DNA of 64,000 nt from Thermoplasmata archaeon. Lineage in GTDB: Archaea > Thermoplasmatota > Thermoplasmata > Lutacidiplasmatales > UBA184. Position numbers and translations under genes: made by a program. Positions 1 through 64,000 of the stretch are shown piece by piece (position 1 is the first letter of the stretch; every line of letters starts with the position of its first letter). The DNA is taken from contig DAHUYN010000001.1 in assembly GCA_027315165.1 (NCBI GenBank), positions 124,001 through 188,000 of the forward strand. The letters are read 5' to 3'. The notes beneath the pieces are model-generated. The model worked only from the letters and a program-made list of their open reading frames with translations. It searched no databases and was not told the DNA's origin.

Positions 1-1
1 C

Positions 2-346
2 ACCTGGGCGTTCATCTCGACGGCGAGCACGCTGTTCCTCGTCCGCCTCGTCGGTCGGTCGAACCGCGGGCGCGCGCTCGGCCTCTACAACGCCGTCGCC
101 GGCTTCGGAGGGCTCCTGGGGACGCTCCTCGGAGGGTACTTCTACGCGACGCTGGGGGTGAACTCGGCCTACTCGATCGCGGCGATCACCGTCGCCATCG
201 GCTCGGCGCTCCTGCTGCCGATCCCCTTCCACGTCTTCGACATGCCGCACCTCCACCGGCACCGGCAGCGGCACCTCCGGTCGGCGCGCGCGACCACCGG
301 GCCCGGCCTCTCTCGGCGGCGGCCGCAGGACCGACGACACCGTTAA
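2..346 (+). CDS. MFS-type transporter, C-terminal fragment (truncated by window start)
   Basis: Open from the window edge in frame 2 (TWAFISTASTLFLVRLVGRSNRGRALGLYNAVAGFGGLLGTLLGGYFY...); MFS-like glycine-rich helices. Confidence 0.7.
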   Translation, partial: TWAFISTASTLFLVRLVGRSNRGRALGLYNAVAGFGGLLGTLLGGYFYATLGVNSAYSIAAITVAIGSALLLPIPFHVFDMPHLHRHRQRHLRSARATTGPGLSRRRPQDRRHR

Positions 347-509
347 GGCGGGGACGGGGGTCGCCCGCCGCGCCTCGGGGGGGAGAGCGATCGCGGAGAA
401 CGTCTCGGCCTCGTGGGGCCGTCGGCTGCACCACCTCGCCGCGCACCCCCTCCTCTGGGCCCGCTATGTCTGGCTCCGGGACCTCCGGCACCAGGAGGTC
501 GTCTTCGAC

Positions 510-1208
510 GTGAACCCGAGGTTCCGCGACTGGCGGCCCATGTACCTCGTGGCCCGCCCCGCCCTCGGCCGGCTCACGGGGCGCCGCCGCGCGGAGCTCG
601 ACGGGTACTTCGAGGAGCTGCTCCCGCTGCACGCCGCCCTCCGGGCCGAGGCCGGGGCGCTGCCGACGGCCGGCGCCCTGATGCAGGCCCCGCTGCTCTA
701 TGTGCTCGTCCGGGCCCTCGGCGCCCGCCGCATCCTCGAGACCGGGATCTCCTCGGGCTACTCGGCCCGCCTGATCCTCGAGGCGATCGCGCGGAACGGC
801 GCCGGCCATCTCGACTCGATCGGCGTCGAGGTCTTCGGCCTGAGCGAGCTCCCGAGATCCGCCCCCGACGGGCTCAAGGGCCGCCGGGTCGGCTGGCTCG
901 TCCCCGAGCGGTTGCGGGGCCCGTGGAGCCTGCACCTCGGCACCAGTCAGGAGCACCTGCCTGCGCTCGTCGCGCCGGGGAGCGAGCCGATCGACCTGTT
1001 CCTCCACGACAGCCTGCACCAGTACCCGACGATGCACTGGGAGTTCTCGACCGCCTTTCCGGCGCTCGCCCGCGGGGGGCTCCTCGCGTCGCACGATGTC
1101 CACGCCAATCGCGCCTGGCCCGACTTCCTCAACGCGAACGGCCTCCGAGGCGACGAGGTGCTCGACCACGACCTCGGCGTCGTGCGTCGGCCGGGGCCGC
1201 CGTCCTAG
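510..1208 (+). CDS. class I SAM-dependent methyltransferase-like protein
   Basis: ILETGISSGYSARLILEAI motif I-like segment, FLHDSLHQYPTMHWEF; start may lie further upstream. Confidence 0.65.
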   Translation: MNPRFRDWRPMYLVARPALGRLTGRRRAELDGYFEELLPLHAALRAEAGALPTAGALMQAPLLYVLVRALGARRILETGISSGYSARLILEAIARNGAGHLDSIGVEVFGLSELPRSAPDGLKGRRVGWLVPERLRGPWSLHLGTSQEHLPALVAPGSEPIDLFLHDSLHQYPTMHWEFSTAFPALARGGLLASHDVHANRAWPDFLNANGLRGDEVLDHDLGVVRRPGPPS

Positions 1209-1245
1209 GTCCGCGCCGGCGCCGCGCGACCCGTGACGGGGCCCG

Positions 1246-1752
1246 CTACCGGAACATCTCCCAGACGAGCGTCCGGATCAGATAGCCGAGAGCCAGGTTG
1301 GCGAAGAACGGGGCGAGCTCGGGCGAGGCGTCCCGGAGCACGACGGAGCGGAACCCGAGCTCGCCCGACGCGACGACCCGCGGGCCGTCGAAGATCGCGA
1401 AGCGGCCCGTGAGCTTCTCGTGGACCGTGTAGCGGACGCCCCCGTACTCGAACGTCATCGGGCCGAACAGCGAGGAGACCGTCCGCCACTTCTCCTCGCC
1501 GATCTGCACGAGGATCTCGTCCTTCTTGGCCGAGTAGCTCACCGTCGAGTGGACCTCCTCGGGCGCGCTCGAGCGGATCGTCTCGTAGGTCGTCGAGAAC
1601 AGGGCCGCCAAGCGCCGGGTGAGCGCGCCCGTCGCGTTGACGACCGGGCGGCACAACCAGGTCTCCTGGTCGACCTCCATCTCGACGACGTTCTGGAGGA
1701 CCCGTGCCGTCGCCCGGATCATCGAGGGCCGCCGAGGAGGGGCCGGGCTCAT
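1246..1752 (-). CDS. conserved hypothetical protein
   Basis: 168-aa ORF with globular composition; family not recognised. Confidence 0.55.
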   Translation of the reverse strand: MSPAPPRRPSMIRATARVLQNVVEMEVDQETWLCRPVVNATGALTRRLAALFSTTYETIRSSAPEEVHSTVSYSAKKDEILVQIGEEKWRTVSSLFGPMTFEYGGVRYTVHEKLTGRFAIFDGPRVVASGELGFRSVVLRDASPELAPFFANLALGYLIRTLVWEMFR

Positions 1753-1793
1753 AGACGTTGTGACGGCCCGGCACCGACCGGCGAAGAGGCCAA

Positions 1794-3125
1794 GTGGGGG
1801 GGTCCGCTCCCCGCCGCGTGCCGGAAGGGTCGCTCCGGCCTCCCGCCGCGGAGGTCGCGCTAGGGCTCGAGTTCTACGCGACCCTCACGGAGGGCGGCGG
1901 CGGGGTGCTGAAGGAGCGCGCCGAGGAGTTCCGCGTGCGCGAGCTCTCCGCCTACCCGATGCCCGACCCGGCCGGCCGCTACACGGTGCTGCGCATCGTG
2001 AGCCGGAACTGGGAGCAGCACGAGCTCGCCCAGCGCCTCGCGGAACGGCTCGGCCTGCCCCGGCACGCCATCGCCTGGTCCGGGACGAAGGACCGTCGGG
2101 CGGTCGCCGAGCGCCTGTTCTCCTACGTGGGAGCGATGCCGACGGCGCTCGACCTCCCCGAGGTCGAGCTCGTCGAAGCCTACACCGCGCGCTCCGGGCT
2201 CGTGCTCGGCCACCACTACGGGAACGCCTTCGAGATCCGCGTGCCGGCCGCGACGCAGCCCGTCGACGAGCTGATGGGCCGGTTCGGCCGAACGCGGGAG
2301 GCGCTCCAGGCGCTGGGGGGGTTCCCCAACCTGTTCGGTCCGCAACGGTTCGGTGAGGTCCGACCCGTGACGCACGACGTCGGGCGGGCGCTCGTGCGAG
2401 GGGACCCGACGGGCGCGGTCGAGCTGTACCTGACGGCGCTCCCCGACGGGCTCGGGGCCCCCGGGGCGGCCGCGCGCCTCGCCTATCGCGAGCACCACGA
2501 CGCGCGACGGGCGCTGCGCGAGTTCCCCCCGTACTTCCGGTTCGAGCGCCAGCTCCTCGACCACCTCGCGCGGGGCCAGCCACCGGAGCGCGCGCTGCAC
2601 GCGCTGTCGCGAGAGCTCCGGCAGCTCTTCGTCCACGCCTACCAGTCGCTCCTGTTCAACCGCTGGCTGAGCCGGCGCTGGTCCCTAGGGCTCTCCCTCA
2701 ACGCGCCGGTCGTCGGCGACGTCCTTCTGCGCGTTACCCGCGACGGGACCGTGCCCGGGACGCAGCCGATCCCCGTCTCCGAGGACAACCTCCCCGAGTG
2801 CACCGACCTCGCCCGTCGTGGCCGCGCGCTCGTCGCGGGGCCGCTCGTCGGCTTCGAAACGCCGATCCCGTCGGGTGCGGCCGGCGAGCTGTTGTCGCGG
2901 GTCCTCGAGGAGGAGCGTGTCACGCCCGACGCCTTCCGCACGCCGCGGACCCCGGAGGTGGCGAGCCGCGGCTCGTACCGGCCCGCGCTCGTGCCGCTCC
3001 CGCCGGTCGCCCTCGAGCCGTCCCGGCCGGGGGAGCCGGACGGTGTCTGGTTCCGCTTCGCCCTCCCCAAGGGCGCCTACGCGACGGTGCTGCTGCGCGA
3101 GTTCACCAAGAGCGGCGCGTCGTAG
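1794..3125 (+). CDS. truD: tRNA pseudouridine(13) synthase TruD
   Basis: AWSGTKDRRAVAERLFSYVG, GHHYGNAFEIRV, FPNLFGPQRFGEVRPVTHDVGRALV motifs. Confidence 0.93.
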   Translation: MGGSAPRRVPEGSLRPPAAEVALGLEFYATLTEGGGGVLKERAEEFRVRELSAYPMPDPAGRYTVLRIVSRNWEQHELAQRLAERLGLPRHAIAWSGTKDRRAVAERLFSYVGAMPTALDLPEVELVEAYTARSGLVLGHHYGNAFEIRVPAATQPVDELMGRFGRTREALQALGGFPNLFGPQRFGEVRPVTHDVGRALVRGDPTGAVELYLTALPDGLGAPGAAARLAYREHHDARRALREFPPYFRFERQLLDHLARGQPPERALHALSRELRQLFVHAYQSLLFNRWLSRRWSLGLSLNAPVVGDVLLRVTRDGTVPGTQPIPVSEDNLPECTDLARRGRALVAGPLVGFETPIPSGAAGELLSRVLEEERVTPDAFRTPRTPEVASRGSYRPALVPLPPVALEPSRPGEPDGVWFRFALPKGAYATVLLREFTKSGAS

Positions 3126-3189
3126 CGACGAGCGAGTCCACGCGAGTTTTCTAATACCTCGCCACCGGCTGGAGCGAGCGGTCCTGAGC

Positions 3190-4110
3190 ATGGCCGTCGA
3201 GTCCCCGCGTCCCTGGTTCGCTCCCACGGGAAGCGCCCGGCGCACGGCCGCGTCGGCCGCGGCCGGGGGGGTCGAGCGCGTCCCCACGGGGGTTCCCGAC
3301 TTCGACCATCTCTCGGGGGGTCTCCCGGCCGGCTCCGTCGTCCTCCTGGTCGGCGAGGCGGGGGCGGGGCACCAGGAGTTCGCCGTCACGAGCGCGGTCC
3401 ACCTGATGCTCCACTACGACGACCCCCGGCTGCACACGTTCTACCTCGGACGCACGCGCGGCCCGTTCCGCTATCCCAAGGGGGTCGCCTACCTCAGCGT
3501 GAGCCGGATGCGCGACCAGGTCCTCCGGGAGGTCGGGGCGGCGTTCGACCCGATGTACGAGGAGGTCCTCCAGCGTCATCTGTCGTTCCGCGACCTCTCA
3601 CCGAGCTACTTCGCCGACTCGGTCGTGCCGAGCGACTGGGCCTCGATTGCGGCGCCGCTCCTCTCGAGCCTTCCGGCCGAGAGCCGGACGGGGGCCTCGG
3701 GACCCCTCGCCTCGCTCGCGGCGGCGCTCGACGAGGAGGGTCCGTCGAACCTCGTCGTCGTCGACTCCCTCACCGACCTCTTGGTGCGGCGCGGCGTCGA
3801 CGGCGAGGAGCTCCTCACGCTCATCAAGGGACTCCGACGGCGGGCGAAGTCGTGGGGCGGCCTCGTCTACCTCCTCCTCTCGCGGGGCGTCGCGACGGCG
3901 GCGGTCGAGCAGGCGCTCTACGACAGCGTCGACGGCGTGCTCTCCTTCGCCTGGACGACGAGCCCGCTGCACTCGCACCGGCAACGGACGATGTTGATCG
4001 AGAAGTTCATGCCCGTGCTCACGCGCATCCCGACGGAGCAGCAGGGCCGATTCGTGCTCCAGGTCAGCGACCTCAACGGGCTGGTGACGACGCAGTATGA
4101 ACGGATCTGA
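3190..4110 (+). CDS. KaiC/RecA-superfamily ATPase-like protein with degenerate Walker A
   Basis: VPTGVPDFDHLSGGLPAGSVVLLVGEAGAGHQE (K-T replaced by H-Q); Walker B-like NLVVVDSLTDLL. Confidence 0.8.
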   Translation: MAVESPRPWFAPTGSARRTAASAAAGGVERVPTGVPDFDHLSGGLPAGSVVLLVGEAGAGHQEFAVTSAVHLMLHYDDPRLHTFYLGRTRGPFRYPKGVAYLSVSRMRDQVLREVGAAFDPMYEEVLQRHLSFRDLSPSYFADSVVPSDWASIAAPLLSSLPAESRTGASGPLASLAAALDEEGPSNLVVVDSLTDLLVRRGVDGEELLTLIKGLRRRAKSWGGLVYLLLSRGVATAAVEQALYDSVDGVLSFAWTTSPLHSHRQRTMLIEKFMPVLTRIPTEQQGRFVLQVSDLNGLVTTQYERI

Positions 4111-4819
4111 GGCCAAGGTCCCGAGGGTCCCGACCGGGATCCCCGGGCTCGACGACATGCTCGACGGAGGCTTTCCCGAGGGTCACGTGATCCTCGTCAC
4201 GGGCCTCCCCGGAACGGGAAAGACCTGCTTCGGCCTCCAGTTCCTCCTCGGCGGCGTCGCGAAGGGCGAGACCGGGGTCTTCCTCTCCCTCGAGGAGGAG
4301 ACGCCCCAGCTCACGGCCAGCGCGCGCCAGTTCGGCTGGCCGGTCGACTCGGCCGTCGCGGCGAAGCGGCTCCACCTCGTGCGCCTCGACCCCAAGGACG
4401 CGAAGCGCAACCTCGAGCGGATCCAGTCCGACCTCGGCCGCGAGCTCGCGCAGCTCGGCGCGAAGCGGATCGTCGTCGACTCCGTCTCGCTCCTGAACAT
4501 GCTGAGCGACACCGAGCCCGCCCGGAGGACCACGCTCTTCGCCCTCGCCGCCGCGTGCCGTGCGGCGGGCGCGACGACGGTCCTCACGGCCGAGGCCGAC
4601 CCGGTGCACCCCGAGGTGAGCCGCGACGGCCTCACCGAGTACGTCGCCGACGGCGTGATCCTTCTGAGCTACTCGACGGCCGCCGACGGCCGGCGCGTGG
4701 GGCTCTCGCTCCGCGTGATGAAGATGCGTCGGACGCAGCACACCCGGAGCATCCAGCCGTACGAGATCGGGGCCCACGGCCTCAGCGTCGACGCGAAGGC
4801 GGTCGACTTCGGGCGGTAG
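4097..4819 (+). CDS. KaiC-like RecA-superfamily ATPase, intact Walker A
   Basis: VPTGIPGLDDMLDGGFPEGHVILVTGLPGTGKTCFGLQFL; overlaps upstream gene by 14 nt. Confidence 0.88.
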   Translation: MNGSEAKVPRVPTGIPGLDDMLDGGFPEGHVILVTGLPGTGKTCFGLQFLLGGVAKGETGVFLSLEEETPQLTASARQFGWPVDSAVAAKRLHLVRLDPKDAKRNLERIQSDLGRELAQLGAKRIVVDSVSLLNMLSDTEPARRTTLFALAAACRAAGATTVLTAEADPVHPEVSRDGLTEYVADGVILLSYSTAADGRRVGLSLRVMKMRRTQHTRSIQPYEIGAHGLSVDAKAVDFGR

Positions 4820-5279
4820 GGCTCGAGGTCGGCGACGGCCTTGAGACAGTAGTGCCGGGCTGGCTCCGCCGCTCCAAGGGATGATCCCGACGATCCACCG
4901 TAGTTGCGCCAACCGTGTCACGACGGGCGGGACAAACGGCAGGTAGGTCTCGGTCTCCTTCCGCCGGTCCCACCGCCTCCCTATCGCTCCCTTCCGGTTC
5001 TTCACCCTCGAGAACCCGCACACGGATGCCTCCCGCGGGTAATGCTCTCGGTCTCAGTGGCGCGGCGGAACGGGCCAAGAAAGGTGCCGGGAAACTGGGC
5101 CGCTCTATCCGACCCTCTCCCCACACCCCTCCCCTCCCCCTGTGCCCTCCCCCTGGGCAAACCGGCGGGGGACTGACGGGGCGGTGCTGCTCACTTCGGG
5201 GCATGAGCCGGCCCTCGACCGACTGACGAGGATTGCGCTCGAACCCGTGTCGAACTCGGGTGGGAACCTGGCCCGCACC

Positions 5280-5826
5280 AGGCCGGTACTCGGGGGAGAA
5301 TGTGAGCTCACGATCGTAGACGGGCTGACGGAAGCGAAGGCCCTGGAGGCGAGGGACCTGGCGCTGGTGGAGTGGGAGAAGGGAGCCCTCGCGAAGGCGG
5401 GCATCGAGAGCTCAGGCGGGCCCTTCGGGACCAGAACCCCAAGCGGAGGGCGAAGAAGCGGTACGCCCCGGGGGCTCCCGGTGAGGGGGCCGGGCGACGA
5501 GGGCGGAGGTGGACCCGGAGGCGATCCAGAGGGACCGGTCGCGAGATGGGAGGTTCCTGGTGTCGAGCGCGGGCCTCTCCCCGACCGGCCCTGAGATGCG
5601 CGAGACCCGCTTCGCGAGGGACGGGATCGAGAAGGTCCTCCGAACGGGCAAGGGGCCGCTCCACCTCGAGCCAAGCCGGTAGCACCGGTGGGACCGGGCG
5701 TACGCGAGCTCGAGGTCCTCTGCACGGCCCGGCGGCTCGGGAGCCGGACGGAGGCGGACCCTGAAGCGGAAACTCCCCGAGACGAGCCTCTCCGAAGCGC
5801 TTCGGTTCCTCGAGAATGTGCCGTAG
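5280..5826 (+). pseudogene. decayed IS4/IS1634-type DDE transposase remnant
   Basis: Transposase-like segments in different frames: VDPEAIQRDRSRDGRFLVSSAGL...FARDGIEKVLRTGKGPLHLEPSR* (from about 5509) then RRTLKRKLPETSLSEALRFLENVP* (about 5748-5826). Confidence 0.55.
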
Positions 5827-6119
5827 GTGAGGTCGGGCGCGGGGAACCCCGCCCGGGAAGGGGTGCCCCGTCCCTCCGGCGAGTCGGAGGAGGTCCACAC
5901 CGCCCTCGGCGCTACCGGTTCCCTGCCTATCGTGTAGACGCACGGAAGACAGGACCGAACGTGCTGGAGCAGTTCCCCCCTCAGGTCGGGGTGTGTGTGA
6001 GCGAGCCGACTCGGGAAGACCTCACCTCGTTACGACCGTCCGCACCGGAGAAATCTCCCAAGGCGGTCGGCCGTCACAAACGGTTTCCCCGACGAACGGC
6101 TGCCGAGGGGGGGCGCGCG

Positions 6120-7250
6120 ATGCGCTGGGTCGTCTACGTCGACATCGACGCGTACTACGTCTCGTGCGAGCTCCGCACGCGTCCCGAGCTCGTCGGCCAG
6201 CCGGTGATCGTCGGTCCCGACCCTCGTCTCGGGCCCACGCGCGGGGTCGTCCTCTCGGCGAGCTACGAGGCGCGGTCCTTCGGGGTCCGCAGCGCCCTGC
6301 CCGTCGGACGGGCCCTCGCGCTCTGCCCCTCTGCCGTCTGGCTTCCCGCGGACTTCCCCAAGTACGAGTCCATCGCGGGTGAGGTGAGGGCATTCCTGGG
6401 CGGGTTCGGCGGCCGTGTGGTGCCGTTGAGCATCGACGAGGCGGCGGTCGAGCTCGACCTCGACGGCCCCGACGAGGCCGGTGCGAAGGCGCAGGAGGTG
6501 CAGGCCGGGCTCTTGCGAACGCTCGGCCTTCCGAGCTCCCTCGGTGTCGCGACCCACCGCACGGTCGCGAAGATCGCCTCCGACCGTGCCAAGCCCGGCG
6601 GGATCGTCGTCGTGACGCCCGAGCGTCTTCGGGAGTTCCTCGCCCCGCTCCCGGTGCGGACGGTCCCCGGTGTCGGGCCGAAGACCGCCGAGAGGCTCGC
6701 GGCCGTCGGCGTCTCCACGATCGGCGACCTCGCGACGGTCCCGACGCTCGTGCTCCGGCGCGCCGTCGGCGGCTTCGCCCACGAGCTCCTCGAGCTGGCC
6801 GCGGGCACACCACGCCCCGAGGTGGACCGCGAGGGCCCGCGGAGCCGCAGCGCGGCCGAGACGTTCTTGAACGACGTCCGTGACGAGGCACTCCTCGCTC
6901 GCACCACCGAGACGCTGGCCAAGCGGCTCGCGGAGTCCGTCGCGACCGAGCGACTCCGCTTCCAAACGGTGTCGGTCTCCGCGCGATGGGCGGACTTCGC
7001 CCACTCCCGGCACGGCCGACGGCTTCCGCAAAGGACCGACGACGCCGTGACGCTCGCGCTCGTCGCGGGTCGGCTCCTCAAGGAGCTGCTGCGAGAGGAG
7101 GCCCGGGGGCGGGGACGGGCGGTCCGCACGCTTTCGGTCGGGGTCGCGCAGCTTTCCGAGGAGTCGGTCCGGGACCGCCCGCTCGAGGCGTTCGAGGCGG
7201 AGGGCACGGTTAAGTCCTCGATGCCGCGTCCGCGCGCGGAGCTCGAGTGA
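6120..7250 (+). CDS. dinB: Y-family DNA polymerase IV
   Basis: YVDIDAYYVSCELRTRPELVGQPVIVG, VVLSASYEARSFGVRSALP, VPLSIDEAAVEL, GVATHRTVAKIASDRAKPGG. Confidence 0.93.
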   Translation: MRWVVYVDIDAYYVSCELRTRPELVGQPVIVGPDPRLGPTRGVVLSASYEARSFGVRSALPVGRALALCPSAVWLPADFPKYESIAGEVRAFLGGFGGRVVPLSIDEAAVELDLDGPDEAGAKAQEVQAGLLRTLGLPSSLGVATHRTVAKIASDRAKPGGIVVVTPERLREFLAPLPVRTVPGVGPKTAERLAAVGVSTIGDLATVPTLVLRRAVGGFAHELLELAAGTPRPEVDREGPRSRSAAETFLNDVRDEALLARTTETLAKRLAESVATERLRFQTVSVSARWADFAHSRHGRRLPQRTDDAVTLALVAGRLLKELLREEARGRGRAVRTLSVGVAQLSEESVRDRPLEAFEAEGTVKSSMPRPRAELE

Positions 7251-8131
7251 CCCTTCCGATCGACCCCGGGAGCGCCTGGTGGGCGGCCGCGGGGTTGTTC
7301 CTCCTCCTCGCGGCGATCGCGTTCGCGTGCGGTTCGGTCGGCTCGCTCATCGGGATCGGCGGCGGCGTCTTCCTGATCCCGATCCTCGTCCTCGGATTCG
7401 GGTTCGAGATCCAGCTCGCCATCGCGGCGAGCCTCCTCTCGGTCGTGGCCAACTCCTGCGGGTCGGCGGCGACGTACGTCGAACAGGGCCTGACGAACCT
7501 CCGGCTCGGGATCTTCCTCGAATCGTCGACGGTCGTCGGGGGTCTCCTCGGCGCGCTCCTCTCCGTCACGCTCCTCGCGACCCGTCAGAACCTGCTTGCC
7601 CTCGCCTTCGTGCCCGTCGTCGCGATCGCCGCCGCGCTGATGCTCCGGGCGCCCCGCCTCGCGCCGGACCCGAACGCTCCCAAGAGCCCGTTCGCCGAGC
7701 GCCTTCGGCTCTCGGGAACCCTCGTCGACCCGACGACGGGGGCGTCGATCGCCTATCGAGCGACCCGGCCGGCGCCGGGTCTTCTCCTGACCGGGCTGGC
7801 CGGGTTCGGCTCGGGACTTCTCGGTGTCGGAGGCGGGATCTTCAACGTCCCCGCGATGAACGCCGTGATGAACGTGCCTCTACGCGTCGCCACCGCGACC
7901 TCGACGTTCAAGATCGGTGTCACCGCCTCGGCGGGCGCGCTCGTCTACTTCCTCGCCGGGGACATGCTTCTCTGGTTGGCGGCCTCCGTCGCGCTCGGCT
8001 CCTTCGCCGGGAGCCTCCTCGCGAGCCACCACCAGTACCGGGCGCGAACGCTCGCGCTCCGCTGGCTGTTCCTCGGGGTTCTCGCGGTCGCCGCGCTCCT
8101 GATGGCGGCCCGGGGCGTGGGGGTCTACTGA
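7247..8131 (+). CDS. TauE/SafE-family membrane permease
   Basis: GSLIGIGGGVFLIPILVL...GFGSGLLGVGGGIFNVPAMN duplicated motif, multiple TM segments. Confidence 0.88.
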   Translation: MTLPIDPGSAWWAAAGLFLLLAAIAFACGSVGSLIGIGGGVFLIPILVLGFGFEIQLAIAASLLSVVANSCGSAATYVEQGLTNLRLGIFLESSTVVGGLLGALLSVTLLATRQNLLALAFVPVVAIAAALMLRAPRLAPDPNAPKSPFAERLRLSGTLVDPTTGASIAYRATRPAPGLLLTGLAGFGSGLLGVGGGIFNVPAMNAVMNVPLRVATATSTFKIGVTASAGALVYFLAGDMLLWLAASVALGSFAGSLLASHHQYRARTLALRWLFLGVLAVAALLMAARGVGVY

Positions 8132-8514
8132 TGGCCACGTCCCCGCCGACCTCGACCGAGGACGCGACCGAGACCCGGCTTCGGCCGGCCGTGCATCGGA
8201 CCCTCCGCGTCGGCTCGGCGGTCGGGGTCGTGCTCTTGATCGCCGGACTCGCGGTCCTCTCGGCTTCGGGCGGTCCGTCCTCACCGACCGGGACCTCCCG
8301 CCTGAGCGCGTCGGCGATCCGTGCGGCCCTCCTGCAACCCAGCGGCGACGGCCTGCTCGTGCTCGGCGCCGTCGTGCTCGCGCTGACCCCGATGTCCCGC
8401 GTCGTCCTCGCGACATCGGTCTTCTCGAGGGCCCGCGACCGGCCCCTCCTCGCGGCCTCCTCCTTTGTCCTCGCGATCCTCGTCCTCACCGTCGTCGTGG
8501 GGGTCTTTGCGTGA
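8131..8514 (+). CDS. DUF1634-like small membrane protein
   Basis: Three hydrophobic segments, directly downstream of the TauE-like gene; overlaps its stop. Confidence 0.65.
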   Translation: MATSPPTSTEDATETRLRPAVHRTLRVGSAVGVVLLIAGLAVLSASGGPSSPTGTSRLSASAIRAALLQPSGDGLLVLGAVVLALTPMSRVVLATSVFSRARDRPLLAASSFVLAILVLTVVVGVFA

Positions 8515-9827
8515 CGAGGCCCGGTCCCGAGAGCGCGGCCGGCTCGGAGCTTGTCGCCCCGAGCGGGCTCTTGGGGATCCCGAGGCCGAGGTACGACGGC
8601 CGCTCGATCGTGAACCTCGCGGTCTCCGCCTACCTCGCGAGCGGTGGGGAGGCGCGGGACGGCCCCGAGCTCGCGCCGCCCCTCGCTCGCAGCCTCGACC
8701 CGTTCTTGGGGCGGCGTGCGGAGGGGCCGGTCGTCGTTCTCCTCGTGGACGGCCTCGGCTACGATGCGTTGGCGTCCTGGGGCCGCGCCGGCTCGACGCT
8801 CGGCGGCGCGTGGGCGCCGCTCTCGAAGCCGATCACGACGGTCTTCCCCTCGACGACGACGGCCGCGCTGACCTCGCTCTCGACGGGCGTCCCGCCGGGA
8901 CGGCACGGCCTCGTCGGCTACCGCCAGTACCTTCCCGCCTACGGGATGGTCGCTGACCTGCTCAAGATGAGCCCCGTCGGCGTCGCCGCGCGGGACCTCC
9001 TCATCGGGCCCGAGTGGCGTCCGTCGATGCTCTCTCAAGCGCCCTCGCTGTTCCGTCGGAGGCGCTCCGGCGCCGCGCTCACGCGAGAGGCGTTTCGGGG
9101 CACCGGCTTCACGCGGCTGCTCTACGACGGGGCCGAGTTCGTGGGCTACGGCCCCGGCGTCGACCTCGCGCACCGGCTGTCTCAGCTTCTGTCCCGCCCG
9201 CGGCCGCCGCCGCTGATCTTCGCCTACTGGGACGAGCTCGACACCCTCCAGCACCTGCACGGCCCCTCGCGCTCGCTGGTCGAGCTCGAGGTCGAGCGGC
9301 TCGCGGGACTCCTCGCCTACGTCGCCCGGCAGGTCCCGGCGGGACGACGCCAGCGCGTGACGCTGATGGTGACGGGAGACCACGGCCAGGTCCCCGCGAC
9401 GCCGTCGGCGCGGATCCGGCTCGAGGGCGATGTCCGGGTCCTGCGCGAGCTCGCCCGACCGCTCGCGGGCGACCGGCGGGCCGGCTTCCTTTCGGCGCGG
9501 CCCGGCCGTCGCGAGGCTCTCGAGCGGGCGGTGCGCCGGCTCCTCCCGAGCGGTTCGCGGGTGATCCGGATGCCGGAGGCCGTCCGGCACGGCCTCTTCG
9601 GGCCCCCGCCGTACCACCCCGAGCTCGCCGAGCGGCTCGGCGACCTCCTCGTCCTCGTCCCGAGCCCGGCCGGGCTCACCTACCGGCCCCCCGGCGCGGC
9701 CGAGCCGCGCCTGTACCTCGCGGGGGCCCACGGCGGGCTCGAGAGGGAAGAGCTCGTCGTCCCGCGCGTCGCGGGGCGTTTGGACGAGTTCCTCGACGCG
9801 ACGCCGCGCTCGGGTGGGAAAGCGTAA
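8511..9827 (+). CDS. alkaline phosphatase superfamily / nucleotide pyrophosphatase-like protein
   Basis: VVVLLVDGLGYDAL, TVFPSTTTAALTSLSTGVPPGRHGLVGYR, VTGDHGQ. Confidence 0.87.
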   Translation: MTRPGPESAAGSELVAPSGLLGIPRPRYDGRSIVNLAVSAYLASGGEARDGPELAPPLARSLDPFLGRRAEGPVVVLLVDGLGYDALASWGRAGSTLGGAWAPLSKPITTVFPSTTTAALTSLSTGVPPGRHGLVGYRQYLPAYGMVADLLKMSPVGVAARDLLIGPEWRPSMLSQAPSLFRRRRSGAALTREAFRGTGFTRLLYDGAEFVGYGPGVDLAHRLSQLLSRPRPPPLIFAYWDELDTLQHLHGPSRSLVELEVERLAGLLAYVARQVPAGRRQRVTLMVTGDHGQVPATPSARIRLEGDVRVLRELARPLAGDRRAGFLSARPGRREALERAVRRLLPSGSRVIRMPEAVRHGLFGPPPYHPELAERLGDLLVLVPSPAGLTYRPPGAAEPRLYLAGAHGGLEREELVVPRVAGRLDEFLDATPRSGGKA

Positions 9828-9852
9828 CTAGGCGCCTCCTCTCGTTCGAGCC

Positions 9853-11619
9853 ATGGCCGCGCTCCGGCAGCCGATCCTGTCGCTGCTCGGCCACGTCGAC
9901 CACGGCAAGACGACCCTCCTCGACCGGATCGCCGGGTCGATCCGGGCCGAGCGCGAGGCGGGCGGCATCACCCAGGGGATCGGGGCGATCGAGGTCCCGA
10001 GGACGACGCTGCTCCAGCTCTGTCACGGCGTCGTCGCGACGGAGGGATTCCAGGTCCCGGGGCTCCTGTTCGTCGACACGCCCGGGCACAAGTCGTTCGA
10101 GACCCTTCGGCGCCGCGGAGGGGCGCTCGCCGACCTGGCCATCCTCGTCATCGATGTGCGCGAGGGGGTCATGCCGCAGACCCGCGAGTCGATCCAGATC
10201 CTCCGACAGGAGAAGACCCCGTTCGCGGTCGCGGTGACGAAGATCGACCTCTTGTCGGGGTGGCGCAAGCCCTCGGGCCCGGTCAAGCTCGCCGAGCAGC
10301 TCGAGCGGTGCGGCCTCGACTACGTGCGGCAGCTCGACCAGCGGCTCTACGCGATCGCCGAGGAGCTCTATCAGCTCGGCTTCTCGGCCGACCGATTCGA
10401 CCGGGTGAGCGACTTCACGCGGAACCTCGGGCTCGTCCCCGTCTCCGCGAAGTCCGGGGTCGGCCTGCCGGAGCTCCTCGCGCTCGTCGTCGGGCTGGCC
10501 CAGCGGTTCCTCAAGGAGGAGCTCCAGATCCGCGGCGCCGGCTCCGAGGGGACGATCCTCGAGCGGTCCGACCTCAAGGGGATCGGCCCCGTCTCCTCGG
10601 TGATCCTCTACAAGGGCGAACTGTCGGTCGGCGACGAGCTCGTCGTCGCGGGCCGGACGGCGCCGTTCCGGACCCGCCTGCGGGGGATCTACCACCCGGC
10701 CCCGCCGACGCGGGGGAAGGCGGGGAAGACCCCGCGCCTCCTCAACGTCGATCGTGCGACCGCGGCCGCCGGTGTCTTCGTCTCCGCGCCGGGGATCGAG
10801 GAGGCGATGCCGGGGGGGCTGCTCAAGGTCGTCGCGAACGAGGCGGAGGCGGACGCCGAGGTCGCCGCGCTCTCGGCCGAACGCCATGCGGTGACCGAGC
10901 TCGTCGAGAGCGGCGTCGGCCTGTTCGCCGACACGCTCGGGGGCCTCGAGGCGCTCGCCTTCGAGTGTCGCAGCGCCGGCGTGCCCGTCCACGTCGCCGA
11001 GGTCGGCCCCGTGCACCGCGCCGCGGTGCTGAACCTCGCGACGATGCGCGAGCCGCTCCATCGAGCCGCGCTCGCGTTCAACGTCCCCCTCCTCGACGAG
11101 GCGCAGCCCGAAGGCGAGACGGGGCCCGTCCGCATCTTCCGGGCCCCGGTGCTCTACCGTCTCCTCGAGGAGTACGCGACGTGGCGGAAGGAGCGGGAGG
11201 AGGCGATCGCCGCGCAGCGACGCGTCGAGACGGTGCACCCGGCCAAGCTCCAGGTCCTCCCCGGCTTCGTCTTCCGCAGCTCCAAGCCGGCGATCGTCGG
11301 GATCAAGGTGCTCGCGGGGACGCTCCGACCCGGCGTCCGCCTGATGCACCGGGACGGTACCGAGGTCGGCTTCCTCAAGGCGTTGCAGGAGGAGAACGAG
11401 TCGGTGGACCACGCCGACGCGGGGACCGAGCTCGCCGCCTCGATCGACGGCGCGGTCGTCGGCCGGAACCTCTCGGAGGGGGACCTCCTCTACGTCGCCG
11501 TCCCCGAGTCGGCGGCGAGACTTCTCAAGACCGTGGCCCTCTCCGACCCCGAGCGGACGGTCCTCGACGAGATCGTGCGCATCCGCCGCGCGACGGAGAA
11601 CCCGTTCTGGGGCTCGTAG
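9853..11619 (+). CDS. infB: translation initiation factor aIF5B/IF-2
   Basis: LLGHVDHGKTTLLDRIAGS, GGITQGIGA, FVDTPGHKSFETLRRRGG, VTKIDL. Confidence 0.96.
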   Translation: MAALRQPILSLLGHVDHGKTTLLDRIAGSIRAEREAGGITQGIGAIEVPRTTLLQLCHGVVATEGFQVPGLLFVDTPGHKSFETLRRRGGALADLAILVIDVREGVMPQTRESIQILRQEKTPFAVAVTKIDLLSGWRKPSGPVKLAEQLERCGLDYVRQLDQRLYAIAEELYQLGFSADRFDRVSDFTRNLGLVPVSAKSGVGLPELLALVVGLAQRFLKEELQIRGAGSEGTILERSDLKGIGPVSSVILYKGELSVGDELVVAGRTAPFRTRLRGIYHPAPPTRGKAGKTPRLLNVDRATAAAGVFVSAPGIEEAMPGGLLKVVANEAEADAEVAALSAERHAVTELVESGVGLFADTLGGLEALAFECRSAGVPVHVAEVGPVHRAAVLNLATMREPLHRAALAFNVPLLDEAQPEGETGPVRIFRAPVLYRLLEEYATWRKEREEAIAAQRRVETVHPAKLQVLPGFVFRSSKPAIVGIKVLAGTLRPGVRLMHRDGTEVGFLKALQEENESVDHADAGTELAASIDGAVVGRNLSEGDLLYVAVPESAARLLKTVALSDPERTVLDEIVRIRRATENPFWGS

Positions 11620-12252
11620 CTAGCGCGTCCCCGGGGGCGGCCCCTCGCGAGACCCGTCGTCGAGGATCTCTGCGACGTCCTCGGCCGAGTGGGAGACGAG
11701 CGGGGCCCTCGGCTCGTAGACGCCGCCCCGCAGAAAGAGGCCGAGGAAGACGGCGAGGCCGCCGAGACCCGCGAGCACCGCTCCGGCCCCGTCGATCAGA
11801 AGGGTCGACACGAGCGGCGGCGGGGCGGCGACGCTCCTCGTCTCGGTCGCCGTCGCCGTGAGGCTCCCGTTCGTCGGACCCGTCCCGGTCCACACGAGGA
11901 GGTAGGGGAAGGTGAGGGCTCCGGACTCCGACCAGTTCCCGGCCGTCGAGGCGGCCCAGTTCGCGAGCGGGCCACCGGTGGCGCAGTTGAGCGAGGCCGC
12001 CCGGCACCCGGCGGCCGGATAGAGCGTGACGTTCGCCGGCGCGGTGGTGTGCCAGGAGACCGCGAGCGACCCCTTCCCGGTGTCGCTCCCCGGGAGCAGG
12101 GCGAGACCCGTCGCGTGCTCTGAGAACCCTTGAGGGAGCGTCGCGACCTCGTTCGTGACCACCGACGAGCCCGGTAGCAGCGCGAACGTCGCGATCGTGG
12201 CGACCCCGAGCATCGCGAGGACCCCCCCGACGAACACGAGACCCGGTCGCAC
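11620..12252 (-). CDS. membrane-anchored hypothetical protein with N- and C-terminal TM segments
   Basis: GLVFVGGVLAMLGVATIATFALLP N-terminal helix; C-terminal helix GAVLAGLGGLAVFLGLFLRGG. Confidence 0.6.
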   Translation of the reverse strand: MRPGLVFVGGVLAMLGVATIATFALLPGSSVVTNEVATLPQGFSEHATGLALLPGSDTGKGSLAVSWHTTAPANVTLYPAAGCRAASLNCATGGPLANWAASTAGNWSESGALTFPYLLVWTGTGPTNGSLTATATETRSVAAPPPLVSTLLIDGAGAVLAGLGGLAVFLGLFLRGGVYEPRAPLVSHSAEDVAEILDDGSREGPPPGTR

Positions 12253-12369
12253 GCGTGTCGAGGGCGGCGCCCACGATAAAGGCCTTCGCCTGCGACCGGC
12301 AGGCCCGGAGCGGGGGCGTGGAAGTCGATGGACCCGCTAAATACCCGCATCCCTGATACGGGATATACC

Positions 12370-13335
12370 GTGACAGGCTCGGCGACCTCCTCGGACGGGG
12401 TGCCGCGGGACGAAGCGGCGCCGACGCGGGCGGCGTGCCCGATGTGCGGCAGCACGCACCGGGTCGTCGACGCGGCGCGGCTCGAGCAGCACTGCGACGA
12501 GTGCGGCCTCGTCTTCGACGGGGCGGCGCTCGTCGCCTCCGCCCCGCGCCCGGGACCCCTCGAGGGCCCCGAGGGTAGCGGCCGCGGGATCGGACCGTTC
12601 GTGGCACCGGGAAGTTCCCGGCGGCTGCTGGGGTCGACGCTGAGCGGCACGCGGGACGGGCAGGGACGGCCGCTCGACTGGCACCGACGGTACGAGTACC
12701 AGCATCTCAAGCGCGTGATGCAGCGCCAGACCTCCCGGGCCGTCGAGGGGCCCCTCGAGCGCTCGCAGGCGCGCGGCGAGATCGCCCAGTGCGGCGAGCG
12801 GCTCGGACTGCCCCCCGTCGTCCTCGGCGAGGCGGAGCGGATCTTCCGCGAGGCGAAGCTCCGCGGGCTCTTCCGGGGCCGGAACCTCCCCTCGAGCGTG
12901 GGGGCGGTGGTCTACGCTGCCTGCCGTCGGTACTCGATCCCCCGGACCCTCGGCGAGGTCGCGAAGGCGCTGGGGGCGCGCCGGAGCGAGGTCGGGCGCG
13001 CGTTCAAGGTCGTGCAGCGGGGGGTCGAGATCCCGATCCCCTCGGTCGGCACGCGAGCGTTCCTGGCCCGGTATGCCGAGGAGCTCGCCCTCTCGGCGAG
13101 CGTCCGCTCGCACGTCGAGGAGATGCTCGACGAGGCCTACCGCAACCCGGAGCTGTCGGGGCTCTCACCCCACGGGCTCGTGGCGGCGCTGATCTACCTC
13201 GCCGCCGAGCGCAACGGGGAGCACCGCTCCCGAGCGCAGGTCGCCCGGGTCAGCGCGGTCACCGAGGTGACGCTCCGCTCGACGAGCCGCCTCGTCGAGC
13301 GGCTCCTGCACCGGGACCCCGATCGGTCCCAGTAG
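12370..13335 (+). CDS. tfb: transcription initiation factor IIB (TFB)
   Basis: Zinc ribbon CPMCGSTHRVVDAARLEQHCDECG plus two cyclin folds; the ORF track starts at 12328, GTG 12370 preferred here (see findings). Confidence 0.9.
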   Translation: MTGSATSSDGVPRDEAAPTRAACPMCGSTHRVVDAARLEQHCDECGLVFDGAALVASAPRPGPLEGPEGSGRGIGPFVAPGSSRRLLGSTLSGTRDGQGRPLDWHRRYEYQHLKRVMQRQTSRAVEGPLERSQARGEIAQCGERLGLPPVVLGEAERIFREAKLRGLFRGRNLPSSVGAVVYAACRRYSIPRTLGEVAKALGARRSEVGRAFKVVQRGVEIPIPSVGTRAFLARYAEELALSASVRSHVEEMLDEAYRNPELSGLSPHGLVAALIYLAAERNGEHRSRAQVARVSAVTEVTLRSTSRLVERLLHRDPDRSQ

Positions 13336-13359
13336 TCGGCCCCGCGTGGCCTTCGGCCC

Positions 13360-13584
13360 TCACTTCGTGAGGTAGTAGCCCGCGGCCTTCTCGCGGACCT
13401 TCCGCCGGGCGTACCCCTTCGTCTGGAGCTCCTGAAGGGCGTTCATCACCATCGTCTTCGGCAGCTTCGCGACGAGCGTGACGCGCTCTGCGGTACCCAT
13501 CTTCTCCTCGGAGAGCATGCCCATCTCCTTCAGCGCCTTGTAGACCTTGACGGCGTTCGGGGAAACCTCGTCTTCGAGAGCCAT
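13360..13584 (-). CDS. small winged-helix DNA-binding protein
   Basis: 74 aa with helix-turn-helix/wing-like pattern (AKLPKTMVMNALQELQTKGYARRKV). Confidence 0.65.
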   Translation of the reverse strand: MALEDEVSPNAVKVYKALKEMGMLSEEKMGTAERVTLVAKLPKTMVMNALQELQTKGYARRKVREKAAGYYLTK

Positions 13585-13678
13585 CGCGCAGACCCGGTCC
13601 GTGGGGAGACGGCCCCCGACTTAAGTCCTAGGTCGGCCGGCCGGAGAGCGTAAACCGCGCTCGAGGCTCGCGGTCGGC

Positions 13679-14836
13679 GTGACCTCCGCGACCCTCGTCT
13701 GGGACCCTCGCTTCCTCGACTACGACCTCGGCCCAGGGCATCCGTTCTCGGAGCGGAGCCGGGGTCTCGCCGCCTCCCTCCTCGACCTCTGGAGCGCGGG
13801 GCCCCGGCCGCTGGGGCTCGACCGATGTCGCCAGGTCGAGCCGGCCTCGAGGTCCGAGCTCTTGCGGTTCCACACGCCCGAGTACCTGGCCCGGGTCCAG
13901 GCCTACGACGAGGAGGGTTCGGGCCGGCCGCTCGACCTCGGCGACACGCCGTCGTTCCCTCGTTGCCACGAGGCGGCCTCGCGCCTCGTCGGCGGTACCC
14001 TCGCCGCGGTCCGCTCGACCCTCGGCGGCGGCCCCCGTCGCGCCTTCCAGCCCGGCGGCGGACTGCACCACGCGGCACCGGACCACGCGAGCGGCTTCTG
14101 CATCTTCAACGACCTCGCGGTCGCGATCGCCGACGCGTTCGCGCGCGGCGCGCGCCATGTCGCCTACGTGGACGTCGACGCCCACCACGGGGATGGCGTG
14201 ATGTACGGCTTCTACGGCGACGGCCGCCTCCTCGACATCGACTTCCACGAGAGCGGTCGCACGCTGTTCCCCGGAACCGGAGAGCCGTACGAGACCGGCG
14301 TCGGCGACGGGGCGGGGAGCAAGGTGAACGTGCCGATGCCGGCGGGCGCCGGCGACGCGGCCCTCACGCGCCTCTTCGACCGGCTCGTGCCGGGCCTCGT
14401 GCGAGCCCACCGTCCCGAGCTCATCGTCCTCCAGCTCGGTGTCGACGGCCACGCGGGGGACGCGCTCGGTCACCTTCGCTACACGACTCGAGGCTACGAC
14501 CACGTCGTGAGGACGCTGCGCGGGCTCGCCGATTCCCTCGGCAGCCGCCTCGTCGTCACGGGCGGTGGCGGCTACGACGCCTCGAACGTCGCGCGCGTCC
14601 TGGCGCTCGCCGGGGCGCTCTTGGCCGGCGCCGACGCGGCGCTACCGACGCTCGACGAGCTTCCTCGGAGCTGGCGCGACCGGTTCACCGAGGAGACGGG
14701 CGCGTCGGCGCCGCTCCGTCTCTTCGATCCCGCGCCGGCGACGCGTCCGCCCGAGGCGGCGGCGCCGTGGGAGGCTCGGCTTCTCACCGACCTCGAAGGG
14801 GCCCTCGGGGAGCGCTTCCCCGACCCCGCCGAGTAG
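13679..14836 (+). CDS. histone deacetylase superfamily protein (AcuC/HDAC-like)
   Basis: PGGGLHHAAPDHASGFCIFNDLAVAI, VDVDAHHGDGVMYGFYGDGRLLDIDFHESG. Confidence 0.92.
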   Translation: MTSATLVWDPRFLDYDLGPGHPFSERSRGLAASLLDLWSAGPRPLGLDRCRQVEPASRSELLRFHTPEYLARVQAYDEEGSGRPLDLGDTPSFPRCHEAASRLVGGTLAAVRSTLGGGPRRAFQPGGGLHHAAPDHASGFCIFNDLAVAIADAFARGARHVAYVDVDAHHGDGVMYGFYGDGRLLDIDFHESGRTLFPGTGEPYETGVGDGAGSKVNVPMPAGAGDAALTRLFDRLVPGLVRAHRPELIVLQLGVDGHAGDALGHLRYTTRGYDHVVRTLRGLADSLGSRLVVTGGGGYDASNVARVLALAGALLAGADAALPTLDELPRSWRDRFTEETGASAPLRLFDPAPATRPPEAAAPWEARLLTDLEGALGERFPDPAE

Positions 14837-14842
14837 TCCCGA

Positions 14843-16207
14843 TCACCAGGTCGGACGCCGCTCGCGGCCGCTGTCCTCGCGGGGACGCGAGCTTCGGGGC
14901 GGACCCCCGCGGGTGGGCCGACGGCCGCCGCCCCGGGAGAATCCCCCGCCGCCACGGCCCCCGCCGCGTCCCCCGCCACGCCCGCCCCGCTCGGGGGGAC
15001 GGAACCGGCCGTCGCCGCGTCCGCTCGACGGCGGCGGGGCCGCGTTGTAGTCGAACCCGGGGATCGTGGCGCGGCGAATCTCCAGGCCGAGGCGCTGCTC
15101 GATGCGATGGAAGTCGTCCTCCTCCTCGCGGCTGACGAGCGAGAAGGCGTCCCCGAACCGCTGGGCCCGCGCCGTGCGCCCGACGCGGTGCACGTAGACG
15201 TCCGGTTCGTTGGGGATGTCGTAGTTGACGACGTGGGACACGGCCTCGACGTCGATCCCGCGCGCGGCGATGTCCGTCGCGACGAGGACCCGGTGGCGGC
15301 CGGCGCGGAACGCCTCGAGGGCGCGGACCCGCTGGGCCTGACTGCGGTCCCCGTGGATGACCCCGGCGTCGAGCGACCACTGCGCGAGCTGGCGCGCGAG
15401 GCGGTCCGCCCGGTGCTTGGTCCTCGTGAAGACGAGGACGCTGCTCATCGCCTCGTCGGCGAGGAGCTCGCGGAGGAGGGACGCCTTGAGATGCTGAGGG
15501 ACCGGGAGCGCGAGGTGCGAGACGCCGACGGCCGCGGCCGTGGTCTCGCCGACGTGGACCGTCTTCGGGTCGTGGAGAAAGTCCCGGGCGAGGCGGACGA
15601 CCTCGGGCGGCATCGTCGCGCTGAACAGCATCGTCTGGCGACGCTTCGGGAGCTCTCCGAGAATGCGGCGGACGTCGGGCAAAAAGCCCATGTCGAGCAT
15701 CCGGTCCGCCTCGTCGAGGACGAGGATCTCGAGCGAACGGAAGTCGACGTAGCCGCGTCCCATGTGGTCGAGGAGCCGGCCCGGTGTCGCCACGATGACC
15801 TCGGCCCCGCCGCGGAGGGCGTGCTCCTGGTCGGCCATCCCGACCCCCCCGTAGACGGCCGCGCCGCGCAGCGAGGTGTGCCGGCCGAGCCGCTTGAGGA
15901 ACCCCTCGGCCTGTAGCGCGAGCTCGCGCGTCGGCGTGAGGACGAGCGCGAGGGTCCGACCGGTCTGCCGATCGAGAAGCCGCTCGAGGATCGGAAGCAG
16001 GAACGCCGCGGTCTTGCCGGTGCCGGTCTGGGCGGTGCCGATGAGGTCCCGTCCGCCGACCGCCTCCGGGATGGTCCGTTCCTGGATCGGCGTCGGGGTC
16101 GTGTACCCCATCTCCCGGACCCCCGCGCGCAGCTTCGCGTGGAGGGGAAGCTTCGCGAAGCCCTCCTCGGCCGCGGGCTCTCGCGCCTCCTTCGTGTCTT
16201 CCGACAT
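14843..16207 (-). CDS. DEAD-box RNA helicase with C-terminal RGG-rich tail
   Basis: TAQTGTGKTAAFLLP, VLDEADRML, FSATMP, HRVGRTARAQRFG; tail GGRGGGRGGGRGGGGFSRGGGRR. Confidence 0.94.
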   Translation of the reverse strand: MSEDTKEAREPAAEEGFAKLPLHAKLRAGVREMGYTTPTPIQERTIPEAVGGRDLIGTAQTGTGKTAAFLLPILERLLDRQTGRTLALVLTPTRELALQAEGFLKRLGRHTSLRGAAVYGGVGMADQEHALRGGAEVIVATPGRLLDHMGRGYVDFRSLEILVLDEADRMLDMGFLPDVRRILGELPKRRQTMLFSATMPPEVVRLARDFLHDPKTVHVGETTAAAVGVSHLALPVPQHLKASLLRELLADEAMSSVLVFTRTKHRADRLARQLAQWSLDAGVIHGDRSQAQRVRALEAFRAGRHRVLVATDIAARGIDVEAVSHVVNYDIPNEPDVYVHRVGRTARAQRFGDAFSLVSREEEDDFHRIEQRLGLEIRRATIPGFDYNAAPPPSSGRGDGRFRPPERGGRGGGRGGGRGGGGFSRGGGRRPTRGGPPRSSRPREDSGRERRPTW

Positions 16208-16259
16208 GCGCCGGGCTCGAGGTCCGTCGATGGGTTAACGCTTTGGCTCCGCGCCCGCG

Positions 16260-17288
16260 CTATAGCCACAGCCCGACCGTCGGTCGGTCGAGGAAGTCCG
16301 CGTCGGTCGCGCGGATGCCGGCGAGAACCGCCGCCGCCTCGAGCGAGCCTCCCGAGCGGCCCTCGAGCTGTTGCCGCCACGCGGCCCGCGCGAGCGTGGC
16401 GCCGAGGACCGCATCGACCTCGAGGCCGAGGGCCGCGCTCAGGCCCGGGGGCCCCGCCTCGAGGGCACGGAGCGCGGCCGCTCCGACGACCCCGTCGCGG
16501 GCGAGCAGGTGGGCGCGGTACCCCTCGAGGATCTCCGAGGCGCTCGGGTCGAGGGCAGGTCGCCGCTCAAGCCTCGGGTAGGTCGCGAGGCGCCGGTCCA
16601 CGCCGCCGGACTCTCGCAGCACGAGGAGGTCGACCTCGGCCCCCGACCCGGCGATCGCCACGGTCCCGAACCGGTCGTCGTGGAACAGGGGCAGGTTCTC
16701 GAGCCCGTCCGCCTCGTCGGGGAGTCCCTCGTCGCGGAGCGCCGTCGCGGAGACGTTCAGCGGGGTCGCGGCCGCTTCGCGGCGCTCGGCGAGCGCGAGC
16801 GGGTCCTCGACCCCGAGGGCGTCGAGGGCCTCTCGCCAGCCCCGACGCGCCCGCCGTTCCGCCCGCGGGTCGAGCCGGTCGAGCGTGGCGCGCGCCGCCG
16901 CGAGCTCGGTCTCGAGCCCGACCGGCCCCGCGGGCGATCGGTCCGGTCGAGCCGGCGCGAGGGCCGTGAGGTCGAGACCGGGACAGGAGAGCACGAGCGT
17001 CGCCTGAGCCCTCGGTCCCAGGTGCACGGAGACGGGGAACTCCCGGCACGGCGCGGGACGCGCGGCGTGGGCGGTGCAGCGGCTGAGCGAGAGCAGTCGG
17101 CACGCTCCCCCTCCGGCTCGGGCCGGCACATGGTCGCCCGACGCAGCGCCGAGCGCGTCCGGCACGGCCGCGAGGAGCGCCGCCCGCTCCTCGAGAGGCA
17201 CGTGGGGGCTCGCGAAGCAGCAGAGGCCGCAGGTGGGCCGACACGCGAAGCGGAAGCCGTCCAGCAGAGAGGTGTCGAGCCGCTCCAT
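16260..17288 (-). CDS. YkgJ-type cysteine-cluster protein
   Basis: FACRPTCGLCCFASPHVPL...GACRLLSLSRCTAHAARPAPCREFP. Confidence 0.75.
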   Translation of the reverse strand: MERLDTSLLDGFRFACRPTCGLCCFASPHVPLEERAALLAAVPDALGAASGDHVPARAGGGACRLLSLSRCTAHAARPAPCREFPVSVHLGPRAQATLVLSCPGLDLTALAPARPDRSPAGPVGLETELAAARATLDRLDPRAERRARRGWREALDALGVEDPLALAERREAAATPLNVSATALRDEGLPDEADGLENLPLFHDDRFGTVAIAGSGAEVDLLVLRESGGVDRRLATYPRLERRPALDPSASEILEGYRAHLLARDGVVGAAALRALEAGPPGLSAALGLEVDAVLGATLARAAWRQQLEGRSGGSLEAAAVLAGIRATDADFLDRPTVGLWL

Positions 17289-17308
17289 GTCGCGGGTCCC
17301 GCTCGCGC

Positions 17309-17896
17309 TCAGGCGGCCGAGGGCCGTCGGCCCCGCCCGGGTCGCAGCCCGGAGGCAGGCGTTCGCGGCAACGGACGCCGGAGCGAGTTCACGAGGGCCC
17401 GGTGGACCGCCGAGAGGAGGACGTAGTCCTCGTAGTGGTCCTCCGGGCACCGCGGACAGCGGCGCACGCTCTTCGCGAGGCGGTCGACGCGCGCGCGCTC
17501 CTCGGAGGCGACGCGTTGGAGGGCCTCGGTGACGGGGCCCTCCAAGCGGCGCGCGAGTTCGTCGAGGTCGGCGTTCGACGTCTCGGGTAGGCGATAGTGG
17601 AGCGGCCGGGCCGAGGCGGAGAAGTACTTCAGGACCGCGCCGCGCGTCTGCTCCAAGAGCGCGAGCTCGACGAGGTCGGCTTTCCCGAGGATCTCGAGGT
17701 GGTGACGGAGCGTGTTCGCCGCCTTTCGGTAGCCGTGGGCCGGCAGCTCCTCGGCGAGCTCGTCGACCGACATCGGGCGGGTCGCGAGGAGGTCGAGCAT
17801 CGCGAGCCGGATGGGGGACTGGAGCGCTCGGGCCTGCTTCGCCTCGATCGTGATGAGGTCCCGGATCGGCACCTCGCGGCGGAAGAGAACCGGCAC
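17309..17896 (-). CDS. ArsR-like winged-helix transcriptional regulator
   Basis: LQSPIRLAMLDLLATRPMSVDELAEELPAHGYRKAANTLRHHLEILGKADLVEL. Confidence 0.8.
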   Translation of the reverse strand: MPVLFRREVPIRDLITIEAKQARALQSPIRLAMLDLLATRPMSVDELAEELPAHGYRKAANTLRHHLEILGKADLVELALLEQTRGAVLKYFSASARPLHYRLPETSNADLDELARRLEGPVTEALQRVASEERARVDRLAKSVRRCPRCPEDHYEDYVLLSAVHRALVNSLRRPLPRTPASGLRPGRGRRPSAA

Positions 17897-18056
17897 CGAC
17901 GTCCTCCCGGCACCGCCGGGAGCCCACGCTTGGAGGAGACAAACTTCGTAATAATACCATCCGTCCGACTCTCTGGCCCCGGCTCGAGGGGCCGGGCCCC
18001 CGGGCCCCGCCTCCGCGGCGGACGTCGCGAGGGGTCCCGGGCCGGCGGGCGGCGGC

Positions 18057-19250
18057 TCAGATGAGCTTGAGCTCGCGTCCGGCCTTCTCGAAGGCGGCGA
18101 TCGCGAACTGGACGTCGTCCTCGCTCAGCGCCGCGTTCATGATCGTGCGGATCCGGGCCTTGTCCTTCGCCACCATCGGGAAGACGATCGGCAGCGCGAA
18201 GACCCCGAGCTCGTAGAGCCGCTGGCTCAGCGCCTTGGCGGAGCGGCTCTCCCCGACGATCACGGGCGTGATCGGCGTCTCCGAGCGCCCGAGGTCGAAC
18301 CCGAGGGCCGCCATGGCCTTCTTAAAACGTCGGGTGTGGCTCCAGAGCCGTTCGACGTGCTCCGGCTCGTGCTCGAGGACGTCGACCGCGGCGAGGCAGG
18401 CCGCGGCGACGGCCGGCGGGTGGGAGCCGCTCAGGAGCCAGGTCCGCGACTTGTTGTACGCGAAGTTCACGAGGTCGCGCGAGCCCGAGATGTGGCCGCC
18501 GACGACCCCGAAGGCCTTCGAGAACGTCCCCATCTCGACCTGGACCTCATCGCGCGAGAGCCCGAAGTGCGAGACGATCCCGCGCCCGCCGTCGCCGAGG
18601 ACCCCTTCGCCGTGGGCGTCGTCGACGTAGACCATCGCGCCGTGGTCGCGGCCGAGCTTGGCGATCTTGTCGAGGGGCGCGATGTCGCCGTCCATCGAGA
18701 AGACGCCGTCGGTGATGACGAGAAGACGTCGGTAGGCGGGCGCGTGCGCCTCCGCCTGGTCGAGGACGCGCGCGAGGTCCGCGGCGTCCCCGTGCTTGTA
18801 GACCGCCTTGTCGGCCTTGGAGAGCCGCACCCCGTCGATGATCGAGCCGTGGTTGAGCTCGTCACTCACGATGAGGTCGCCGTCGCCGGCGAGCTGAGGG
18901 ATGAGACCGGCGTTCGTCGCGAACCCGGTCTGGTAGACCAGAGAGGCCTCGGCCTGCTTGAAGCGGGCGAGCCGTCGTTCGAGCTCGACGTGGAGGTCCA
19001 TCGTCCCCGCGATCGGCCGGACGGAGCCCGAGCCGGCCCCGTGGCTCTGCACCGCGGCGACGGCCGCGGCCTTGACCTTGGGGTGGTTGCTCAGCCCGAG
19101 ATAGTTGTTCGAGCAGAACATCAGCACACGCTTCCCGTCGATGTCGCACCAGGGGGCGCTCGGCCCCGCGAGGACCCGGAGCTTCCAGTCGAGGTCGGCC
19201 CGGACGAGCTCGTCGTACTCCGCGCGAAGGAATCCCACGGCGTCCCGCAT
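18057..19250 (-). CDS. kbl: glycine C-acetyltransferase (2-amino-3-ketobutyrate CoA ligase)
   Basis: FCSNNYLGLSNHPKVKAAA, SDELNHGSIIDG, VYVDDAHGEGVLG, GTFSKAFGVVGGH; downstream of tdh. Confidence 0.94.
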   Translation of the reverse strand: MRDAVGFLRAEYDELVRADLDWKLRVLAGPSAPWCDIDGKRVLMFCSNNYLGLSNHPKVKAAAVAAVQSHGAGSGSVRPIAGTMDLHVELERRLARFKQAEASLVYQTGFATNAGLIPQLAGDGDLIVSDELNHGSIIDGVRLSKADKAVYKHGDAADLARVLDQAEAHAPAYRRLLVITDGVFSMDGDIAPLDKIAKLGRDHGAMVYVDDAHGEGVLGDGGRGIVSHFGLSRDEVQVEMGTFSKAFGVVGGHISGSRDLVNFAYNKSRTWLLSGSHPPAVAAACLAAVDVLEHEPEHVERLWSHTRRFKKAMAALGFDLGRSETPITPVIVGESRSAKALSQRLYELGVFALPIVFPMVAKDKARIRTIMNAALSEDDVQFAIAAFEKAGRELKLI

Positions 19251-19255
19251 CGTAC

Positions 19256-20317
19256 TCACCACTTCGCCTCGAGGGAGACCTTCGCCGCCTGGCCGGTCTC
19301 GATGAGCTCCATCGCCCGGGGCAGCTCGGCGATCGGCACCCGGTGCGTGATCAGCTGGGCCATCTTCTCGCGGAACTCCGGCCGCTCGAGCAGGCCCTTG
19401 ACCGTGTACCACGTCTCGAACATGCGACGGCCGAAGATCCCGTGGACGCGGGCCGCGCGGAAGATGATCGCCTCGTCGAGATGCAGAGAGACCTCGCGGT
19501 CGAACAGGCCCAACAGCGAGACGCGCCCGCCGGGCGTGAGCGCGTCGAAGGCGAGGTGCAGCGATGCCGGGTGGCCGGACATCTCGGCCGAGACGTCGAC
19601 CCCGTGGCCGTCCGTCGCGTCGAGCACGCTCGCGAGGAGCCGGTCCCCCTCCTCGACGGGGTTGAGGACCCGGTCGGCGCCCATCTTCCGGGCGAGGGCG
19701 AGCCGCACCGGGTTCACCTCGGTCGCGAGCACCTGCGAGGCGCCGAAGAGCTTCGCCACGGCGATCGCGAGGAGGCCGATCGGTCCGCAGCCGGTGACGA
19801 GGACACGCTTCCCCGCCAGATCCTCGATGTCGTCTTCGGGGAGGAGCGTGTGCACCGCGTTACCGAGCGGTTCCTGGATCGACGCGAGCGCGGGGTCGAG
19901 CTTCGGGTCGTTCTTCCAGGCGTTGAGGGCCGGCAGCACGGCGTATTCGGCGAAGACCCCGTCGTGGTCCACACCGAGCACCTCGACGTTCTCGCAGATG
20001 TGCATCCGGCCCGTGCGGCACTGGTAGCAGGTCCCGTCCGCGATGTGCGTCTCCGCCGAGACATGGTCGCCGACCTCGAGACCCTTGACGCCCCGACCGA
20101 GCGCGACGATCTCGCCGCTCAGCTCGTGCCCGAGCGTGAGGGGGAGCCGGCGGACGCGACGCTGGGCCCAGTCGTTCCACGCCCAGAGGTGGACATCGGT
20201 GCCGCAGACGGAGGCCGCGCGCACGCGAACGAGCACCTCTCCGTCCCCGGGCGTCGGGTCCGGAATGCGCTGTAGATCGCCGCCGGGGGCACGCCGTGAC
20301 TTGACGTACGCCTGCAC
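19256..20317 (-). CDS. tdh: L-threonine 3-dehydrogenase
   Basis: Zinc MDR fold: CGTDVHLWAWNDWAQ, GHELSGEIVALG, GCGPIGLLAIAVAK; paired with kbl. Confidence 0.93.
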   Translation of the reverse strand: MQAYVKSRRAPGGDLQRIPDPTPGDGEVLVRVRAASVCGTDVHLWAWNDWAQRRVRRLPLTLGHELSGEIVALGRGVKGLEVGDHVSAETHIADGTCYQCRTGRMHICENVEVLGVDHDGVFAEYAVLPALNAWKNDPKLDPALASIQEPLGNAVHTLLPEDDIEDLAGKRVLVTGCGPIGLLAIAVAKLFGASQVLATEVNPVRLALARKMGADRVLNPVEEGDRLLASVLDATDGHGVDVSAEMSGHPASLHLAFDALTPGGRVSLLGLFDREVSLHLDEAIIFRAARVHGIFGRRMFETWYTVKGLLERPEFREKMAQLITHRVPIAELPRAMELIETGQAAKVSLEAKW

Positions 20318-20401
20318 GAGTGGTTCCCGTCCCGACGACCGAAGTCCTTCCTTAAGGATTGGGGCGCGCCCCGTGGCCCGCGGGGACCCGAGCGGGCGGT
20401 C

Positions 20402-21832
20402 TCAATCTCCCATTCCGGGCGTACCGGGCGGCAGGTTGGCGCCGTCCCACGAGGGCCAGGTCAGGCGGCCGCAGTTGGGGCACAACGTGTCACCCGCGCC
20501 GGGGGATTGGAGCGGGGCAGGGTACGACGCCTGGTTCCACACCGTCGGGAAGAGGAGCGGCGAGCGGGCGGTCCCGTTGTAGTCGAAGAAGTCGAACGGC
20601 AGCGGCGCGCCGCAGTCGTAGGTGGTGAGGCACCCGAGTCCGAACGTCCATTCCTCGTAGTGAAGGATCGAGTAGAAGTCGACGAACTCGTGGCTGATGT
20701 AGTTCTCCCGAGCGTACGGGCTGATCACGAGCAGGGGCGAGCGGAACGAGAGCCCGTCCGAGAGCTCCGTCGGCGGCACGACGTGGTCGTACCAGCCGCC
20801 GTAGTCGTCCCACAGGACGAAGATCGCCGTCGAGCCCCAGTAGCTCGAGTTCTCGACCAGGTCGACGAGCTGGGAGACCCAGTCCTCCCCGAGCGAGAGG
20901 TTGTAGCCGGGGTGGTTCGACTCGTTGGCCGCTGGGACCACCCAGGAGAGGTTCGGGAGCGTGCCGTTCTGGACGTCCCCGATGAGGTCGGTCCTCGCCG
21001 CGAAGTGTGTCGTGTTCCACGGCGTGTACGACTCGCCGCGCCCGGCGAGAGGGTTCCAGTAGTCGTAGGCCGTGTTCCACCCGTACGTACGGATCGAGCT
21101 GTTGTACGGGGAGAGCGGGTAGTCGTAGTACTTCCAGGTGACGTTCGTCCCGTTGAGGAGGTCCTGGATCGAGGGGGTCGCGTTGGCCTCGCGGAGGTAG
21201 CTGACGCGGTCCGATCCCGACTTGAGATAGGAGTCATAGGAGATGTTCGGGGCCTGCCCGGCGAGAAGGTCCCAGTGGTTGGGAAGCGAGTAGGAGAGGT
21301 TCGCCGCGAAGAAGTTGTCGCCGAGCGCATACTCCTCGGCGAGGTCCCAGTAGATCGGGACCGTCGACGCATTGTACTCGCCGAACGGCTCGGTCGTGTT
21401 GTGCTCGGCGGTGTAGAAGCCCCCGTTCGTGCCGTTGTCGTACGCCTCGGGCGCGCTCACCCAGTCGTGCTGCATGTCCGGCGTGACGAACTGGGCGGCC
21501 GTGAAGTTGAAGAGCGGGACGCAGCCCCGCGACGCGTTCATCAGGTCCCTCGGGACGCACGTCCCCGGCGCGGGCCCGTTCCCGGTGTCGGAGCAGTAGG
21601 CTCCGAGGTTGAGGCAGTAGCTCCCGAACAGGCTGTCGTAGACGTGGTTCTCGAGGATCACGGTGATGATGTGCTGGATGTGCGTGTTGGACGGACCCCA
21701 CAACGGCGAAGCCCTCGGGACGGGGCCCGCGTTCGTGGAGCGGCTCGGAGAGGCCGCCGGGATCGCGGTCGGAGTGATGAGCGCGAGGACGACGAGGGTG
21801 AGCGCAATCCCGGTGAGCGGCGCTCGGATCAC
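20402..21832 (-). CDS. secreted phosphoesterase (phospholipase C / acid phosphatase AcpA family)
   Basis: Signal-like VIRAPLTGIALTLVVLALI; HIITVILENHVYDSLFGSY, SLPNHWDLLAGQ, WDDYGGWYDHVVPP; GTG start inferred. Confidence 0.85.
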   Translation of the reverse strand: MIRAPLTGIALTLVVLALITPTAIPAASPSRSTNAGPVPRASPLWGPSNTHIQHIITVILENHVYDSLFGSYCLNLGAYCSDTGNGPAPGTCVPRDLMNASRGCVPLFNFTAAQFVTPDMQHDWVSAPEAYDNGTNGGFYTAEHNTTEPFGEYNASTVPIYWDLAEEYALGDNFFAANLSYSLPNHWDLLAGQAPNISYDSYLKSGSDRVSYLREANATPSIQDLLNGTNVTWKYYDYPLSPYNSSIRTYGWNTAYDYWNPLAGRGESYTPWNTTHFAARTDLIGDVQNGTLPNLSWVVPAANESNHPGYNLSLGEDWVSQLVDLVENSSYWGSTAIFVLWDDYGGWYDHVVPPTELSDGLSFRSPLLVISPYARENYISHEFVDFYSILHYEEWTFGLGCLTTYDCGAPLPFDFFDYNGTARSPLLFPTVWNQASYPAPLQSPGAGDTLCPNCGRLTWPSWDGANLPPGTPGMGD

Positions 21833-22601
21833 GGTCCGCCGGCCCTCCTGAGGTACGGCCTCGGCCGCGGCTCGGAGACGTATCCCCTCGAGCGACGCCC
21901 GAACACTCCCCTCACGCTCGCGCAACGCCCGTGACACTCCGGGAAATATGAATCTCTCGTAGATTTCCGCGCGGAACTTCCCTGCACGCCACGTGGAGCG
22001 GTCCACGCGAGCTCGGAAAGTACCCTTGCGATCGCCGGGCAGAACGACTCCACCCTCGCCGGACCCGTGGGTCTGGGCCCGGGGGTCCGTCCGCCCGCTT
22101 CCGACGGCCTCGCGCCGGATCCTATGGCCGCCGTCACGAAGGGCACCCCTGCCGCCCGTCGGGCGCGCATCGATGGGCTTGTGCGGCCGGTTGTCGAGAC
22201 CCGCGGCCGGACTCGCCCTCGAGCGGAGGAGGGAGCTCGGAGAGCCAGCTCGGGAGCTCGGCCCTCCGTCGCAAATCGGGGCGGGACGTCCCCTCGATCG
22301 CGCCCGGTGGACCCTCCGTCGGCCCCCTCCGAAGGACGAAGAGAGACGGGACCGTACCTGCCCCCGGTGCCGGGCTCCGCGGCCGGAACGGGACGCGCCT
22401 GGACCGAGCGACGCCGGTTCGGTCTCTCGACGCAGAGGGGTCGACCCCGAAACGTCCGTGGAAGGCGCGGAGCGGCAAGGATCGAGGTCGCCGCGCGACG
22501 GGGGCGCGAGGGCAGGGCCACCAGCTCTCGAGCGGAAAAGGGAAGGAAAGGGTTCTCCTCCGACCCCCCGTTCGCACGGGAGGGCCGGGCCGCTCCGCGG
22601 C

Positions 22602-23231
22602 TCAAGGACCGTTGCCGCTCGTGCTCTCGCCGAACACGTTGATCGAGAACGTCCCGGTCTGGCCCGCGCAGCCGCTCGGAGAGTCGGCCCAGACGCCGAC
22701 CCCGACGACCAGCTTGTACGTGTCCCCGGGAGCGAGGACGACCGTGTTGTTCCCGAACGTGTAGGAGTGCCCGTTGAGCGCTGGCCCGACCGTCGCTCCC
22801 ACGGCAAAGTAGGGCAGGTTCTGGCCGATGTTGTTCGCGAACCAGAAGCACGTGCCGTTGTAGCTCGAGGACATCGTCGAGGCTCCGAGCGTGAGGCTCA
22901 GACTTCCCGTGTTCGTGAGGACCCCCGTGGCGATGCAGTAGTCCCCCGGGCCGAGGTTCGAGGTGTTGAGGAAGGACATGCCCGTCCCCGGCCCCGCGCC
23001 CTCCGCCTGGCAGTTGACGTAGGTGTTCGAGGTCGTGTTGTAGGCGTTCTCCCAACCCAGGCCCACCGTGCCCGTCTGGCCGCTCTGGTTCAGCTCGTGC
23101 TGCGCCGTGAACCAGCCCGAGGCGCTCGCGACCCCGAGGCCGACCACGAGGGCCATCACGACGGTGCCGGCGAAGGCCACCGTAAGCAGACGGGTCGTTC
23201 GGTCCCGGATCGCACTTCTCTTCTCTCTCAT
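22602..23231 (-). CDS. secreted TasA/camelysin-like beta-sandwich protein (tentative)
   Basis: N-terminal TM, then ASGWFTAQHELNQSGQTGTV, PGDYCIATGVLTNTGSLSLTL, APGDTYKLVVGVGV. Confidence 0.6.
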   Translation of the reverse strand: MREKRSAIRDRTTRLLTVAFAGTVVMALVVGLGVASASGWFTAQHELNQSGQTGTVGLGWENAYNTTSNTYVNCQAEGAGPGTGMSFLNTSNLGPGDYCIATGVLTNTGSLSLTLGASTMSSSYNGTCFWFANNIGQNLPYFAVGATVGPALNGHSYTFGNNTVVLAPGDTYKLVVGVGVWADSPSGCAGQTGTFSINVFGESTSGNGP

Positions 23232-23531
23232 CTCGAGATATTCTCCTATCCTCCCTCCGAAGTTCGGGGTGGATCGACCAGGGGAGGCGCCGACGGGACG
23301 GTCTCTCCGTTCCGAGACGTCAACCCAAGAGAAAGTGTCGGGAACATGGGTCCAGCTCGCGAAAGACTAGACCGGGGCGGGCGGGACATGGAATTCCACG
23401 ACGCGGGCCCGAAGGTCCGAACGAACATCGGCGTTCCCCCTCACCGGTGAAGGGAAGTCGTCCCTCCGACACGGCGCGCCCGTGCGGTGCCTCACGCGTC
23501 CGCGCGATCCGATCCCGCTCCCCGACGCGCG

Positions 23532-23539
23532 TTATAAAC
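23532..23539 (+). promoter_or_regulatory. TATA box of the 942-aa surface protein gene
   Basis: ttataaac about 30 nt upstream of ATG 23567 in GC-rich surroundings. Confidence 0.6.
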
Positions 23540-23566
23540 AAACCCGGGTAGCCGCCGCCGGTTCCT

Positions 23567-26395
23567 ATGTCCGGTCCGCTCCCGTCGAGCGTCCGCCCGT
23601 GCCGACGATCCGCCCGCGCCCTCGGACCCGGGCTCGGGGCCGCCGTCGTATTCCTGCTACTCCTCCTTCCCGCCGGCGGCGTACTTCTTCCCACCGCGTC
23701 GCCGGGCGGCGCAGCGGGGAGCGCCAGATCGCAGGGAGGCTCCGTCGTGGCCCCTGCGCTGTGGCGACCCGTGACGACGCCCGGACAGGTCTCGACGGCC
23801 AGCCGCGCGGGCACCGTCGACCTCGCCCAGCTTGCCTCGACACCGCTCGCCGTCGGTGGGGCGTTCCCGACCGACCTCCCGGCGCGATTCGCGGCCAGTT
23901 CGCCCGCGACGCGGACCGCCGCGGCCGCGCTCGCGAGCCCTCGGCCCCAAGCTCCGGCGCTCGGGCCGGGGTTCGAGGGGCTGAACTCGACCCAGTGCGG
24001 GTGCGCTCCGCCCGACGTGATCGACGCCGTCGGTCCGACGCAGATCGTCGAGATGGTGAACCTGGAGGTCCAGGTCTACTCGAAGACCGGCGTCGCGCTC
24101 CACGGCGCGAGCGCCTCGTCGTTCTTCGGCGCCGGCTCCGACTTCCTGAGCGACCCGCGCGTACTCTACGACAACGCGAGCGGCCGCTGGTTCGCCTCGA
24201 TCTTCGATGCCGGGCCGTCCGGGACGGGCCTCGTCCGCCTCGCGGTCTCCGCGGGCTCGGACGCAACCGGGACCTGGTACCTCTTTACGATGGTCTCGGC
24301 CCCCTCCGGCGAGTTCCCGGACCAGCCCATCCTGGGCGCCAGCTCCGACCTCGTCGCCTTTGGTGGCAACATGTTCTCGGAGTCGACCTCCTCCTTCTAC
24401 GGCGCCGAGTACTGGGTCGTCGACAAGGCCGCGCTCCTCAACGACTCCGCGGCCGCGGTGCAGAGCTGGGGACCCGACCCGAACTACCTCTCGATCCATC
24501 CCGTGCAGTCGCTCGGGCCGACCAGCACGCAGTACTTCGTCTCGACGACCTCCGCCAGCTCGGACAACGTCACGATGCTCGCGGTGCAGGGCGTCCCCCC
24601 GTCGAGCACGGTCACCTGGAGCACGCTCCTCATCTCGTCCTACACGACCGCGCCGGCCGGTCGCGAGCCGTCGGGCGGCACGATCGATTCCGCCGACACC
24701 CGCGTGCAATCCGCCGTGTGGCAGAACGGCGACCTCTGGCTCGCGTTCGACGACCAGTGCACGCCGACCGGGGACTCGATCCCGCGCGCCTGCGCCCGCC
24801 TCGTCGAGATCGCGACGGGCTCGTCCAGCGTCCTCCAGGACTTCGACTACGGGCTCGTCGGATTCGACCTCTACTATCCAGCGCTCTCGCTCGACCGCGC
24901 GGGCGACCTTACGATGGTCTTCGGCTACTCCTCCTCGTCGGTCTACCCGAGCATCGGCGTCACCGGGCAGGCCGCGACCGACGGAGCGGGCACGATGCAG
25001 TCGTACCGGACGGTCCACAGCGGCTCTTCGACCCTGAGCTGCGGGGGAGTCTGCCGCTACGGCGACTACTTCGGCGCGGCGACGGACCCGACGAGCTCGG
25101 TCGTCTGGGTCGGCGGCGAATTCACGACCGCGAGCCTCTCCTGGGACACCTGGATCGCGCCGGTCGTCACTGACGGGCCCGCGCGCGCCGACCTGTCGGT
25201 CGCTCCGGGGAGTGTCGACCTGGGCCAGAACGTGAGCGTGTCCCTCCTCGGGGCGAACGTCACCTGTGGGGTGTGGTTCTCCGCCTACTGCGCCTCCTCG
25301 ATCCCCCTCGGGGACGGAGCGACCGCATCCTCGCCCTGCTCCTCGAACGGCCCGGGGTACACCGTCACCCACACGTTCTCGAGCGTGGGCTCCTACGAGG
25401 TCGGCCTCAACGGCTACCTCGGCGTGTACTCGAGCTCGACCTGCGCGGCGGGCACACAGACGCTCAACCTCTCGATCGTCCCCGCGCCGGTGGTCGTCTC
25501 GACGCTGCCGATCGCGGGCGTCGCGGCCTCGCCGCAGAACGGGGCCGACGTTGGCCAGTCGATCGCTCTCGTGGCCACGGTCTCGGGTGGCCGGGCCCCG
25601 TACGCCTACCTCTGGAGCGGTCTCCCCGCCGGCTGCGCCAACAGCGCGACCGCGTGGGTGAACTGCACCGCGAGCGTTCCGGGATCGACCACGATCGGGC
25701 TCAACGTCACCGACTCGAACGGGGTCCTGCGGCCCGTCTCTCTCGGCTACACGGTCTCGCCTGCGCTCGCGCTGAGCCTCGCGGCGACGCGAAAAGGGCT
25801 CGACGTCGGCCAGTCGGCGACGTTCAACGCGACCGTCACCGGAGGGTCGGGATCCTACGGGATCGAGTGGTTCGGCCTGCCAACGGGCTGCTCGGGGACG
25901 AACCTCACCGTTCTCACCTGCGCGCCGACCGGCCACGGTAGCTTCTCGGTCACGGCCGAGGTCATCGACTCGAACGGCGCCTCGGTGCTGAGCTCCCCCG
26001 TCGCGGTCGTCGTCGGACCCGCGCTCGTCGTCTCGGTCGAGTTCGGTGCGAGCGGGACCGTCGGCCAAGCGTCGACGCTCCGCCTCAACGTGTCGGGCGG
26101 CACGGCCCCGTACACGATCACCTGGAGCGGGCTCCCGTCGAGCTGCCCCTCGGCAAGCTCCGCAACGCTCTCGTGCACGCCCGAGGGTTCCGGCACCTAC
26201 ACGATCCACGTCGTCGTCCTCGACGCGGCCGGGGCATCGGAGAACGCGACGGGCTCCTGGTCGGTGTCGAGCGCCCCGACCGGCCTCGTGATCGGACTCA
26301 CGGCGGTCCTTGCGATCGTCGGTGCGACCGTTGCAGCCTGCCTCGTCGTCGGGCTCCTCCTCCTCCGTCGGCGCTCCCGTCGCGGTCCGGCGTAA
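23567..26395 (+). CDS. large surface protein: propeller-like N-terminal domain, Ig/PKD-like repeats, C-terminal TM anchor
   Basis: Signal sequence, three WxGLPxxC repeat modules, C-terminal GLTAVLAIVGATVAACLVVGLLLLRRRSRR. Confidence 0.8.
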   Translation: MSGPLPSSVRPCRRSARALGPGLGAAVVFLLLLLPAGGVLLPTASPGGAAGSARSQGGSVVAPALWRPVTTPGQVSTASRAGTVDLAQLASTPLAVGGAFPTDLPARFAASSPATRTAAAALASPRPQAPALGPGFEGLNSTQCGCAPPDVIDAVGPTQIVEMVNLEVQVYSKTGVALHGASASSFFGAGSDFLSDPRVLYDNASGRWFASIFDAGPSGTGLVRLAVSAGSDATGTWYLFTMVSAPSGEFPDQPILGASSDLVAFGGNMFSESTSSFYGAEYWVVDKAALLNDSAAAVQSWGPDPNYLSIHPVQSLGPTSTQYFVSTTSASSDNVTMLAVQGVPPSSTVTWSTLLISSYTTAPAGREPSGGTIDSADTRVQSAVWQNGDLWLAFDDQCTPTGDSIPRACARLVEIATGSSSVLQDFDYGLVGFDLYYPALSLDRAGDLTMVFGYSSSSVYPSIGVTGQAATDGAGTMQSYRTVHSGSSTLSCGGVCRYGDYFGAATDPTSSVVWVGGEFTTASLSWDTWIAPVVTDGPARADLSVAPGSVDLGQNVSVSLLGANVTCGVWFSAYCASSIPLGDGATASSPCSSNGPGYTVTHTFSSVGSYEVGLNGYLGVYSSSTCAAGTQTLNLSIVPAPVVVSTLPIAGVAASPQNGADVGQSIALVATVSGGRAPYAYLWSGLPAGCANSATAWVNCTASVPGSTTIGLNVTDSNGVLRPVSLGYTVSPALALSLAATRKGLDVGQSATFNATVTGGSGSYGIEWFGLPTGCSGTNLTVLTCAPTGHGSFSVTAEVIDSNGASVLSSPVAVVVGPALVVSVEFGASGTVGQASTLRLNVSGGTAPYTITWSGLPSSCPSASSATLSCTPEGSGTYTIHVVVLDAAGASENATGSWSVSSAPTGLVIGLTAVLAIVGATVAACLVVGLLLLRRRSRRGPA

Positions 26396-26479
26396 CCGCG
26401 CCGGTCGGACGCCCGTCGGCGAGCGCGAGCGCCTCGCGGCGCGCGAAAGCTCTTTGGCACCCTAGCGGTACCGTGCGTC

Positions 26480-28846
26480 GTGCCAGGGCGGAGCAGGTCC
26501 CGGGCCCGGTCGTGGGTTCTCGGCGCCGCCGCGGTTCTCGTGGTCGTGACCCTGCTTCTCGTCGTGGTTCCGCCCTCCGCTCCGGCGCGGACGGCCACGC
26601 CTCCGGTCGGCGCCGACCTCGGGGCCGGCCGGGCGCTCCCGGTGTTGCCTCAAGGGCACCGAAGCGCGCCGGCGGTGCGGCCGGACGCCTCGACCCCCTC
26701 GTGGAGCTTCCTTACGCCGAACGAGTCCGCCTACCCGTACAATCGCTCCTCCCCCGCGATGGCCTACGACCCCGAGCTCGACGGGACGCTCCTCTTCGGT
26801 GGCTACAACGTCACGGTCGCTGCCTATGGCGATACCTGGCTGTTCACGAACGGGTCGTGGACGAACCTGACCGTGACGCTCTCGGTGAGTCCTCCGGCGC
26901 GCTGGTACGCCGGGCTCGCCTGGGACCCGGTCGACCGGTACATGGTCCTCTTCGGGGGCGGGAACCCTTCGACGGACTTCTCCGATACCTGGGCCTTCGC
27001 CAACCACCAGTGGCGTGAGCTCTCTCCCGCCCACTCCCCGAGCGCTCGGCGCAACGTGCAGATGGCGTGGGACCCCACCCTCGACGCGGTCTACCTCTAC
27101 GGCGGCTTCTGCAAGTTCTGCGGCGCTCCGGCGTACAACGACAGCTGGGAGTACGTCGGCGGAAACTGGACGAACCTGACCGCACGGGTCGTGGGCGCGC
27201 CGCCAACGCTCGACTCGATGACGTGGGACGCCGCCGACGGCTACCTGCTCGGGTTCGGCGACCTCGCGACGGGGTGCACGCAGGCCGGAACGAACCTGAC
27301 GTATTCGTTCAACGGCACGACGTGGTCTGAGGTCGCGGTCGTCGGTGCACCCTGGTTCTCCCTCGGCGGGGCGATGGTCTACGACGCGGCGAACGGCTAC
27401 GTCCTGCTCTACGGCGGTCAGTCCCCCGCCTACTCCGACTGCTGGCCGCAGGCCGAGACCTGGTCGTACCGGGCCGGGGTCTGGACGAACCTGACCTCGT
27501 CGCTGCCGCGGGCTCCCTACGAGCGCGGCGCCGAGGCGATCGCGTACGACTACGCCGCCTCCGTGGTCCTTCTCTACGGCGGCGCCCAGTACATCCCCTA
27601 CTCCTACGGGAACTACCTCGGCGAGACCTGGAGCTACCCCGGGCCGCCGCTCCTCGCGACGGCCTCGGCGCGTCCGACCGACGGCGAGGTGCCGTACACC
27701 GTGAACCTCACCGCGACCGTCTCCGGCGGCGCGGGCGCCGACACGACGACCTGGAGCTTCGGGGACGGGACTCCGAGCGAGACGGGGACGACCGTCGCGC
27801 ACCTCTATGGGGCCGTCGGCACCTTCGTGGCGACCGCCACCGTCGGCGATGCCGTCGGGCAGTCCGTGACCCGGAACGTCACCATCGACGTTCTCGCGAG
27901 GGTCAGCTCCGCGATCTCCGTCGCACCCCGTGTCGGCCTCGTTCCCCTCACCGTCGCCTACGCCGCGGACGCGACGGGCGGCTCCGCTCCGTTCACCTAC
28001 TCCTGGGCGTTCGGCGACGGCACGGCCAACAGCAGCCTCGCGTGGGTGAACCACACCTACACCGCGGTCGGCAACTACTCGGCGCGGCTCACGGTACGCG
28101 ACGCACTCGGCTACGAGGCGACGAGCACCACGACGGTCTCCGTCGTCGCCCCCCTCCTCGCCATCGCAACGCTGTCGACGACGATCGGGGCCGGCCCGCT
28201 CGTCGTCGGCTACACCGCCACGCGGGTCGGCGGAGTGGGGCCGTACACGTACGCCTGGAACTTCGGCGACGGCGAGGCCTCCTCGACGCCCTCGGGGCTC
28301 CACACGTATACGGGCGCGGGGAACTACACCGTGGACCTCGTCGTCTCGGACGCGCTCGGGGAGTCGTCCCGCTGGTCGGCCGCCGTCTCCGTCTACGACC
28401 CCCTCGGGGTCGGTTTCGGAGCCGCGAACGAGTCGGTCGTGCTCGGCCATCGGCTCAACCTGTCGGGCACCGTCACCGGAGGCTACGGCGCGGACACGCT
28501 CGCCTGGACGGGGCTACCGACGGGCTGCCTCGCCGCCGACGTGGCAACGATCACGTGCACGCCGAGCCTCGCGGGAATCTACGACGTGAGGCTCGAGGCG
28601 ACGGACGCTCGAGGCGAGACGGCGAACGCGACCCTGACCGTCGCGGTCTCGGCGCCGGCCGTCTCCCCCTCGCCCGTTCACGCGGTCCCCACGTCGTCGG
28701 CCTCGGTCCTCCTCCTCACCGCGGTCGCCGTCGGCCTCGTGCTGGTCGTTTCAGCGGCCCTGATCGCGCTCTGGCTCCGACGTCGTGCCCCGCCTCAGGC
28801 CCCGAAGGCCGCCTCGGGCGGATCGAGCGGGCCTCGTCGCAGCTGA
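26480..28846 (+). CDS. Kelch-like plus PKD-repeat surface protein with C-terminal TM anchor
   Basis: Kelch-like repeats (LFGGYNVTVAAYGDTWLFTNGSWTNLT, LFGGGNPSTDFSDTWAF, LYGGQSP...), PKD motifs (YSWAFGDGTANSS, YAWNFGDGEASS), C-terminal TM + RRR. Confidence 0.85.
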   Translation: MPGRSRSRARSWVLGAAAVLVVVTLLLVVVPPSAPARTATPPVGADLGAGRALPVLPQGHRSAPAVRPDASTPSWSFLTPNESAYPYNRSSPAMAYDPELDGTLLFGGYNVTVAAYGDTWLFTNGSWTNLTVTLSVSPPARWYAGLAWDPVDRYMVLFGGGNPSTDFSDTWAFANHQWRELSPAHSPSARRNVQMAWDPTLDAVYLYGGFCKFCGAPAYNDSWEYVGGNWTNLTARVVGAPPTLDSMTWDAADGYLLGFGDLATGCTQAGTNLTYSFNGTTWSEVAVVGAPWFSLGGAMVYDAANGYVLLYGGQSPAYSDCWPQAETWSYRAGVWTNLTSSLPRAPYERGAEAIAYDYAASVVLLYGGAQYIPYSYGNYLGETWSYPGPPLLATASARPTDGEVPYTVNLTATVSGGAGADTTTWSFGDGTPSETGTTVAHLYGAVGTFVATATVGDAVGQSVTRNVTIDVLARVSSAISVAPRVGLVPLTVAYAADATGGSAPFTYSWAFGDGTANSSLAWVNHTYTAVGNYSARLTVRDALGYEATSTTTVSVVAPLLAIATLSTTIGAGPLVVGYTATRVGGVGPYTYAWNFGDGEASSTPSGLHTYTGAGNYTVDLVVSDALGESSRWSAAVSVYDPLGVGFGAANESVVLGHRLNLSGTVTGGYGADTLAWTGLPTGCLAADVATITCTPSLAGIYDVRLEATDARGETANATLTVAVSAPAVSPSPVHAVPTSSASVLLLTAVAVGLVLVVSAALIALWLRRRAPPQAPKAASGGSSGPRRS

Positions 28847-28913
28847 GCCTCGGACGGGAGCCCGCCCGGGGGCCGGCGTCGGTCCCTCCGGCACGGCGTG
28901 AGCGAGACGGGGG

Positions 28914-30299
28914 TCAGCGGGACCGCGGGAGCGGCGGCGGAGCGGACTCCGGTTCCGGCACCGGGCCCCCCTCTGCGGGGGAGCGGGTCGGCGCCACCGT
29001 CGAGGGCCTCGCGTAGCCCTCCTCGGTGCTGAGCGAGATGAGATCGGAGGCGATGTCCGCCCACGGACGATCGGCCGGGGACTCGCGGGCCTCGATCCTC
29101 GGGGGTTGTAGCAGTAGCCACGCCGTCATCGCGACGTTCGTCCCCACGATGAGCAGGAGCGCGGGGAGGAATAGCCTCGAGACGGCCGGCGAGTACTCGA
29201 GTGCGACGAGGAGGAGCACCGCCGAGGTGAGGCCGCGGCCGTACGAGGCCGCGACCGGCTGGGTCCAGGCCCTCGGAACCGTCTCCGCGCGCGTCACGAT
29301 CGGGAAGATGAGGCGGCGGGCGAGGAGGAGCGCGAGGACGAGGCCGATGAGAGCGAGCCCGACGATCCACCCCGGGTTCGCGAGGGTCACGATCATGCCG
29401 ATCAGGAAGAGGAAGAACGCCCGAAGCACGAACGCGATCTCGACCTCGACCTTCCTTAGGTCGTCCGCAAGACGGAACGGCCGCGTGCGCCGGAGGTAGC
29501 GTCGGACGAGCTCCTCGTTCCCGAGCACGACCCCGAAGACGAGGGCGGCGAGGATCCCGGACCCGCCCAGCGACTCGGTGACGGCGTAGACGACGAAGAG
29601 GAAGCCGAGCGTCGCGAGGGCGGCGAAGGGTCGGTCCTGCCACTCGTAGAGGAAGAGAAGCCAGATGAGCCCGGCCGCAAAGCCGATCGCGATCCCGACC
29701 GGCAGCGGGAGGACGAGCGAGGCGGTCAGGTTCAGGGCGAGCGAGGGGAGGGACGGCGCGGCGAGCGCGAGCACGGTCGTGACCGAGATGACCGCGAGCG
29801 CGTCCTCGATCGCGGCGTCGATGTGGAGCAGGCTCCTCAACCCGGGCGCGAGCCTCAGGCGATTGGCGAGCGGGATGATCACCGCGCCCGAGGTACATCC
29901 GAGGGCGGTCGCGAAGAGGAGCGACAGGATCGGGTGGCTGGGGAAGAGGAACAGGTAGGAGACGACGAACAGCAGCGCCGCGCTCACCGTGTAGGTCGCG
30001 GCGGCGAAGACGATCGCGGAGGAGGCGAACGGCCGGACCCGGGCGAGCCTCAGGTCGATGCCGGCGTCGAAGAGGATCAGAACGAGCGCGGTCGCCCCGA
30101 GCACCGGTGCGATGACGAGGAGGGACGACGGCGCGAGGAGGCCGAGGAGCGGGCCGGCGAGGACCCCGAGTCCGATGAGCCAGAGGACATCCGGAATGCG
30201 GAAGCGGCTCGCGAGCCAGTCCGCCCCGAAGCCGACGAGGAGCGTTACACCGAGAAGGAGGACCAGGAGGCTGGTCCCCGCCAGCGTGAGGATCGACAT
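28914..30299 (-). CDS. cation:proton antiporter (CPA/Kef-NhaP type)
   Basis: About 12 TM segments; LLVIAPVLGATALVLILFDAGIDLRL, DAAIEDALAVISVTTVLAL. Confidence 0.88.
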   Translation of the reverse strand: MSILTLAGTSLLVLLLGVTLLVGFGADWLASRFRIPDVLWLIGLGVLAGPLLGLLAPSSLLVIAPVLGATALVLILFDAGIDLRLARVRPFASSAIVFAAATYTVSAALLFVVSYLFLFPSHPILSLLFATALGCTSGAVIIPLANRLRLAPGLRSLLHIDAAIEDALAVISVTTVLALAAPSLPSLALNLTASLVLPLPVGIAIGFAAGLIWLLFLYEWQDRPFAALATLGFLFVVYAVTESLGGSGILAALVFGVVLGNEELVRRYLRRTRPFRLADDLRKVEVEIAFVLRAFFLFLIGMIVTLANPGWIVGLALIGLVLALLLARRLIFPIVTRAETVPRAWTQPVAASYGRGLTSAVLLLVALEYSPAVSRLFLPALLLIVGTNVAMTAWLLLQPPRIEARESPADRPWADIASDLISLSTEEGYARPSTVAPTRSPAEGGPVPEPESAPPPLPRSR

Positions 30300-30824
30300 A
30301 CGGCCCTGCTGCCTGGATGCGTGCTCGAGTCCCCTCGCTCGAAGCCGGCCACACTGGCCGCGACTCCGCCGCGCCGCACCGGATCTCGCCCGCCGCCCGG
30401 TTCGAAGGGAGGTGCTCCGAGTACAAAGACGCGCCCCCTACACCGGTCCGGGGACTGTCGATAGAGGCTCGCAGGTGTGGGAGCGCGACACCGGACCGGT
30501 GTGTCCCCGCCCGCCCAGACCGCGCGGAGGTCGACGAGACGCCGTCGACCGGGTCTACCCCGGGTGCCGATGAGGGGCCAAGAGCTCGGGTCTCGAGCCT
30601 CCCGCCACCCCGACGTGACTGGGGAGCGGGCCGGCGAGAGCGTCAGCCCGCCCCGCCACCCTCGAGACGGGGCGAGCGCGCCACCGCGTGGCCCGACGCA
30701 CCGTCGGCGGGAAGTAGAGCCCTCGTGGAACGGGAGGGTTCGACAACCGCGGCGGGCTCCGCGGCCGACGTCGGAGGTGCCACCTGGCTGAGGTATATTG
30801 CCGGGGCGTGTCGGACCCACCTCT

Positions 30825-31577
30825 ATGGCGCCACGGGCGGAGCGACGGGTCTCCGCCGCCCTGTTCGACCTGGACGACACGCTTTACGATCACAGCTTCG
30901 CCCTCGAGAGCGCGGTGGCGGAGCTCCAGAAGCAGGATCCTCGTCTCTTGGCGGTGCCGCTCGGAGTGCTGGTGTCGAACGACCAGGCGGTCCTTCGCGA
31001 CGTCCACAGGAGCCTGGTCCTTCCGAAGAAGGTCACGTTGCCGGAGAGCCGAGTCCTCCGGATGCTCCGGCTGTACGAGTCCCTCGGCATCGAGCTCTCG
31101 GGGTCCGAAGCCCGACGGCTCAGCGAGCTCCGAAGGGCGGCCTACCTCGAGAGCGAACGGCCCGTACCGGGGGCGAGAAGCCTGCTCGAGGAGCTGCGAT
31201 CCCGGCGCGTGCATGTCGGCATCGTCTCGAACAATCTCCTCGCCGAGCAGAAGGGAAAGCTCTCGAGGATCGGCCTTGCGGGACTCTTGGATTCCTTGAC
31301 GGTGTCCGAGGAGGTTCGGGCCCCCAAGCCCGATCCGCAAATCTTCCGACTCGCCCTCCGCCGCTGCGGCCGCCCTCCCGCCGAGGCGGTGGTCGTGGGC
31401 GATTCCTGGAAGGAGGATATCGAGGGCGCGCAGACGGCCGGACTCAACGCCGTCTGGTTCAATCGCCGTCGGGATCCACGGCCGTCGGTAGGAAACCCTG
31501 CGAGGGAGCTCGCCTCCTTCCGGCCGACGGCGAAGGCCGTCGCCACGATCCTGGGCGCGCGCGCTCGTACTGGGTAG
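30825..31577 (+). CDS. HAD-superfamily hydrolase
   Basis: ALFDLDDTLYDHS, VGIVSNN, KPDPQIFRLAL, VVGDSWKEDIEGAQTAGLNAVW; ORF track starts at 30798. Confidence 0.9.
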   Translation: MAPRAERRVSAALFDLDDTLYDHSFALESAVAELQKQDPRLLAVPLGVLVSNDQAVLRDVHRSLVLPKKVTLPESRVLRMLRLYESLGIELSGSEARRLSELRRAAYLESERPVPGARSLLEELRSRRVHVGIVSNNLLAEQKGKLSRIGLAGLLDSLTVSEEVRAPKPDPQIFRLALRRCGRPPAEAVVVGDSWKEDIEGAQTAGLNAVWFNRRRDPRPSVGNPARELASFRPTAKAVATILGARARTG

Positions 31578-31771
31578 GAATCCGCGCCGCACGCGCGCGA
31601 CCGGACTCCCCCCGGGCGAGCTCGGACCCGCCTCGTACGAAAGCGGCGTGGTGTTCCCCAAAGGCTCGGGACCGATGCGGCCGGCACCGCCGGTGCGCTG
31701 ACCCGACGGGCTGGCGTTGAAGCCCTCCTTAGAGCCTTAACTCTCCGGGGGTTCGGCCCTCGGAGGGAACC

Positions 31772-32236
31772 ATGAAGTGGGTTACACGAGAGAAGGCCCG
31801 TGTCGACCGGATCGCCTGCCCTTGGCTGATCAAGAAGTTCGTCGACAAGGAGGCTGAGTTCCTCTACGTGCCCAAAGAAAGGGTCCTGGAAGTCTCGAAG
31901 AAGCAAGGCGCCACGCCGTTCGACGTTCCGGGAGCGGAGCTTCACCACTATGAGGAGAACGGTCAGGCGTTCGTGAGCTTCGACGCGATCATCAAGAAGT
32001 ACCGGCTCACCGACCCTGCGCTCCTGGAGCTCGCGAAGATCGTGCGGGTCGCCGACGGGGGATCGGGCACCGAGGTCGAAGCCGCCGGCCTCGAGGCCGC
32101 GGCGACAGGGTTCCGCCTGATCGCGAAGGACGACCTCGAGAACCAGCGCCTCCAGTTCCCGCTCTACGACGCGCTCTACGCGTACTGCAAGTGGAAGGTC
32201 GAGGAGAAGGGCCAGCTCGAGCACGCGGGTCGCTGA
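31772..32236 (+). CDS. ChrB C-terminal-domain-like protein (chromate resistance-associated)
   Basis: KWVTREKARVDRIACPWLIKKFVDKEAEFLYVP..., GAELHHYEENGQAFVSFDAII. Confidence 0.85.
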   Translation: MKWVTREKARVDRIACPWLIKKFVDKEAEFLYVPKERVLEVSKKQGATPFDVPGAELHHYEENGQAFVSFDAIIKKYRLTDPALLELAKIVRVADGGSGTEVEAAGLEAAATGFRLIAKDDLENQRLQFPLYDALYAYCKWKVEEKGQLEHAGR

Positions 32237-32400
32237 GACGAGCTTTCCCGTCTCCTCCGATACGTGCGCATGAAGCCGGCGACCGAGCTCCGACCCCACC
32301 TCGAATGGTGCGCGGCCCGCGAAGGACCCGGTCTCGAGCGGCTCTTCGCCGGGGTCCGTTCGCCCGCGAAGGGCCGGGTTCGCGAGACCGAGGTGAGGCG

Positions 32401-33324
32401 ATGCGAGAGGTAGGCCGCATCGCCCTTCCGCCGCACCCTCCGGACGGCGAGTTCGACCACGCCGCGGTCGACCCGGCCGGGGACCGGCTGTACGTCGCCC
32501 ATCCCTCCAACGACGCCGTCGAGGTCGTGGGCCTTCGGACTCGAAGCCATCTCCGCTCGCTGAGCGGTCTGCGAGGGGTGGCGGGCGTGTGGGTCGATCC
32601 GCTCTCCCGGCTCCTCTTCACCTCGAACCGGGGCGAGGATACCGTCAGCATCTTCCGGCTCGAGGACGGGCAGGAGTCGGAACGGTTCCGGATCCCGACC
32701 GGGGTCCGACCGAACGGTATGGCCTTCGACCCGCAACGTGGCACCCTCCTGGTCGCGGGCGTCGGCAACCCGAAGCTTCCCAGCGCCCCTCCCACGCTCA
32801 CCTTTGTCGACAGCCGAGACGGGCGACGCCTCGGTCAGGCCGTCGCGCCCGGACGAACACGGTGGGCGCTGTACCATCCCGAGACGGACAGTTTCTACGT
32901 CAACATCGCGGATCCCCCCTCGGTCGTGGTCGTGAGGGCCGGCGACGTTGCGGCCGCGCCCCGAACGATCTCGGTCGGGGCCAAGGGGCCTCACGGGCTT
33001 GAACGGGACCCGGGCGGCCGCCTCCTCTACTGTGCGTGTGATGAGGGACTTCTCTTGAGCCTCGAACCGAAGACGGGCGCCTCACGGGTCGTGGCACCGT
33101 TGGCCGGACCCCCCGACGTTCTCTGGCTGAATGCGAGGCGTTCGCGCTTGTACTGCGCGGTCGGCGAGCCCGGATGCGTCGACGTCTTCGACCTGAATCC
33201 GGTGCGGCGGTTGGCCAGCGTGCCGACCGCAGCGGGTGCACACACGCTGACGGTGGATGAGCGCCGGAACGAAGTGCACGTCTTCCTTCCGGGGTCGCAC
33301 GAGGATCTCGTGCTGGCCGACTGA
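32401..33324 (+). CDS. YncE-like beta-propeller protein
   Basis: Repeated DPAGDRLYVAHPSNDAVEVV / DPLSRLLFTSNRGEDTVSIFRL / PRTLSV-like blades. Confidence 0.8.
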   Translation: MREVGRIALPPHPPDGEFDHAAVDPAGDRLYVAHPSNDAVEVVGLRTRSHLRSLSGLRGVAGVWVDPLSRLLFTSNRGEDTVSIFRLEDGQESERFRIPTGVRPNGMAFDPQRGTLLVAGVGNPKLPSAPPTLTFVDSRDGRRLGQAVAPGRTRWALYHPETDSFYVNIADPPSVVVVRAGDVAAAPRTISVGAKGPHGLERDPGGRLLYCACDEGLLLSLEPKTGASRVVAPLAGPPDVLWLNARRSRLYCAVGEPGCVDVFDLNPVRRLASVPTAAGAHTLTVDERRNEVHVFLPGSHEDLVLAD

Positions 33325-33699
33325 GTCGAAGGGTTGGGGCGGCGACACGGCCGTGCCGCCCCGGTCCGATGTCGAACCGGCACGATCGGAAAGCGGCTCC
33401 GGGAGAACTCTCCGGGAGGCGAGATCGCATCGCGCTGACGACGGCTGGCTCCTCGGGGGTTCACCGGGACGGCCCGCGAGTCGCGTGCGTAGTTCCGGGC
33501 GGGAGCGTGACCTCGAGGAGACCGGGCCGAGCGTGACCCCTCCGGTCGAGAAGGTTGACCCAGATCCCGACGCTCCCCGCTGGCAGGGGGGGCAGCCTGG
33601 AGCCGGAGGCTCGGTTGAGCCCGTCCAGGTCTGCGTGCTCGACGGGATGGGGTGGCGACCGGGCCCAAGACGTCGAGAAGGTGCGATCCTCTGTCGAGA

Positions 33700-33752
33700 A
33701 ACCCCGAGCGGATTCGCCGGCTCCTACCTAAGCTGTGGGATACACTACGGAT
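33700..33752 (-). pseudogene. decayed tRNA-Gln-like fragment
   Basis: 33702-33724 ccccgagcggattcg|ccggctcc equals the 3' half of the tRNA at 35522-35594 with an 11-nt deletion; tacacYacgg also retained. Confidence 0.5.
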
Positions 33753-33947
33753 AGCGACGGGGGGTTCGGAGGGCGCATGACCAGGCTCTTCGCTGGCCCT
33801 CGCCCCGAACTGTTGACCCTGCATCCCGCACCGAACGGGCCGGGCTGACGGGGAAACTCGAATGGTTCCACAGCGTTCCCGGGGAAGGGGGGCGGGCGCG
33901 CATGAGGGCACGCCCGCGAGGAGCGCCGATTCCGCGAAGCGAGCGCG

Positions 33948-34433
33948 TCAGGCGCTCGGCGCGCCAGACCCGGCGCTTCGGGCGGAGCGTTCCAGGTTTC
34001 GGACGATCTTGGCGAGAGCGCTCGACATGACCTTGCGCTCCTCGGCCGTCAACCCGGCGCTCGTCACGCGCCGGAATCGTCGAGTCGCTTCCTCGATCGG
34101 TCGCTTGACCGCGCGACCCCGGTCCGTCAGGTAGAGGTGAACGCGGCGTCGGTCGACGGAGTCTCTGCGTCTCGTGATGAGTCCCGAGGCCACCATGTGG
34201 GAGGCCATCTTCACGACGGTGGGAGCCGTGATCCCTAGCCTCCGAGCGACCTCGATGGGCGTTAGCCCATCTCTCTCGTACAGGGCCCAGAGGATGTGGT
34301 TCTGACCGCCGCGGCCTCCGAATTGCTTCATGATCTCATCGACGGCGGATCTGGACAGCTTCGCCACGCGGACGAAATCGTCCCAAAAGTCAGTGTTCGC
34401 CACGACGGCCCCGCTACCCTCCTGCCGCGCCAA
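33948..34433 (-). CDS. MarR-family transcriptional regulator
   Basis: LTPIEVARRLGITAPTVVKMASHMVASGLITRRRDSVDRRRVHLYLTDRGRAV. Confidence 0.9.
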   Translation of the reverse strand: MARQEGSGAVVANTDFWDDFVRVAKLSRSAVDEIMKQFGGRGGQNHILWALYERDGLTPIEVARRLGITAPTVVKMASHMVASGLITRRRDSVDRRRVHLYLTDRGRAVKRPIEEATRRFRRVTSAGLTAEERKVMSSALAKIVRNLERSARSAGSGAPSA

Positions 34434-34452
34434 CTCTTAAATCCATCTCATA

Positions 34453-34468
34453 CATTAGCCGGCTAATG
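34453..34468. promoter_or_regulatory. perfect 16-bp palindrome, candidate MarR operator
   Basis: CATTAGCCGGCTAATG is its own reverse complement; lies between divergent MarR and epimerase genes. Confidence 0.75.
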
Positions 34469-35344
34469 ATTAGCCGTGCATTGGAAGGGCCAGATCGCGT
34501 TCTCGTCACGGGCGCCACCGGTAAGGTCGGTTCCCACCTCGTTCCTCGTCTTCTGAGCGCGGGCCTGCAGATCCGGGCCCTCGTCCGTCCCGGGCCCAAC
34601 GTCCAAAGACTTCGAGACCAGGGTGCGGAGATCGTGGAGGGAGATCTGCTCCGGCCGGAGTCCCTGGAGTCGGCCTTGCAGGGGGTTGAAACCGTCGTTC
34701 ACCTCGCCGCGTTCTTCCGGGGCGCCACGGCCGAGCAGGCTCGTGAGGTGAACCTGTTCGGTACCGCGGGCTTGGCGGTGGCGGCCCGACAGGCGGGGGT
34801 CACGAACTTCATCTTCGCCAGCACCAGCAACGTCTATCCTCCAGGATTGAACCGCCCCGCACGCGAAAGCGATTCCCCGGGCCCGGAGCCCCCCACTCGT
34901 CCCTACCCCGCCTCCAAAGTGGCGGCCGAGGCGAAGTTGATCGAGTTGGATCGTGCGCAGGGCTTTGGTCTCTGCATCCTCCGACTTGGTTTTGTGTACG
35001 GCGAGGGCGACCGACACGTTTGGGAGATGATGCCGTACGTGGCCGGGTGGAATCCGTCGCGGCGGATGCATTCGGTTCACCACGCCGACGTGGGCCAGGC
35101 GGTGATTCGGGCCCTGTTTCGGGGTCCCCGTGCAGGGAAGGTGTACAACATCGCCGACGACGCTCCCATCACGCTCCTCGAGTTGACGCGACTCGCTCGA
35201 GAGCCGGAGCCGTCCCCCGAGAGATTCACCCCGCCGTTCGACCACTGGGAAGGTCTGTTGGACACACGACGGGCGCGCGAGGAGCTGGGTTTCCGGCCGC
35301 TCTATCCATCGTGCTATTCGGCCTTCGACGCGGGAGCCTTCTAG
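34466..35344 (+). CDS. NAD-dependent epimerase/dehydratase (extended SDR)
   Basis: VLVTGATGKVGSHLVPRLL, VHLAAFFRG, FIFASTSNVYP, RPYPASKVAAE. Confidence 0.92.
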   Translation: MISRALEGPDRVLVTGATGKVGSHLVPRLLSAGLQIRALVRPGPNVQRLRDQGAEIVEGDLLRPESLESALQGVETVVHLAAFFRGATAEQAREVNLFGTAGLAVAARQAGVTNFIFASTSNVYPPGLNRPARESDSPGPEPPTRPYPASKVAAEAKLIELDRAQGFGLCILRLGFVYGEGDRHVWEMMPYVAGWNPSRRMHSVHHADVGQAVIRALFRGPRAGKVYNIADDAPITLLELTRLAREPEPSPERFTPPFDHWEGLLDTRRAREELGFRPLYPSCYSAFDAGAF

Positions 35345-35521
35345 GGCGCGGCGGAGGACTGGGCCGCGATCAGCAGGCGAGAGGGGCACGTATGGGAAGC
35401 ACCGCGTCGGACTGCTTCGCGTGCGGCGCCGCCTCGTGGCTCGGAACTCACCCCGTGTGGGACGAAGGGGAACGACCGAGGCTGGGGGGCGTCAGGGATC
35501 GCCCCAGCCGGATTCGGACAT

Positions 35522-35594
35522 TAGCCCCGAGCGGATTCGAACCGCTGTCGCCGGCTCCAAAGGCCAGCATGCTTGGCCACTACACCACGGGGCT
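35522..35594 (-). tRNA. tRNA-Gln(TTG)
   Basis: Cloverleaf on minus strand: AGCCCCG/CGGGGCT acceptor, CTGGC-CTTTGGA-GCCGG anticodon arm (TTG), AGCGG-TTCGAAT-CCGCT T arm, discriminator A. Confidence 0.93.
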
Positions 35595-35687
35595 GCGAGG
35601 CCCGACCGGGTGCCGATAGAAAAGGACGACTTCCCTCGCGCGGCCGTCTCCCACGAGGCTTATCGGTGGGCGGGGTCTCGCCGGTCG

Positions 35688-37169
35688 ATGCGACGGACGA
35701 AGATCCTCGCCACGCTCGGACCCGCGAGCTTCGACGCGCGGAAGCTCGCCCAGCTCCTCGACGCCGGCGCCAATGCCTTTCGCATCAACTTCTCGCACGG
35801 CAGCGACGCGGAGCACCGCGAGGTCCTCGCGCGCGTGCATCGGCTGGTCGACAAGCGAGAGGACGCCGTGGCGATCGTCGCCGACCTCCAGGGGCCGAAG
35901 ATCCGCGTCGGCGAGGTGACGCCGTCCCCGCGCCGTCTCCTCGAGGGTCGGCGCCTCGTCCTGGACGCTCGGGCCGGCCTCGGCACGGAGGACCGGGTCC
36001 CGGTGTCGATCCCCGGCTTCTCGACCGCGGCCCAGCCGGGGGACCCCGTGCTCATCGGCGATGGATCGATCGAGCTCCTGGTCGAGGAGACGGCCGACAC
36101 CGAGATCGTCACGAGGGTCGTGCACGGCGGGCTCCTGACGTCCCACGCGGGGCTCTACCTCCCGCGCGCGAAGCTCCGCACGGGGGTCCTCGGCGCGAAG
36201 GACCGAGCGGACATGGCCATCGCGATCGCAGGCGGGGTCGACTTCATCGCGCTCTCGTTCGTTCGAGAGGCGCGCGACATCCGCGAGGCGAGGGCGCTCC
36301 TCCATCGGCTCCCGCAAGGGGCCAAGGTCGGGATCATCGCGAAGATCGAGCGGGCCGAGGCGCTCCAGAGGGCCGAGAGCATCCTCGCCGCCTCCGACGG
36401 GATCATGGTGGCGCGCGGCGACCTCGGCATCGAGGTTCCGCTCGAGCGGCTCGCGCTCGAGCAGAAGCGGCTCGTGGCCCAGGCGAACGCCGCCGGCCGC
36501 TTTGCCATCGTCGCCACGCAGATGCTGCTCAGCATGGTCTCGGCCCCGCGGCCGACCCGGGCCGAGGCGACGGACGTCGCGAACGCGGTGCTCGACGGCG
36601 CGGACGCCGTCATGCTCTCGGAGGAGTCGGCGATCGGCCAGTTCCCGGTCGAGGCCGTCTCCTGGCTCGATCGGATCTGCGGGGCGACGGAATCGGCGAT
36701 GCTCCGCGGTGAGGTTCGCTCCGCTCCCGCGACGGGCGCGGGCCCGTCGCTCGAGCGCGCGGTCGCGGAGGCCGCGGTCCACCTGGCCCGGGAACTGCGG
36801 GCCGCCGCGATCGTGACCCCGACGCACTCGGGGCGGACCGCCAGTCTGGTCGCCGCGCTTCGGCCGGCGGCCCCGATCGTGGCCCTGAGCTCACGGGGGG
36901 AGACGCGACGCCGGCTCGCGCTCGTCTGGGGCGCCACGAGCCGACCGGTCCCTTCCCATCTCCCGCTCCCGGAGCTCCGCCGGGCCGCGCGGGCGTCGGC
37001 CGTCTCGGCGCTCGCCGTCGGGCCCCGCGACCGGCTCGTCCTCACCGCGGGCTATCCCGTCGAGGGTCGGCCGACGAATCTCGTGACGGTCCTCGACGGC
37101 GAGGAGATAGAGCCGCGCGCCCCGACCCCCAAGCGCCGGCGAGGGGCCGCTACCCCTCGGTCGGCGTGA
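35688..37169 (+). CDS. pyk: pyruvate kinase
   Basis: RRTKILATLGPASFDARKL, RINFSHG, ADLQGPKIRVG, IAKIERAEAL, MVARGDLGIEVPLERL, ATQMLLSMVSAPRPTRAEATDVANAVLDGADAVMLSEESAIGQFPVEAV. Confidence 0.96.
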   Translation: MRRTKILATLGPASFDARKLAQLLDAGANAFRINFSHGSDAEHREVLARVHRLVDKREDAVAIVADLQGPKIRVGEVTPSPRRLLEGRRLVLDARAGLGTEDRVPVSIPGFSTAAQPGDPVLIGDGSIELLVEETADTEIVTRVVHGGLLTSHAGLYLPRAKLRTGVLGAKDRADMAIAIAGGVDFIALSFVREARDIREARALLHRLPQGAKVGIIAKIERAEALQRAESILAASDGIMVARGDLGIEVPLERLALEQKRLVAQANAAGRFAIVATQMLLSMVSAPRPTRAEATDVANAVLDGADAVMLSEESAIGQFPVEAVSWLDRICGATESAMLRGEVRSAPATGAGPSLERAVAEAAVHLARELRAAAIVTPTHSGRTASLVAALRPAAPIVALSSRGETRRRLALVWGATSRPVPSHLPLPELRRAARASAVSALAVGPRDRLVLTAGYPVEGRPTNLVTVLDGEEIEPRAPTPKRRRGAATPRSA

Positions 37170-38395
37170 CCCCGCGCCCTTCGACGACGCCGCCGCGCCG
37201 GGGCGGCGCCCGGCTGGCCGGAACGAGGGCGAGGAGCGGCAGGAGGATGAGCATGAGGGCGGCGGCGAAGGCCCAGGCGGCCGTGTAGCCGAAGGCCTCG
37301 ACGACGAACCCGAACGTGACGGCGATCGCACCGCCGAGGATGACCTGGATCGAGTTGACGACACCGACCCCGAGGGCCAACCCCTCTCCCCCGGACTCGG
37401 GCAGGTAGGTCGGGATCAGGTAGAGGACCGCGAACACCGCCCCGTCGGCGAACCCGAGGAGGAGCATCGCGACGACGAGCGGGCCGAGCGCGAGGAACGG
37501 GATGAGCAGGACGAGGAGCGCCGAGGCGGCCGCGAAGACGAGGGCCACGACCCTCCGGTCGCCGCCCCGCTCGGCGAGCCAGCCGCCGAGGGGTCCTCCC
37601 GGGAACGAGACCAGGACGACCGCGGCAGAGAGGAGGGCCGCGAGGCCCGTGCCCCAGCCGGGATGGACGTCGTGGCCGTACTTCACGAAGTACTGCGCGA
37701 CGATGTAGAGGCCGCCCCAGAACCCCGTGAGCGCGACCGAGAGCGCCCAGATCGACCGGGAGAAGACTACGGCGCGCCCGCGTCGCATCAGCTCCGACAG
37801 AGCGGGGGCGGGTCGTCTCCGGATCGCGGGAGGGAGCAGCACGGCCGCGAGCCCGGTCGACGCGAGGAGCCCGAGGCCCCCGATGGCGAGCGCGGGACCC
37901 CAGCCGAGGACGGCTCCGACGTAGGCCGCCCCGACGAGCCCGAGCGCCCCGCCGACGCTGAAGCCGCCGTTGTAGAACCCGATCACGGCGCCCCTCTGTC
38001 CGGCGGGGAAGTACGAGGCGACGAGGCTCAGCGCCGGGGAGAAGAAGAACGCCGCGCCGATCCCGGCGACGAACCGAAGGCCGGCAAGCCACGTCCAGCT
38101 CGGGGCCGCGAACGCGAGCGCGTCGCACCCCCCCAGGACCGTGAGGCCCACGAGCGAGACGGACCGGGCCCCGTACCGGATCGAGGCGAATCCCGCGGGG
38201 ACCTGGAAGAGGCCGACACCGAGGAGGAAGGCCCCGAGGACGAGCCCCAGCTCGGCGGCGTTCGCCGAGAGCGACGTCCCGATCCGCGGCAGCACGGCCC
38301 CGATGTCGTACCAGTTGACCGCGTAGACGATGCGCGCGACGAACAGCGCCGCGACGGCCGAACGCCGTTGGGACCGGGAGAGCTCCGTGGCCCGG
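37150..38395 (-). CDS. MFS transporter
   Basis: About 12 TM segments (VYAVNWYDIGAVLPRIGTSLSANAAELGLVLGAFLLGVGLFQVPAGFASIRYG); no clear in-frame start codon, 5' end approximate. Confidence 0.8.
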
Positions 38396-39340
38396 TCACC
38401 CCGGGACGAGGCCGCGGAGCTTGAAGTAGCGCACGAGACCCTGCGCGGCCAGGTCGTAGCCGGAGACCCGTTCGCTCGCGTCGTCGGCCGAGCGGCCCGA
38501 GACGGTCTCACGCTCGAGGCGTCGGACCTCCGCGGCCCGCAGCGCGTCGGCGACGTGCCGGACGCTCGGGTCCTCGCGGGCGGCCGCGAGGGCGGTGTCG
38601 CGCCAGAGCCGCACCTCGGTCCCGTACTCGCGGAAGTCCTCTCCGACCGCCGTCGACGGGCCGAAGTGGCTGTAGAGGAGCCGGCGCGGGGCGGCGGCCG
38701 CCATGCGCTCGGCGCTCGCGAACAGCGCCTCGAGGTCGAGGTCGGGGGGCGGGACGGCGGGACGCGGCCAGGGCGAGCCCTCCAGCTTGACACCGAGCGA
38801 GTCCCCGGTGAGCAGAGAGCCGCTGCCGGTGTCCAGGAACGAGAGATGGTGGGAGGCGTGCCCGGGCGTCGCGAGCACCTCGAGGGTGCCGCCGCGGACC
38901 GGGAAGCTCTCGCCTCCTCGGAGGGTGACGACTCGGTCCGGGGGGACCGGGGCGATCGGGCCCCACAACGGGTCGGCGGCCGCTCCCCAGGCGCGGCGCG
39001 CGCTCGCGGCGAGCCGCGTCGGGTCGATCAGGTGTGGCGCCCCGAGCTCGTGGACGTAGAGACGCGCTCTCGGGAAGGCCAACGCCGCGGCGCCGAGCCC
39101 GCCGGCGTGGTCGAGATGGATGTGGGTGACGAAGATCTGTCGCACCTCCTCCGAGGCCCGGCCGAGTCGCCCGAGGCCCTCGCGAAGCCGTTCGAGACAC
39201 GTCGTCGGCCCCGTCTCGACGAGCGCGACGCCCTCCTCGAGGGGGAACAGGTAGCTCGCGACGAGCCCCTCGGTGTCCCGAAAGCCGAGGTCGATCATCG
39301 CCCGGCCCCCGCCCAGGTCGTGGACGGATATCGCCGGCAT
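38396..39340 (-). CDS. MBL-fold metallohydrolase
   Basis: IFVTHIHLDHAGGLGAAA, TPGHASHHLSFLD, LLTGDSLG, LYSHFGP. Confidence 0.92.
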   Translation of the reverse strand: MPAISVHDLGGGRAMIDLGFRDTEGLVASYLFPLEEGVALVETGPTTCLERLREGLGRLGRASEEVRQIFVTHIHLDHAGGLGAAALAFPRARLYVHELGAPHLIDPTRLAASARRAWGAAADPLWGPIAPVPPDRVVTLRGGESFPVRGGTLEVLATPGHASHHLSFLDTGSGSLLTGDSLGVKLEGSPWPRPAVPPPDLDLEALFASAERMAAAAPRRLLYSHFGPSTAVGEDFREYGTEVRLWRDTALAAAREDPSVRHVADALRAAEVRRLERETVSGRSADDASERVSGYDLAAQGLVRYFKLRGLVPG

Positions 39341-39357
39341 GGGTCGACCCGGCCCTC

Positions 39358-40083
39358 CTAGAACGTCGGGGTGAAGAAGAAGAGGACCGAGAGCACGGCC
39401 ACGAGGAAGATCGCCGCGGCCCCGAAGCTACCCACCCAGATGGCGCGGCTCCATCGGAGGACCTTGCGGCCGTCCAAGGCCCCGAGGGGGATCAGGTTGA
39501 ACCCGGCGAAGACCGCGTTGACGAACGCGAGGAAGGTCAGCGTCACCCACACCTCCGCCGAGCCGACGAGAGGGAGGCTCGCGAAGGCCGCGCCGAGGAA
39601 CGCCGCCCCGAAGACGAGGTTCGTCACGGGTCCGGCAAGGCTCGTCCGGCCCCACTCCTCCGTCGAGCCCATCCCGCCGATCACCGTCGCGCCGGGCAGC
39701 GCGAAGAGGAACCCGAAGAGCGCGGTCGCGACGGAGAAGAACAGCCCGGCGAGCGACATCCGGAACTCGGCCCAGAATCCGTGCCGCTGCGCCATGATCT
39801 TGTGCGCCATCTCGTGCGCGACGAACCCCGTGAGGGTCGCGACGGCGGCGATGCCGAGGCCCGTCACCACCGTCGGCCAGGAGATCCCCCCCGAGACGCC
39901 GGTGACGGAGATCTGGGCCCGGACGATGGCGATGTCGAACGTGAGGACCAGAAACGCGATCCCGAGGTGGAGCAGCTCGGTGCGGCTCGTGGTGATCCGC
40001 GTCACCGGGCGCGGTGGCCCCCCCGAGAGGAGCTCGTCGGTCGGGCGCGGGTTCCACAAGCTCAAGGGCCCGCTCCCGGCCAC
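39358..40083 (-). CDS. site-2 protease-like (M50) membrane metalloprotease
   Basis: LTGFVAHEMAHKIMAQRHGFWAEF (HExxH), FNLIPLGALDGRKVLRWS (NxxPxxxLDG); GTG start inferred. Confidence 0.87.
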   Translation of the reverse strand: MAGSGPLSLWNPRPTDELLSGGPPRPVTRITTSRTELLHLGIAFLVLTFDIAIVRAQISVTGVSGGISWPTVVTGLGIAAVATLTGFVAHEMAHKIMAQRHGFWAEFRMSLAGLFFSVATALFGFLFALPGATVIGGMGSTEEWGRTSLAGPVTNLVFGAAFLGAAFASLPLVGSAEVWVTLTFLAFVNAVFAGFNLIPLGALDGRKVLRWSRAIWVGSFGAAAIFLVAVLSVLFFFTPTF

Positions 40084-40958
40084 CGCTCGACGGCCATCGG
40101 TCCCGTGGAGGCGCGTTGGGTGAGCAGGTCGGCGACGAGCCGGATCCCGTCGGCGAGCCTCGGCCCGGGCCGGCTGAAATACGCCTGGTCCGCCACCCAC
40201 AGCCCGCGGGGGGGCCGAAGACGCTCGACCTCGGGCCGGACCGGCGAGTCGCGCAGCTCCCGGGTCGTGCGCGGGACCGAGAAGCTGCACGGGCTCAGAA
40301 CGACCAGCTCCGGTCCCCCGCGCTCGACCTCGCTCCAGGTCGTCCGACGAGCGGGCTCGCCCGCGCGCACGCCCCAGGCGCGACCGCCCGCGCGCGCGAC
40401 GATCTCCGGGGTCCAGAGCCCCGCGAGGATCGGAGGGTCGAGCCACTGGACGACGGCCACCGTGGGCGCCTCCGCGGGAGCCGGCCCGGCACCCGCACGG
40501 GCCTCGAGACGCTCGCGGAGCTCGCGCGCCTCTCGCTCGCGTCCGAGGGCGCGGCCGATCGTCGCGACCGTCTCCCAGACCTCCTCGAGGCGTCGGGGGG
40601 TCAGCGCGAGGATCGTCGGCGAGACGCCCGCGGCCCGGCACGCCTCGGCGACCTCGGACTCGGTGACGGAGCAGACGCGGCAGAGATTCTGCGTGAGCAG
40701 GAGGTCCGGCCGGAGCCGGGCGGTCGCGGGGACGTCGAGCTCGTAGAGGCTTTCGCCGATGCCGCGGACGGCCCGGACGCGGGCGTCGATCTGGGCGGAC
40801 GGCGCCTCCGCATCCCACGTCCTCGGTCGCAGGACGACCGGAACGTCCGCGACATCCTCGGGATAGTCGCACTCCGCGCTTCGGCCGACGAGCTCGTCCC
40901 GGGCGCCGAGCGCGCAGACGATCTCGGTGGCGCTTGGGAGGAGCGAGACGACCCGCAT
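40062..40958 (-). CDS. BtuF-like helical-backbone cobalamin-binding-type protein, no evident signal peptide
   Basis: MRVVSLLPSATEIVCALGARDELVGRSAECDYP, RPDLLLTQNLCRVCSV. Confidence 0.83.
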   Translation of the reverse strand: MRVVSLLPSATEIVCALGARDELVGRSAECDYPEDVADVPVVLRPRTWDAEAPSAQIDARVRAVRGIGESLYELDVPATARLRPDLLLTQNLCRVCSVTESEVAEACRAAGVSPTILALTPRRLEEVWETVATIGRALGREREARELRERLEARAGAGPAPAEAPTVAVVQWLDPPILAGLWTPEIVARAGGRAWGVRAGEPARRTTWSEVERGGPELVVLSPCSFSVPRTTRELRDSPVRPEVERLRPPRGLWVADQAYFSRPGPRLADGIRLVADLLTQRASTGPMAVERWPGAGP

Positions 40959-40988
40959 GAGGAGCCCGCCCCGCGACGCCGTGCCCCG

Positions 40989-42128
40989 TTACTTAGGCTT
41001 GCGGCCGCCCGGTTTCCGCGGCCGACGGGGCGGCACGGTCTTCCGTTCGGTGGCCCCCGACGCGCGTCGGGTCCCGCCCCGCGCCCCGGCGGGCGACGGC
41101 GCGGGAGCGTCGGTCGGGGCCGCGCGCTCCGCGCCGACCGGAGGCGCCGGCTCCGGCGGCGCCACGGGTGGGAGCTCCGGCGGAGGGAGCCCGAGGTGCT
41201 GGCAGAGAGCGACCTCCCGATCGCGAGCGAGCCCGAGGTGTCGGGCGCGCGCCCGCTCCTCCTCGGCGGCGACGGCATCGCCGAGGTGGGCGAGCGCCCC
41301 GGCGCGAAGGTAGCGAAGCTGGGGGTCCTCCGGCGACGCCGAGAGGAGCGCGTCGACCTCGGCGAGAGCCTCCGACCAGGCGCGCTCCGAGATCAGCGCC
41401 GCAAGAAGGTGCGAGCGCACGGCGACCCGTTGCGGGTCCTCCTCGAGCAGGACTCGATAGGCCGCGACCTCCTCGGCGACGCGACCCTGCGTCCCCAGGA
41501 CGGCGGCGCGGCCGAGCCGCGCGTCGAGCTCGCCGGGTTGCGCTTCGAGCGCTTCGACGAAGGCCCGGTCGGCGTCCTCGGCGAGGCCGAGCGCGAGAAG
41601 CGCGCGACCGATGCCGACCCGCGCCGGCGCGAACTCCGGCTTCAGCGCCACCGCCTGCCGGTAGAACCGGAGCGCCAGGGCCGGAACGCCCCAGTCGAGC
41701 CAGGTCCTCGCGCGATGGACGATCGTGTCGAGCTGCTGGGCGCTCGGGAGGAGGCGTCTCGAGGGACCCGGCGGAGCGGCCCTCGGCTCGTCTCCGACGT
41801 AGGCGCCGAGACCGAGCCCGCGGACGAGCTCGAGGAAGCGGCCCCCCTCGACGGTGGTCGCGCCGGCACGCTGGAGCTCCGCCTCGAACGCCGGGGGCAG
41901 GTGCGTGCGAGAGAGGACGACGAGCCGGGCGGGCGTCGGTGCGACCTCGCCGAGGAGCGAGCGGACGAAGGCGAGCGAGAGCCGGGCCGGGTCCTCGACG
42001 AAGGCGAAGAGGAATCGGTCGCCGGTTTGGAGCAACAGGCCCTCGGCGACGGGACGCACCGCGTCCATCTGCTGGCCCATCGCCTCGAGGAGGCGGCCGA
42101 TGAGGTCTGAGAACTCCGTCGTCACCAT
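40989..42128 (-). CDS. TPR-repeat protein
   Basis: ALRFYRQAVALKPEFAPARVGIGRALLALGLAEDADRAFVEALEAQPGELDARLGRAAVL..., basic C-terminus. Confidence 0.75.
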   Translation of the reverse strand: MVTTEFSDLIGRLLEAMGQQMDAVRPVAEGLLLQTGDRFLFAFVEDPARLSLAFVRSLLGEVAPTPARLVVLSRTHLPPAFEAELQRAGATTVEGGRFLELVRGLGLGAYVGDEPRAAPPGPSRRLLPSAQQLDTIVHRARTWLDWGVPALALRFYRQAVALKPEFAPARVGIGRALLALGLAEDADRAFVEALEAQPGELDARLGRAAVLGTQGRVAEEVAAYRVLLEEDPQRVAVRSHLLAALISERAWSEALAEVDALLSASPEDPQLRYLRAGALAHLGDAVAAEEERARARHLGLARDREVALCQHLGLPPPELPPVAPPEPAPPVGAERAAPTDAPAPSPAGARGGTRRASGATERKTVPPRRPRKPGGRKPK

Positions 42129-42197
42129 CGTGCCCTCTCGAGCGGGGAACCGGCCCCACCGTTAAATACGTACGACCGTCCGCGGAACCGGCGAGCT

Positions 42198-43259
42198 GTG
42201 GAGTTCTCCGACCTCACGGGCTACCGTTCGAGGCTCGAGGGCCTCCTTCGCGCGCAGTACGCGCAGGCCCGACGCGCGACGGCGCCGGCGCTCCGGGGCT
42301 CCGTCGACGCCCTCTCCGAGTTCACGCTGCGGGGCGGCAAGCGGTTCCGGGCGCTCTTGGTGCTCGGGGGCTACTGGATCGCCTCGGGCGCGTCGCCGGA
42401 GGCGGCGCTCCCCGCGGCGGCGGCGCTCGAGCACTTCCAGACCTGGATGCTCGTCCACGACGACATCATCGACCATTCCGAGGAGCGACGCGGCGGGCCC
42501 ACGCTGCATCGAAGCCTCGCGGGCGCGCACGCGGCCGCCGGTCGCCTCGGGGACGCGGAGGCGACGGGCACGGGGCTCGCGATCACCCTCGGGGACCTCG
42601 AGGAGCCGTTCACGCTCGACGCACTGCTCTCGGTGCGCGTTCCCCAAGCGCGGCGCCTCGCGGCGGCGGCCGAGTACGTCGCGATGACCCGTGCGACGGC
42701 CTACGGCCAGCTTCTCGACATTCAGAACGGGAGCCTCCCGGTCGAAGAGGTCCGCGAGGCCGATGTCCTCAAGGTCCACGAGCTCAAGTCGGCGGTCTAC
42801 ACCGTCTCCTCGCCGCTGCGCATCGGGGCGCTCCTGGGCGGGGCGCGCCCCGCGCTCACGAGCGACCTCGAGGCGATCGGCCTCGACCTCGGCATCGCCT
42901 TCCAGCTTCGGGACGACGTCCTCGGGGCCGGACTCGGGGACGGCGACCCGGGCAAGAGCGCGAACGACCTCGTCGAGGGGAAGCGGACGCTCCTCGTCGT
43001 GCGGGCCTGGGCCAAGGGCTCGGCGACGGACCGGGCGGCGCTCCGCGCCGTCCTCGGCGTCGCGACCGCCGCCCCCGGTGACGTCGCCCAGGCGGTGGAG
43101 GTCCTTCGTTCGACCGGCAGCGCCGCCTACTCGGAGGCGCGGATCGCCCAGCTCACGAAGCGGGCCTACGCGAGGCTCGAGGCGAGCCGGGCCGTCCCGG
43201 CGCGGGCGAAGCCGCTGCTCCGAGAGATCGGGGACCGGCTGGTCCGTCGGAGCACGTAG
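42198..43259 (+). CDS. polyprenyl (geranylgeranyl/farnesyl) diphosphate synthase
   Basis: GGKRFRALLVL, WMLVHDDIIDHSEERRGGPTLH, GIAFQLRDDVLGAGLGDGDPGKSANDLVEGKRTLL. Confidence 0.93.
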   Translation: MEFSDLTGYRSRLEGLLRAQYAQARRATAPALRGSVDALSEFTLRGGKRFRALLVLGGYWIASGASPEAALPAAAALEHFQTWMLVHDDIIDHSEERRGGPTLHRSLAGAHAAAGRLGDAEATGTGLAITLGDLEEPFTLDALLSVRVPQARRLAAAAEYVAMTRATAYGQLLDIQNGSLPVEEVREADVLKVHELKSAVYTVSSPLRIGALLGGARPALTSDLEAIGLDLGIAFQLRDDVLGAGLGDGDPGKSANDLVEGKRTLLVVRAWAKGSATDRAALRAVLGVATAAPGDVAQAVEVLRSTGSAAYSEARIAQLTKRAYARLEASRAVPARAKPLLREIGDRLVRRST

Positions 43260-43268
43260 CGTTCGCGC

Positions 43269-43646
43269 CTACGGGGGCGCGGCGCCGCCGGAGGGCTGCA
43301 CGCCGGCGGCCTGGAGCGCTTCCGAGAGCTGCTTTTGCATCTCGTTGTAGCGGTCCTTCAAGTGGTTCTCCTGGCGCTCGATCGACTTGACGCGGATCTC
43401 GAGCGTCTCCTTCTCCTCCGAGAGGAGGTCCTCGACCTCCTTGCGCCCCTTCGCCTTGACGAGGAGCCCGCCGATCGGCCGGTAGACGGTCGCCTCCTCC
43501 GGGAGCTTTTGGACCTCCTCGAGGGTCCGGCTCGTCTCCCTCAGCTTGAGGTCCATCTGCAGGCGCTGCTGCGCGACCGTCGAGAGGTCCTGCTGCAGGC
43601 GCTGGAACTGGCGGAGGTCGTTCTGGAGCTTTGCCGGAAGGGCCAC
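43269..43646 (-). CDS. pfdB: prefoldin beta subunit
   Basis: Coiled coil with VYRPIGGLLVKAKGRKEVEDLLSEEKETLEIRVKSIERQENHLKDRY. Confidence 0.9.
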   Translation of the reverse strand: MALPAKLQNDLRQFQRLQQDLSTVAQQRLQMDLKLRETSRTLEEVQKLPEEATVYRPIGGLLVKAKGRKEVEDLLSEEKETLEIRVKSIERQENHLKDRYNEMQKQLSEALQAAGVQPSGGAAPP

Positions 43647-43690
43647 GGCGCGGCCAGACGAGGTCCCGAAGATAAGCGCTTCGGGGACGA

Positions 43691-43954
43691 TCAGGGCCGT
43701 TGGACGATCGCCTCGGTCGCGTCGGCGAGCTCGACCCAGCCGAGGTAGGTGTTCAGCGCCGCGCGGAGGGCGCCGGTGTCCCGCGTGCCGATCCGCAGGC
43801 GGACCCGGCCCGGGGCGGGCTCGTCCAGCGTCGCGTGGGCCCTCGGCACCTCGCGGGCCGCCTCCGGCGCGAGCGTTCGCGCCAGCCGGCGGGCGGCCTC
43901 GGTCCCCGGATACTCGAGCAGGATCTCGGCCGACCAGACGTCGTGCGTCGTCAC
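43691..43954 (-). CDS. KEOPS complex Pcc1-like subunit
   Basis: 87 aa, ...VRLRIGTRDTGALRAALNTYLGWVELADATEAI. Confidence 0.8.
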   Translation of the reverse strand: MTTHDVWSAEILLEYPGTEAARRLARTLAPEAAREVPRAHATLDEPAPGRVRLRIGTRDTGALRAALNTYLGWVELADATEAIVQRP

Positions 43955-45315
43955 GCGGCGAGCTCCCGACGGAGCGCCGCGACGACGCGGTCGGTCTTCT
44001 CGGCGGCCGCCTGAACGTACCGGGCGGGGTCGAGGAGCTCGGTCACCTCCTCGGGCCCGAGGAGGGAGAGGACGCGCGCATCGGAACGAGCCCGCTGGGC
44101 CAGGTCGCCCGCGGCGCCGAGGTCTCGCGTGAGCGTGCGCAAAAGCTCGTGCGCCTCGCTCCGGGGCAGGCCCCGGGCCGTGAGCGCGAGCATGAGGCTC
44201 TCGGTCATCGCGCCGCCGCCCGCCTCCGCGAGGTGACGGGCCATCGCCGCCTCATCGACGCGGAGCCCGCGGAAGACCCGGGTCAGCTTGGTGAGGAGGT
44301 CGTCGGCGAGGACGATCGCGTGCGGCAGGACGATCCGCTCGTTCGCCGAGTTGGAGAGGTCCCGCTCGTGCCAGAGGACCATGTTCTCGAGCGGCGGGAG
44401 CGCGAACGCCCGCACGAGCCGCGCGAGCGACGTGACGTTCTCCGAGAGCATCGGGTTGCGCTTCTGCGCCATCGTCGAGCTCCCGACCTGTCGCCGCTCG
44501 TCGAACGGCTCCGCCACTTCGGCGATCTCGGTCCGCTGGAGGTTCCGGACCTCGGTCGCGAGGCGCTCGGCGGTCCCGGCGACGATCGCGAGAAGGTTCG
44601 TCAGTTCGGCGAGCCGGTCCCGACCGACGATCTGCGTCGGCGCCTCGTCGGCCGTGAGGCCGAGACGTCGCATCACACCGCTCTCGACCGCGGCGGCGTT
44701 CGGGCCGAACCCGGCACCGGTGCCGACGGCGCCGGCCATCTTGCCGACCGCCACGCGGGGCCGGAGCTCGTCGAGCCGGCGGCGGTCCCGGAGGACCTCG
44801 GCGGCGCCGACGGCCGCCTTGTAGCCGAACGTCTGGGGCACGGCGTGCTGGCCGTGGGTCCGGCCGACCTCGGGCGTGCGCGCGTGTCGCTCGGCGAGGT
44901 CGAGAAGGGCCGTGGCGAGCTCCGTGAGGTCGACCCGGAGGGTCGCGATCGCCTCCCGAAGCTCGAGGCCGAGCGCCGTGTCCGTGATGTCGCCGCTCGT
45001 CGCCCCGAAGTGGACCCAGGCGCCGCCGGGCCCGGAGCGCTCGGCAAGGGCGAGCGCGATCGCCATCACGTCGTGCCGCAGCGACTCCTCGAGCTCGTCG
45101 ACGCGAGCGAGCGCGACCTCGCCGCTGCGGGCGGCCGCCGCGATCGCCTTCGCGGCCTCCGCGGGGACCATGCCGAGCTCCGCTTCGGTCTCGGCGAGCG
45201 CCGCCTCGACCTCGAGCGCGCGCGACAGCCGGGCCTCTCGCGAGAAGAGGCGTCGGACCTCGGGCCGTCCGTACCGGAACTCGAGCGGGCAGAGAGGGGA
45301 GGACTCGTCGGCCAC
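43951..45315 (-). CDS. purB: adenylosuccinate lyase
   Basis: VGRTHGQHAVPQTFGYK, GSSTMAQKRNPMLSENVTSLARLVRAF. Confidence 0.95.
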   Translation of the reverse strand: MADESSPLCPLEFRYGRPEVRRLFSREARLSRALEVEAALAETEAELGMVPAEAAKAIAAAARSGEVALARVDELEESLRHDVMAIALALAERSGPGGAWVHFGATSGDITDTALGLELREAIATLRVDLTELATALLDLAERHARTPEVGRTHGQHAVPQTFGYKAAVGAAEVLRDRRRLDELRPRVAVGKMAGAVGTGAGFGPNAAAVESGVMRRLGLTADEAPTQIVGRDRLAELTNLLAIVAGTAERLATEVRNLQRTEIAEVAEPFDERRQVGSSTMAQKRNPMLSENVTSLARLVRAFALPPLENMVLWHERDLSNSANERIVLPHAIVLADDLLTKLTRVFRGLRVDEAAMARHLAEAGGGAMTESLMLALTARGLPRSEAHELLRTLTRDLGAAGDLAQRARSDARVLSLLGPEEVTELLDPARYVQAAAEKTDRVVAALRRELAA

Positions 45316-45335
45316 GGCCGTCGAGCCGGGGGTCT

Positions 45336-45344
45336 CTATATATG
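45336..45344. promoter_or_regulatory. TATA element in purB / carbamate kinase divergent intergenic region
   Basis: ctatatatg; about 25 nt from purB ATG on minus strand (leaderless spacing) and upstream of the plus-strand gene. Confidence 0.55.
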
Positions 45345-45401
45345 GGTGCCGCCGGCGGGCGCTCGCTATTTGCCCCCGACCCTCCTCGACCTCGAGGAGG
45401 G

Positions 45402-46364
45402 GTGAAGCCGGTGCGCGTTCTCGTGGCGCTCGGAGGGAACGCCCTCCAGCGGGCCGGCGGGGACGGCAGCTGGCAGGAGATGGTCCGCCAGATGCGGGCG
45501 ACGGCGCCGGCGCTTGCGGCCCTCGCCCGAGACGGCCACGAGCTCGTCGTCACGCACGGCAACGGACCCCAGGTCGGTGCGCTGCTGCGCCAGAACGAGC
45601 TCGCCCGCCGCGAGGTGCCGCCGAGGCCGATGTCGGTGCTCGGGGCGCAGTCGCAGGGGGAGGTCGGCCTCCTCGTCCAGCAGGAGCTCACACAAGCCCT
45701 CACCGTCGCGAGGGTCCCGAGGACCGTCGTCGCCTTCCTCTCGCGAATGGAGGTGAGCGCGAAGGACCCCGCCTTCCGACGTCCGACGAAGCCGGTCGGG
45801 CCCTACTACGCGGAGTCGGAGGCGCGCCTGCTCCGCAAGCGGGAGGGCTGGGCGATGGACTATGACGGGGCGCGGGGCGGCTGGCGCCGCGTCGTCGCCT
45901 CGCCGAGGCCGGTGCGCTGGCTCGAGGCCGAGGCCGTCGCGCGCGTGCTTGGCGAGGGGGGCGGGGCCACCTACGTCCCGGTCGTCGCCGGCGGAGGCGG
46001 CGTGCCCGTCGTCGCCCGGGCCGAGGGGCGGTACGAGGGCGTCGACGCCGTGATCGACAAGGACCTCGCCGCCGGCGTCGTCGGGGCCGCGCTCTCGGTC
46101 GAGCTCCTCGCCGTCGTCACCGATGTGCCGGCCGTCGCCGTCGGGTTCCGAAAGCCCTGGGAGCGCTGGCTCGGCGCCGTCTCGGTCGAGGAGCTCACGG
46201 CCCATCAGGCGCGCGGGGAGTTCGCCGAGGGGTCGATGGGCCCGAAGGTCGAGGCGGCGCTCGACTTCCTCGCGCACGGGGGCCGCCGGGTCGTGATCAC
46301 GGATATCCCGTCGCTCGGCCGGGCCCTCCGCGGCGAGGCCGGCACGAGGGTCGAGCGCGCCTAG
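45402..46364 (+). CDS. arcC: carbamate kinase
   Basis: VLVALGGNALQRAG, VTHGNGPQVGALL, VVAGGGGVPVV, DKDLAAGVVG, EFAEGSMGPKVEAALDFL. Confidence 0.94.
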   Translation: MKPVRVLVALGGNALQRAGGDGSWQEMVRQMRATAPALAALARDGHELVVTHGNGPQVGALLRQNELARREVPPRPMSVLGAQSQGEVGLLVQQELTQALTVARVPRTVVAFLSRMEVSAKDPAFRRPTKPVGPYYAESEARLLRKREGWAMDYDGARGGWRRVVASPRPVRWLEAEAVARVLGEGGGATYVPVVAGGGGVPVVARAEGRYEGVDAVIDKDLAAGVVGAALSVELLAVVTDVPAVAVGFRKPWERWLGAVSVEELTAHQARGEFAEGSMGPKVEAALDFLAHGGRRVVITDIPSLGRALRGEAGTRVERA

Positions 46365-47134
46365 GCCGGACCCGGTCCCGGGCCCTCGAGCACGCTCGCG
46401 ACGCGGCTCCCGTACTGGAACGCCCGCTTCGGCCGGTCGACGAGCGCTTGAGGAAGCCCGAGGGACCGGGCGACGCGTCGAAGCGCCTCCTTGGGCCGCT
46501 CGCCTCCGGCGAGGTCGGGGACCCGAAGCCGGCGCGCGAGTTCGACGACGGCGTCGTCGAGGTAGGGCGCCTCGACGCGGACCCCGGCCCGAGAGGCCCA
46601 CGCCACGGTCCAGGGCCACTCGACCTCGCGCAGTCTCGCGAGGTCCGCCTCCGCGCGCGCGCGCGCCGCGCTCGGCGAGAGGCCTCGATAGTGCCGGTAG
46701 CCGAAGAACAGCTCGTCCGCGCCCTGCCCGAGGAGGACCGTCCCTCCCGGCGTCGTCGCCTCGAGGGCGAGAGCGAGCGAGACCCGCACGCTCCGCAGGG
46801 GCTCGCGCAGGCCTTCGGGGACGACGGACGGGTCCCGCGCGCGGCGAAGCACGCTCTCTCGGGAGACCTCTCGGACCTCGTGGAGCAGCCCGAGCTCGAG
46901 GGCGCCAGCCCGCGCCGCGGCGAGGTCCGGGGCCCCGGCGACGCCGACGGTGACGAGGCGGGGATCGGGGGGCTTTGGAAGGAGGTGGGCGAGCAGCGAG
47001 GAGTCGAGCCCGCCCGAGAACAGGACCGTGCACGACGCGCCGCCTCGCGCACGGGCCACGACGGCCTCGACGAGAGCGGCGCCCAGCAGCTCGAGCTCGG
47101 GAGAGAACCCTCGCGGGACGGGCGCTGCGGCCAC
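46361..47134 (-). CDS. stand-alone asparagine synthetase C-domain-like protein (no glutaminase domain)
   Basis: CTVLFSGGLDSSLLAHLL PP-loop, VLLGQGADELFFGYRHY; 257 aa only. Confidence 0.82.
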   Translation of the reverse strand: MAAAPVPRGFSPELELLGAALVEAVVARARGGASCTVLFSGGLDSSLLAHLLPKPPDPRLVTVGVAGAPDLAAARAGALELGLLHEVREVSRESVLRRARDPSVVPEGLREPLRSVRVSLALALEATTPGGTVLLGQGADELFFGYRHYRGLSPSAARARAEADLARLREVEWPWTVAWASRAGVRVEAPYLDDAVVELARRLRVPDLAGGERPKEALRRVARSLGLPQALVDRPKRAFQYGSRVASVLEGPGPGPA

Positions 47135-47200
47135 GGAGTTCCCCCGAGGGCGGGGTCAACTCTTATCTCACGCGGTGCTCCCGAGGCCTCGGTGCGCCCT

Positions 47201-47794
47201 GTGACCGATCCCGTGGCCCGCGCGCCCGACGGTTCCGGGGCTCGGCTCCACCGGGCCGTCTACGTCGACCGCGACGGCACGGTGAACCCGGACCTTCGGT
47301 ACCTCGCCGATGCGAGCCGGCTCGAGGTCTACCTCGGCGTCGCCGAGGCGATCCGGCTGCTCCGCGCCCACGGCTACAAGGTCGTCTGCGTGACGAACCA
47401 GTCGGGGGTCGAGCGCGGCTACTACACGACCGAGGACGTCGAGCGGATCCACCGCCGGGTCAACGAGATTCTCCGACCCCAGGGCGCCGAGATCGACGCG
47501 TTCTACTACTGCCCGCACGCGCCGGCGTCGGACTGCCCGTGCCGCAAGCCGCGGACGGGCCTCTTCGAGCGGGCCGAGCGCGAGCTTCACCTGGCCCGCC
47601 GCGGGAGCGCCGTCATCGGGGACCGGGTCCTCGACATCGAGGCCGGCGAGCGGCTCGGCCTGCTCACGGTGCTCGTCGCCTCGCCCGGGCACGAGGAGGC
47701 GGTCCGGCAGGAGGTCGCGGCGCGCGGCGTTACCCCGGACCTCACGGCCCCGTCGATGCGCGCGGCGGCCGCGCGCCTCCTGGCGATCGGCTGA
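47201..47794 (+). CDS. HAD-IIIA phosphatase (GmhB/HisB-N-like)
   Basis: AVYVDRDGTVNPDLRYL, VCVTNQSGVERGYYTTEDVERIH, CPHAPASDCPCRKPRTGLF, VIGDRVLDIEAGE. Confidence 0.9.
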   Translation: MTDPVARAPDGSGARLHRAVYVDRDGTVNPDLRYLADASRLEVYLGVAEAIRLLRAHGYKVVCVTNQSGVERGYYTTEDVERIHRRVNEILRPQGAEIDAFYYCPHAPASDCPCRKPRTGLFERAERELHLARRGSAVIGDRVLDIEAGERLGLLTVLVASPGHEEAVRQEVAARGVTPDLTAPSMRAAAARLLAIG

Positions 47795-47854
47795 CCCGAG
47801 CGCCCGAGGGCAAAGGTTGTATCCTCGCCGCCCTCGTCACCGACTAGGGCATCG

Positions 47855-48616
47855 TTGGTCCTCAGCCTGATCCCGGCCGTCGTCGGGGTCGCCGTGACGG
47901 CGGTGCTCGCCGTCGCGTCGGTCCTCTCTGGCGCCCTCACTGCATCCGCGGGGGCCGTCGCAGCCCTGTTCGGCGCGTTCGTCGTCATCCTGGGCGGGTT
48001 CCCGTTCCTCGGCCTCCTGGTCCTCTTCGTCGTCGCGAGCGTTCTCGCGACCCGCTACGGGTTCGACGAGAAGCACCGGCAGCACGTCCAGGAAGGCCGC
48101 GGCGGCGAGCGAGGGGTCTCGAACGTCGTCGCGCATGCGACCGTCCCGGCCGCGCTCGTCGCGACGGCGACGATCGCCCCCTCGCTCCTGCCCGCCCCCG
48201 CGCTCGCCGCCCTCTACACGGCGGCGCTCGCGTTCGGGACCTCGGACACCTTCGCGAGCGAGCTCGGCGTCCTCTCGGGCCGGGCGAGGAGCATCCTCAC
48301 CTGGCGACCGGTTACGCCCGGGACGAACGGCGGGGTCTCGGGGATGGGAGAGCTCTGGGCGTTCGTCGGCGCGCTCTCGATGTCGCTCGTGGCGGCGGCG
48401 CTGTTCCTCCTCTTCGGGACCCCGGCGCCGGTGGCCGCCGCGATCGTCGGGGGCGGCGCCGCCGCGGGGTTCCTCGGCTGCCAGGTCGACAGCGTCCTCG
48501 GCGAGACCCTCGAGAATCGGGGCTACCTCGGCAAGGGCTCGACGAACTTCCTCGCCATGGTGGCGAGCCTGGCCATCGGGGCCCTCTTCCTCGGCGTCTC
48601 GGGCGGTCTGCTGTGA
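47855..48616 (+). CDS. DUF92 family membrane protein
   Basis: TATIAPSLLPAPALAALYTAALAFGTSDTFASELGVLSGR, PGTNGGVSGMGELWAFVGAL. Confidence 0.85.
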   Translation: MVLSLIPAVVGVAVTAVLAVASVLSGALTASAGAVAALFGAFVVILGGFPFLGLLVLFVVASVLATRYGFDEKHRQHVQEGRGGERGVSNVVAHATVPAALVATATIAPSLLPAPALAALYTAALAFGTSDTFASELGVLSGRARSILTWRPVTPGTNGGVSGMGELWAFVGALSMSLVAAALFLLFGTPAPVAAAIVGGGAAAGFLGCQVDSVLGETLENRGYLGKGSTNFLAMVASLAIGALFLGVSGGLL

Positions 48617-49299
48617 GAGGGGGAGGCGCCGTCCGTGGGAGCGTCGTGCTGCTCTCGGGCGGCATGGACTCCGCCACCTGCCTCGCGCTGGCGGCCCGGC
48701 GGGACCCGCCGGTCCATGCGCTGACCGTGCACTACGGCCAACGGCACGCCCGAGAGCTCGCCGCCGCGCGGGCCCTCGCGCGGCGCTTCGAGGTCGCCTC
48801 GCACGCCGTCGTGCGCCTCCCCATCGGCCCGCTCCTCGGCTCGGCGCTCACCGACCGCACGCGCGCGCTGCCCCGGGGCCGGCGGCGCACGTCGATCCCG
48901 CCGACCTACGTCCCCGCGCGGAACACGCTCCTCCTCGCGCTCGCCCTCGGCGTCGCCGAGACCCGCCGGCTTCGAGCGATCTACCTCGGGGTGAACCAGG
49001 TCGACTATTCGGGCTACCCCGACTGCCGCCCGCCGTTCCTCGCCGCTTTCGACCGGCTGAGCCGCGTGGCGACGCGCGTCGGCGTCGAGGAGGGCTGGGC
49101 CCCGCGGGTGCGGGCCCCGCTCCTTAGGCTGAGCAAGGCCGAGATCGTCCGGCTCGGCGGCACGCTCGGCGTGCCGTGGGAGCTCACCTGGAGCTGCTAC
49201 GAGGGTGGACGGCGGCCGTGCGGCCTCTGCGACGCCTGCCGGCTGCGCGCGAAGGGGTTCGACGAGGCCGGCGTGCCCGACCCGGCGCTCTCGCGCTAG
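48613..49299 (+). CDS. queC: 7-cyano-7-deazaguanine synthase
   Basis: VVLLSGGMDSATCLALA, TVHYGQRHARELAAA, YVPARNTLLLALALG, CYEGGRRPCGLCDACRLRAKGF. Confidence 0.95.
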   Translation: MRGGGAVRGSVVLLSGGMDSATCLALAARRDPPVHALTVHYGQRHARELAAARALARRFEVASHAVVRLPIGPLLGSALTDRTRALPRGRRRTSIPPTYVPARNTLLLALALGVAETRRLRAIYLGVNQVDYSGYPDCRPPFLAAFDRLSRVATRVGVEEGWAPRVRAPLLRLSKAEIVRLGGTLGVPWELTWSCYEGGRRPCGLCDACRLRAKGFDEAGVPDPALSR

Positions 49300-49706
49300 G
49301 CCGGCAGCGACGACGTGCAGTTCGGGCACTTCGTCGCCTTGATCGAGATCGTCGAGATGCAGAACGGGCACTCCTTCGTCGTCGGCGGCGACGCCGCCAG
49401 CTTCGCCTTCTGCCGCTCGGCCATCTTTGCCATCGGGCGCACGATCGCGAAGAAGATCACGAGCGCGACGATGATGAAGTAGATCAGCGAGTTGATGAAC
49501 GCGCCGTAGGCGATCGTGCTGCCGTTGACCGTGACCCCGAAGGTCGAGAAGTCGGCGTGGCCGGGAATGCCGATGATCGGGTTGATGATGTAGGTGACGA
49601 GCGCGGAGACGACCGCCGCGAACGCGGTGCCGATCACGAAGGCGACCGCGAGGCTGATGATGTTCCCCTTGTTCAAGAAATCCCGGAACTCTTGCCAGAC
49701 GCTCAT
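49296..49706 (-). CDS. mscL: MscL-family mechanosensitive channel with C-terminal zinc ribbon
   Basis: WQEFRDFLNKGNIISLAVAFVIGTAFAAVVSALVTYIINPIIG; C-terminal CPFCISTISIKATKCPNCTSSL. Confidence 0.93.
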   Translation of the reverse strand: MSVWQEFRDFLNKGNIISLAVAFVIGTAFAAVVSALVTYIINPIIGIPGHADFSTFGVTVNGSTIAYGAFINSLIYFIIVALVIFFAIVRPMAKMAERQKAKLAASPPTTKECPFCISTISIKATKCPNCTSSLPA

Positions 49707-49767
49707 CGAGGACCCTCGGCCCTCAGGGAATGTCCCGGTATTTCTGCGTTTCCCGAGCGGAGGCCCG

Positions 49768-51564
49768 CTACATCCGCTCGAGCGGCTCGAGCCCGAGGAG
49801 GGCCATCGCGTTGCCGAGGGTCCGACGGGCCGCGGCGACGAGCGCGAGACGGCTCTCCCGCTCCGCCCCTGACGCGAGGACGGGCGTCGACTCGTAGAAC
49901 CGGTTGAACTCCTCGGCGACCTCGTGGGCGTAGCCCGCGAGCGCGTGGACGTGCGTCGTCCTCGCGACGCCCGCGACGACCTCGGGGAACCTCGCGATCG
50001 TGCGGACGAGGGCCCGCTCCGCCGGGGTCGCGAGGCGGGCCGGGTCGAACGCGGTGGGCCGGTCGGCGCCGGCCTTGCGAAGGAGGCTCGACGCCCTCGC
50101 GTAGGCGTAGAGCAGGAACGGTCCGCTCCGCCCCTCGAAGGAGAGCGCGTCCTCCCAGCGGAACTGGACGTTCTTGTCGAGGGCGACGCGGACGATGTGG
50201 TAGCGGACCGCGGCCGCTCCGACGACCCGGGCGATCGCGTCGACCTCCTCGCCCGAGAGGTCGTCGTGGCGCTTGAGGACCTCCGCGCGGGCCCGGTCGA
50301 CCGCCTCGTCGAGCAGGTCGTCGACGAAGACGACCTTGCCCTGGCGCGTGGACATCCGGCCCCCCTCGGGGACGGTGATGTCCTGGTAGATCACGAACTC
50401 GGGCCGCCGGCTCGCGCCGAGCTCGGCGAGCATCGCGTCGAGCGTCTTGGCGTGGAGGTGGTGGTCCTGCCCGAGGACGTCGATGACGCGCGGGAACCGG
50501 CGGAACTTCTCCTCGTGGTAGGCGATGTCCCGGACCGCGTAGAGGCTCGTCCCGTCGGCCCTCGTGACGATGACGCGGGCCGTCTCCTTGGGAAGGCCGT
50601 AGCCCGTCGTGTCGAGGGCCCACGCCCCGTTCGCCTCTTGCACGGCGTGCGGCGCCTTCCGCAGGCGTGCGACGACGTCCTCGACGCTGCCGTTGAAGAG
50701 GAACGTCGACTCCCACACGAACTCGTCGAAGGTGATGCCGAGCCGGCCCAGCGAGGCGACCATCCCCGAGAGGACCGCCCGCGCGATCTCGGTGTGCCGC
50801 GGCACGTCGACACGCTCCTCGAGGTGCCGGCTGATCGCCGCGACCTCCTCCGCCGCCTCGGGATGGGACTTGAGGTAGCGGCTCACGGCGGAGTACGGCC
50901 GGCCGTAGCGGAGGTCGGGCCGCATCGCCGCCTCCTCCTCGGGAGTGGCGCCCGCGACCGCGGCCCTCGCCTCCTCCGGCCATTCCGCGCGCGGCTTCGA
51001 CCAGATCCACGTGACCATCGCGGCCTGGCGCCCGATGTCGTCGACGTAGTACTGCGTCGTCACCGGCGCGCCCGTCGCGCGGAGGACCCGCGCGAGCGTG
51101 TCGCCGATGATCCCGTTGCGGACTCGACCGACGTGGAACGGGCCGGTCGGATTCGCGCTCGTGTGCTCGACGCACACCGGCGTCGCGAGCGCGCGCGAGT
51201 GGCCCCAGTGTTCCCCTTCCGCGAACACCGTCCCGAGCGTCGCGCGGGCGAGCCGCTCAGGGTCCGCGACGAAGTTGAGGAACGCGCCGGTCGCGCTCAC
51301 CGAGAGGAGACCGGGGACCGGGCCGAGGGCCGCCGCGATCGTGGCCGCGAAGGCCGCGGGTTCCTTCCCGGCCAGCTTGGCGGCCCGGTGCAGCGCGAGA
51401 GCGAGGTCGCCCCGCTCGCTCCCCGTCCGGTCGAGCTGGAGCCGGACGGTGGCCGGGTCGATGGCCGCGCCGTGCGCGGTGAGCGCCGCCGCGACCGCGA
51501 CCGTGAGCGGCGCGACGACCGGCTCCCACGGGTCGGTCGCCGCCGGGTCGAGGCCCTCGGTCAC
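49768..51564 (-). CDS. argS: arginyl-tRNA synthetase
   Basis: CVEHTSANPTGPFHVGRVRNGIIGDTLARVLR, MSTRQGKVVFVDDLLDEA, FLLYAYARASSLLRKAG. Confidence 0.96.
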   Translation of the reverse strand: MTEGLDPAATDPWEPVVAPLTVAVAAALTAHGAAIDPATVRLQLDRTGSERGDLALALHRAAKLAGKEPAAFAATIAAALGPVPGLLSVSATGAFLNFVADPERLARATLGTVFAEGEHWGHSRALATPVCVEHTSANPTGPFHVGRVRNGIIGDTLARVLRATGAPVTTQYYVDDIGRQAAMVTWIWSKPRAEWPEEARAAVAGATPEEEAAMRPDLRYGRPYSAVSRYLKSHPEAAEEVAAISRHLEERVDVPRHTEIARAVLSGMVASLGRLGITFDEFVWESTFLFNGSVEDVVARLRKAPHAVQEANGAWALDTTGYGLPKETARVIVTRADGTSLYAVRDIAYHEEKFRRFPRVIDVLGQDHHLHAKTLDAMLAELGASRRPEFVIYQDITVPEGGRMSTRQGKVVFVDDLLDEAVDRARAEVLKRHDDLSGEEVDAIARVVGAAAVRYHIVRVALDKNVQFRWEDALSFEGRSGPFLLYAYARASSLLRKAGADRPTAFDPARLATPAERALVRTIARFPEVVAGVARTTHVHALAGYAHEVAEEFNRFYESTPVLASGAERESRLALVAAARRTLGNAMALLGLEPLERM

Positions 51565-51620
51565 GTCTCCACCACCCCGAGAGCAATCGTAAAGCGGGGT
51601 CGGTTTCTTAACGGTTCCTC

Positions 51621-52520
51621 GTGAGCGCCCTCCTCCTCGTGCGCTACGGGGAGCTCGCGCTCAAGTCCCCGCCGGTGCGCCGGGAGTTCGAGCGGACCCT
51701 GCAGCGGAACGTCCTCGACCAGTTCGCGGCCGCCGGCCTCGCCTGCCGGCTCCGGAGCGACGCGGGCCACCTCTACGTCGAGGCCGACGAGCCGGAGGCC
51801 GCGCTGCGGCTCGTGCGGCGCGTCTTCGGCGTCACCTCCGCGAGCGAGGTCTTCGAGGTGCCGACCGACCCGGCCCGGATCGCCGAGGAGGCGATCCGGC
51901 TCCTCGACCCGCTTCTCGCGTCCGGACGCTCCTTCGCGATCCGCGCGCGACGCACGGGCCAGCACGCCTTTACGAGCCAGGAGCTCGCCGGGAGCATCGG
52001 GGCCGGGGTGCTCGCCAGGTTCCCGGAGCGGGGTCTTCGCGTCGATCTCACGAAGCCCGAGGTCGAGCTGTACGTCGAGGTCCGCGACAACCGGACCTAC
52101 CTCTCCACCGGCCGCGAGAAGGGGCCGGGAGGGCTGCCCCTCGGCGTCGCGGGCCGCGTCGTCGCGCTCGTCGACGGTCGACGCGGCGCCCTCGGGGCCT
52201 ATCTCCTGATGAAGCGGGGCTGCCGCACGACGCTCGTCGCCACCGCCGAGGGCGCGCCGCTCGTCGCCTCGGTCCTCTCCAAGTTCGACCCGAAGGCGCC
52301 GCTCGGTCCGGCGGTCGAGCCCGGGACCGCCGCCGAGGAGGCCCTCCGCGCGCTCGCCGACCAGTCGCACGCCGACGGGATCGTCCTGCCGCTCCGCGTC
52401 GAGGAGTTCTCCGAGGCGAAGGTCCGTTGGGGCGACCGCGTCGTCTTCTCACCGACCGTCGGGCTCACCGACGAGGAGGTCGACGGGCGTTGGCGCGCCG
52501 TCGCTCAGCTCGCGGCGTGA
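51621..52520 (+). CDS. ThiI-like THUMP-domain protein with degenerate PP-loop region
   Basis: LLVRYGELALKSPPVRREFERTLQRNV, FAIRARRTGQHAFTSQELAGSIGAGVL, STGREKGPGGLPLGVAGRVVALVDGRRGALGAYLLMKRGC (no SGGxDS). Confidence 0.85.
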   Translation: MSALLLVRYGELALKSPPVRREFERTLQRNVLDQFAAAGLACRLRSDAGHLYVEADEPEAALRLVRRVFGVTSASEVFEVPTDPARIAEEAIRLLDPLLASGRSFAIRARRTGQHAFTSQELAGSIGAGVLARFPERGLRVDLTKPEVELYVEVRDNRTYLSTGREKGPGGLPLGVAGRVVALVDGRRGALGAYLLMKRGCRTTLVATAEGAPLVASVLSKFDPKAPLGPAVEPGTAAEEALRALADQSHADGIVLPLRVEEFSEAKVRWGDRVVFSPTVGLTDEEVDGRWRAVAQLAA

Positions 52521-52744
52521 ACACGCGACCGATGCGGTCGCTCGTCCTCGACGACGTCGGCGCAGCGCCCGCGCCGTCGGCGAACACGGCCGAGCCCGCC
52601 CTTCCGCCGTCCGAGACCCTCGCGGGGCGCGACCGGCTGGACGAGCGGGTCGAGACGTGGCTCCGGGAGCGGGAGCGGTTCGCGAAGCGGGGCACGGCCT
52701 CGAGCCCGCGCGAGGATCCCCCGGCGGGGTCCGCGGGTCCGTGA
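52517..52744 (+). CDS. small hypothetical protein
   Basis: 75 aa; 4-nt GTGA overlap with upstream gene and overlap with downstream gene. Confidence 0.55.
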   Translation: MNTRPMRSLVLDDVGAAPAPSANTAEPALPPSETLAGRDRLDERVETWLRERERFAKRGTASSPREDPPAGSAGP

Positions 52745-54798
52745 CCGCGCCGCGGCCGCCCGGGGCCGACCGACGGCTGTCGGAGGCCGAGCGCGTGACG
52801 TTGCGCGCGGTCGCCGACGCGTTCGTGGCCCCGTCTCCGACGCTCGCCGCCTCGCATCCCTCGGCCGGGCTGTCGGCGAGCGCCGCCGGCGTCGACGTGG
52901 CGCTCGCGCGCGTCGTCGAGGAGTACCTCTCCGAGAGCGAGGCCGCACAGCTCCGGCAGCTTCTCCGCCTCCTCGAGCAGCCCCTCGGGCTGCTCTTGCT
53001 CACGGGCCGACCGGCCCGGTTCGGCCGGCTCGACGCGACGGCGCGCGAGCGGTTCCTGCTCGGCTGGGCGGACAGCCGTCTCGAGGTGAAGCGGCGCGCC
53101 TTCCGCGCCCTCAAGCGCCTCGTCCTCTTCCTCTACTATGCCCCGGAGTCCGGAGCGCCGTCGTCCGCCGTCTGGTCCGACCTCGGCTACGCACCTGTCG
53201 AGGCGCCCGTCGGACCCGTGGCCCCGAGCCCTGTCCTTCCTCCGACGGTGCGCCTGCCGCCCGGCGGCGACCTCACGACCGACGTCTGCATCGTCGGGAG
53301 CGGCGCGGGAGGCTCCGTCGTGGCCGCCCGCCTCGCGACCGCGGGGCTCCGCGTCCTCGTCGTCGAAGCCGGTCCCGACCTGGCTCGAGCGGCGTTCCCG
53401 CTCGGGGAGGGCGCCGGCTTCGACCGTTTGTACCACTCCCACGGCCTCCTGGGGACGAAGGACCAGGCGTTCTCGGTGCTCGCCGGCACCGTCGTGGGGG
53501 GGTCGACGACGGTCAACTGGATGACCTGCCTCGAGCCCGAGCCGCCGGTCCGGGCCGAGTGGGAGCGGCTCGGAATGGACGGCGCCGCGGGGGCGGACCT
53601 GGACCGGCGGATCGCCGGCGTGCGGGCTCGGCTACACGTCACGCGGGAAGAGTCGCAGCAGAACGCGAACAACGCCGTCCTCGCGCGGGGCTGCGCGGCG
53701 CTCGGCTTCGAGGAGGGCGTCGACTACGAGACGATCCCACGGAACGCTCTCGGCTGCGCGAGCCGCTGCCAGCCGTGCTCCTTCGGCTGCCCCTACGGGG
53801 CGAAGCAGTCGGCCGCCGAGACCTACCTCAAGGACGCACGCCTCGCGGGGGCCCAGCTCCTCTGCGACGCCCGCGTCGAGCGTGTGCGGCTCGAGCGCGG
53901 GCAGGTGCGAGGGGTCGAAGGGCGGCTGCACGACGGTGGGGAAGGGCGGCCGTTCCGCGTCGTCGCTCGCGTCGTCGTCGTCGCCGGCGGCGCCATCGAG
54001 AGCCCCGCGCTGCTGCTGCGGTCCGGCCTGCGTGGGGCGGTGGGTCGCGGGCTCCATCTGCACCCGACCTCGGCGGTCCTCGGTGTGCACGCCACGCCGA
54101 TCCGGATGTGGGAGGGGCCGATGCAGACCGTGGTCGTGCGCCGGTGGCAGCGGCGCGACCCCGCGCGGCGGGCCGCGTGGCTCGAGAGCACGCCCGCCCA
54201 CCCGGGCCTCGCCGCGCAGGCGGCCCCCTGGCGCGGGAGCGAGGACCACCGCCGTCTCATGCTCTCGCTCGAGCGCGCCTCGGCGACGATCGCTCTCGTC
54301 CGCGACCGGACCCCGGGGCGCGTCCTCGTCGACGCCACCGGGGCCGCGGTCGTCGACTACGCGATGGGCCAAGAGGACCGCGAGCAGCTCACGTTGGGCC
54401 TCCTCGAGGCCGCCCGCCTCCAGCGGGCCGCGGGAGCTCAACGCGTCGCCACCCTGCACAACCGCGGGCCGAGCGCGGGGGACGGCGCCTCGCCCATCCC
54501 CGCGCAAGCGTTCGACGCGTTCTTGGAGGAGGTGCGCCACGAGGGGATCCGCCCGAATGCGGTGGGGCTCTTCTCGGCCCATCCGACGGGGTCGCTTCCG
54601 CTCGGCCCCGACGGGAGCGGCTCGGCGACCGACCCCTCGGGCCGGGTCTGGGGCGTCGAGGGGCTCTGGGTCGCCGACGGGAGCCTCCTCCCGAGCGCCC
54701 CGGGGGTCAACCCGATGCTCTCGATCGCCGCCGTCGCCGACCGGACGGCCGACCGCCTCCTCGCGGACCTCCGCCGGACCGGCGGGACAAAGCGTTAA
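52741..54798 (+). CDS. GMC-type oxidoreductase (long-chain alcohol oxidase-like) with N-terminal extension
   Basis: DVCIVGSGAGGSVVAARLATAGLRVLVVEAG, GTVVGGSTTVNWM, CASRCQPCSFGCPYGAKQSAAETYL, VWGVEGLWVADGSLLPSAPGVNPMLSIAAVADRTADRL. Confidence 0.9.
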   Translation: MTAPRPPGADRRLSEAERVTLRAVADAFVAPSPTLAASHPSAGLSASAAGVDVALARVVEEYLSESEAAQLRQLLRLLEQPLGLLLLTGRPARFGRLDATARERFLLGWADSRLEVKRRAFRALKRLVLFLYYAPESGAPSSAVWSDLGYAPVEAPVGPVAPSPVLPPTVRLPPGGDLTTDVCIVGSGAGGSVVAARLATAGLRVLVVEAGPDLARAAFPLGEGAGFDRLYHSHGLLGTKDQAFSVLAGTVVGGSTTVNWMTCLEPEPPVRAEWERLGMDGAAGADLDRRIAGVRARLHVTREESQQNANNAVLARGCAALGFEEGVDYETIPRNALGCASRCQPCSFGCPYGAKQSAAETYLKDARLAGAQLLCDARVERVRLERGQVRGVEGRLHDGGEGRPFRVVARVVVVAGGAIESPALLLRSGLRGAVGRGLHLHPTSAVLGVHATPIRMWEGPMQTVVVRRWQRRDPARRAAWLESTPAHPGLAAQAAPWRGSEDHRRLMLSLERASATIALVRDRTPGRVLVDATGAAVVDYAMGQEDREQLTLGLLEAARLQRAAGAQRVATLHNRGPSAGDGASPIPAQAFDAFLEEVRHEGIRPNAVGLFSAHPTGSLPLGPDGSGSATDPSGRVWGVEGLWVADGSLLPSAPGVNPMLSIAAVADRTADRLLADLRRTGGTKR

Positions 54799-54839
54799 GA
54801 ACCGTGCCTCGGTGGCAGCCCGACGCCTGAGGTTCCTCG

Positions 54840-55025
54840 ATGTCGCACTGGTCCGTGACCGGTCGTTTCCTCGCCCGACGCGACGACTGGCAGAAGTTCA
54901 CCAAGGTCTGCGAAGCTCCATCGGCCGAGAAGGCCCGAGAGTGGGCCCTGTCGGAGATCGGCGGCTGCCACGGTGTCGGCCGGCGGCTGATCAAGATCGA
55001 GGGCGTCGCGGAGGTCCCGGCGTGA
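54840..55025 (+). CDS. rplX: ribosomal protein L18Ae/LX
   Basis: 61 aa; WSVTGRFLARRDDWQKFTKVCEAPSAEKAREWALSEIGGCHGVGRRLIKIEGV. Confidence 0.85.
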   Translation: MSHWSVTGRFLARRDDWQKFTKVCEAPSAEKAREWALSEIGGCHGVGRRLIKIEGVAEVPA

Positions 55026-55501
55026 GCACGCCGGCCTCGGCGAGCCCCGAGCAGCAGGTCCAGGAGGACCTCGCGCGCCTCGACGCCTACCGCGGGCAGC
55101 TCAACCAGATGCTGCAGCAGCACCAGTACCTCGTCGCCTCCCGCGCCGACCATCTCCGCGCGAAGGAGGCGCTCGAGGGCCTGGACCGCCTCGAGGGCGA
55201 CACGGAGCTCCTGATCCCGGTCGGTGGCGAGGCCTACCTGCGCGGGAGCCCGCGCCTCTCGGCGCCGGTCCTCATCGGCCTCGGCTCCGGCGTCGTCGTC
55301 GAGCTCGAGCGTCCGAAGGTCGTCGAGCTCCTCGCCGAGCGCCTCACGAAGATCGACGAGGCGACGGGCGAGCTCGAGGGCCAGATCCGCGTTCTCGACG
55401 AGCGCGTCCAGCTGCTCAGCCGCCGCATCGAGGCGATGGCCCAGCCCGGCTCCTACGAGGGGGACGGCGGGGCCACGACGGACGATGTGGTCGGCGATTA
55501 G
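55022..55501 (+). CDS. pfdA: prefoldin alpha subunit
   Basis: Coiled coil, ELLIPVGGEAYLRGSPRLSAPVLIGLGSGVVVELERPKVVELLAERL. Confidence 0.92.
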   Translation: MSTPASASPEQQVQEDLARLDAYRGQLNQMLQQHQYLVASRADHLRAKEALEGLDRLEGDTELLIPVGGEAYLRGSPRLSAPVLIGLGSGVVVELERPKVVELLAERLTKIDEATGELEGQIRVLDERVQLLSRRIEAMAQPGSYEGDGGATTDDVVGD

Positions 55502-56471
55502 GGCCAAGCTCGGGATCGGTCGGAAGCCCGACGAGCCGCCCGCCGCTCCGACGGCCCCGTCCGAGACCGCCGAGTCGAAGGCGGGCGAGGGGTTCACGGA
55601 CGGCTGGCTGGGCACCCGGATCCGCGAGGGCCATCTCAACGAGGTCCTCGACGACCTCGAGATCGTCCTCCTGCAGTCCGATGTCGCGCTCCCCGTCGCC
55701 GAGCGGCTCCGCAAGGACCTTCGCAAGGAGCTCGAGGGACGGAAGGTCCGCGTCGGGACGGAGGTCGGCGAGGCGATCCGCGCGACCCTCGAGCGGTCGG
55801 TCCGGACGATGCTCACCAAGCCGATTCCGGACCTCGTCGAGACGGCTCGCGCCCACGCGCCCAAGCCGTTCATCGTCCTCTTCGTCGGCGTGAACGGGAC
55901 GGGGAAGACGACGACGATCGCGAAGATCGCCGGGCGGCTGAGGGACGCCGGGCTCGGCGTCGTGATCGCCGCGAGCGACACCTTCCGGGCGGGCGCGATC
56001 GAGCAGCTCCTCGTCCACGGCGAGCGCCTGGGCGTCAAGGTCGTCCGGCAGCAGGAGGGGAGCGACCCGGCGGCGGTCGCCTACGACGCCGTCGAGCACG
56101 CCCGGGCGCGAGGCCTCGACGTCGTGCTCGTCGACACCGCGGGCCGTCAGCACACGAACGAGAACCTGATCCAGGAGGCGAAGAAGATCCGCCGCGTGGT
56201 GAGCCCCCACCTCACGCTGTTCGTCGGCGACGCGCTCTCGGGGAACGACCTCGTCGAGCAGGCCAAGCTGTTCGACGAGGCGCTCGGTGTCGACGCGCTC
56301 GTCCTCACGAAGCTGGACGCCGACGCGAAAGGGGGCGGCGCCCTCTCCGCGACGTTCGTCACGGGAAAGCCGATCCTCTACGTCGGGGTCGGCCAGGGCT
56401 ACGGCGACCTCCGTCCGTTCGACGCCGAGTGGATGGTCCGGCGCCTCTTCCAAGAGGGGGCGCGAGCGTGA
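55485..56471 (+). CDS. ftsY: signal recognition particle receptor FtsY
   Basis: VLFVGVNGTGKTTTIAKIAGRL, IAASDTFRAGAIEQL, VLVDTAGRQHTNENLIQEAKKI, LTKLDADAKGGGALS. Confidence 0.97.
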   Translation: MWSAIRAKLGIGRKPDEPPAAPTAPSETAESKAGEGFTDGWLGTRIREGHLNEVLDDLEIVLLQSDVALPVAERLRKDLRKELEGRKVRVGTEVGEAIRATLERSVRTMLTKPIPDLVETARAHAPKPFIVLFVGVNGTGKTTTIAKIAGRLRDAGLGVVIAASDTFRAGAIEQLLVHGERLGVKVVRQQEGSDPAAVAYDAVEHARARGLDVVLVDTAGRQHTNENLIQEAKKIRRVVSPHLTLFVGDALSGNDLVEQAKLFDEALGVDALVLTKLDADAKGGGALSATFVTGKPILYVGVGQGYGDLRPFDAEWMVRRLFQEGARA

Positions 56472-57202
56472 GCCCGCGCCTGACGGTCGTCCTCGTCCGG
56501 CCGAAGGAGGACGGGAACGTCGGCGCCGTGGCGCGCCTGGCCCGCAACTACGGGGCGGAGCGGCTCGTCCTCGTCCGGCCGCGGGCGCCGCTCGGACCCG
56601 AGGCGCGCCGGCGTGCCATGGGCGGCGCGCTCCTCCTCAAGCAGGCCCTCGTCGTCGACACGTTCGACGCCGCGCTCGCCGACGCCGACCTCGTGGTGGG
56701 CTCGACGGACCTCTCGACGGGACGCTCGACGGCCTACCTGCGCCGGGCGATGCTCCCCGAGCGCCTCGCCGAGCTCCTCCACCCGGTGCTCGGCCGCGTC
56801 GCGCTCGTCCTCGGTCCCGAGGACAACGGCCTCGACAAGGACCAGCTCGCGCGATGCGACATCTTGGTCCACATCCCCGCCCGTCGCGAGTTCCCGACCC
56901 TGAACCTCTCGCACGCGGCGGCGATCCTGCTCTACGCCGTCCACCGCGCCCAGGGGACCGAGGACCCCGAGAGCACGCCCGCGCCCGAAGTGGTGCCGCT
57001 CAACGGGACGGAGAAGGAGCTGTTCCTCGAGCGCCTGGACGGGCTCGCCGCCCGGACGGGGTATCCCAAGCACAAGCGCCGGGGGCTCAACCTCATGTTC
57101 CGGCGCATCTACGGTCGTGCGACGCCGACCGAGGCCGAGTACCGGATGCTGCTCGGCTTCCTCAAGCGCGTCGAGCGGCGTCTCGAGAGGACCAATGGCT
57201 GA
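56468..57202 (+). CDS. SPOUT tRNA/rRNA methyltransferase (TrmJ-like)
   Basis: LTVVLVRPKEDGNVGAVARLARNYGAERLVLV, VALVLGPEDNGLDKDQLARCDILVHIPARREFPTLNLSHAAAILLY. Confidence 0.9.
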   Translation: MSPRLTVVLVRPKEDGNVGAVARLARNYGAERLVLVRPRAPLGPEARRRAMGGALLLKQALVVDTFDAALADADLVVGSTDLSTGRSTAYLRRAMLPERLAELLHPVLGRVALVLGPEDNGLDKDQLARCDILVHIPARREFPTLNLSHAAAILLYAVHRAQGTEDPESTPAPEVVPLNGTEKELFLERLDGLAARTGYPKHKRRGLNLMFRRIYGRATPTEAEYRMLLGFLKRVERRLERTNG

Positions 57203-57620
57203 AAGCCCTGACTGGATCCGCGTGCGCGGCATGGGACGAGAACGCTTCGCCGGCTACCTGTCCGATTACCTCGCGACGCTCGGCTACGCCGTCGAGCGCG
57301 TCGACGCGATGGAGCCGGCCGAGACCCGCCTCATCGCGGTGCTCCAGCGGATGAACCCGGCGATCCCCGAGAGCGCCAAGGAGCTCCGCTTCCGCCTGAC
57401 GCCGACGGCGGGAGGCGCCGCGACGGAGTGGGCGTTCCCGACGGAGGTCCCGAGCGCCGACCGCGGACGGCTCGACCGGCTCGTCCGCGAGGTCGTCACG
57501 CACCTCGAGCGCGCCGTCGCGACCGAGAGCCACGCCACCGCCAAGGTCGTCTCGCCGCCGAAGCCCCGGCTGCCGTGGGCCGGCGGGAACCGCGGTCCTT
57601 CGCCATCGGCACCCTTATAA
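57195..57620 (+). CDS. hypothetical protein
   Basis: Overlaps end of TrmJ-like gene; MAESPDWIRVRGMGRERFAGYLSDYLATLGYAVERVDAMEPAETRLIAVL. Confidence 0.6.
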   Translation: MAESPDWIRVRGMGRERFAGYLSDYLATLGYAVERVDAMEPAETRLIAVLQRMNPAIPESAKELRFRLTPTAGGAATEWAFPTEVPSADRGRLDRLVREVVTHLERAVATESHATAKVVSPPKPRLPWAGGNRGPSPSAPL

Positions 57621-57622
57621 AG
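57615..57622 (+). promoter_or_regulatory. TATA box for L15e gene
   Basis: ttataaag about 30 nt upstream of ATG 57651. Confidence 0.6.
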
Positions 57623-57650
57623 GGCACGAGGGTCCCCCCGCGCACCCGCC

Positions 57651-58265
57651 ATGACGCAGTCGGCCTATCGGTACATCGCCGAGTCGTTCCGCCAGACGCA
57701 GGGCCCCGAGGGCCAGGCGCTCCGGCACGAGCGGCTCCTGACCTGGAGGCGCGAGACGACCGTCACGCGCCTCGAGCACCCGACCCGGCTCGACCGGGCC
57801 CGGGCGATCGGCTGGCGGGCGAAGAACGGCTTCGTCCTCGTGCGCGTCCGGGTCCGCCGCGGCGGGCAGCGGAAGCGCGCGATCATCGCGGGGCGCCGCC
57901 CCAAGCGCAAGGGCATTCTCCGGATGGTCCTCGCCAAGAGCCTCCAGCGCATCGCCGAGGAGCGCGCCGCCAAGCACCACCCGAACCTCGAGGTCCTCAA
58001 CTCCTACTGGGTCGGCGAGGACGGTCAGCAGAAGTTCTACGAGGTCATCCTGGTCGACCCGGCGGCCCCCGAGATCCTGGCGGACCCGAAGATGCAGTGG
58101 ATCGCCTCCTCGGTCCACAAGGGCCGGGCCTACCGTGGCCTCACGAGGGCGGGCCGCGAGGGTCGGGGCCTGCGCTGGAAGGGCAAGGGCACCGAGCGGA
58201 TGCGTCCGTCGCGCGCCCGGAACCGCCGCGACGTGCGGCGCACGCAGACGAAGGTCATCCCCTAG
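57651..58265 (+). CDS. rpl15e: ribosomal protein L15e
   Basis: RVRVRRGGQRKRAIIAGRRPKRKGILRMVLAKSLQRIAEERAAKHHPNLEVLNSYWVGEDGQQKFYEVILVDPAAPEI. Confidence 0.96.
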   Translation: MTQSAYRYIAESFRQTQGPEGQALRHERLLTWRRETTVTRLEHPTRLDRARAIGWRAKNGFVLVRVRVRRGGQRKRAIIAGRRPKRKGILRMVLAKSLQRIAEERAAKHHPNLEVLNSYWVGEDGQQKFYEVILVDPAAPEILADPKMQWIASSVHKGRAYRGLTRAGREGRGLRWKGKGTERMRPSRARNRRDVRRTQTKVIP

Positions 58266-58783
58266 CGCGCGCTCGTCTCCGCCTCGAGACGGTCGAGCCA
58301 CGGCTCCAGCGGCTCGCCGAGGGCCTCCGCCGTGCGGCGGGCCCAGCCGTAGAGCCCCTCGACGTGCGTGAGCTCCCCTCGGAGCAGGCGCGCGAGCTGC
58401 CGCCGGTGCTCGAGGTCGAGCTCGAGCGGCATCGCCTTGAGGAACTCGGCGAGGAGGTGGGCGAGCCGCCCGCCTTGCGCATCCCAGTCGGTGAGGAGGA
58501 TCACGCGCCGCGCGCGGCGGGCGAGGTCGTGGGCGACGAGGCGTACGGGTTGGCCTCGATGGAGGAGGACGACCTCCCCCGCGAGCCCGAGGCGACGGAC
58601 CGAGCGGCGGTCCCGCTCGCCCTCGACGACGACGAAGGTCTTGGGGCTCCGGCTCGCCTCGACGAGGGCGCCCCAGGCCTCCTGGAACTCCTCCCAGCGC
58701 GCCACGCGGCCGGCGGCCAAGCTCGCGCCGCCGCGGCCGTGTGGCGTCGGCGCGCGTGGGCCCACGCTCCGCCGACTCCACAA
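58262..58783 (-). CDS. small TOPRIM-domain protein
   Basis: TFVVVEGERDRRSVRRLGL...RVILLTDWDAQGGRLAHLL. Confidence 0.82.
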   Translation of the reverse strand: MWSRRSVGPRAPTPHGRGGASLAAGRVARWEEFQEAWGALVEASRSPKTFVVVEGERDRRSVRRLGLAGEVVLLHRGQPVRLVAHDLARRARRVILLTDWDAQGGRLAHLLAEFLKAMPLELDLEHRRQLARLLRGELTHVEGLYGWARRTAEALGEPLEPWLDRLEAETSAR

Positions 58784-58828
58784 CTCCTATAGCGTTCCCC
58801 CACCCTGCCCGGCCGCCGCGAGGCTACC

Positions 58829-59479
58829 GTGCCCGACCACTACAGTCGTCTTCTCGAGTGGCGCCGCGAGGAGGCGGCGACCCGCGGGCTCCACAAGCTG
58901 CCCTCCGACTTCTACACGACGACCGAGTCGTACCTCGCCGAGACCCGCGCGACGTTCGAGTCCGAGCTTCGCGCCAACCCCGGCGGCCGCAAGGGGGACC
59001 TCGCGCGGCAGACCTACCTGCGCGCCGCCCAGGTCGCGCGCGACATCGTCGAGTCGCGGATGATGAAGGTGCTCAACCTCGCCTTCCAGGCGAGCGTCGG
59101 CTCGTCTCGGGACCTCGGCAACGCCCTCCCGCTCGAACGCCAGCTCTACGACCGGCTCCTCGAGGTCCTTCGCAGCCACCGCCAACAGGCGGCGCCGTTC
59201 CTCGAAGCGACCGGGCCCGCCCCCCCGGCGGCGTCGTCGGCGCCCGAGCCCGCACCGCCCCCGGCGGCGTCGGCCTCGAGGCCGGCGGGCGCCGCCCGGG
59301 GCCCCGCACAGGCGGTCGTCCGCATCGTCAAGGACGGGCGCCCGATCGAGGTCGGCGGCGAGACGATCGACCTGCGCAAGGAGGACCTCCTCACGGTGCC
59401 GGAGGAGACCGCCCGCCTCCTCGTCGAGGCGAAGGTCGCCGAACGCGTCGGGACCCACCCGGTGCCGACGACTACGTAG
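58829..59479 (+). CDS. GINS replication complex subunit
   Basis: LPSDFYTTTESYLAETR..., ARDIVESRMMKVLNLAF, C-terminal B-domain-like VPEETARLLVEAKVAERV. Confidence 0.82.
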   Translation: MPDHYSRLLEWRREEAATRGLHKLPSDFYTTTESYLAETRATFESELRANPGGRKGDLARQTYLRAAQVARDIVESRMMKVLNLAFQASVGSSRDLGNALPLERQLYDRLLEVLRSHRQQAAPFLEATGPAPPAASSAPEPAPPPAASASRPAGAARGPAQAVVRIVKDGRPIEVGGETIDLRKEDLLTVPEETARLLVEAKVAERVGTHPVPTTT

Positions 59480-60569
59480 TCGGTCCGGCCTCGAGCTCGA
59501 GAACGAGGAAGTTCCCGAAGCCGAACAGAAGGTTCTTCGCCGCGAGGCGCAGACGGACCTCCGCCTCGGGCGTCGGCGCCTTCGCCACGGCCGCTCGTAG
59601 CCGTTCTTCGAAGCCCCAGCGGACGAGGGCCTCGGCCTGGCTCGAGCACGCCCGCTCGCGCAGGCCCCCGCGACGGGCCGCCGCGCGGACCCGGTCGAAG
59701 TCGACGAAGACGCTCAGGTCGGCCGTGCCCGGGTCCGCGAACGGGTCGGTGAGGACCTCGTGCCCGCGGATCGCCTGGAGCGTCCCGTGGCGGTGGCCCA
59801 GGACGAGGTCGGTCGTCGAGGCGCCGTAGTCGAGGAAGACGGCGGCTCCGCGCTCGAGGAAGTCGGAGACCTCCCGCACGAGCGCTTCTGCGCGCGGCGA
59901 GACCTCGACGACACCCCCTTCCGGGGCGTCCGCGAAGAGAGCGTCCGGCACGGGGCCCGAGAGCGGGCCCTCGCTCTCGACGAACCGCTCCCCGTTCCAG
60001 CGCGCCCCGAGCTCGGCCCAGGCGCCGCCGCGGCGGACGAGCCGGCGGGCGGGCTGCGCGTCGAGCACCTCGTTCGCGACGACGACCCCGACGAACGGCC
60101 CGTCGGCGCCGAGCGACGCCGCGACGCGGACCCGATCGCGGAGCGGATGGTCGGCGAGCGCCTTGAGGCCGCGATCGCGCAGGGTCGGTGACGGCTCGAC
60201 GAGGACGTAGTCGAGCCGGGCGTCGTCGGGAAGCTCTCGCGAGAAGACGTCGAGGATCCCAAGGGCGAGCGTGCCGTCGCCGGGCCCGAGCTCGACGATC
60301 CTAAACGTCGCCGACGCGCCGTTGCGTTCGCGCTCTTGGAGGAGGCGGGTCGCGAGCGTCGCGGCGAAGAGCGGGTGGACGTGGGCCGCCGTGTAGAAGT
60401 CCCCCTCCGTCCCGAGGGCGACGCCCGGGCGCTCGTAGTAGCCGAGGCGGGGCTCGTAGAGGGCGATCTCCTCGAAGCGGTCGAACGGCAGGAACCCGTC
60501 GGCGTCGCTCGCGCGGCGGAGCGCCGCGAGGAGCTCCGTCGACGATGCCGCTCGCGAGGCCGCGGGCAC
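59472..60569 (-). CDS. SAM-dependent methyltransferase (MidA/NDUFAF7-like)
   Basis: ALYEPRLGYYERPGVALGTEGDFYTAAHVHPLFAATLA, FRIVELGPGDGTLALGIL, VFLDYGAS. Confidence 0.88.
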   Translation of the reverse strand: MPAASRAASSTELLAALRRASDADGFLPFDRFEEIALYEPRLGYYERPGVALGTEGDFYTAAHVHPLFAATLATRLLQERERNGASATFRIVELGPGDGTLALGILDVFSRELPDDARLDYVLVEPSPTLRDRGLKALADHPLRDRVRVAASLGADGPFVGVVVANEVLDAQPARRLVRRGGAWAELGARWNGERFVESEGPLSGPVPDALFADAPEGGVVEVSPRAEALVREVSDFLERGAAVFLDYGASTTDLVLGHRHGTLQAIRGHEVLTDPFADPGTADLSVFVDFDRVRAAARRGGLRERACSSQAEALVRWGFEERLRAAVAKAPTPEAEVRLRLAAKNLLFGFGNFLVLELEAGPTT

Positions 60570-60581
60570 CGAAGGCCCCGG

Positions 60582-61358
60582 TCAGCCGATGTAGCCGAGG
60601 TCCTCTCGGGCCGGCTCGCGCTGCGACTCCGACGGCCGCTGCTCGGCCTCGTGGATCTTCTGGGCGATGCGGTCGATCTCTTGCGCCTTCGACTCGAGCT
60701 CGGAGAAGTCGACCGCGACCCCGAGGATCTTCGTGAGCACCTTGAGGACCGCCTCCGCGCTTCTCGGGTCGACGAAGTAGCCGCTCGTCTCGCCCATGAG
60801 GCAGACGCCCTCGATGCCGAAGGTCCGCCCGAGCCCGAGGAAGAGGCCGCTCGCCCCGATGAGCCCGCCGCCCGGGTCGTTCCGCGAGAAGACGACCCCG
60901 TGCGCCTTCATCGCGTTCACGCGTTCCTCCGAGGTCGCCGCCCCGAGGACGCGGGGCTGCTCGACGACGTGGCCCTGGGCGAAGCCGGCGAGCGTGTAGA
61001 CCTCCTTGACACCGAGCCCGTGACAGAACTCGAGGACGCGGTGCGTGAGCTCGTACTGCCCCTCGGGGGAGATCCCCTGGTAGTCGCCGCCGAGGATGAT
61101 CAGGTCGTGCTCGCCGGGCTTCTGGGCCCGCCGGTAGGTGAGCTCGTTCGAGACGATGCGGATGATCCCGTCCTCGTTGACGTAGACCTGCGGCGGGAAG
61201 AACTTCGAGTAGACCGAGGCGAGCGGCTTGGCGTGGAGCTGGTCGCGGAGGTAGTCGGCGGCGAGCTTGCCGACGTTGCCGACGCCCGGCAGCCCTTCGA
61301 CGAGGATCGGGTCCTTCAGTTGAGGCCGGTCGGTGACGCGGATGAGGACGTCTTCCAT
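60582..61358 (-). CDS. PAC2-family (proteasome assembly chaperone-like) protein
   Basis: DPILVEGLPGVGNVGKLAADYLRDQLHAKPLASVYSKFFPPQVYVNEDGIIRIVSNEL. Confidence 0.9.
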   Translation of the reverse strand: MEDVLIRVTDRPQLKDPILVEGLPGVGNVGKLAADYLRDQLHAKPLASVYSKFFPPQVYVNEDGIIRIVSNELTYRRAQKPGEHDLIILGGDYQGISPEGQYELTHRVLEFCHGLGVKEVYTLAGFAQGHVVEQPRVLGAATSEERVNAMKAHGVVFSRNDPGGGLIGASGLFLGLGRTFGIEGVCLMGETSGYFVDPRSAEAVLKVLTKILGVAVDFSELESKAQEIDRIAQKIHEAEQRPSESQREPAREDLGYIG

Positions 61359-61408
61359 CGGGGGCTCCGCCGAAGCACCGGGGGAGCGTAGATAATGGTT
61401 CGCTGGCG

Positions 61409-62170
61409 CTAGGGTGCGCGGCTCTCGGCGGGCGCGAGCTCGAAGCCGCTCGCCGAGGCGCGGGCGCGACGGACCTGGGTGAGGTCCGGGTGGTCGCGTA
61501 CCTTGCGGAGCGCGAGGGCGTGCTCGGCCCCGTGGGCCCCCGGCTCGGTACGGAGGTCGACGATCAGGTCGGCGAGGTCCTCGAGGAACCCCTGCACACG
61601 CCGTTCGTGGACGTCGGTCTGCAGGACGACGAGCGCCTGGCCCTGCAGCTGCTGGCAGAGGTGGCGGAGCTGCCGGACGACGACCATCACCTCGGCCGGC
61701 TGGAGGACCTCGAGGAGGAAGTCGAGCGAGTCGAGGACGAGGCGGAACGGTGCGTCGATCGTGGCGAGGTCGGCGAGCATCCGGCTCTCGAGGTTGTAGA
61801 TGCGCCGGCGCACCGGGGGGGGCTGCGGGCCGAGCAGGTCCTGGACGGTGAGCCCGCGCTCGCGGGTCTTCGAGACCTCGAGGTCGCGTCGAAGGACCCG
61901 CTCGAAGTACTCGTCGGCGAGGTTCACGACGGCGAGTCCCTGCGTCGGCCACTGCCGGTCCGCGAACGAGCGCTCGACGTCCTCGGTGCGCTCGTAGGTG
62001 GTGTAGTAGAAGACCGGGACCCGGGGCAGGCCGGCCTTGGCGAACTGCTTGGCGAGCAGCGGCGAGCCGCTCCCGGCCGGGCCCTCGAGGAGGGCGAGCC
62101 AGCCGGGGGGCAGCGCGGGCCCGAGCTCGGCGTCGAGCTCGGCGATGCCGAAGACGGGCGTGGCCTTCAC
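61409..62170 (-). CDS. KaiC/RecA-like protein with degenerate Walker A
   Basis: FGIAELDAELGPALPPGWLALLEGPAGSGSPLLAKQF (GKT replaced by GSP); Walker B-like FRLVLDSLDFLL; GTG start overlaps upstream stop by 1 nt. Confidence 0.78.
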   Translation of the reverse strand: MKATPVFGIAELDAELGPALPPGWLALLEGPAGSGSPLLAKQFAKAGLPRVPVFYYTTYERTEDVERSFADRQWPTQGLAVVNLADEYFERVLRRDLEVSKTRERGLTVQDLLGPQPPPVRRRIYNLESRMLADLATIDAPFRLVLDSLDFLLEVLQPAEVMVVVRQLRHLCQQLQGQALVVLQTDVHERRVQGFLEDLADLIVDLRTEPGAHGAEHALALRKVRDHPDLTQVRRARASASGFELAPAESRAP

Positions 62171-62754
62171 TAGGGGCCTCCCCGGCCGACGCGGATCGTC
62201 TCGTCGACGACGAGCGAGAGCATCTGGTCGAGCTCGCTCGTCGCGTCCTCGCTGACGGAGAGGACGAGCGCGAGGACCTGGCGGCTCTTCAGGTTGTTCA
62301 GCAGGATGTGGAAGAACTCGGAGAGGAGGTCCTTCGGATTGTGGATGGCGAGCGAGTTCACCGAGTCGATGACGACGATCGTCCTCGGGGACGGGTGGCG
62401 CCGCAGGAGGTACTCGACCCGCAGCATGATGTCCTCGAGCATCCGCGGGCTCTCGATGTAGGAGGCGTTCGGGAGCGGGTCGCGGTAGTTCATCATGATG
62501 TGACTGATCGCGTCGACGAACGACAGGCGCTCCGGCGCCACGTCGAGCGCCTGCGCGAGCGACCAGACGAGCGCCGCGGGGTTCGTCACCGAGACGTAGA
62601 TCGTGTGCGTGTCGCCGCTCGAGCCGACGTCCCGGAGCGTCGCCGAGAGGACGGTGAAGTACTCGTCGGCGTAGGCCGCGGGGTCGAGGCGGACCGCGAC
62701 GGCGGCGCCGCCCGTGAGGCCGCGCAGGCGGTCGCCGAGGTCCCCGATCGGCAT
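62170..62754 (-). CDS. KaiC/RecA-like protein lacking Walker A
   Basis: RTIVVIDSVNSLAIHNPKDLLSEFFHILLNNLKSRQVLALVLSVSED Walker B region; no GxxxxGK[ST] anywhere. Confidence 0.75.
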   Translation of the reverse strand: MPIGDLGDRLRGLTGGAAVAVRLDPAAYADEYFTVLSATLRDVGSSGDTHTIYVSVTNPAALVWSLAQALDVAPERLSFVDAISHIMMNYRDPLPNASYIESPRMLEDIMLRVEYLLRRHPSPRTIVVIDSVNSLAIHNPKDLLSEFFHILLNNLKSRQVLALVLSVSEDATSELDQMLSLVVDETIRVGRGGP

Positions 62755-63540
62755 CTAGACGCCCTCCGGCCGGCTGCCCTTGAGGTGGGGCGCCATCAGG
62801 AGGCCGATCGGGGTGAGCTCGATCACGTACTGCGCGCGCGAGTGCGAGGTCCCGCGCATCTTCACGATCTGCAGGACCCGGATGATGTCGCCCTGCCGGC
62901 GGGTGTTCCCCATCAGGATGACCCCGTCGACGATCGCCTCCTCGACGCCGTAGAGCGAGAGGCGTCCCGCGGGGTTGCCGACCTCGCTCACGAGGATCGT
63001 GGTGCAGTCGAGCTCCGAGAGCTCCTGGCTCAGCTTGAGCATGAAGTCGCGGATCCGCTCCTCCCGGCGGATGCGGTAGCAGACCGAGGTGAGGGAGTCG
63101 AGCACGACGCGCTTGGCGCCGAGTTCCTGCACGAGGTTCCGGAACGTGAGGACGAGGAGGTCGGTGTCCTCCGACGTGAACTCTTCCCGGTCGAGGCCGA
63201 GGCGCTCGTAGACGACCGGGACGTCGACGAAGACGAGCGAGCCGTTCTCGACGAGCTCGGGCCGGAAGAACTCGAAGGTGCGCAGGTTCTGGACGAGCTT
63301 CTTCGAGGCCTCGGTGACGGAGAGGAACAGCGAGCGCTCCCCCCGCTCGGCGCCCCGGACGAGGAACTCGAGCGAGAGCGTCGTCTTGCCGGTGCCGACG
63401 CTCCCCGAGACGAGGATCATGTTCCCCTTGGGGATCCCGCCGCCGAGGATGTCGTCGAGCCCCTCGATGCCGGTCGCGCACCGGTCCCGGACGAGGGAGT
63501 CGGCACCCGACGGCGAAGCGGACGGTACCTCAGGGACCAT
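62755..63540 (-). CDS. KaiC-like ATPase with intact Walker A
   Basis: CATGIEGLDDILGGGIPKGNMILVSGSVGTGKTTLSLEFLVRGAERGERSLFLSVTEASKKLVQN; RVVLDSLTSVCY. Confidence 0.9.
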   Translation of the reverse strand: MVPEVPSASPSGADSLVRDRCATGIEGLDDILGGGIPKGNMILVSGSVGTGKTTLSLEFLVRGAERGERSLFLSVTEASKKLVQNLRTFEFFRPELVENGSLVFVDVPVVYERLGLDREEFTSEDTDLLVLTFRNLVQELGAKRVVLDSLTSVCYRIRREERIRDFMLKLSQELSELDCTTILVSEVGNPAGRLSLYGVEEAIVDGVILMGNTRRQGDIIRVLQIVKMRGTSHSRAQYVIELTPIGLLMAPHLKGSRPEGV

Positions 63541-63565
63541 CGTCGGAAGAACGGGCGGCCCCTCC

Positions 63566-63991
63566 CTATGAGTATTGTGTCGGCGCGGAACCCCCCCCGG
63601 CGTCGACGACCCGACGCCAGCGCTCGGCCGCGAGGGCGAGCTCGTCGGGGCCGACGCTCCCCCCGAGAAGCCGCTCGAACCCCTCCCTCGAGACCGTCCA
63701 CTCCGCTCCGTGGGCCGCCCGCTCGGAGGCGACGAGCAGCCCGGAGTCGCTCAGCCGCCGTCCGAGCGCGCGCACGAGGGCACCCGACGGGTCGGCGCAG
63801 CGGCGGAGCCCCTCGAGGGGGACCCGGAGCGTCGCCGCCCCGTGGCCCTCGAGGAACCCGGCCCACAGGACGAGCGCGACGTGACGCCACTCCGTCGTGG
63901 GACCGGCCCCGGCCGGGGCCGGCCCGGAGGTCATCGGGTCCTTCGAGACGGACCCCCGCGCCGGGACGACGGTCCCGGGCCCGTCGGACAC
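63566..63991 (-). CDS. hypothetical protein, first visible gene of the KaiC-like operon
   Basis: 141-aa ORF ending 25 nt before the KaiC-like ATPase; start near window edge uncertain. Confidence 0.55.
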   Translation of the reverse strand: MSDGPGTVVPARGSVSKDPMTSGPAPAGAGPTTEWRHVALVLWAGFLEGHGAATLRVPLEGLRRCADPSGALVRALGRRLSDSGLLVASERAAHGAEWTVSREGFERLLGGSVGPDELALAAERWRRVVDAGGGSAPTQYS

Positions 63992-64000
63992 ACCCGAGAG

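Follow-up and report, generated by a model that had tools for sequence, protein, structure and literature searches.

Three adjacent genes on the minus strand near the end of the window (by which we mean the whole stretch of 64,000 nucleotides that was analysed) encode one intact KaiC-family ATPase and two relatives whose ATPase motifs have decayed. The first, here simply KaiC (261 amino acids, 62755..63540), has the Pfam KaiC domain PF06745 and the conserved motifs. The second, P2 (194 amino acids, 62170..62754), is a dead KaiC-like RecA fold, recognized by AlphaFold2 and Foldseek, that lacks both the P-loop and the KxR hairpin. The third, P3 (253 amino acids, 61409..62170), is KaiC-like by Pfam, by AlphaFold2 and by profile match, and its degenerate P-loop is itself conserved. 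The set recurs across the Thermoplasmatota. We give an even chance to the reading, drawn from sequence, that the three proteins are subunits of a single KaiC/iKaiC signalling module whose likeliest output is type IV pili.

The genes are packed tightly. The ATG of P2 lies immediately 3' of the TAG of KaiC, and P3 begins with a GTG that overlaps the TAG of P2 by one nucleotide; the spacing is operon-like. A preliminary description had reported these junctions, together with a KaiC-like ATPase reading GSVGTGKT (found at 62755-63540, minus strand), a 194-residue protein carrying a Walker-B-like IVVIDSVNSLAI without a P-loop, and a 253-residue protein whose P-loop reads GPAGSGSP, and each of these statements holds in the sequence. 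It had also listed a 141-residue open reading frame (63566-63991) ahead of KaiC. That frame does exist, but it is not the first gene of the operon; it is the C-terminus of an 818-residue HerA/DUF87-like ATPase (63566..64000, minus strand; Pfam DUF87) whose gene extends past the window.

KaiC itself presents no difficulty. It matches Pfam KaiC with E 1.1e-57 and 195.5 bits, against a curated cut-off of 26.6, and is a member of that family. Motif counts for KaiC and for P2 come from 53 orthologues of the window's taxonomic order and class, those for P3 from 46. The Walker A of KaiC, GSVGTGKT (residues 46-53, 63382..63405, minus strand), keeps its Lys in 53/53 and its Thr/Ser in 53/53 of these. 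The KMR that forms its trans-acting KxR finger (K227 and R229; 62854..62862, minus strand) keeps Lys in 52/53 and Arg in 51/53, and P-loop, E77, Walker-B D148 and K227/R229 are all conserved in nearly all of these orthologues. In the CI domain of cyanobacterial KaiC, E77 activates water and the phosphates are held by K52 plus K224/R226 of the n+1 subunit, the last two being the counterparts of K227/R229 in the window's KaiC (PMC2777353).

The second protein is harder to place by sequence. Against Pfam KaiC, P2 scores E 1e-4 and 22.2 bits, slightly below the cut-off of 26.6, and so falls short of membership by sequence; its profile-profile match to KaiC is weak, and a PDB sequence search gave it no match up to E 1. 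The AlphaFold2 models of P2 and P3, both run on 23-sequence alignments, are confident RecA folds (pLDDT 90.8 and 91.3, respectively). Foldseek matches the P2 model to Elp456, KaiC, SSO2452 and PH0284 at E about 1e-6, with probability 1.00 for KaiC, PH0284 and SSO2452, and matches the P3 model to KaiC-type chains. Thus, the preliminary suggestion that all three are RecA/KaiC folds stands, resting on Pfam for KaiC and P3 and on the AlphaFold2 models and Foldseek matches of P2 and P3.

What P2 has lost can be read from its sequence and alignments. The loop behind its first strand has too few residues for a P-loop, a residue other than Glu occupies the position of the catalytic Glu, and its C-terminus falls short of the KxR hairpin. 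None of the order- and class-level P2 orthologues read has a P-loop. What it has kept is the Walker-B-like DSVN (residues 130-133, 62356..62367, minus strand), with D130 in 53/53, S131 in 50/53 and N133 in 50/53. At one locus (L180:6657-8325), three P2-like genes lie close by one another, on both strands.

P3 has lost less. It is a Pfam KaiC member (E 1.9e-9, 37.7 bits, above the cut-off of 26.6), and a profile search of the PDB finds KaiC at 8.6e-22. Its degenerate Walker A, GPAGSGSP (residues 30-37, 62060..62083, minus strand), has S36 at the Lys site and P37 at the Ser/Thr site, and the P-loop Lys is absent from 46/46 order and class orthologues and from 56/56 sequences of the order; P3 therefore has no consensus Walker A. 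Other motifs are retained: the catalytic Glu E60 (44/46), the Walker-B Asp D147 (43/46), and a KVR finger formed by K223 and R225 (61496..61504, minus strand; K 45/46, R 39/46). In a nearly full-length alignment of the P3 and KaiC profiles (profile match 96.9%), E60, D147 and K223-x-R225 sit on E77, D148 and K227-x-R229 of KaiC. One distant family has a P3 reading GTSGAGKE (L176:6941-7687), where the Lys is present and Glu replaces the Ser/Thr. P2 and P3 also share weak similarity with Pfam DUF7504 and DUF7090, of which they are not members, because all of these matches are below the Pfam cut-offs.

The dead sites are shared by relatives. Among 106 genomes of the window's order, P3 is found in 85 (a few of the matches being weak) and P2 in 81, and at every locus measured KaiC, P2 and P3 follow one another at intervals of about -8 to +53 nt. 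At class level, KaiC and P2 adjoin in 32/32 loci and P3 is next in 25/32; of the seven loci without a following P3, three reach the end of a contig. P2 is present in 182/300 genomes of the class and in 123/243 of a sample of the phylum. Among 20 loci taken either from families farther away in the phylum or from ones that lack P3, KaiC and P2 are together in 16 and P3 lies alongside in 11. Some families have KaiC and P2 only, with P3 missing. The conserved neighbourhood on which the preliminary description made its inference depend is thus found, with the same gene order across order, class and phylum; this recurrence and the Pfam matches set the triad beyond chance. It had also allowed that intact P-loops in close orthologues would point to assembly error; instead, the losses recur in close and distant orthologues alike. 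With the RecA folds of P2 and P3, none of its three refuting conditions came true. Identical losses and identical order in orthologues of the order, class and phylum rule out both assembly error and pseudogenes, and the dead sites are therefore an old, maintained state. Median NG86 dN/dS values (KaiC 0.31, P2 0.40, P3 0.60) are given no weight here, because G+C is high and the pairs are distant.

How might such a set work? At the level of genes, it has what a KaiC/iKaiC hub calls for, an active KaiC whose gene stands with those of inactivated homologues. On the most parsimonious reading, only KaiC would be able to bind ATP and hydrolyse it normally. P2 (without P-loop, Glu or finger) and P3 (with a dead P-loop and an intact finger) would be pseudo-ATPases that either enter mixed rings with KaiC or dock onto it, where they would set the ATPase or the phosphorylation state of KaiC and relay that state to a partner. 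The retained finger suggests that an ATP site of KaiC can be completed by a P3 next to it. Here, P3 could lend its Lys/Arg finger to the ATP held by an adjacent KaiC, and the composite site so formed would report the presence of P3 in the complex. Conservation of KaiC's own KxR makes KaiC-KaiC contacts likely as well, so the ring need not be strictly mixed.

The same facts feed a second account, in which KaiC is homomeric, P2 and P3 are two iKaiC regulators that join no common complex, and the gene order reflects shared expression or a shared pathway only. KaiC has kept both P-loop and KxR and could form complete sites with itself; further, pairs without P3 occur. Such an account must, however, live with a gene order that is strict and very long-lasting, with spacing near zero, and with motif losses that are complementary. 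We consider it somewhat unlikely. For the single module, complex formation, stoichiometry, input signal and pilus output in this organism are all things that we infer.

The case for pili comes from relatives. In 18/32 class loci outside the window's own order, pilin-like genes (AVSPVIATILMVAITVVLAAVLY) lie no more than about 400 bp downstream of the module, as they do in 6/20 of the more distant loci, which makes 24/52 outside that order. Four of five such proteins tested against Pilin_N score above the cut-off. Because each of the 22 genomes checked holds only 1-6 Pilin_N genes, this linkage is far beyond chance, even with related genomes being non-independent; in two genomes (G246 and G363), the module-linked Pilin_N gene is the only one found. 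Outside the order, the type IV pilus platform family PF00482 occurs in 126/128 genomes with P2 versus 55/107 without it, a comparison uncorrected for phylogeny. KaiC families have been connected to archaeal type IV pili (PMC4858521), and the KaiC homologues CirA and ArlH act on archaella and motility (PMC13286277, PMC12240190, PMC8978795).

A set conserved across the phylum, often beside pilus genes, is therefore probably one switch for cell-surface filaments. Judging from relatives, its output would most likely be the choice, amount or assembly of pilins, with ArlH and CirA, in archaella and motility, as the model. The weakest step is to carry this output, by analogy with those relatives, to the window's organism. 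None of the 21 loci read in its order has a pilin next to the triad, and the three Pilin_N genes of its genome are all on other contigs. Nor do type IV pili depend strictly on the triad. Among sampled genomes of the order that lack it, 10/11 retain a platform gene (T2SSF family), and the triad is therefore not needed for such pili.

In the window's own family, the triad keeps different company. The HerA-like ATPase, whose full gene can be seen at L009:7566-10022 (minus strand), scores 26.0 bits against Pfam DUF87 (cut-off 23.2); its stop is 25 nt from the start of KaiC, and it precedes the triad in most family members with enough flank. Downstream of P3 by 50 nt is a gene for a PAC2-family protein (proteasome assembly chaperone family; 60582..61358, minus strand; PF09754 E 1.5e-55, TIGR00162 272 bits), a neighbourhood kept only within the family, and a putative MidA-type methyltransferase gene, so named from inspection, also lies downstream. 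HerA-like, PAC2 and MidA-like genes thus flank the triad in this family. A defence system was considered and rejected: PADLOC matches the HerA-like protein to mad8 at 1.4e-21 and KaiC only weakly (4.2e-5), and finds no match for P2, P3 or PAC2.

These neighbours might mean that this order has put the module to a different use, in which it would work on DNA with the HerA-like ATPase as a mediator complex resembling the RadA/Rad51 paralogues, where a single member hydrolyses ATP and the rest are dead. The 25-nt spacing and the conservation of the neighbour within the family speak for this, as does the presence among the structural neighbours of P2 and P3 of SSO2452, which we take to be a RadA paralogue. 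Yet in the other families read the triad was found to have no HerA-like gene beside it, a NurA gene was not identified there, and by sequence P3 is closer to KaiC than to RadA; we regard this re-use as quite improbable. The most specific form of the pilus reading would draw the HerA-like and PAC2 proteins in as well. In it, a mixed ring would have complete ATP sites, each at a junction where live KaiC meets the finger of a dead P3, and P2 would be the other dead subunit, one that has no finger; the whole would be an ancient, phylum-wide switch of type IV pili that was rewired to HerA-like and PAC2 partners in the window's order. Put so specifically, it is unlikely to be right.

Other KaiC-like genes are found in the same genome. 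At 3190-4819 of the window (plus strand) is a second pair of dead and live KaiC, where 3190-4110 (306 amino acids, P-loop reading GEAGAGHQ) overlaps 4097-4819 (KaiC, GLPGTGKT); its dead member is in 84/106 genomes of the order, including some without the triad. Several KaiC-like matches also cluster at a contig end (G000:C8:1-9000, L010).

By one proposal, the principal home-grown hubs of archaeal signalling are KaiC-like proteins, and the teamwork of inactive with active KaiC homologues is largely untested in the field. The triad offers a defined case of three proteins, conserved across the phylum; it yields a specific prediction, a composite ATP site that draws on the finger of P3, and has a likely output, pili. 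The preliminary description went too far in calling it an undescribed system, because hubs of active and inactivated KaiC homologues in archaeal signal transduction had already been proposed (Makarova, Galperin and Koonin 2017, via PMC5847659, where the name iKaiC is used). In the literature searched, which did not include the 2017 hub paper, we found neither this exact triad nor its conservation across the phylum nor its linkage to pilins.

The triad is best described as a deeply conserved variant of these KaiC/iKaiC hubs. As far as they are described in PMC5847659, it shares with them a KaiC-family ATPase plus homologues with inactivated ATPase domains, and differs in being a fixed KaiC-P2-(P3) set, with two distinct dead families, Thermoplasmatota-wide and repeatedly beside pilins. 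ArlH (FlaH) of the archaellum likewise has the RecA/KaiC fold and works with a machine of the type IV pilus kind, and among the 50 Foldseek matches listed for P3, FlaH 4yds leads by TM-score (0.68/0.76). ArlH, however, is one protein, which binds ATP and belongs to the archaellum operon; the triad has three members, of which two are dead, and none of the genes identified at the triad locus is an archaellum gene. For CirA of Haloferax volcanii, the description is of one protein that has paralogues, rather than of a triad with dead subunits.

Last, Elongator Elp456 joins three distinct RecA-like subunits into a ring, and these subunits lack consensus P-loops (PMC11050213); for the triad, a ring is a proposal. 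An archaeal counterpart of the hexameric Elp4-Elp5-Elp6 ring, working in tRNA handling, would fit the best Foldseek match of P2, yeast Elp456 at E 7.7e-7, and weak Pfam matches of KaiC to PAXNEB (5.6e-4) and of P2 to Elong_Iki1 (0.0053). But chains of KaiC and of archaeal KaiC-like proteins reach similar scores with better TM-scores (0.67-0.73 versus 0.51-0.60), and the Elp matches are below cut-off (KaiC-PAXNEB 19.5 bits versus 28, P2-Iki1 16.8 versus 22.5) beside a KaiC match of 1e-57; the pilin linkage and the patchy presence within the phylum also argue against it, and we think such a counterpart very improbable. Homology to Elp456 is unsupported beyond the common fold, and as an analogy for ring architecture Elp456 may still hold. 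It is a eukaryotic tRNA-modification subcomplex, whereas the triad has one full ATPase and a sequence affinity to KaiC.
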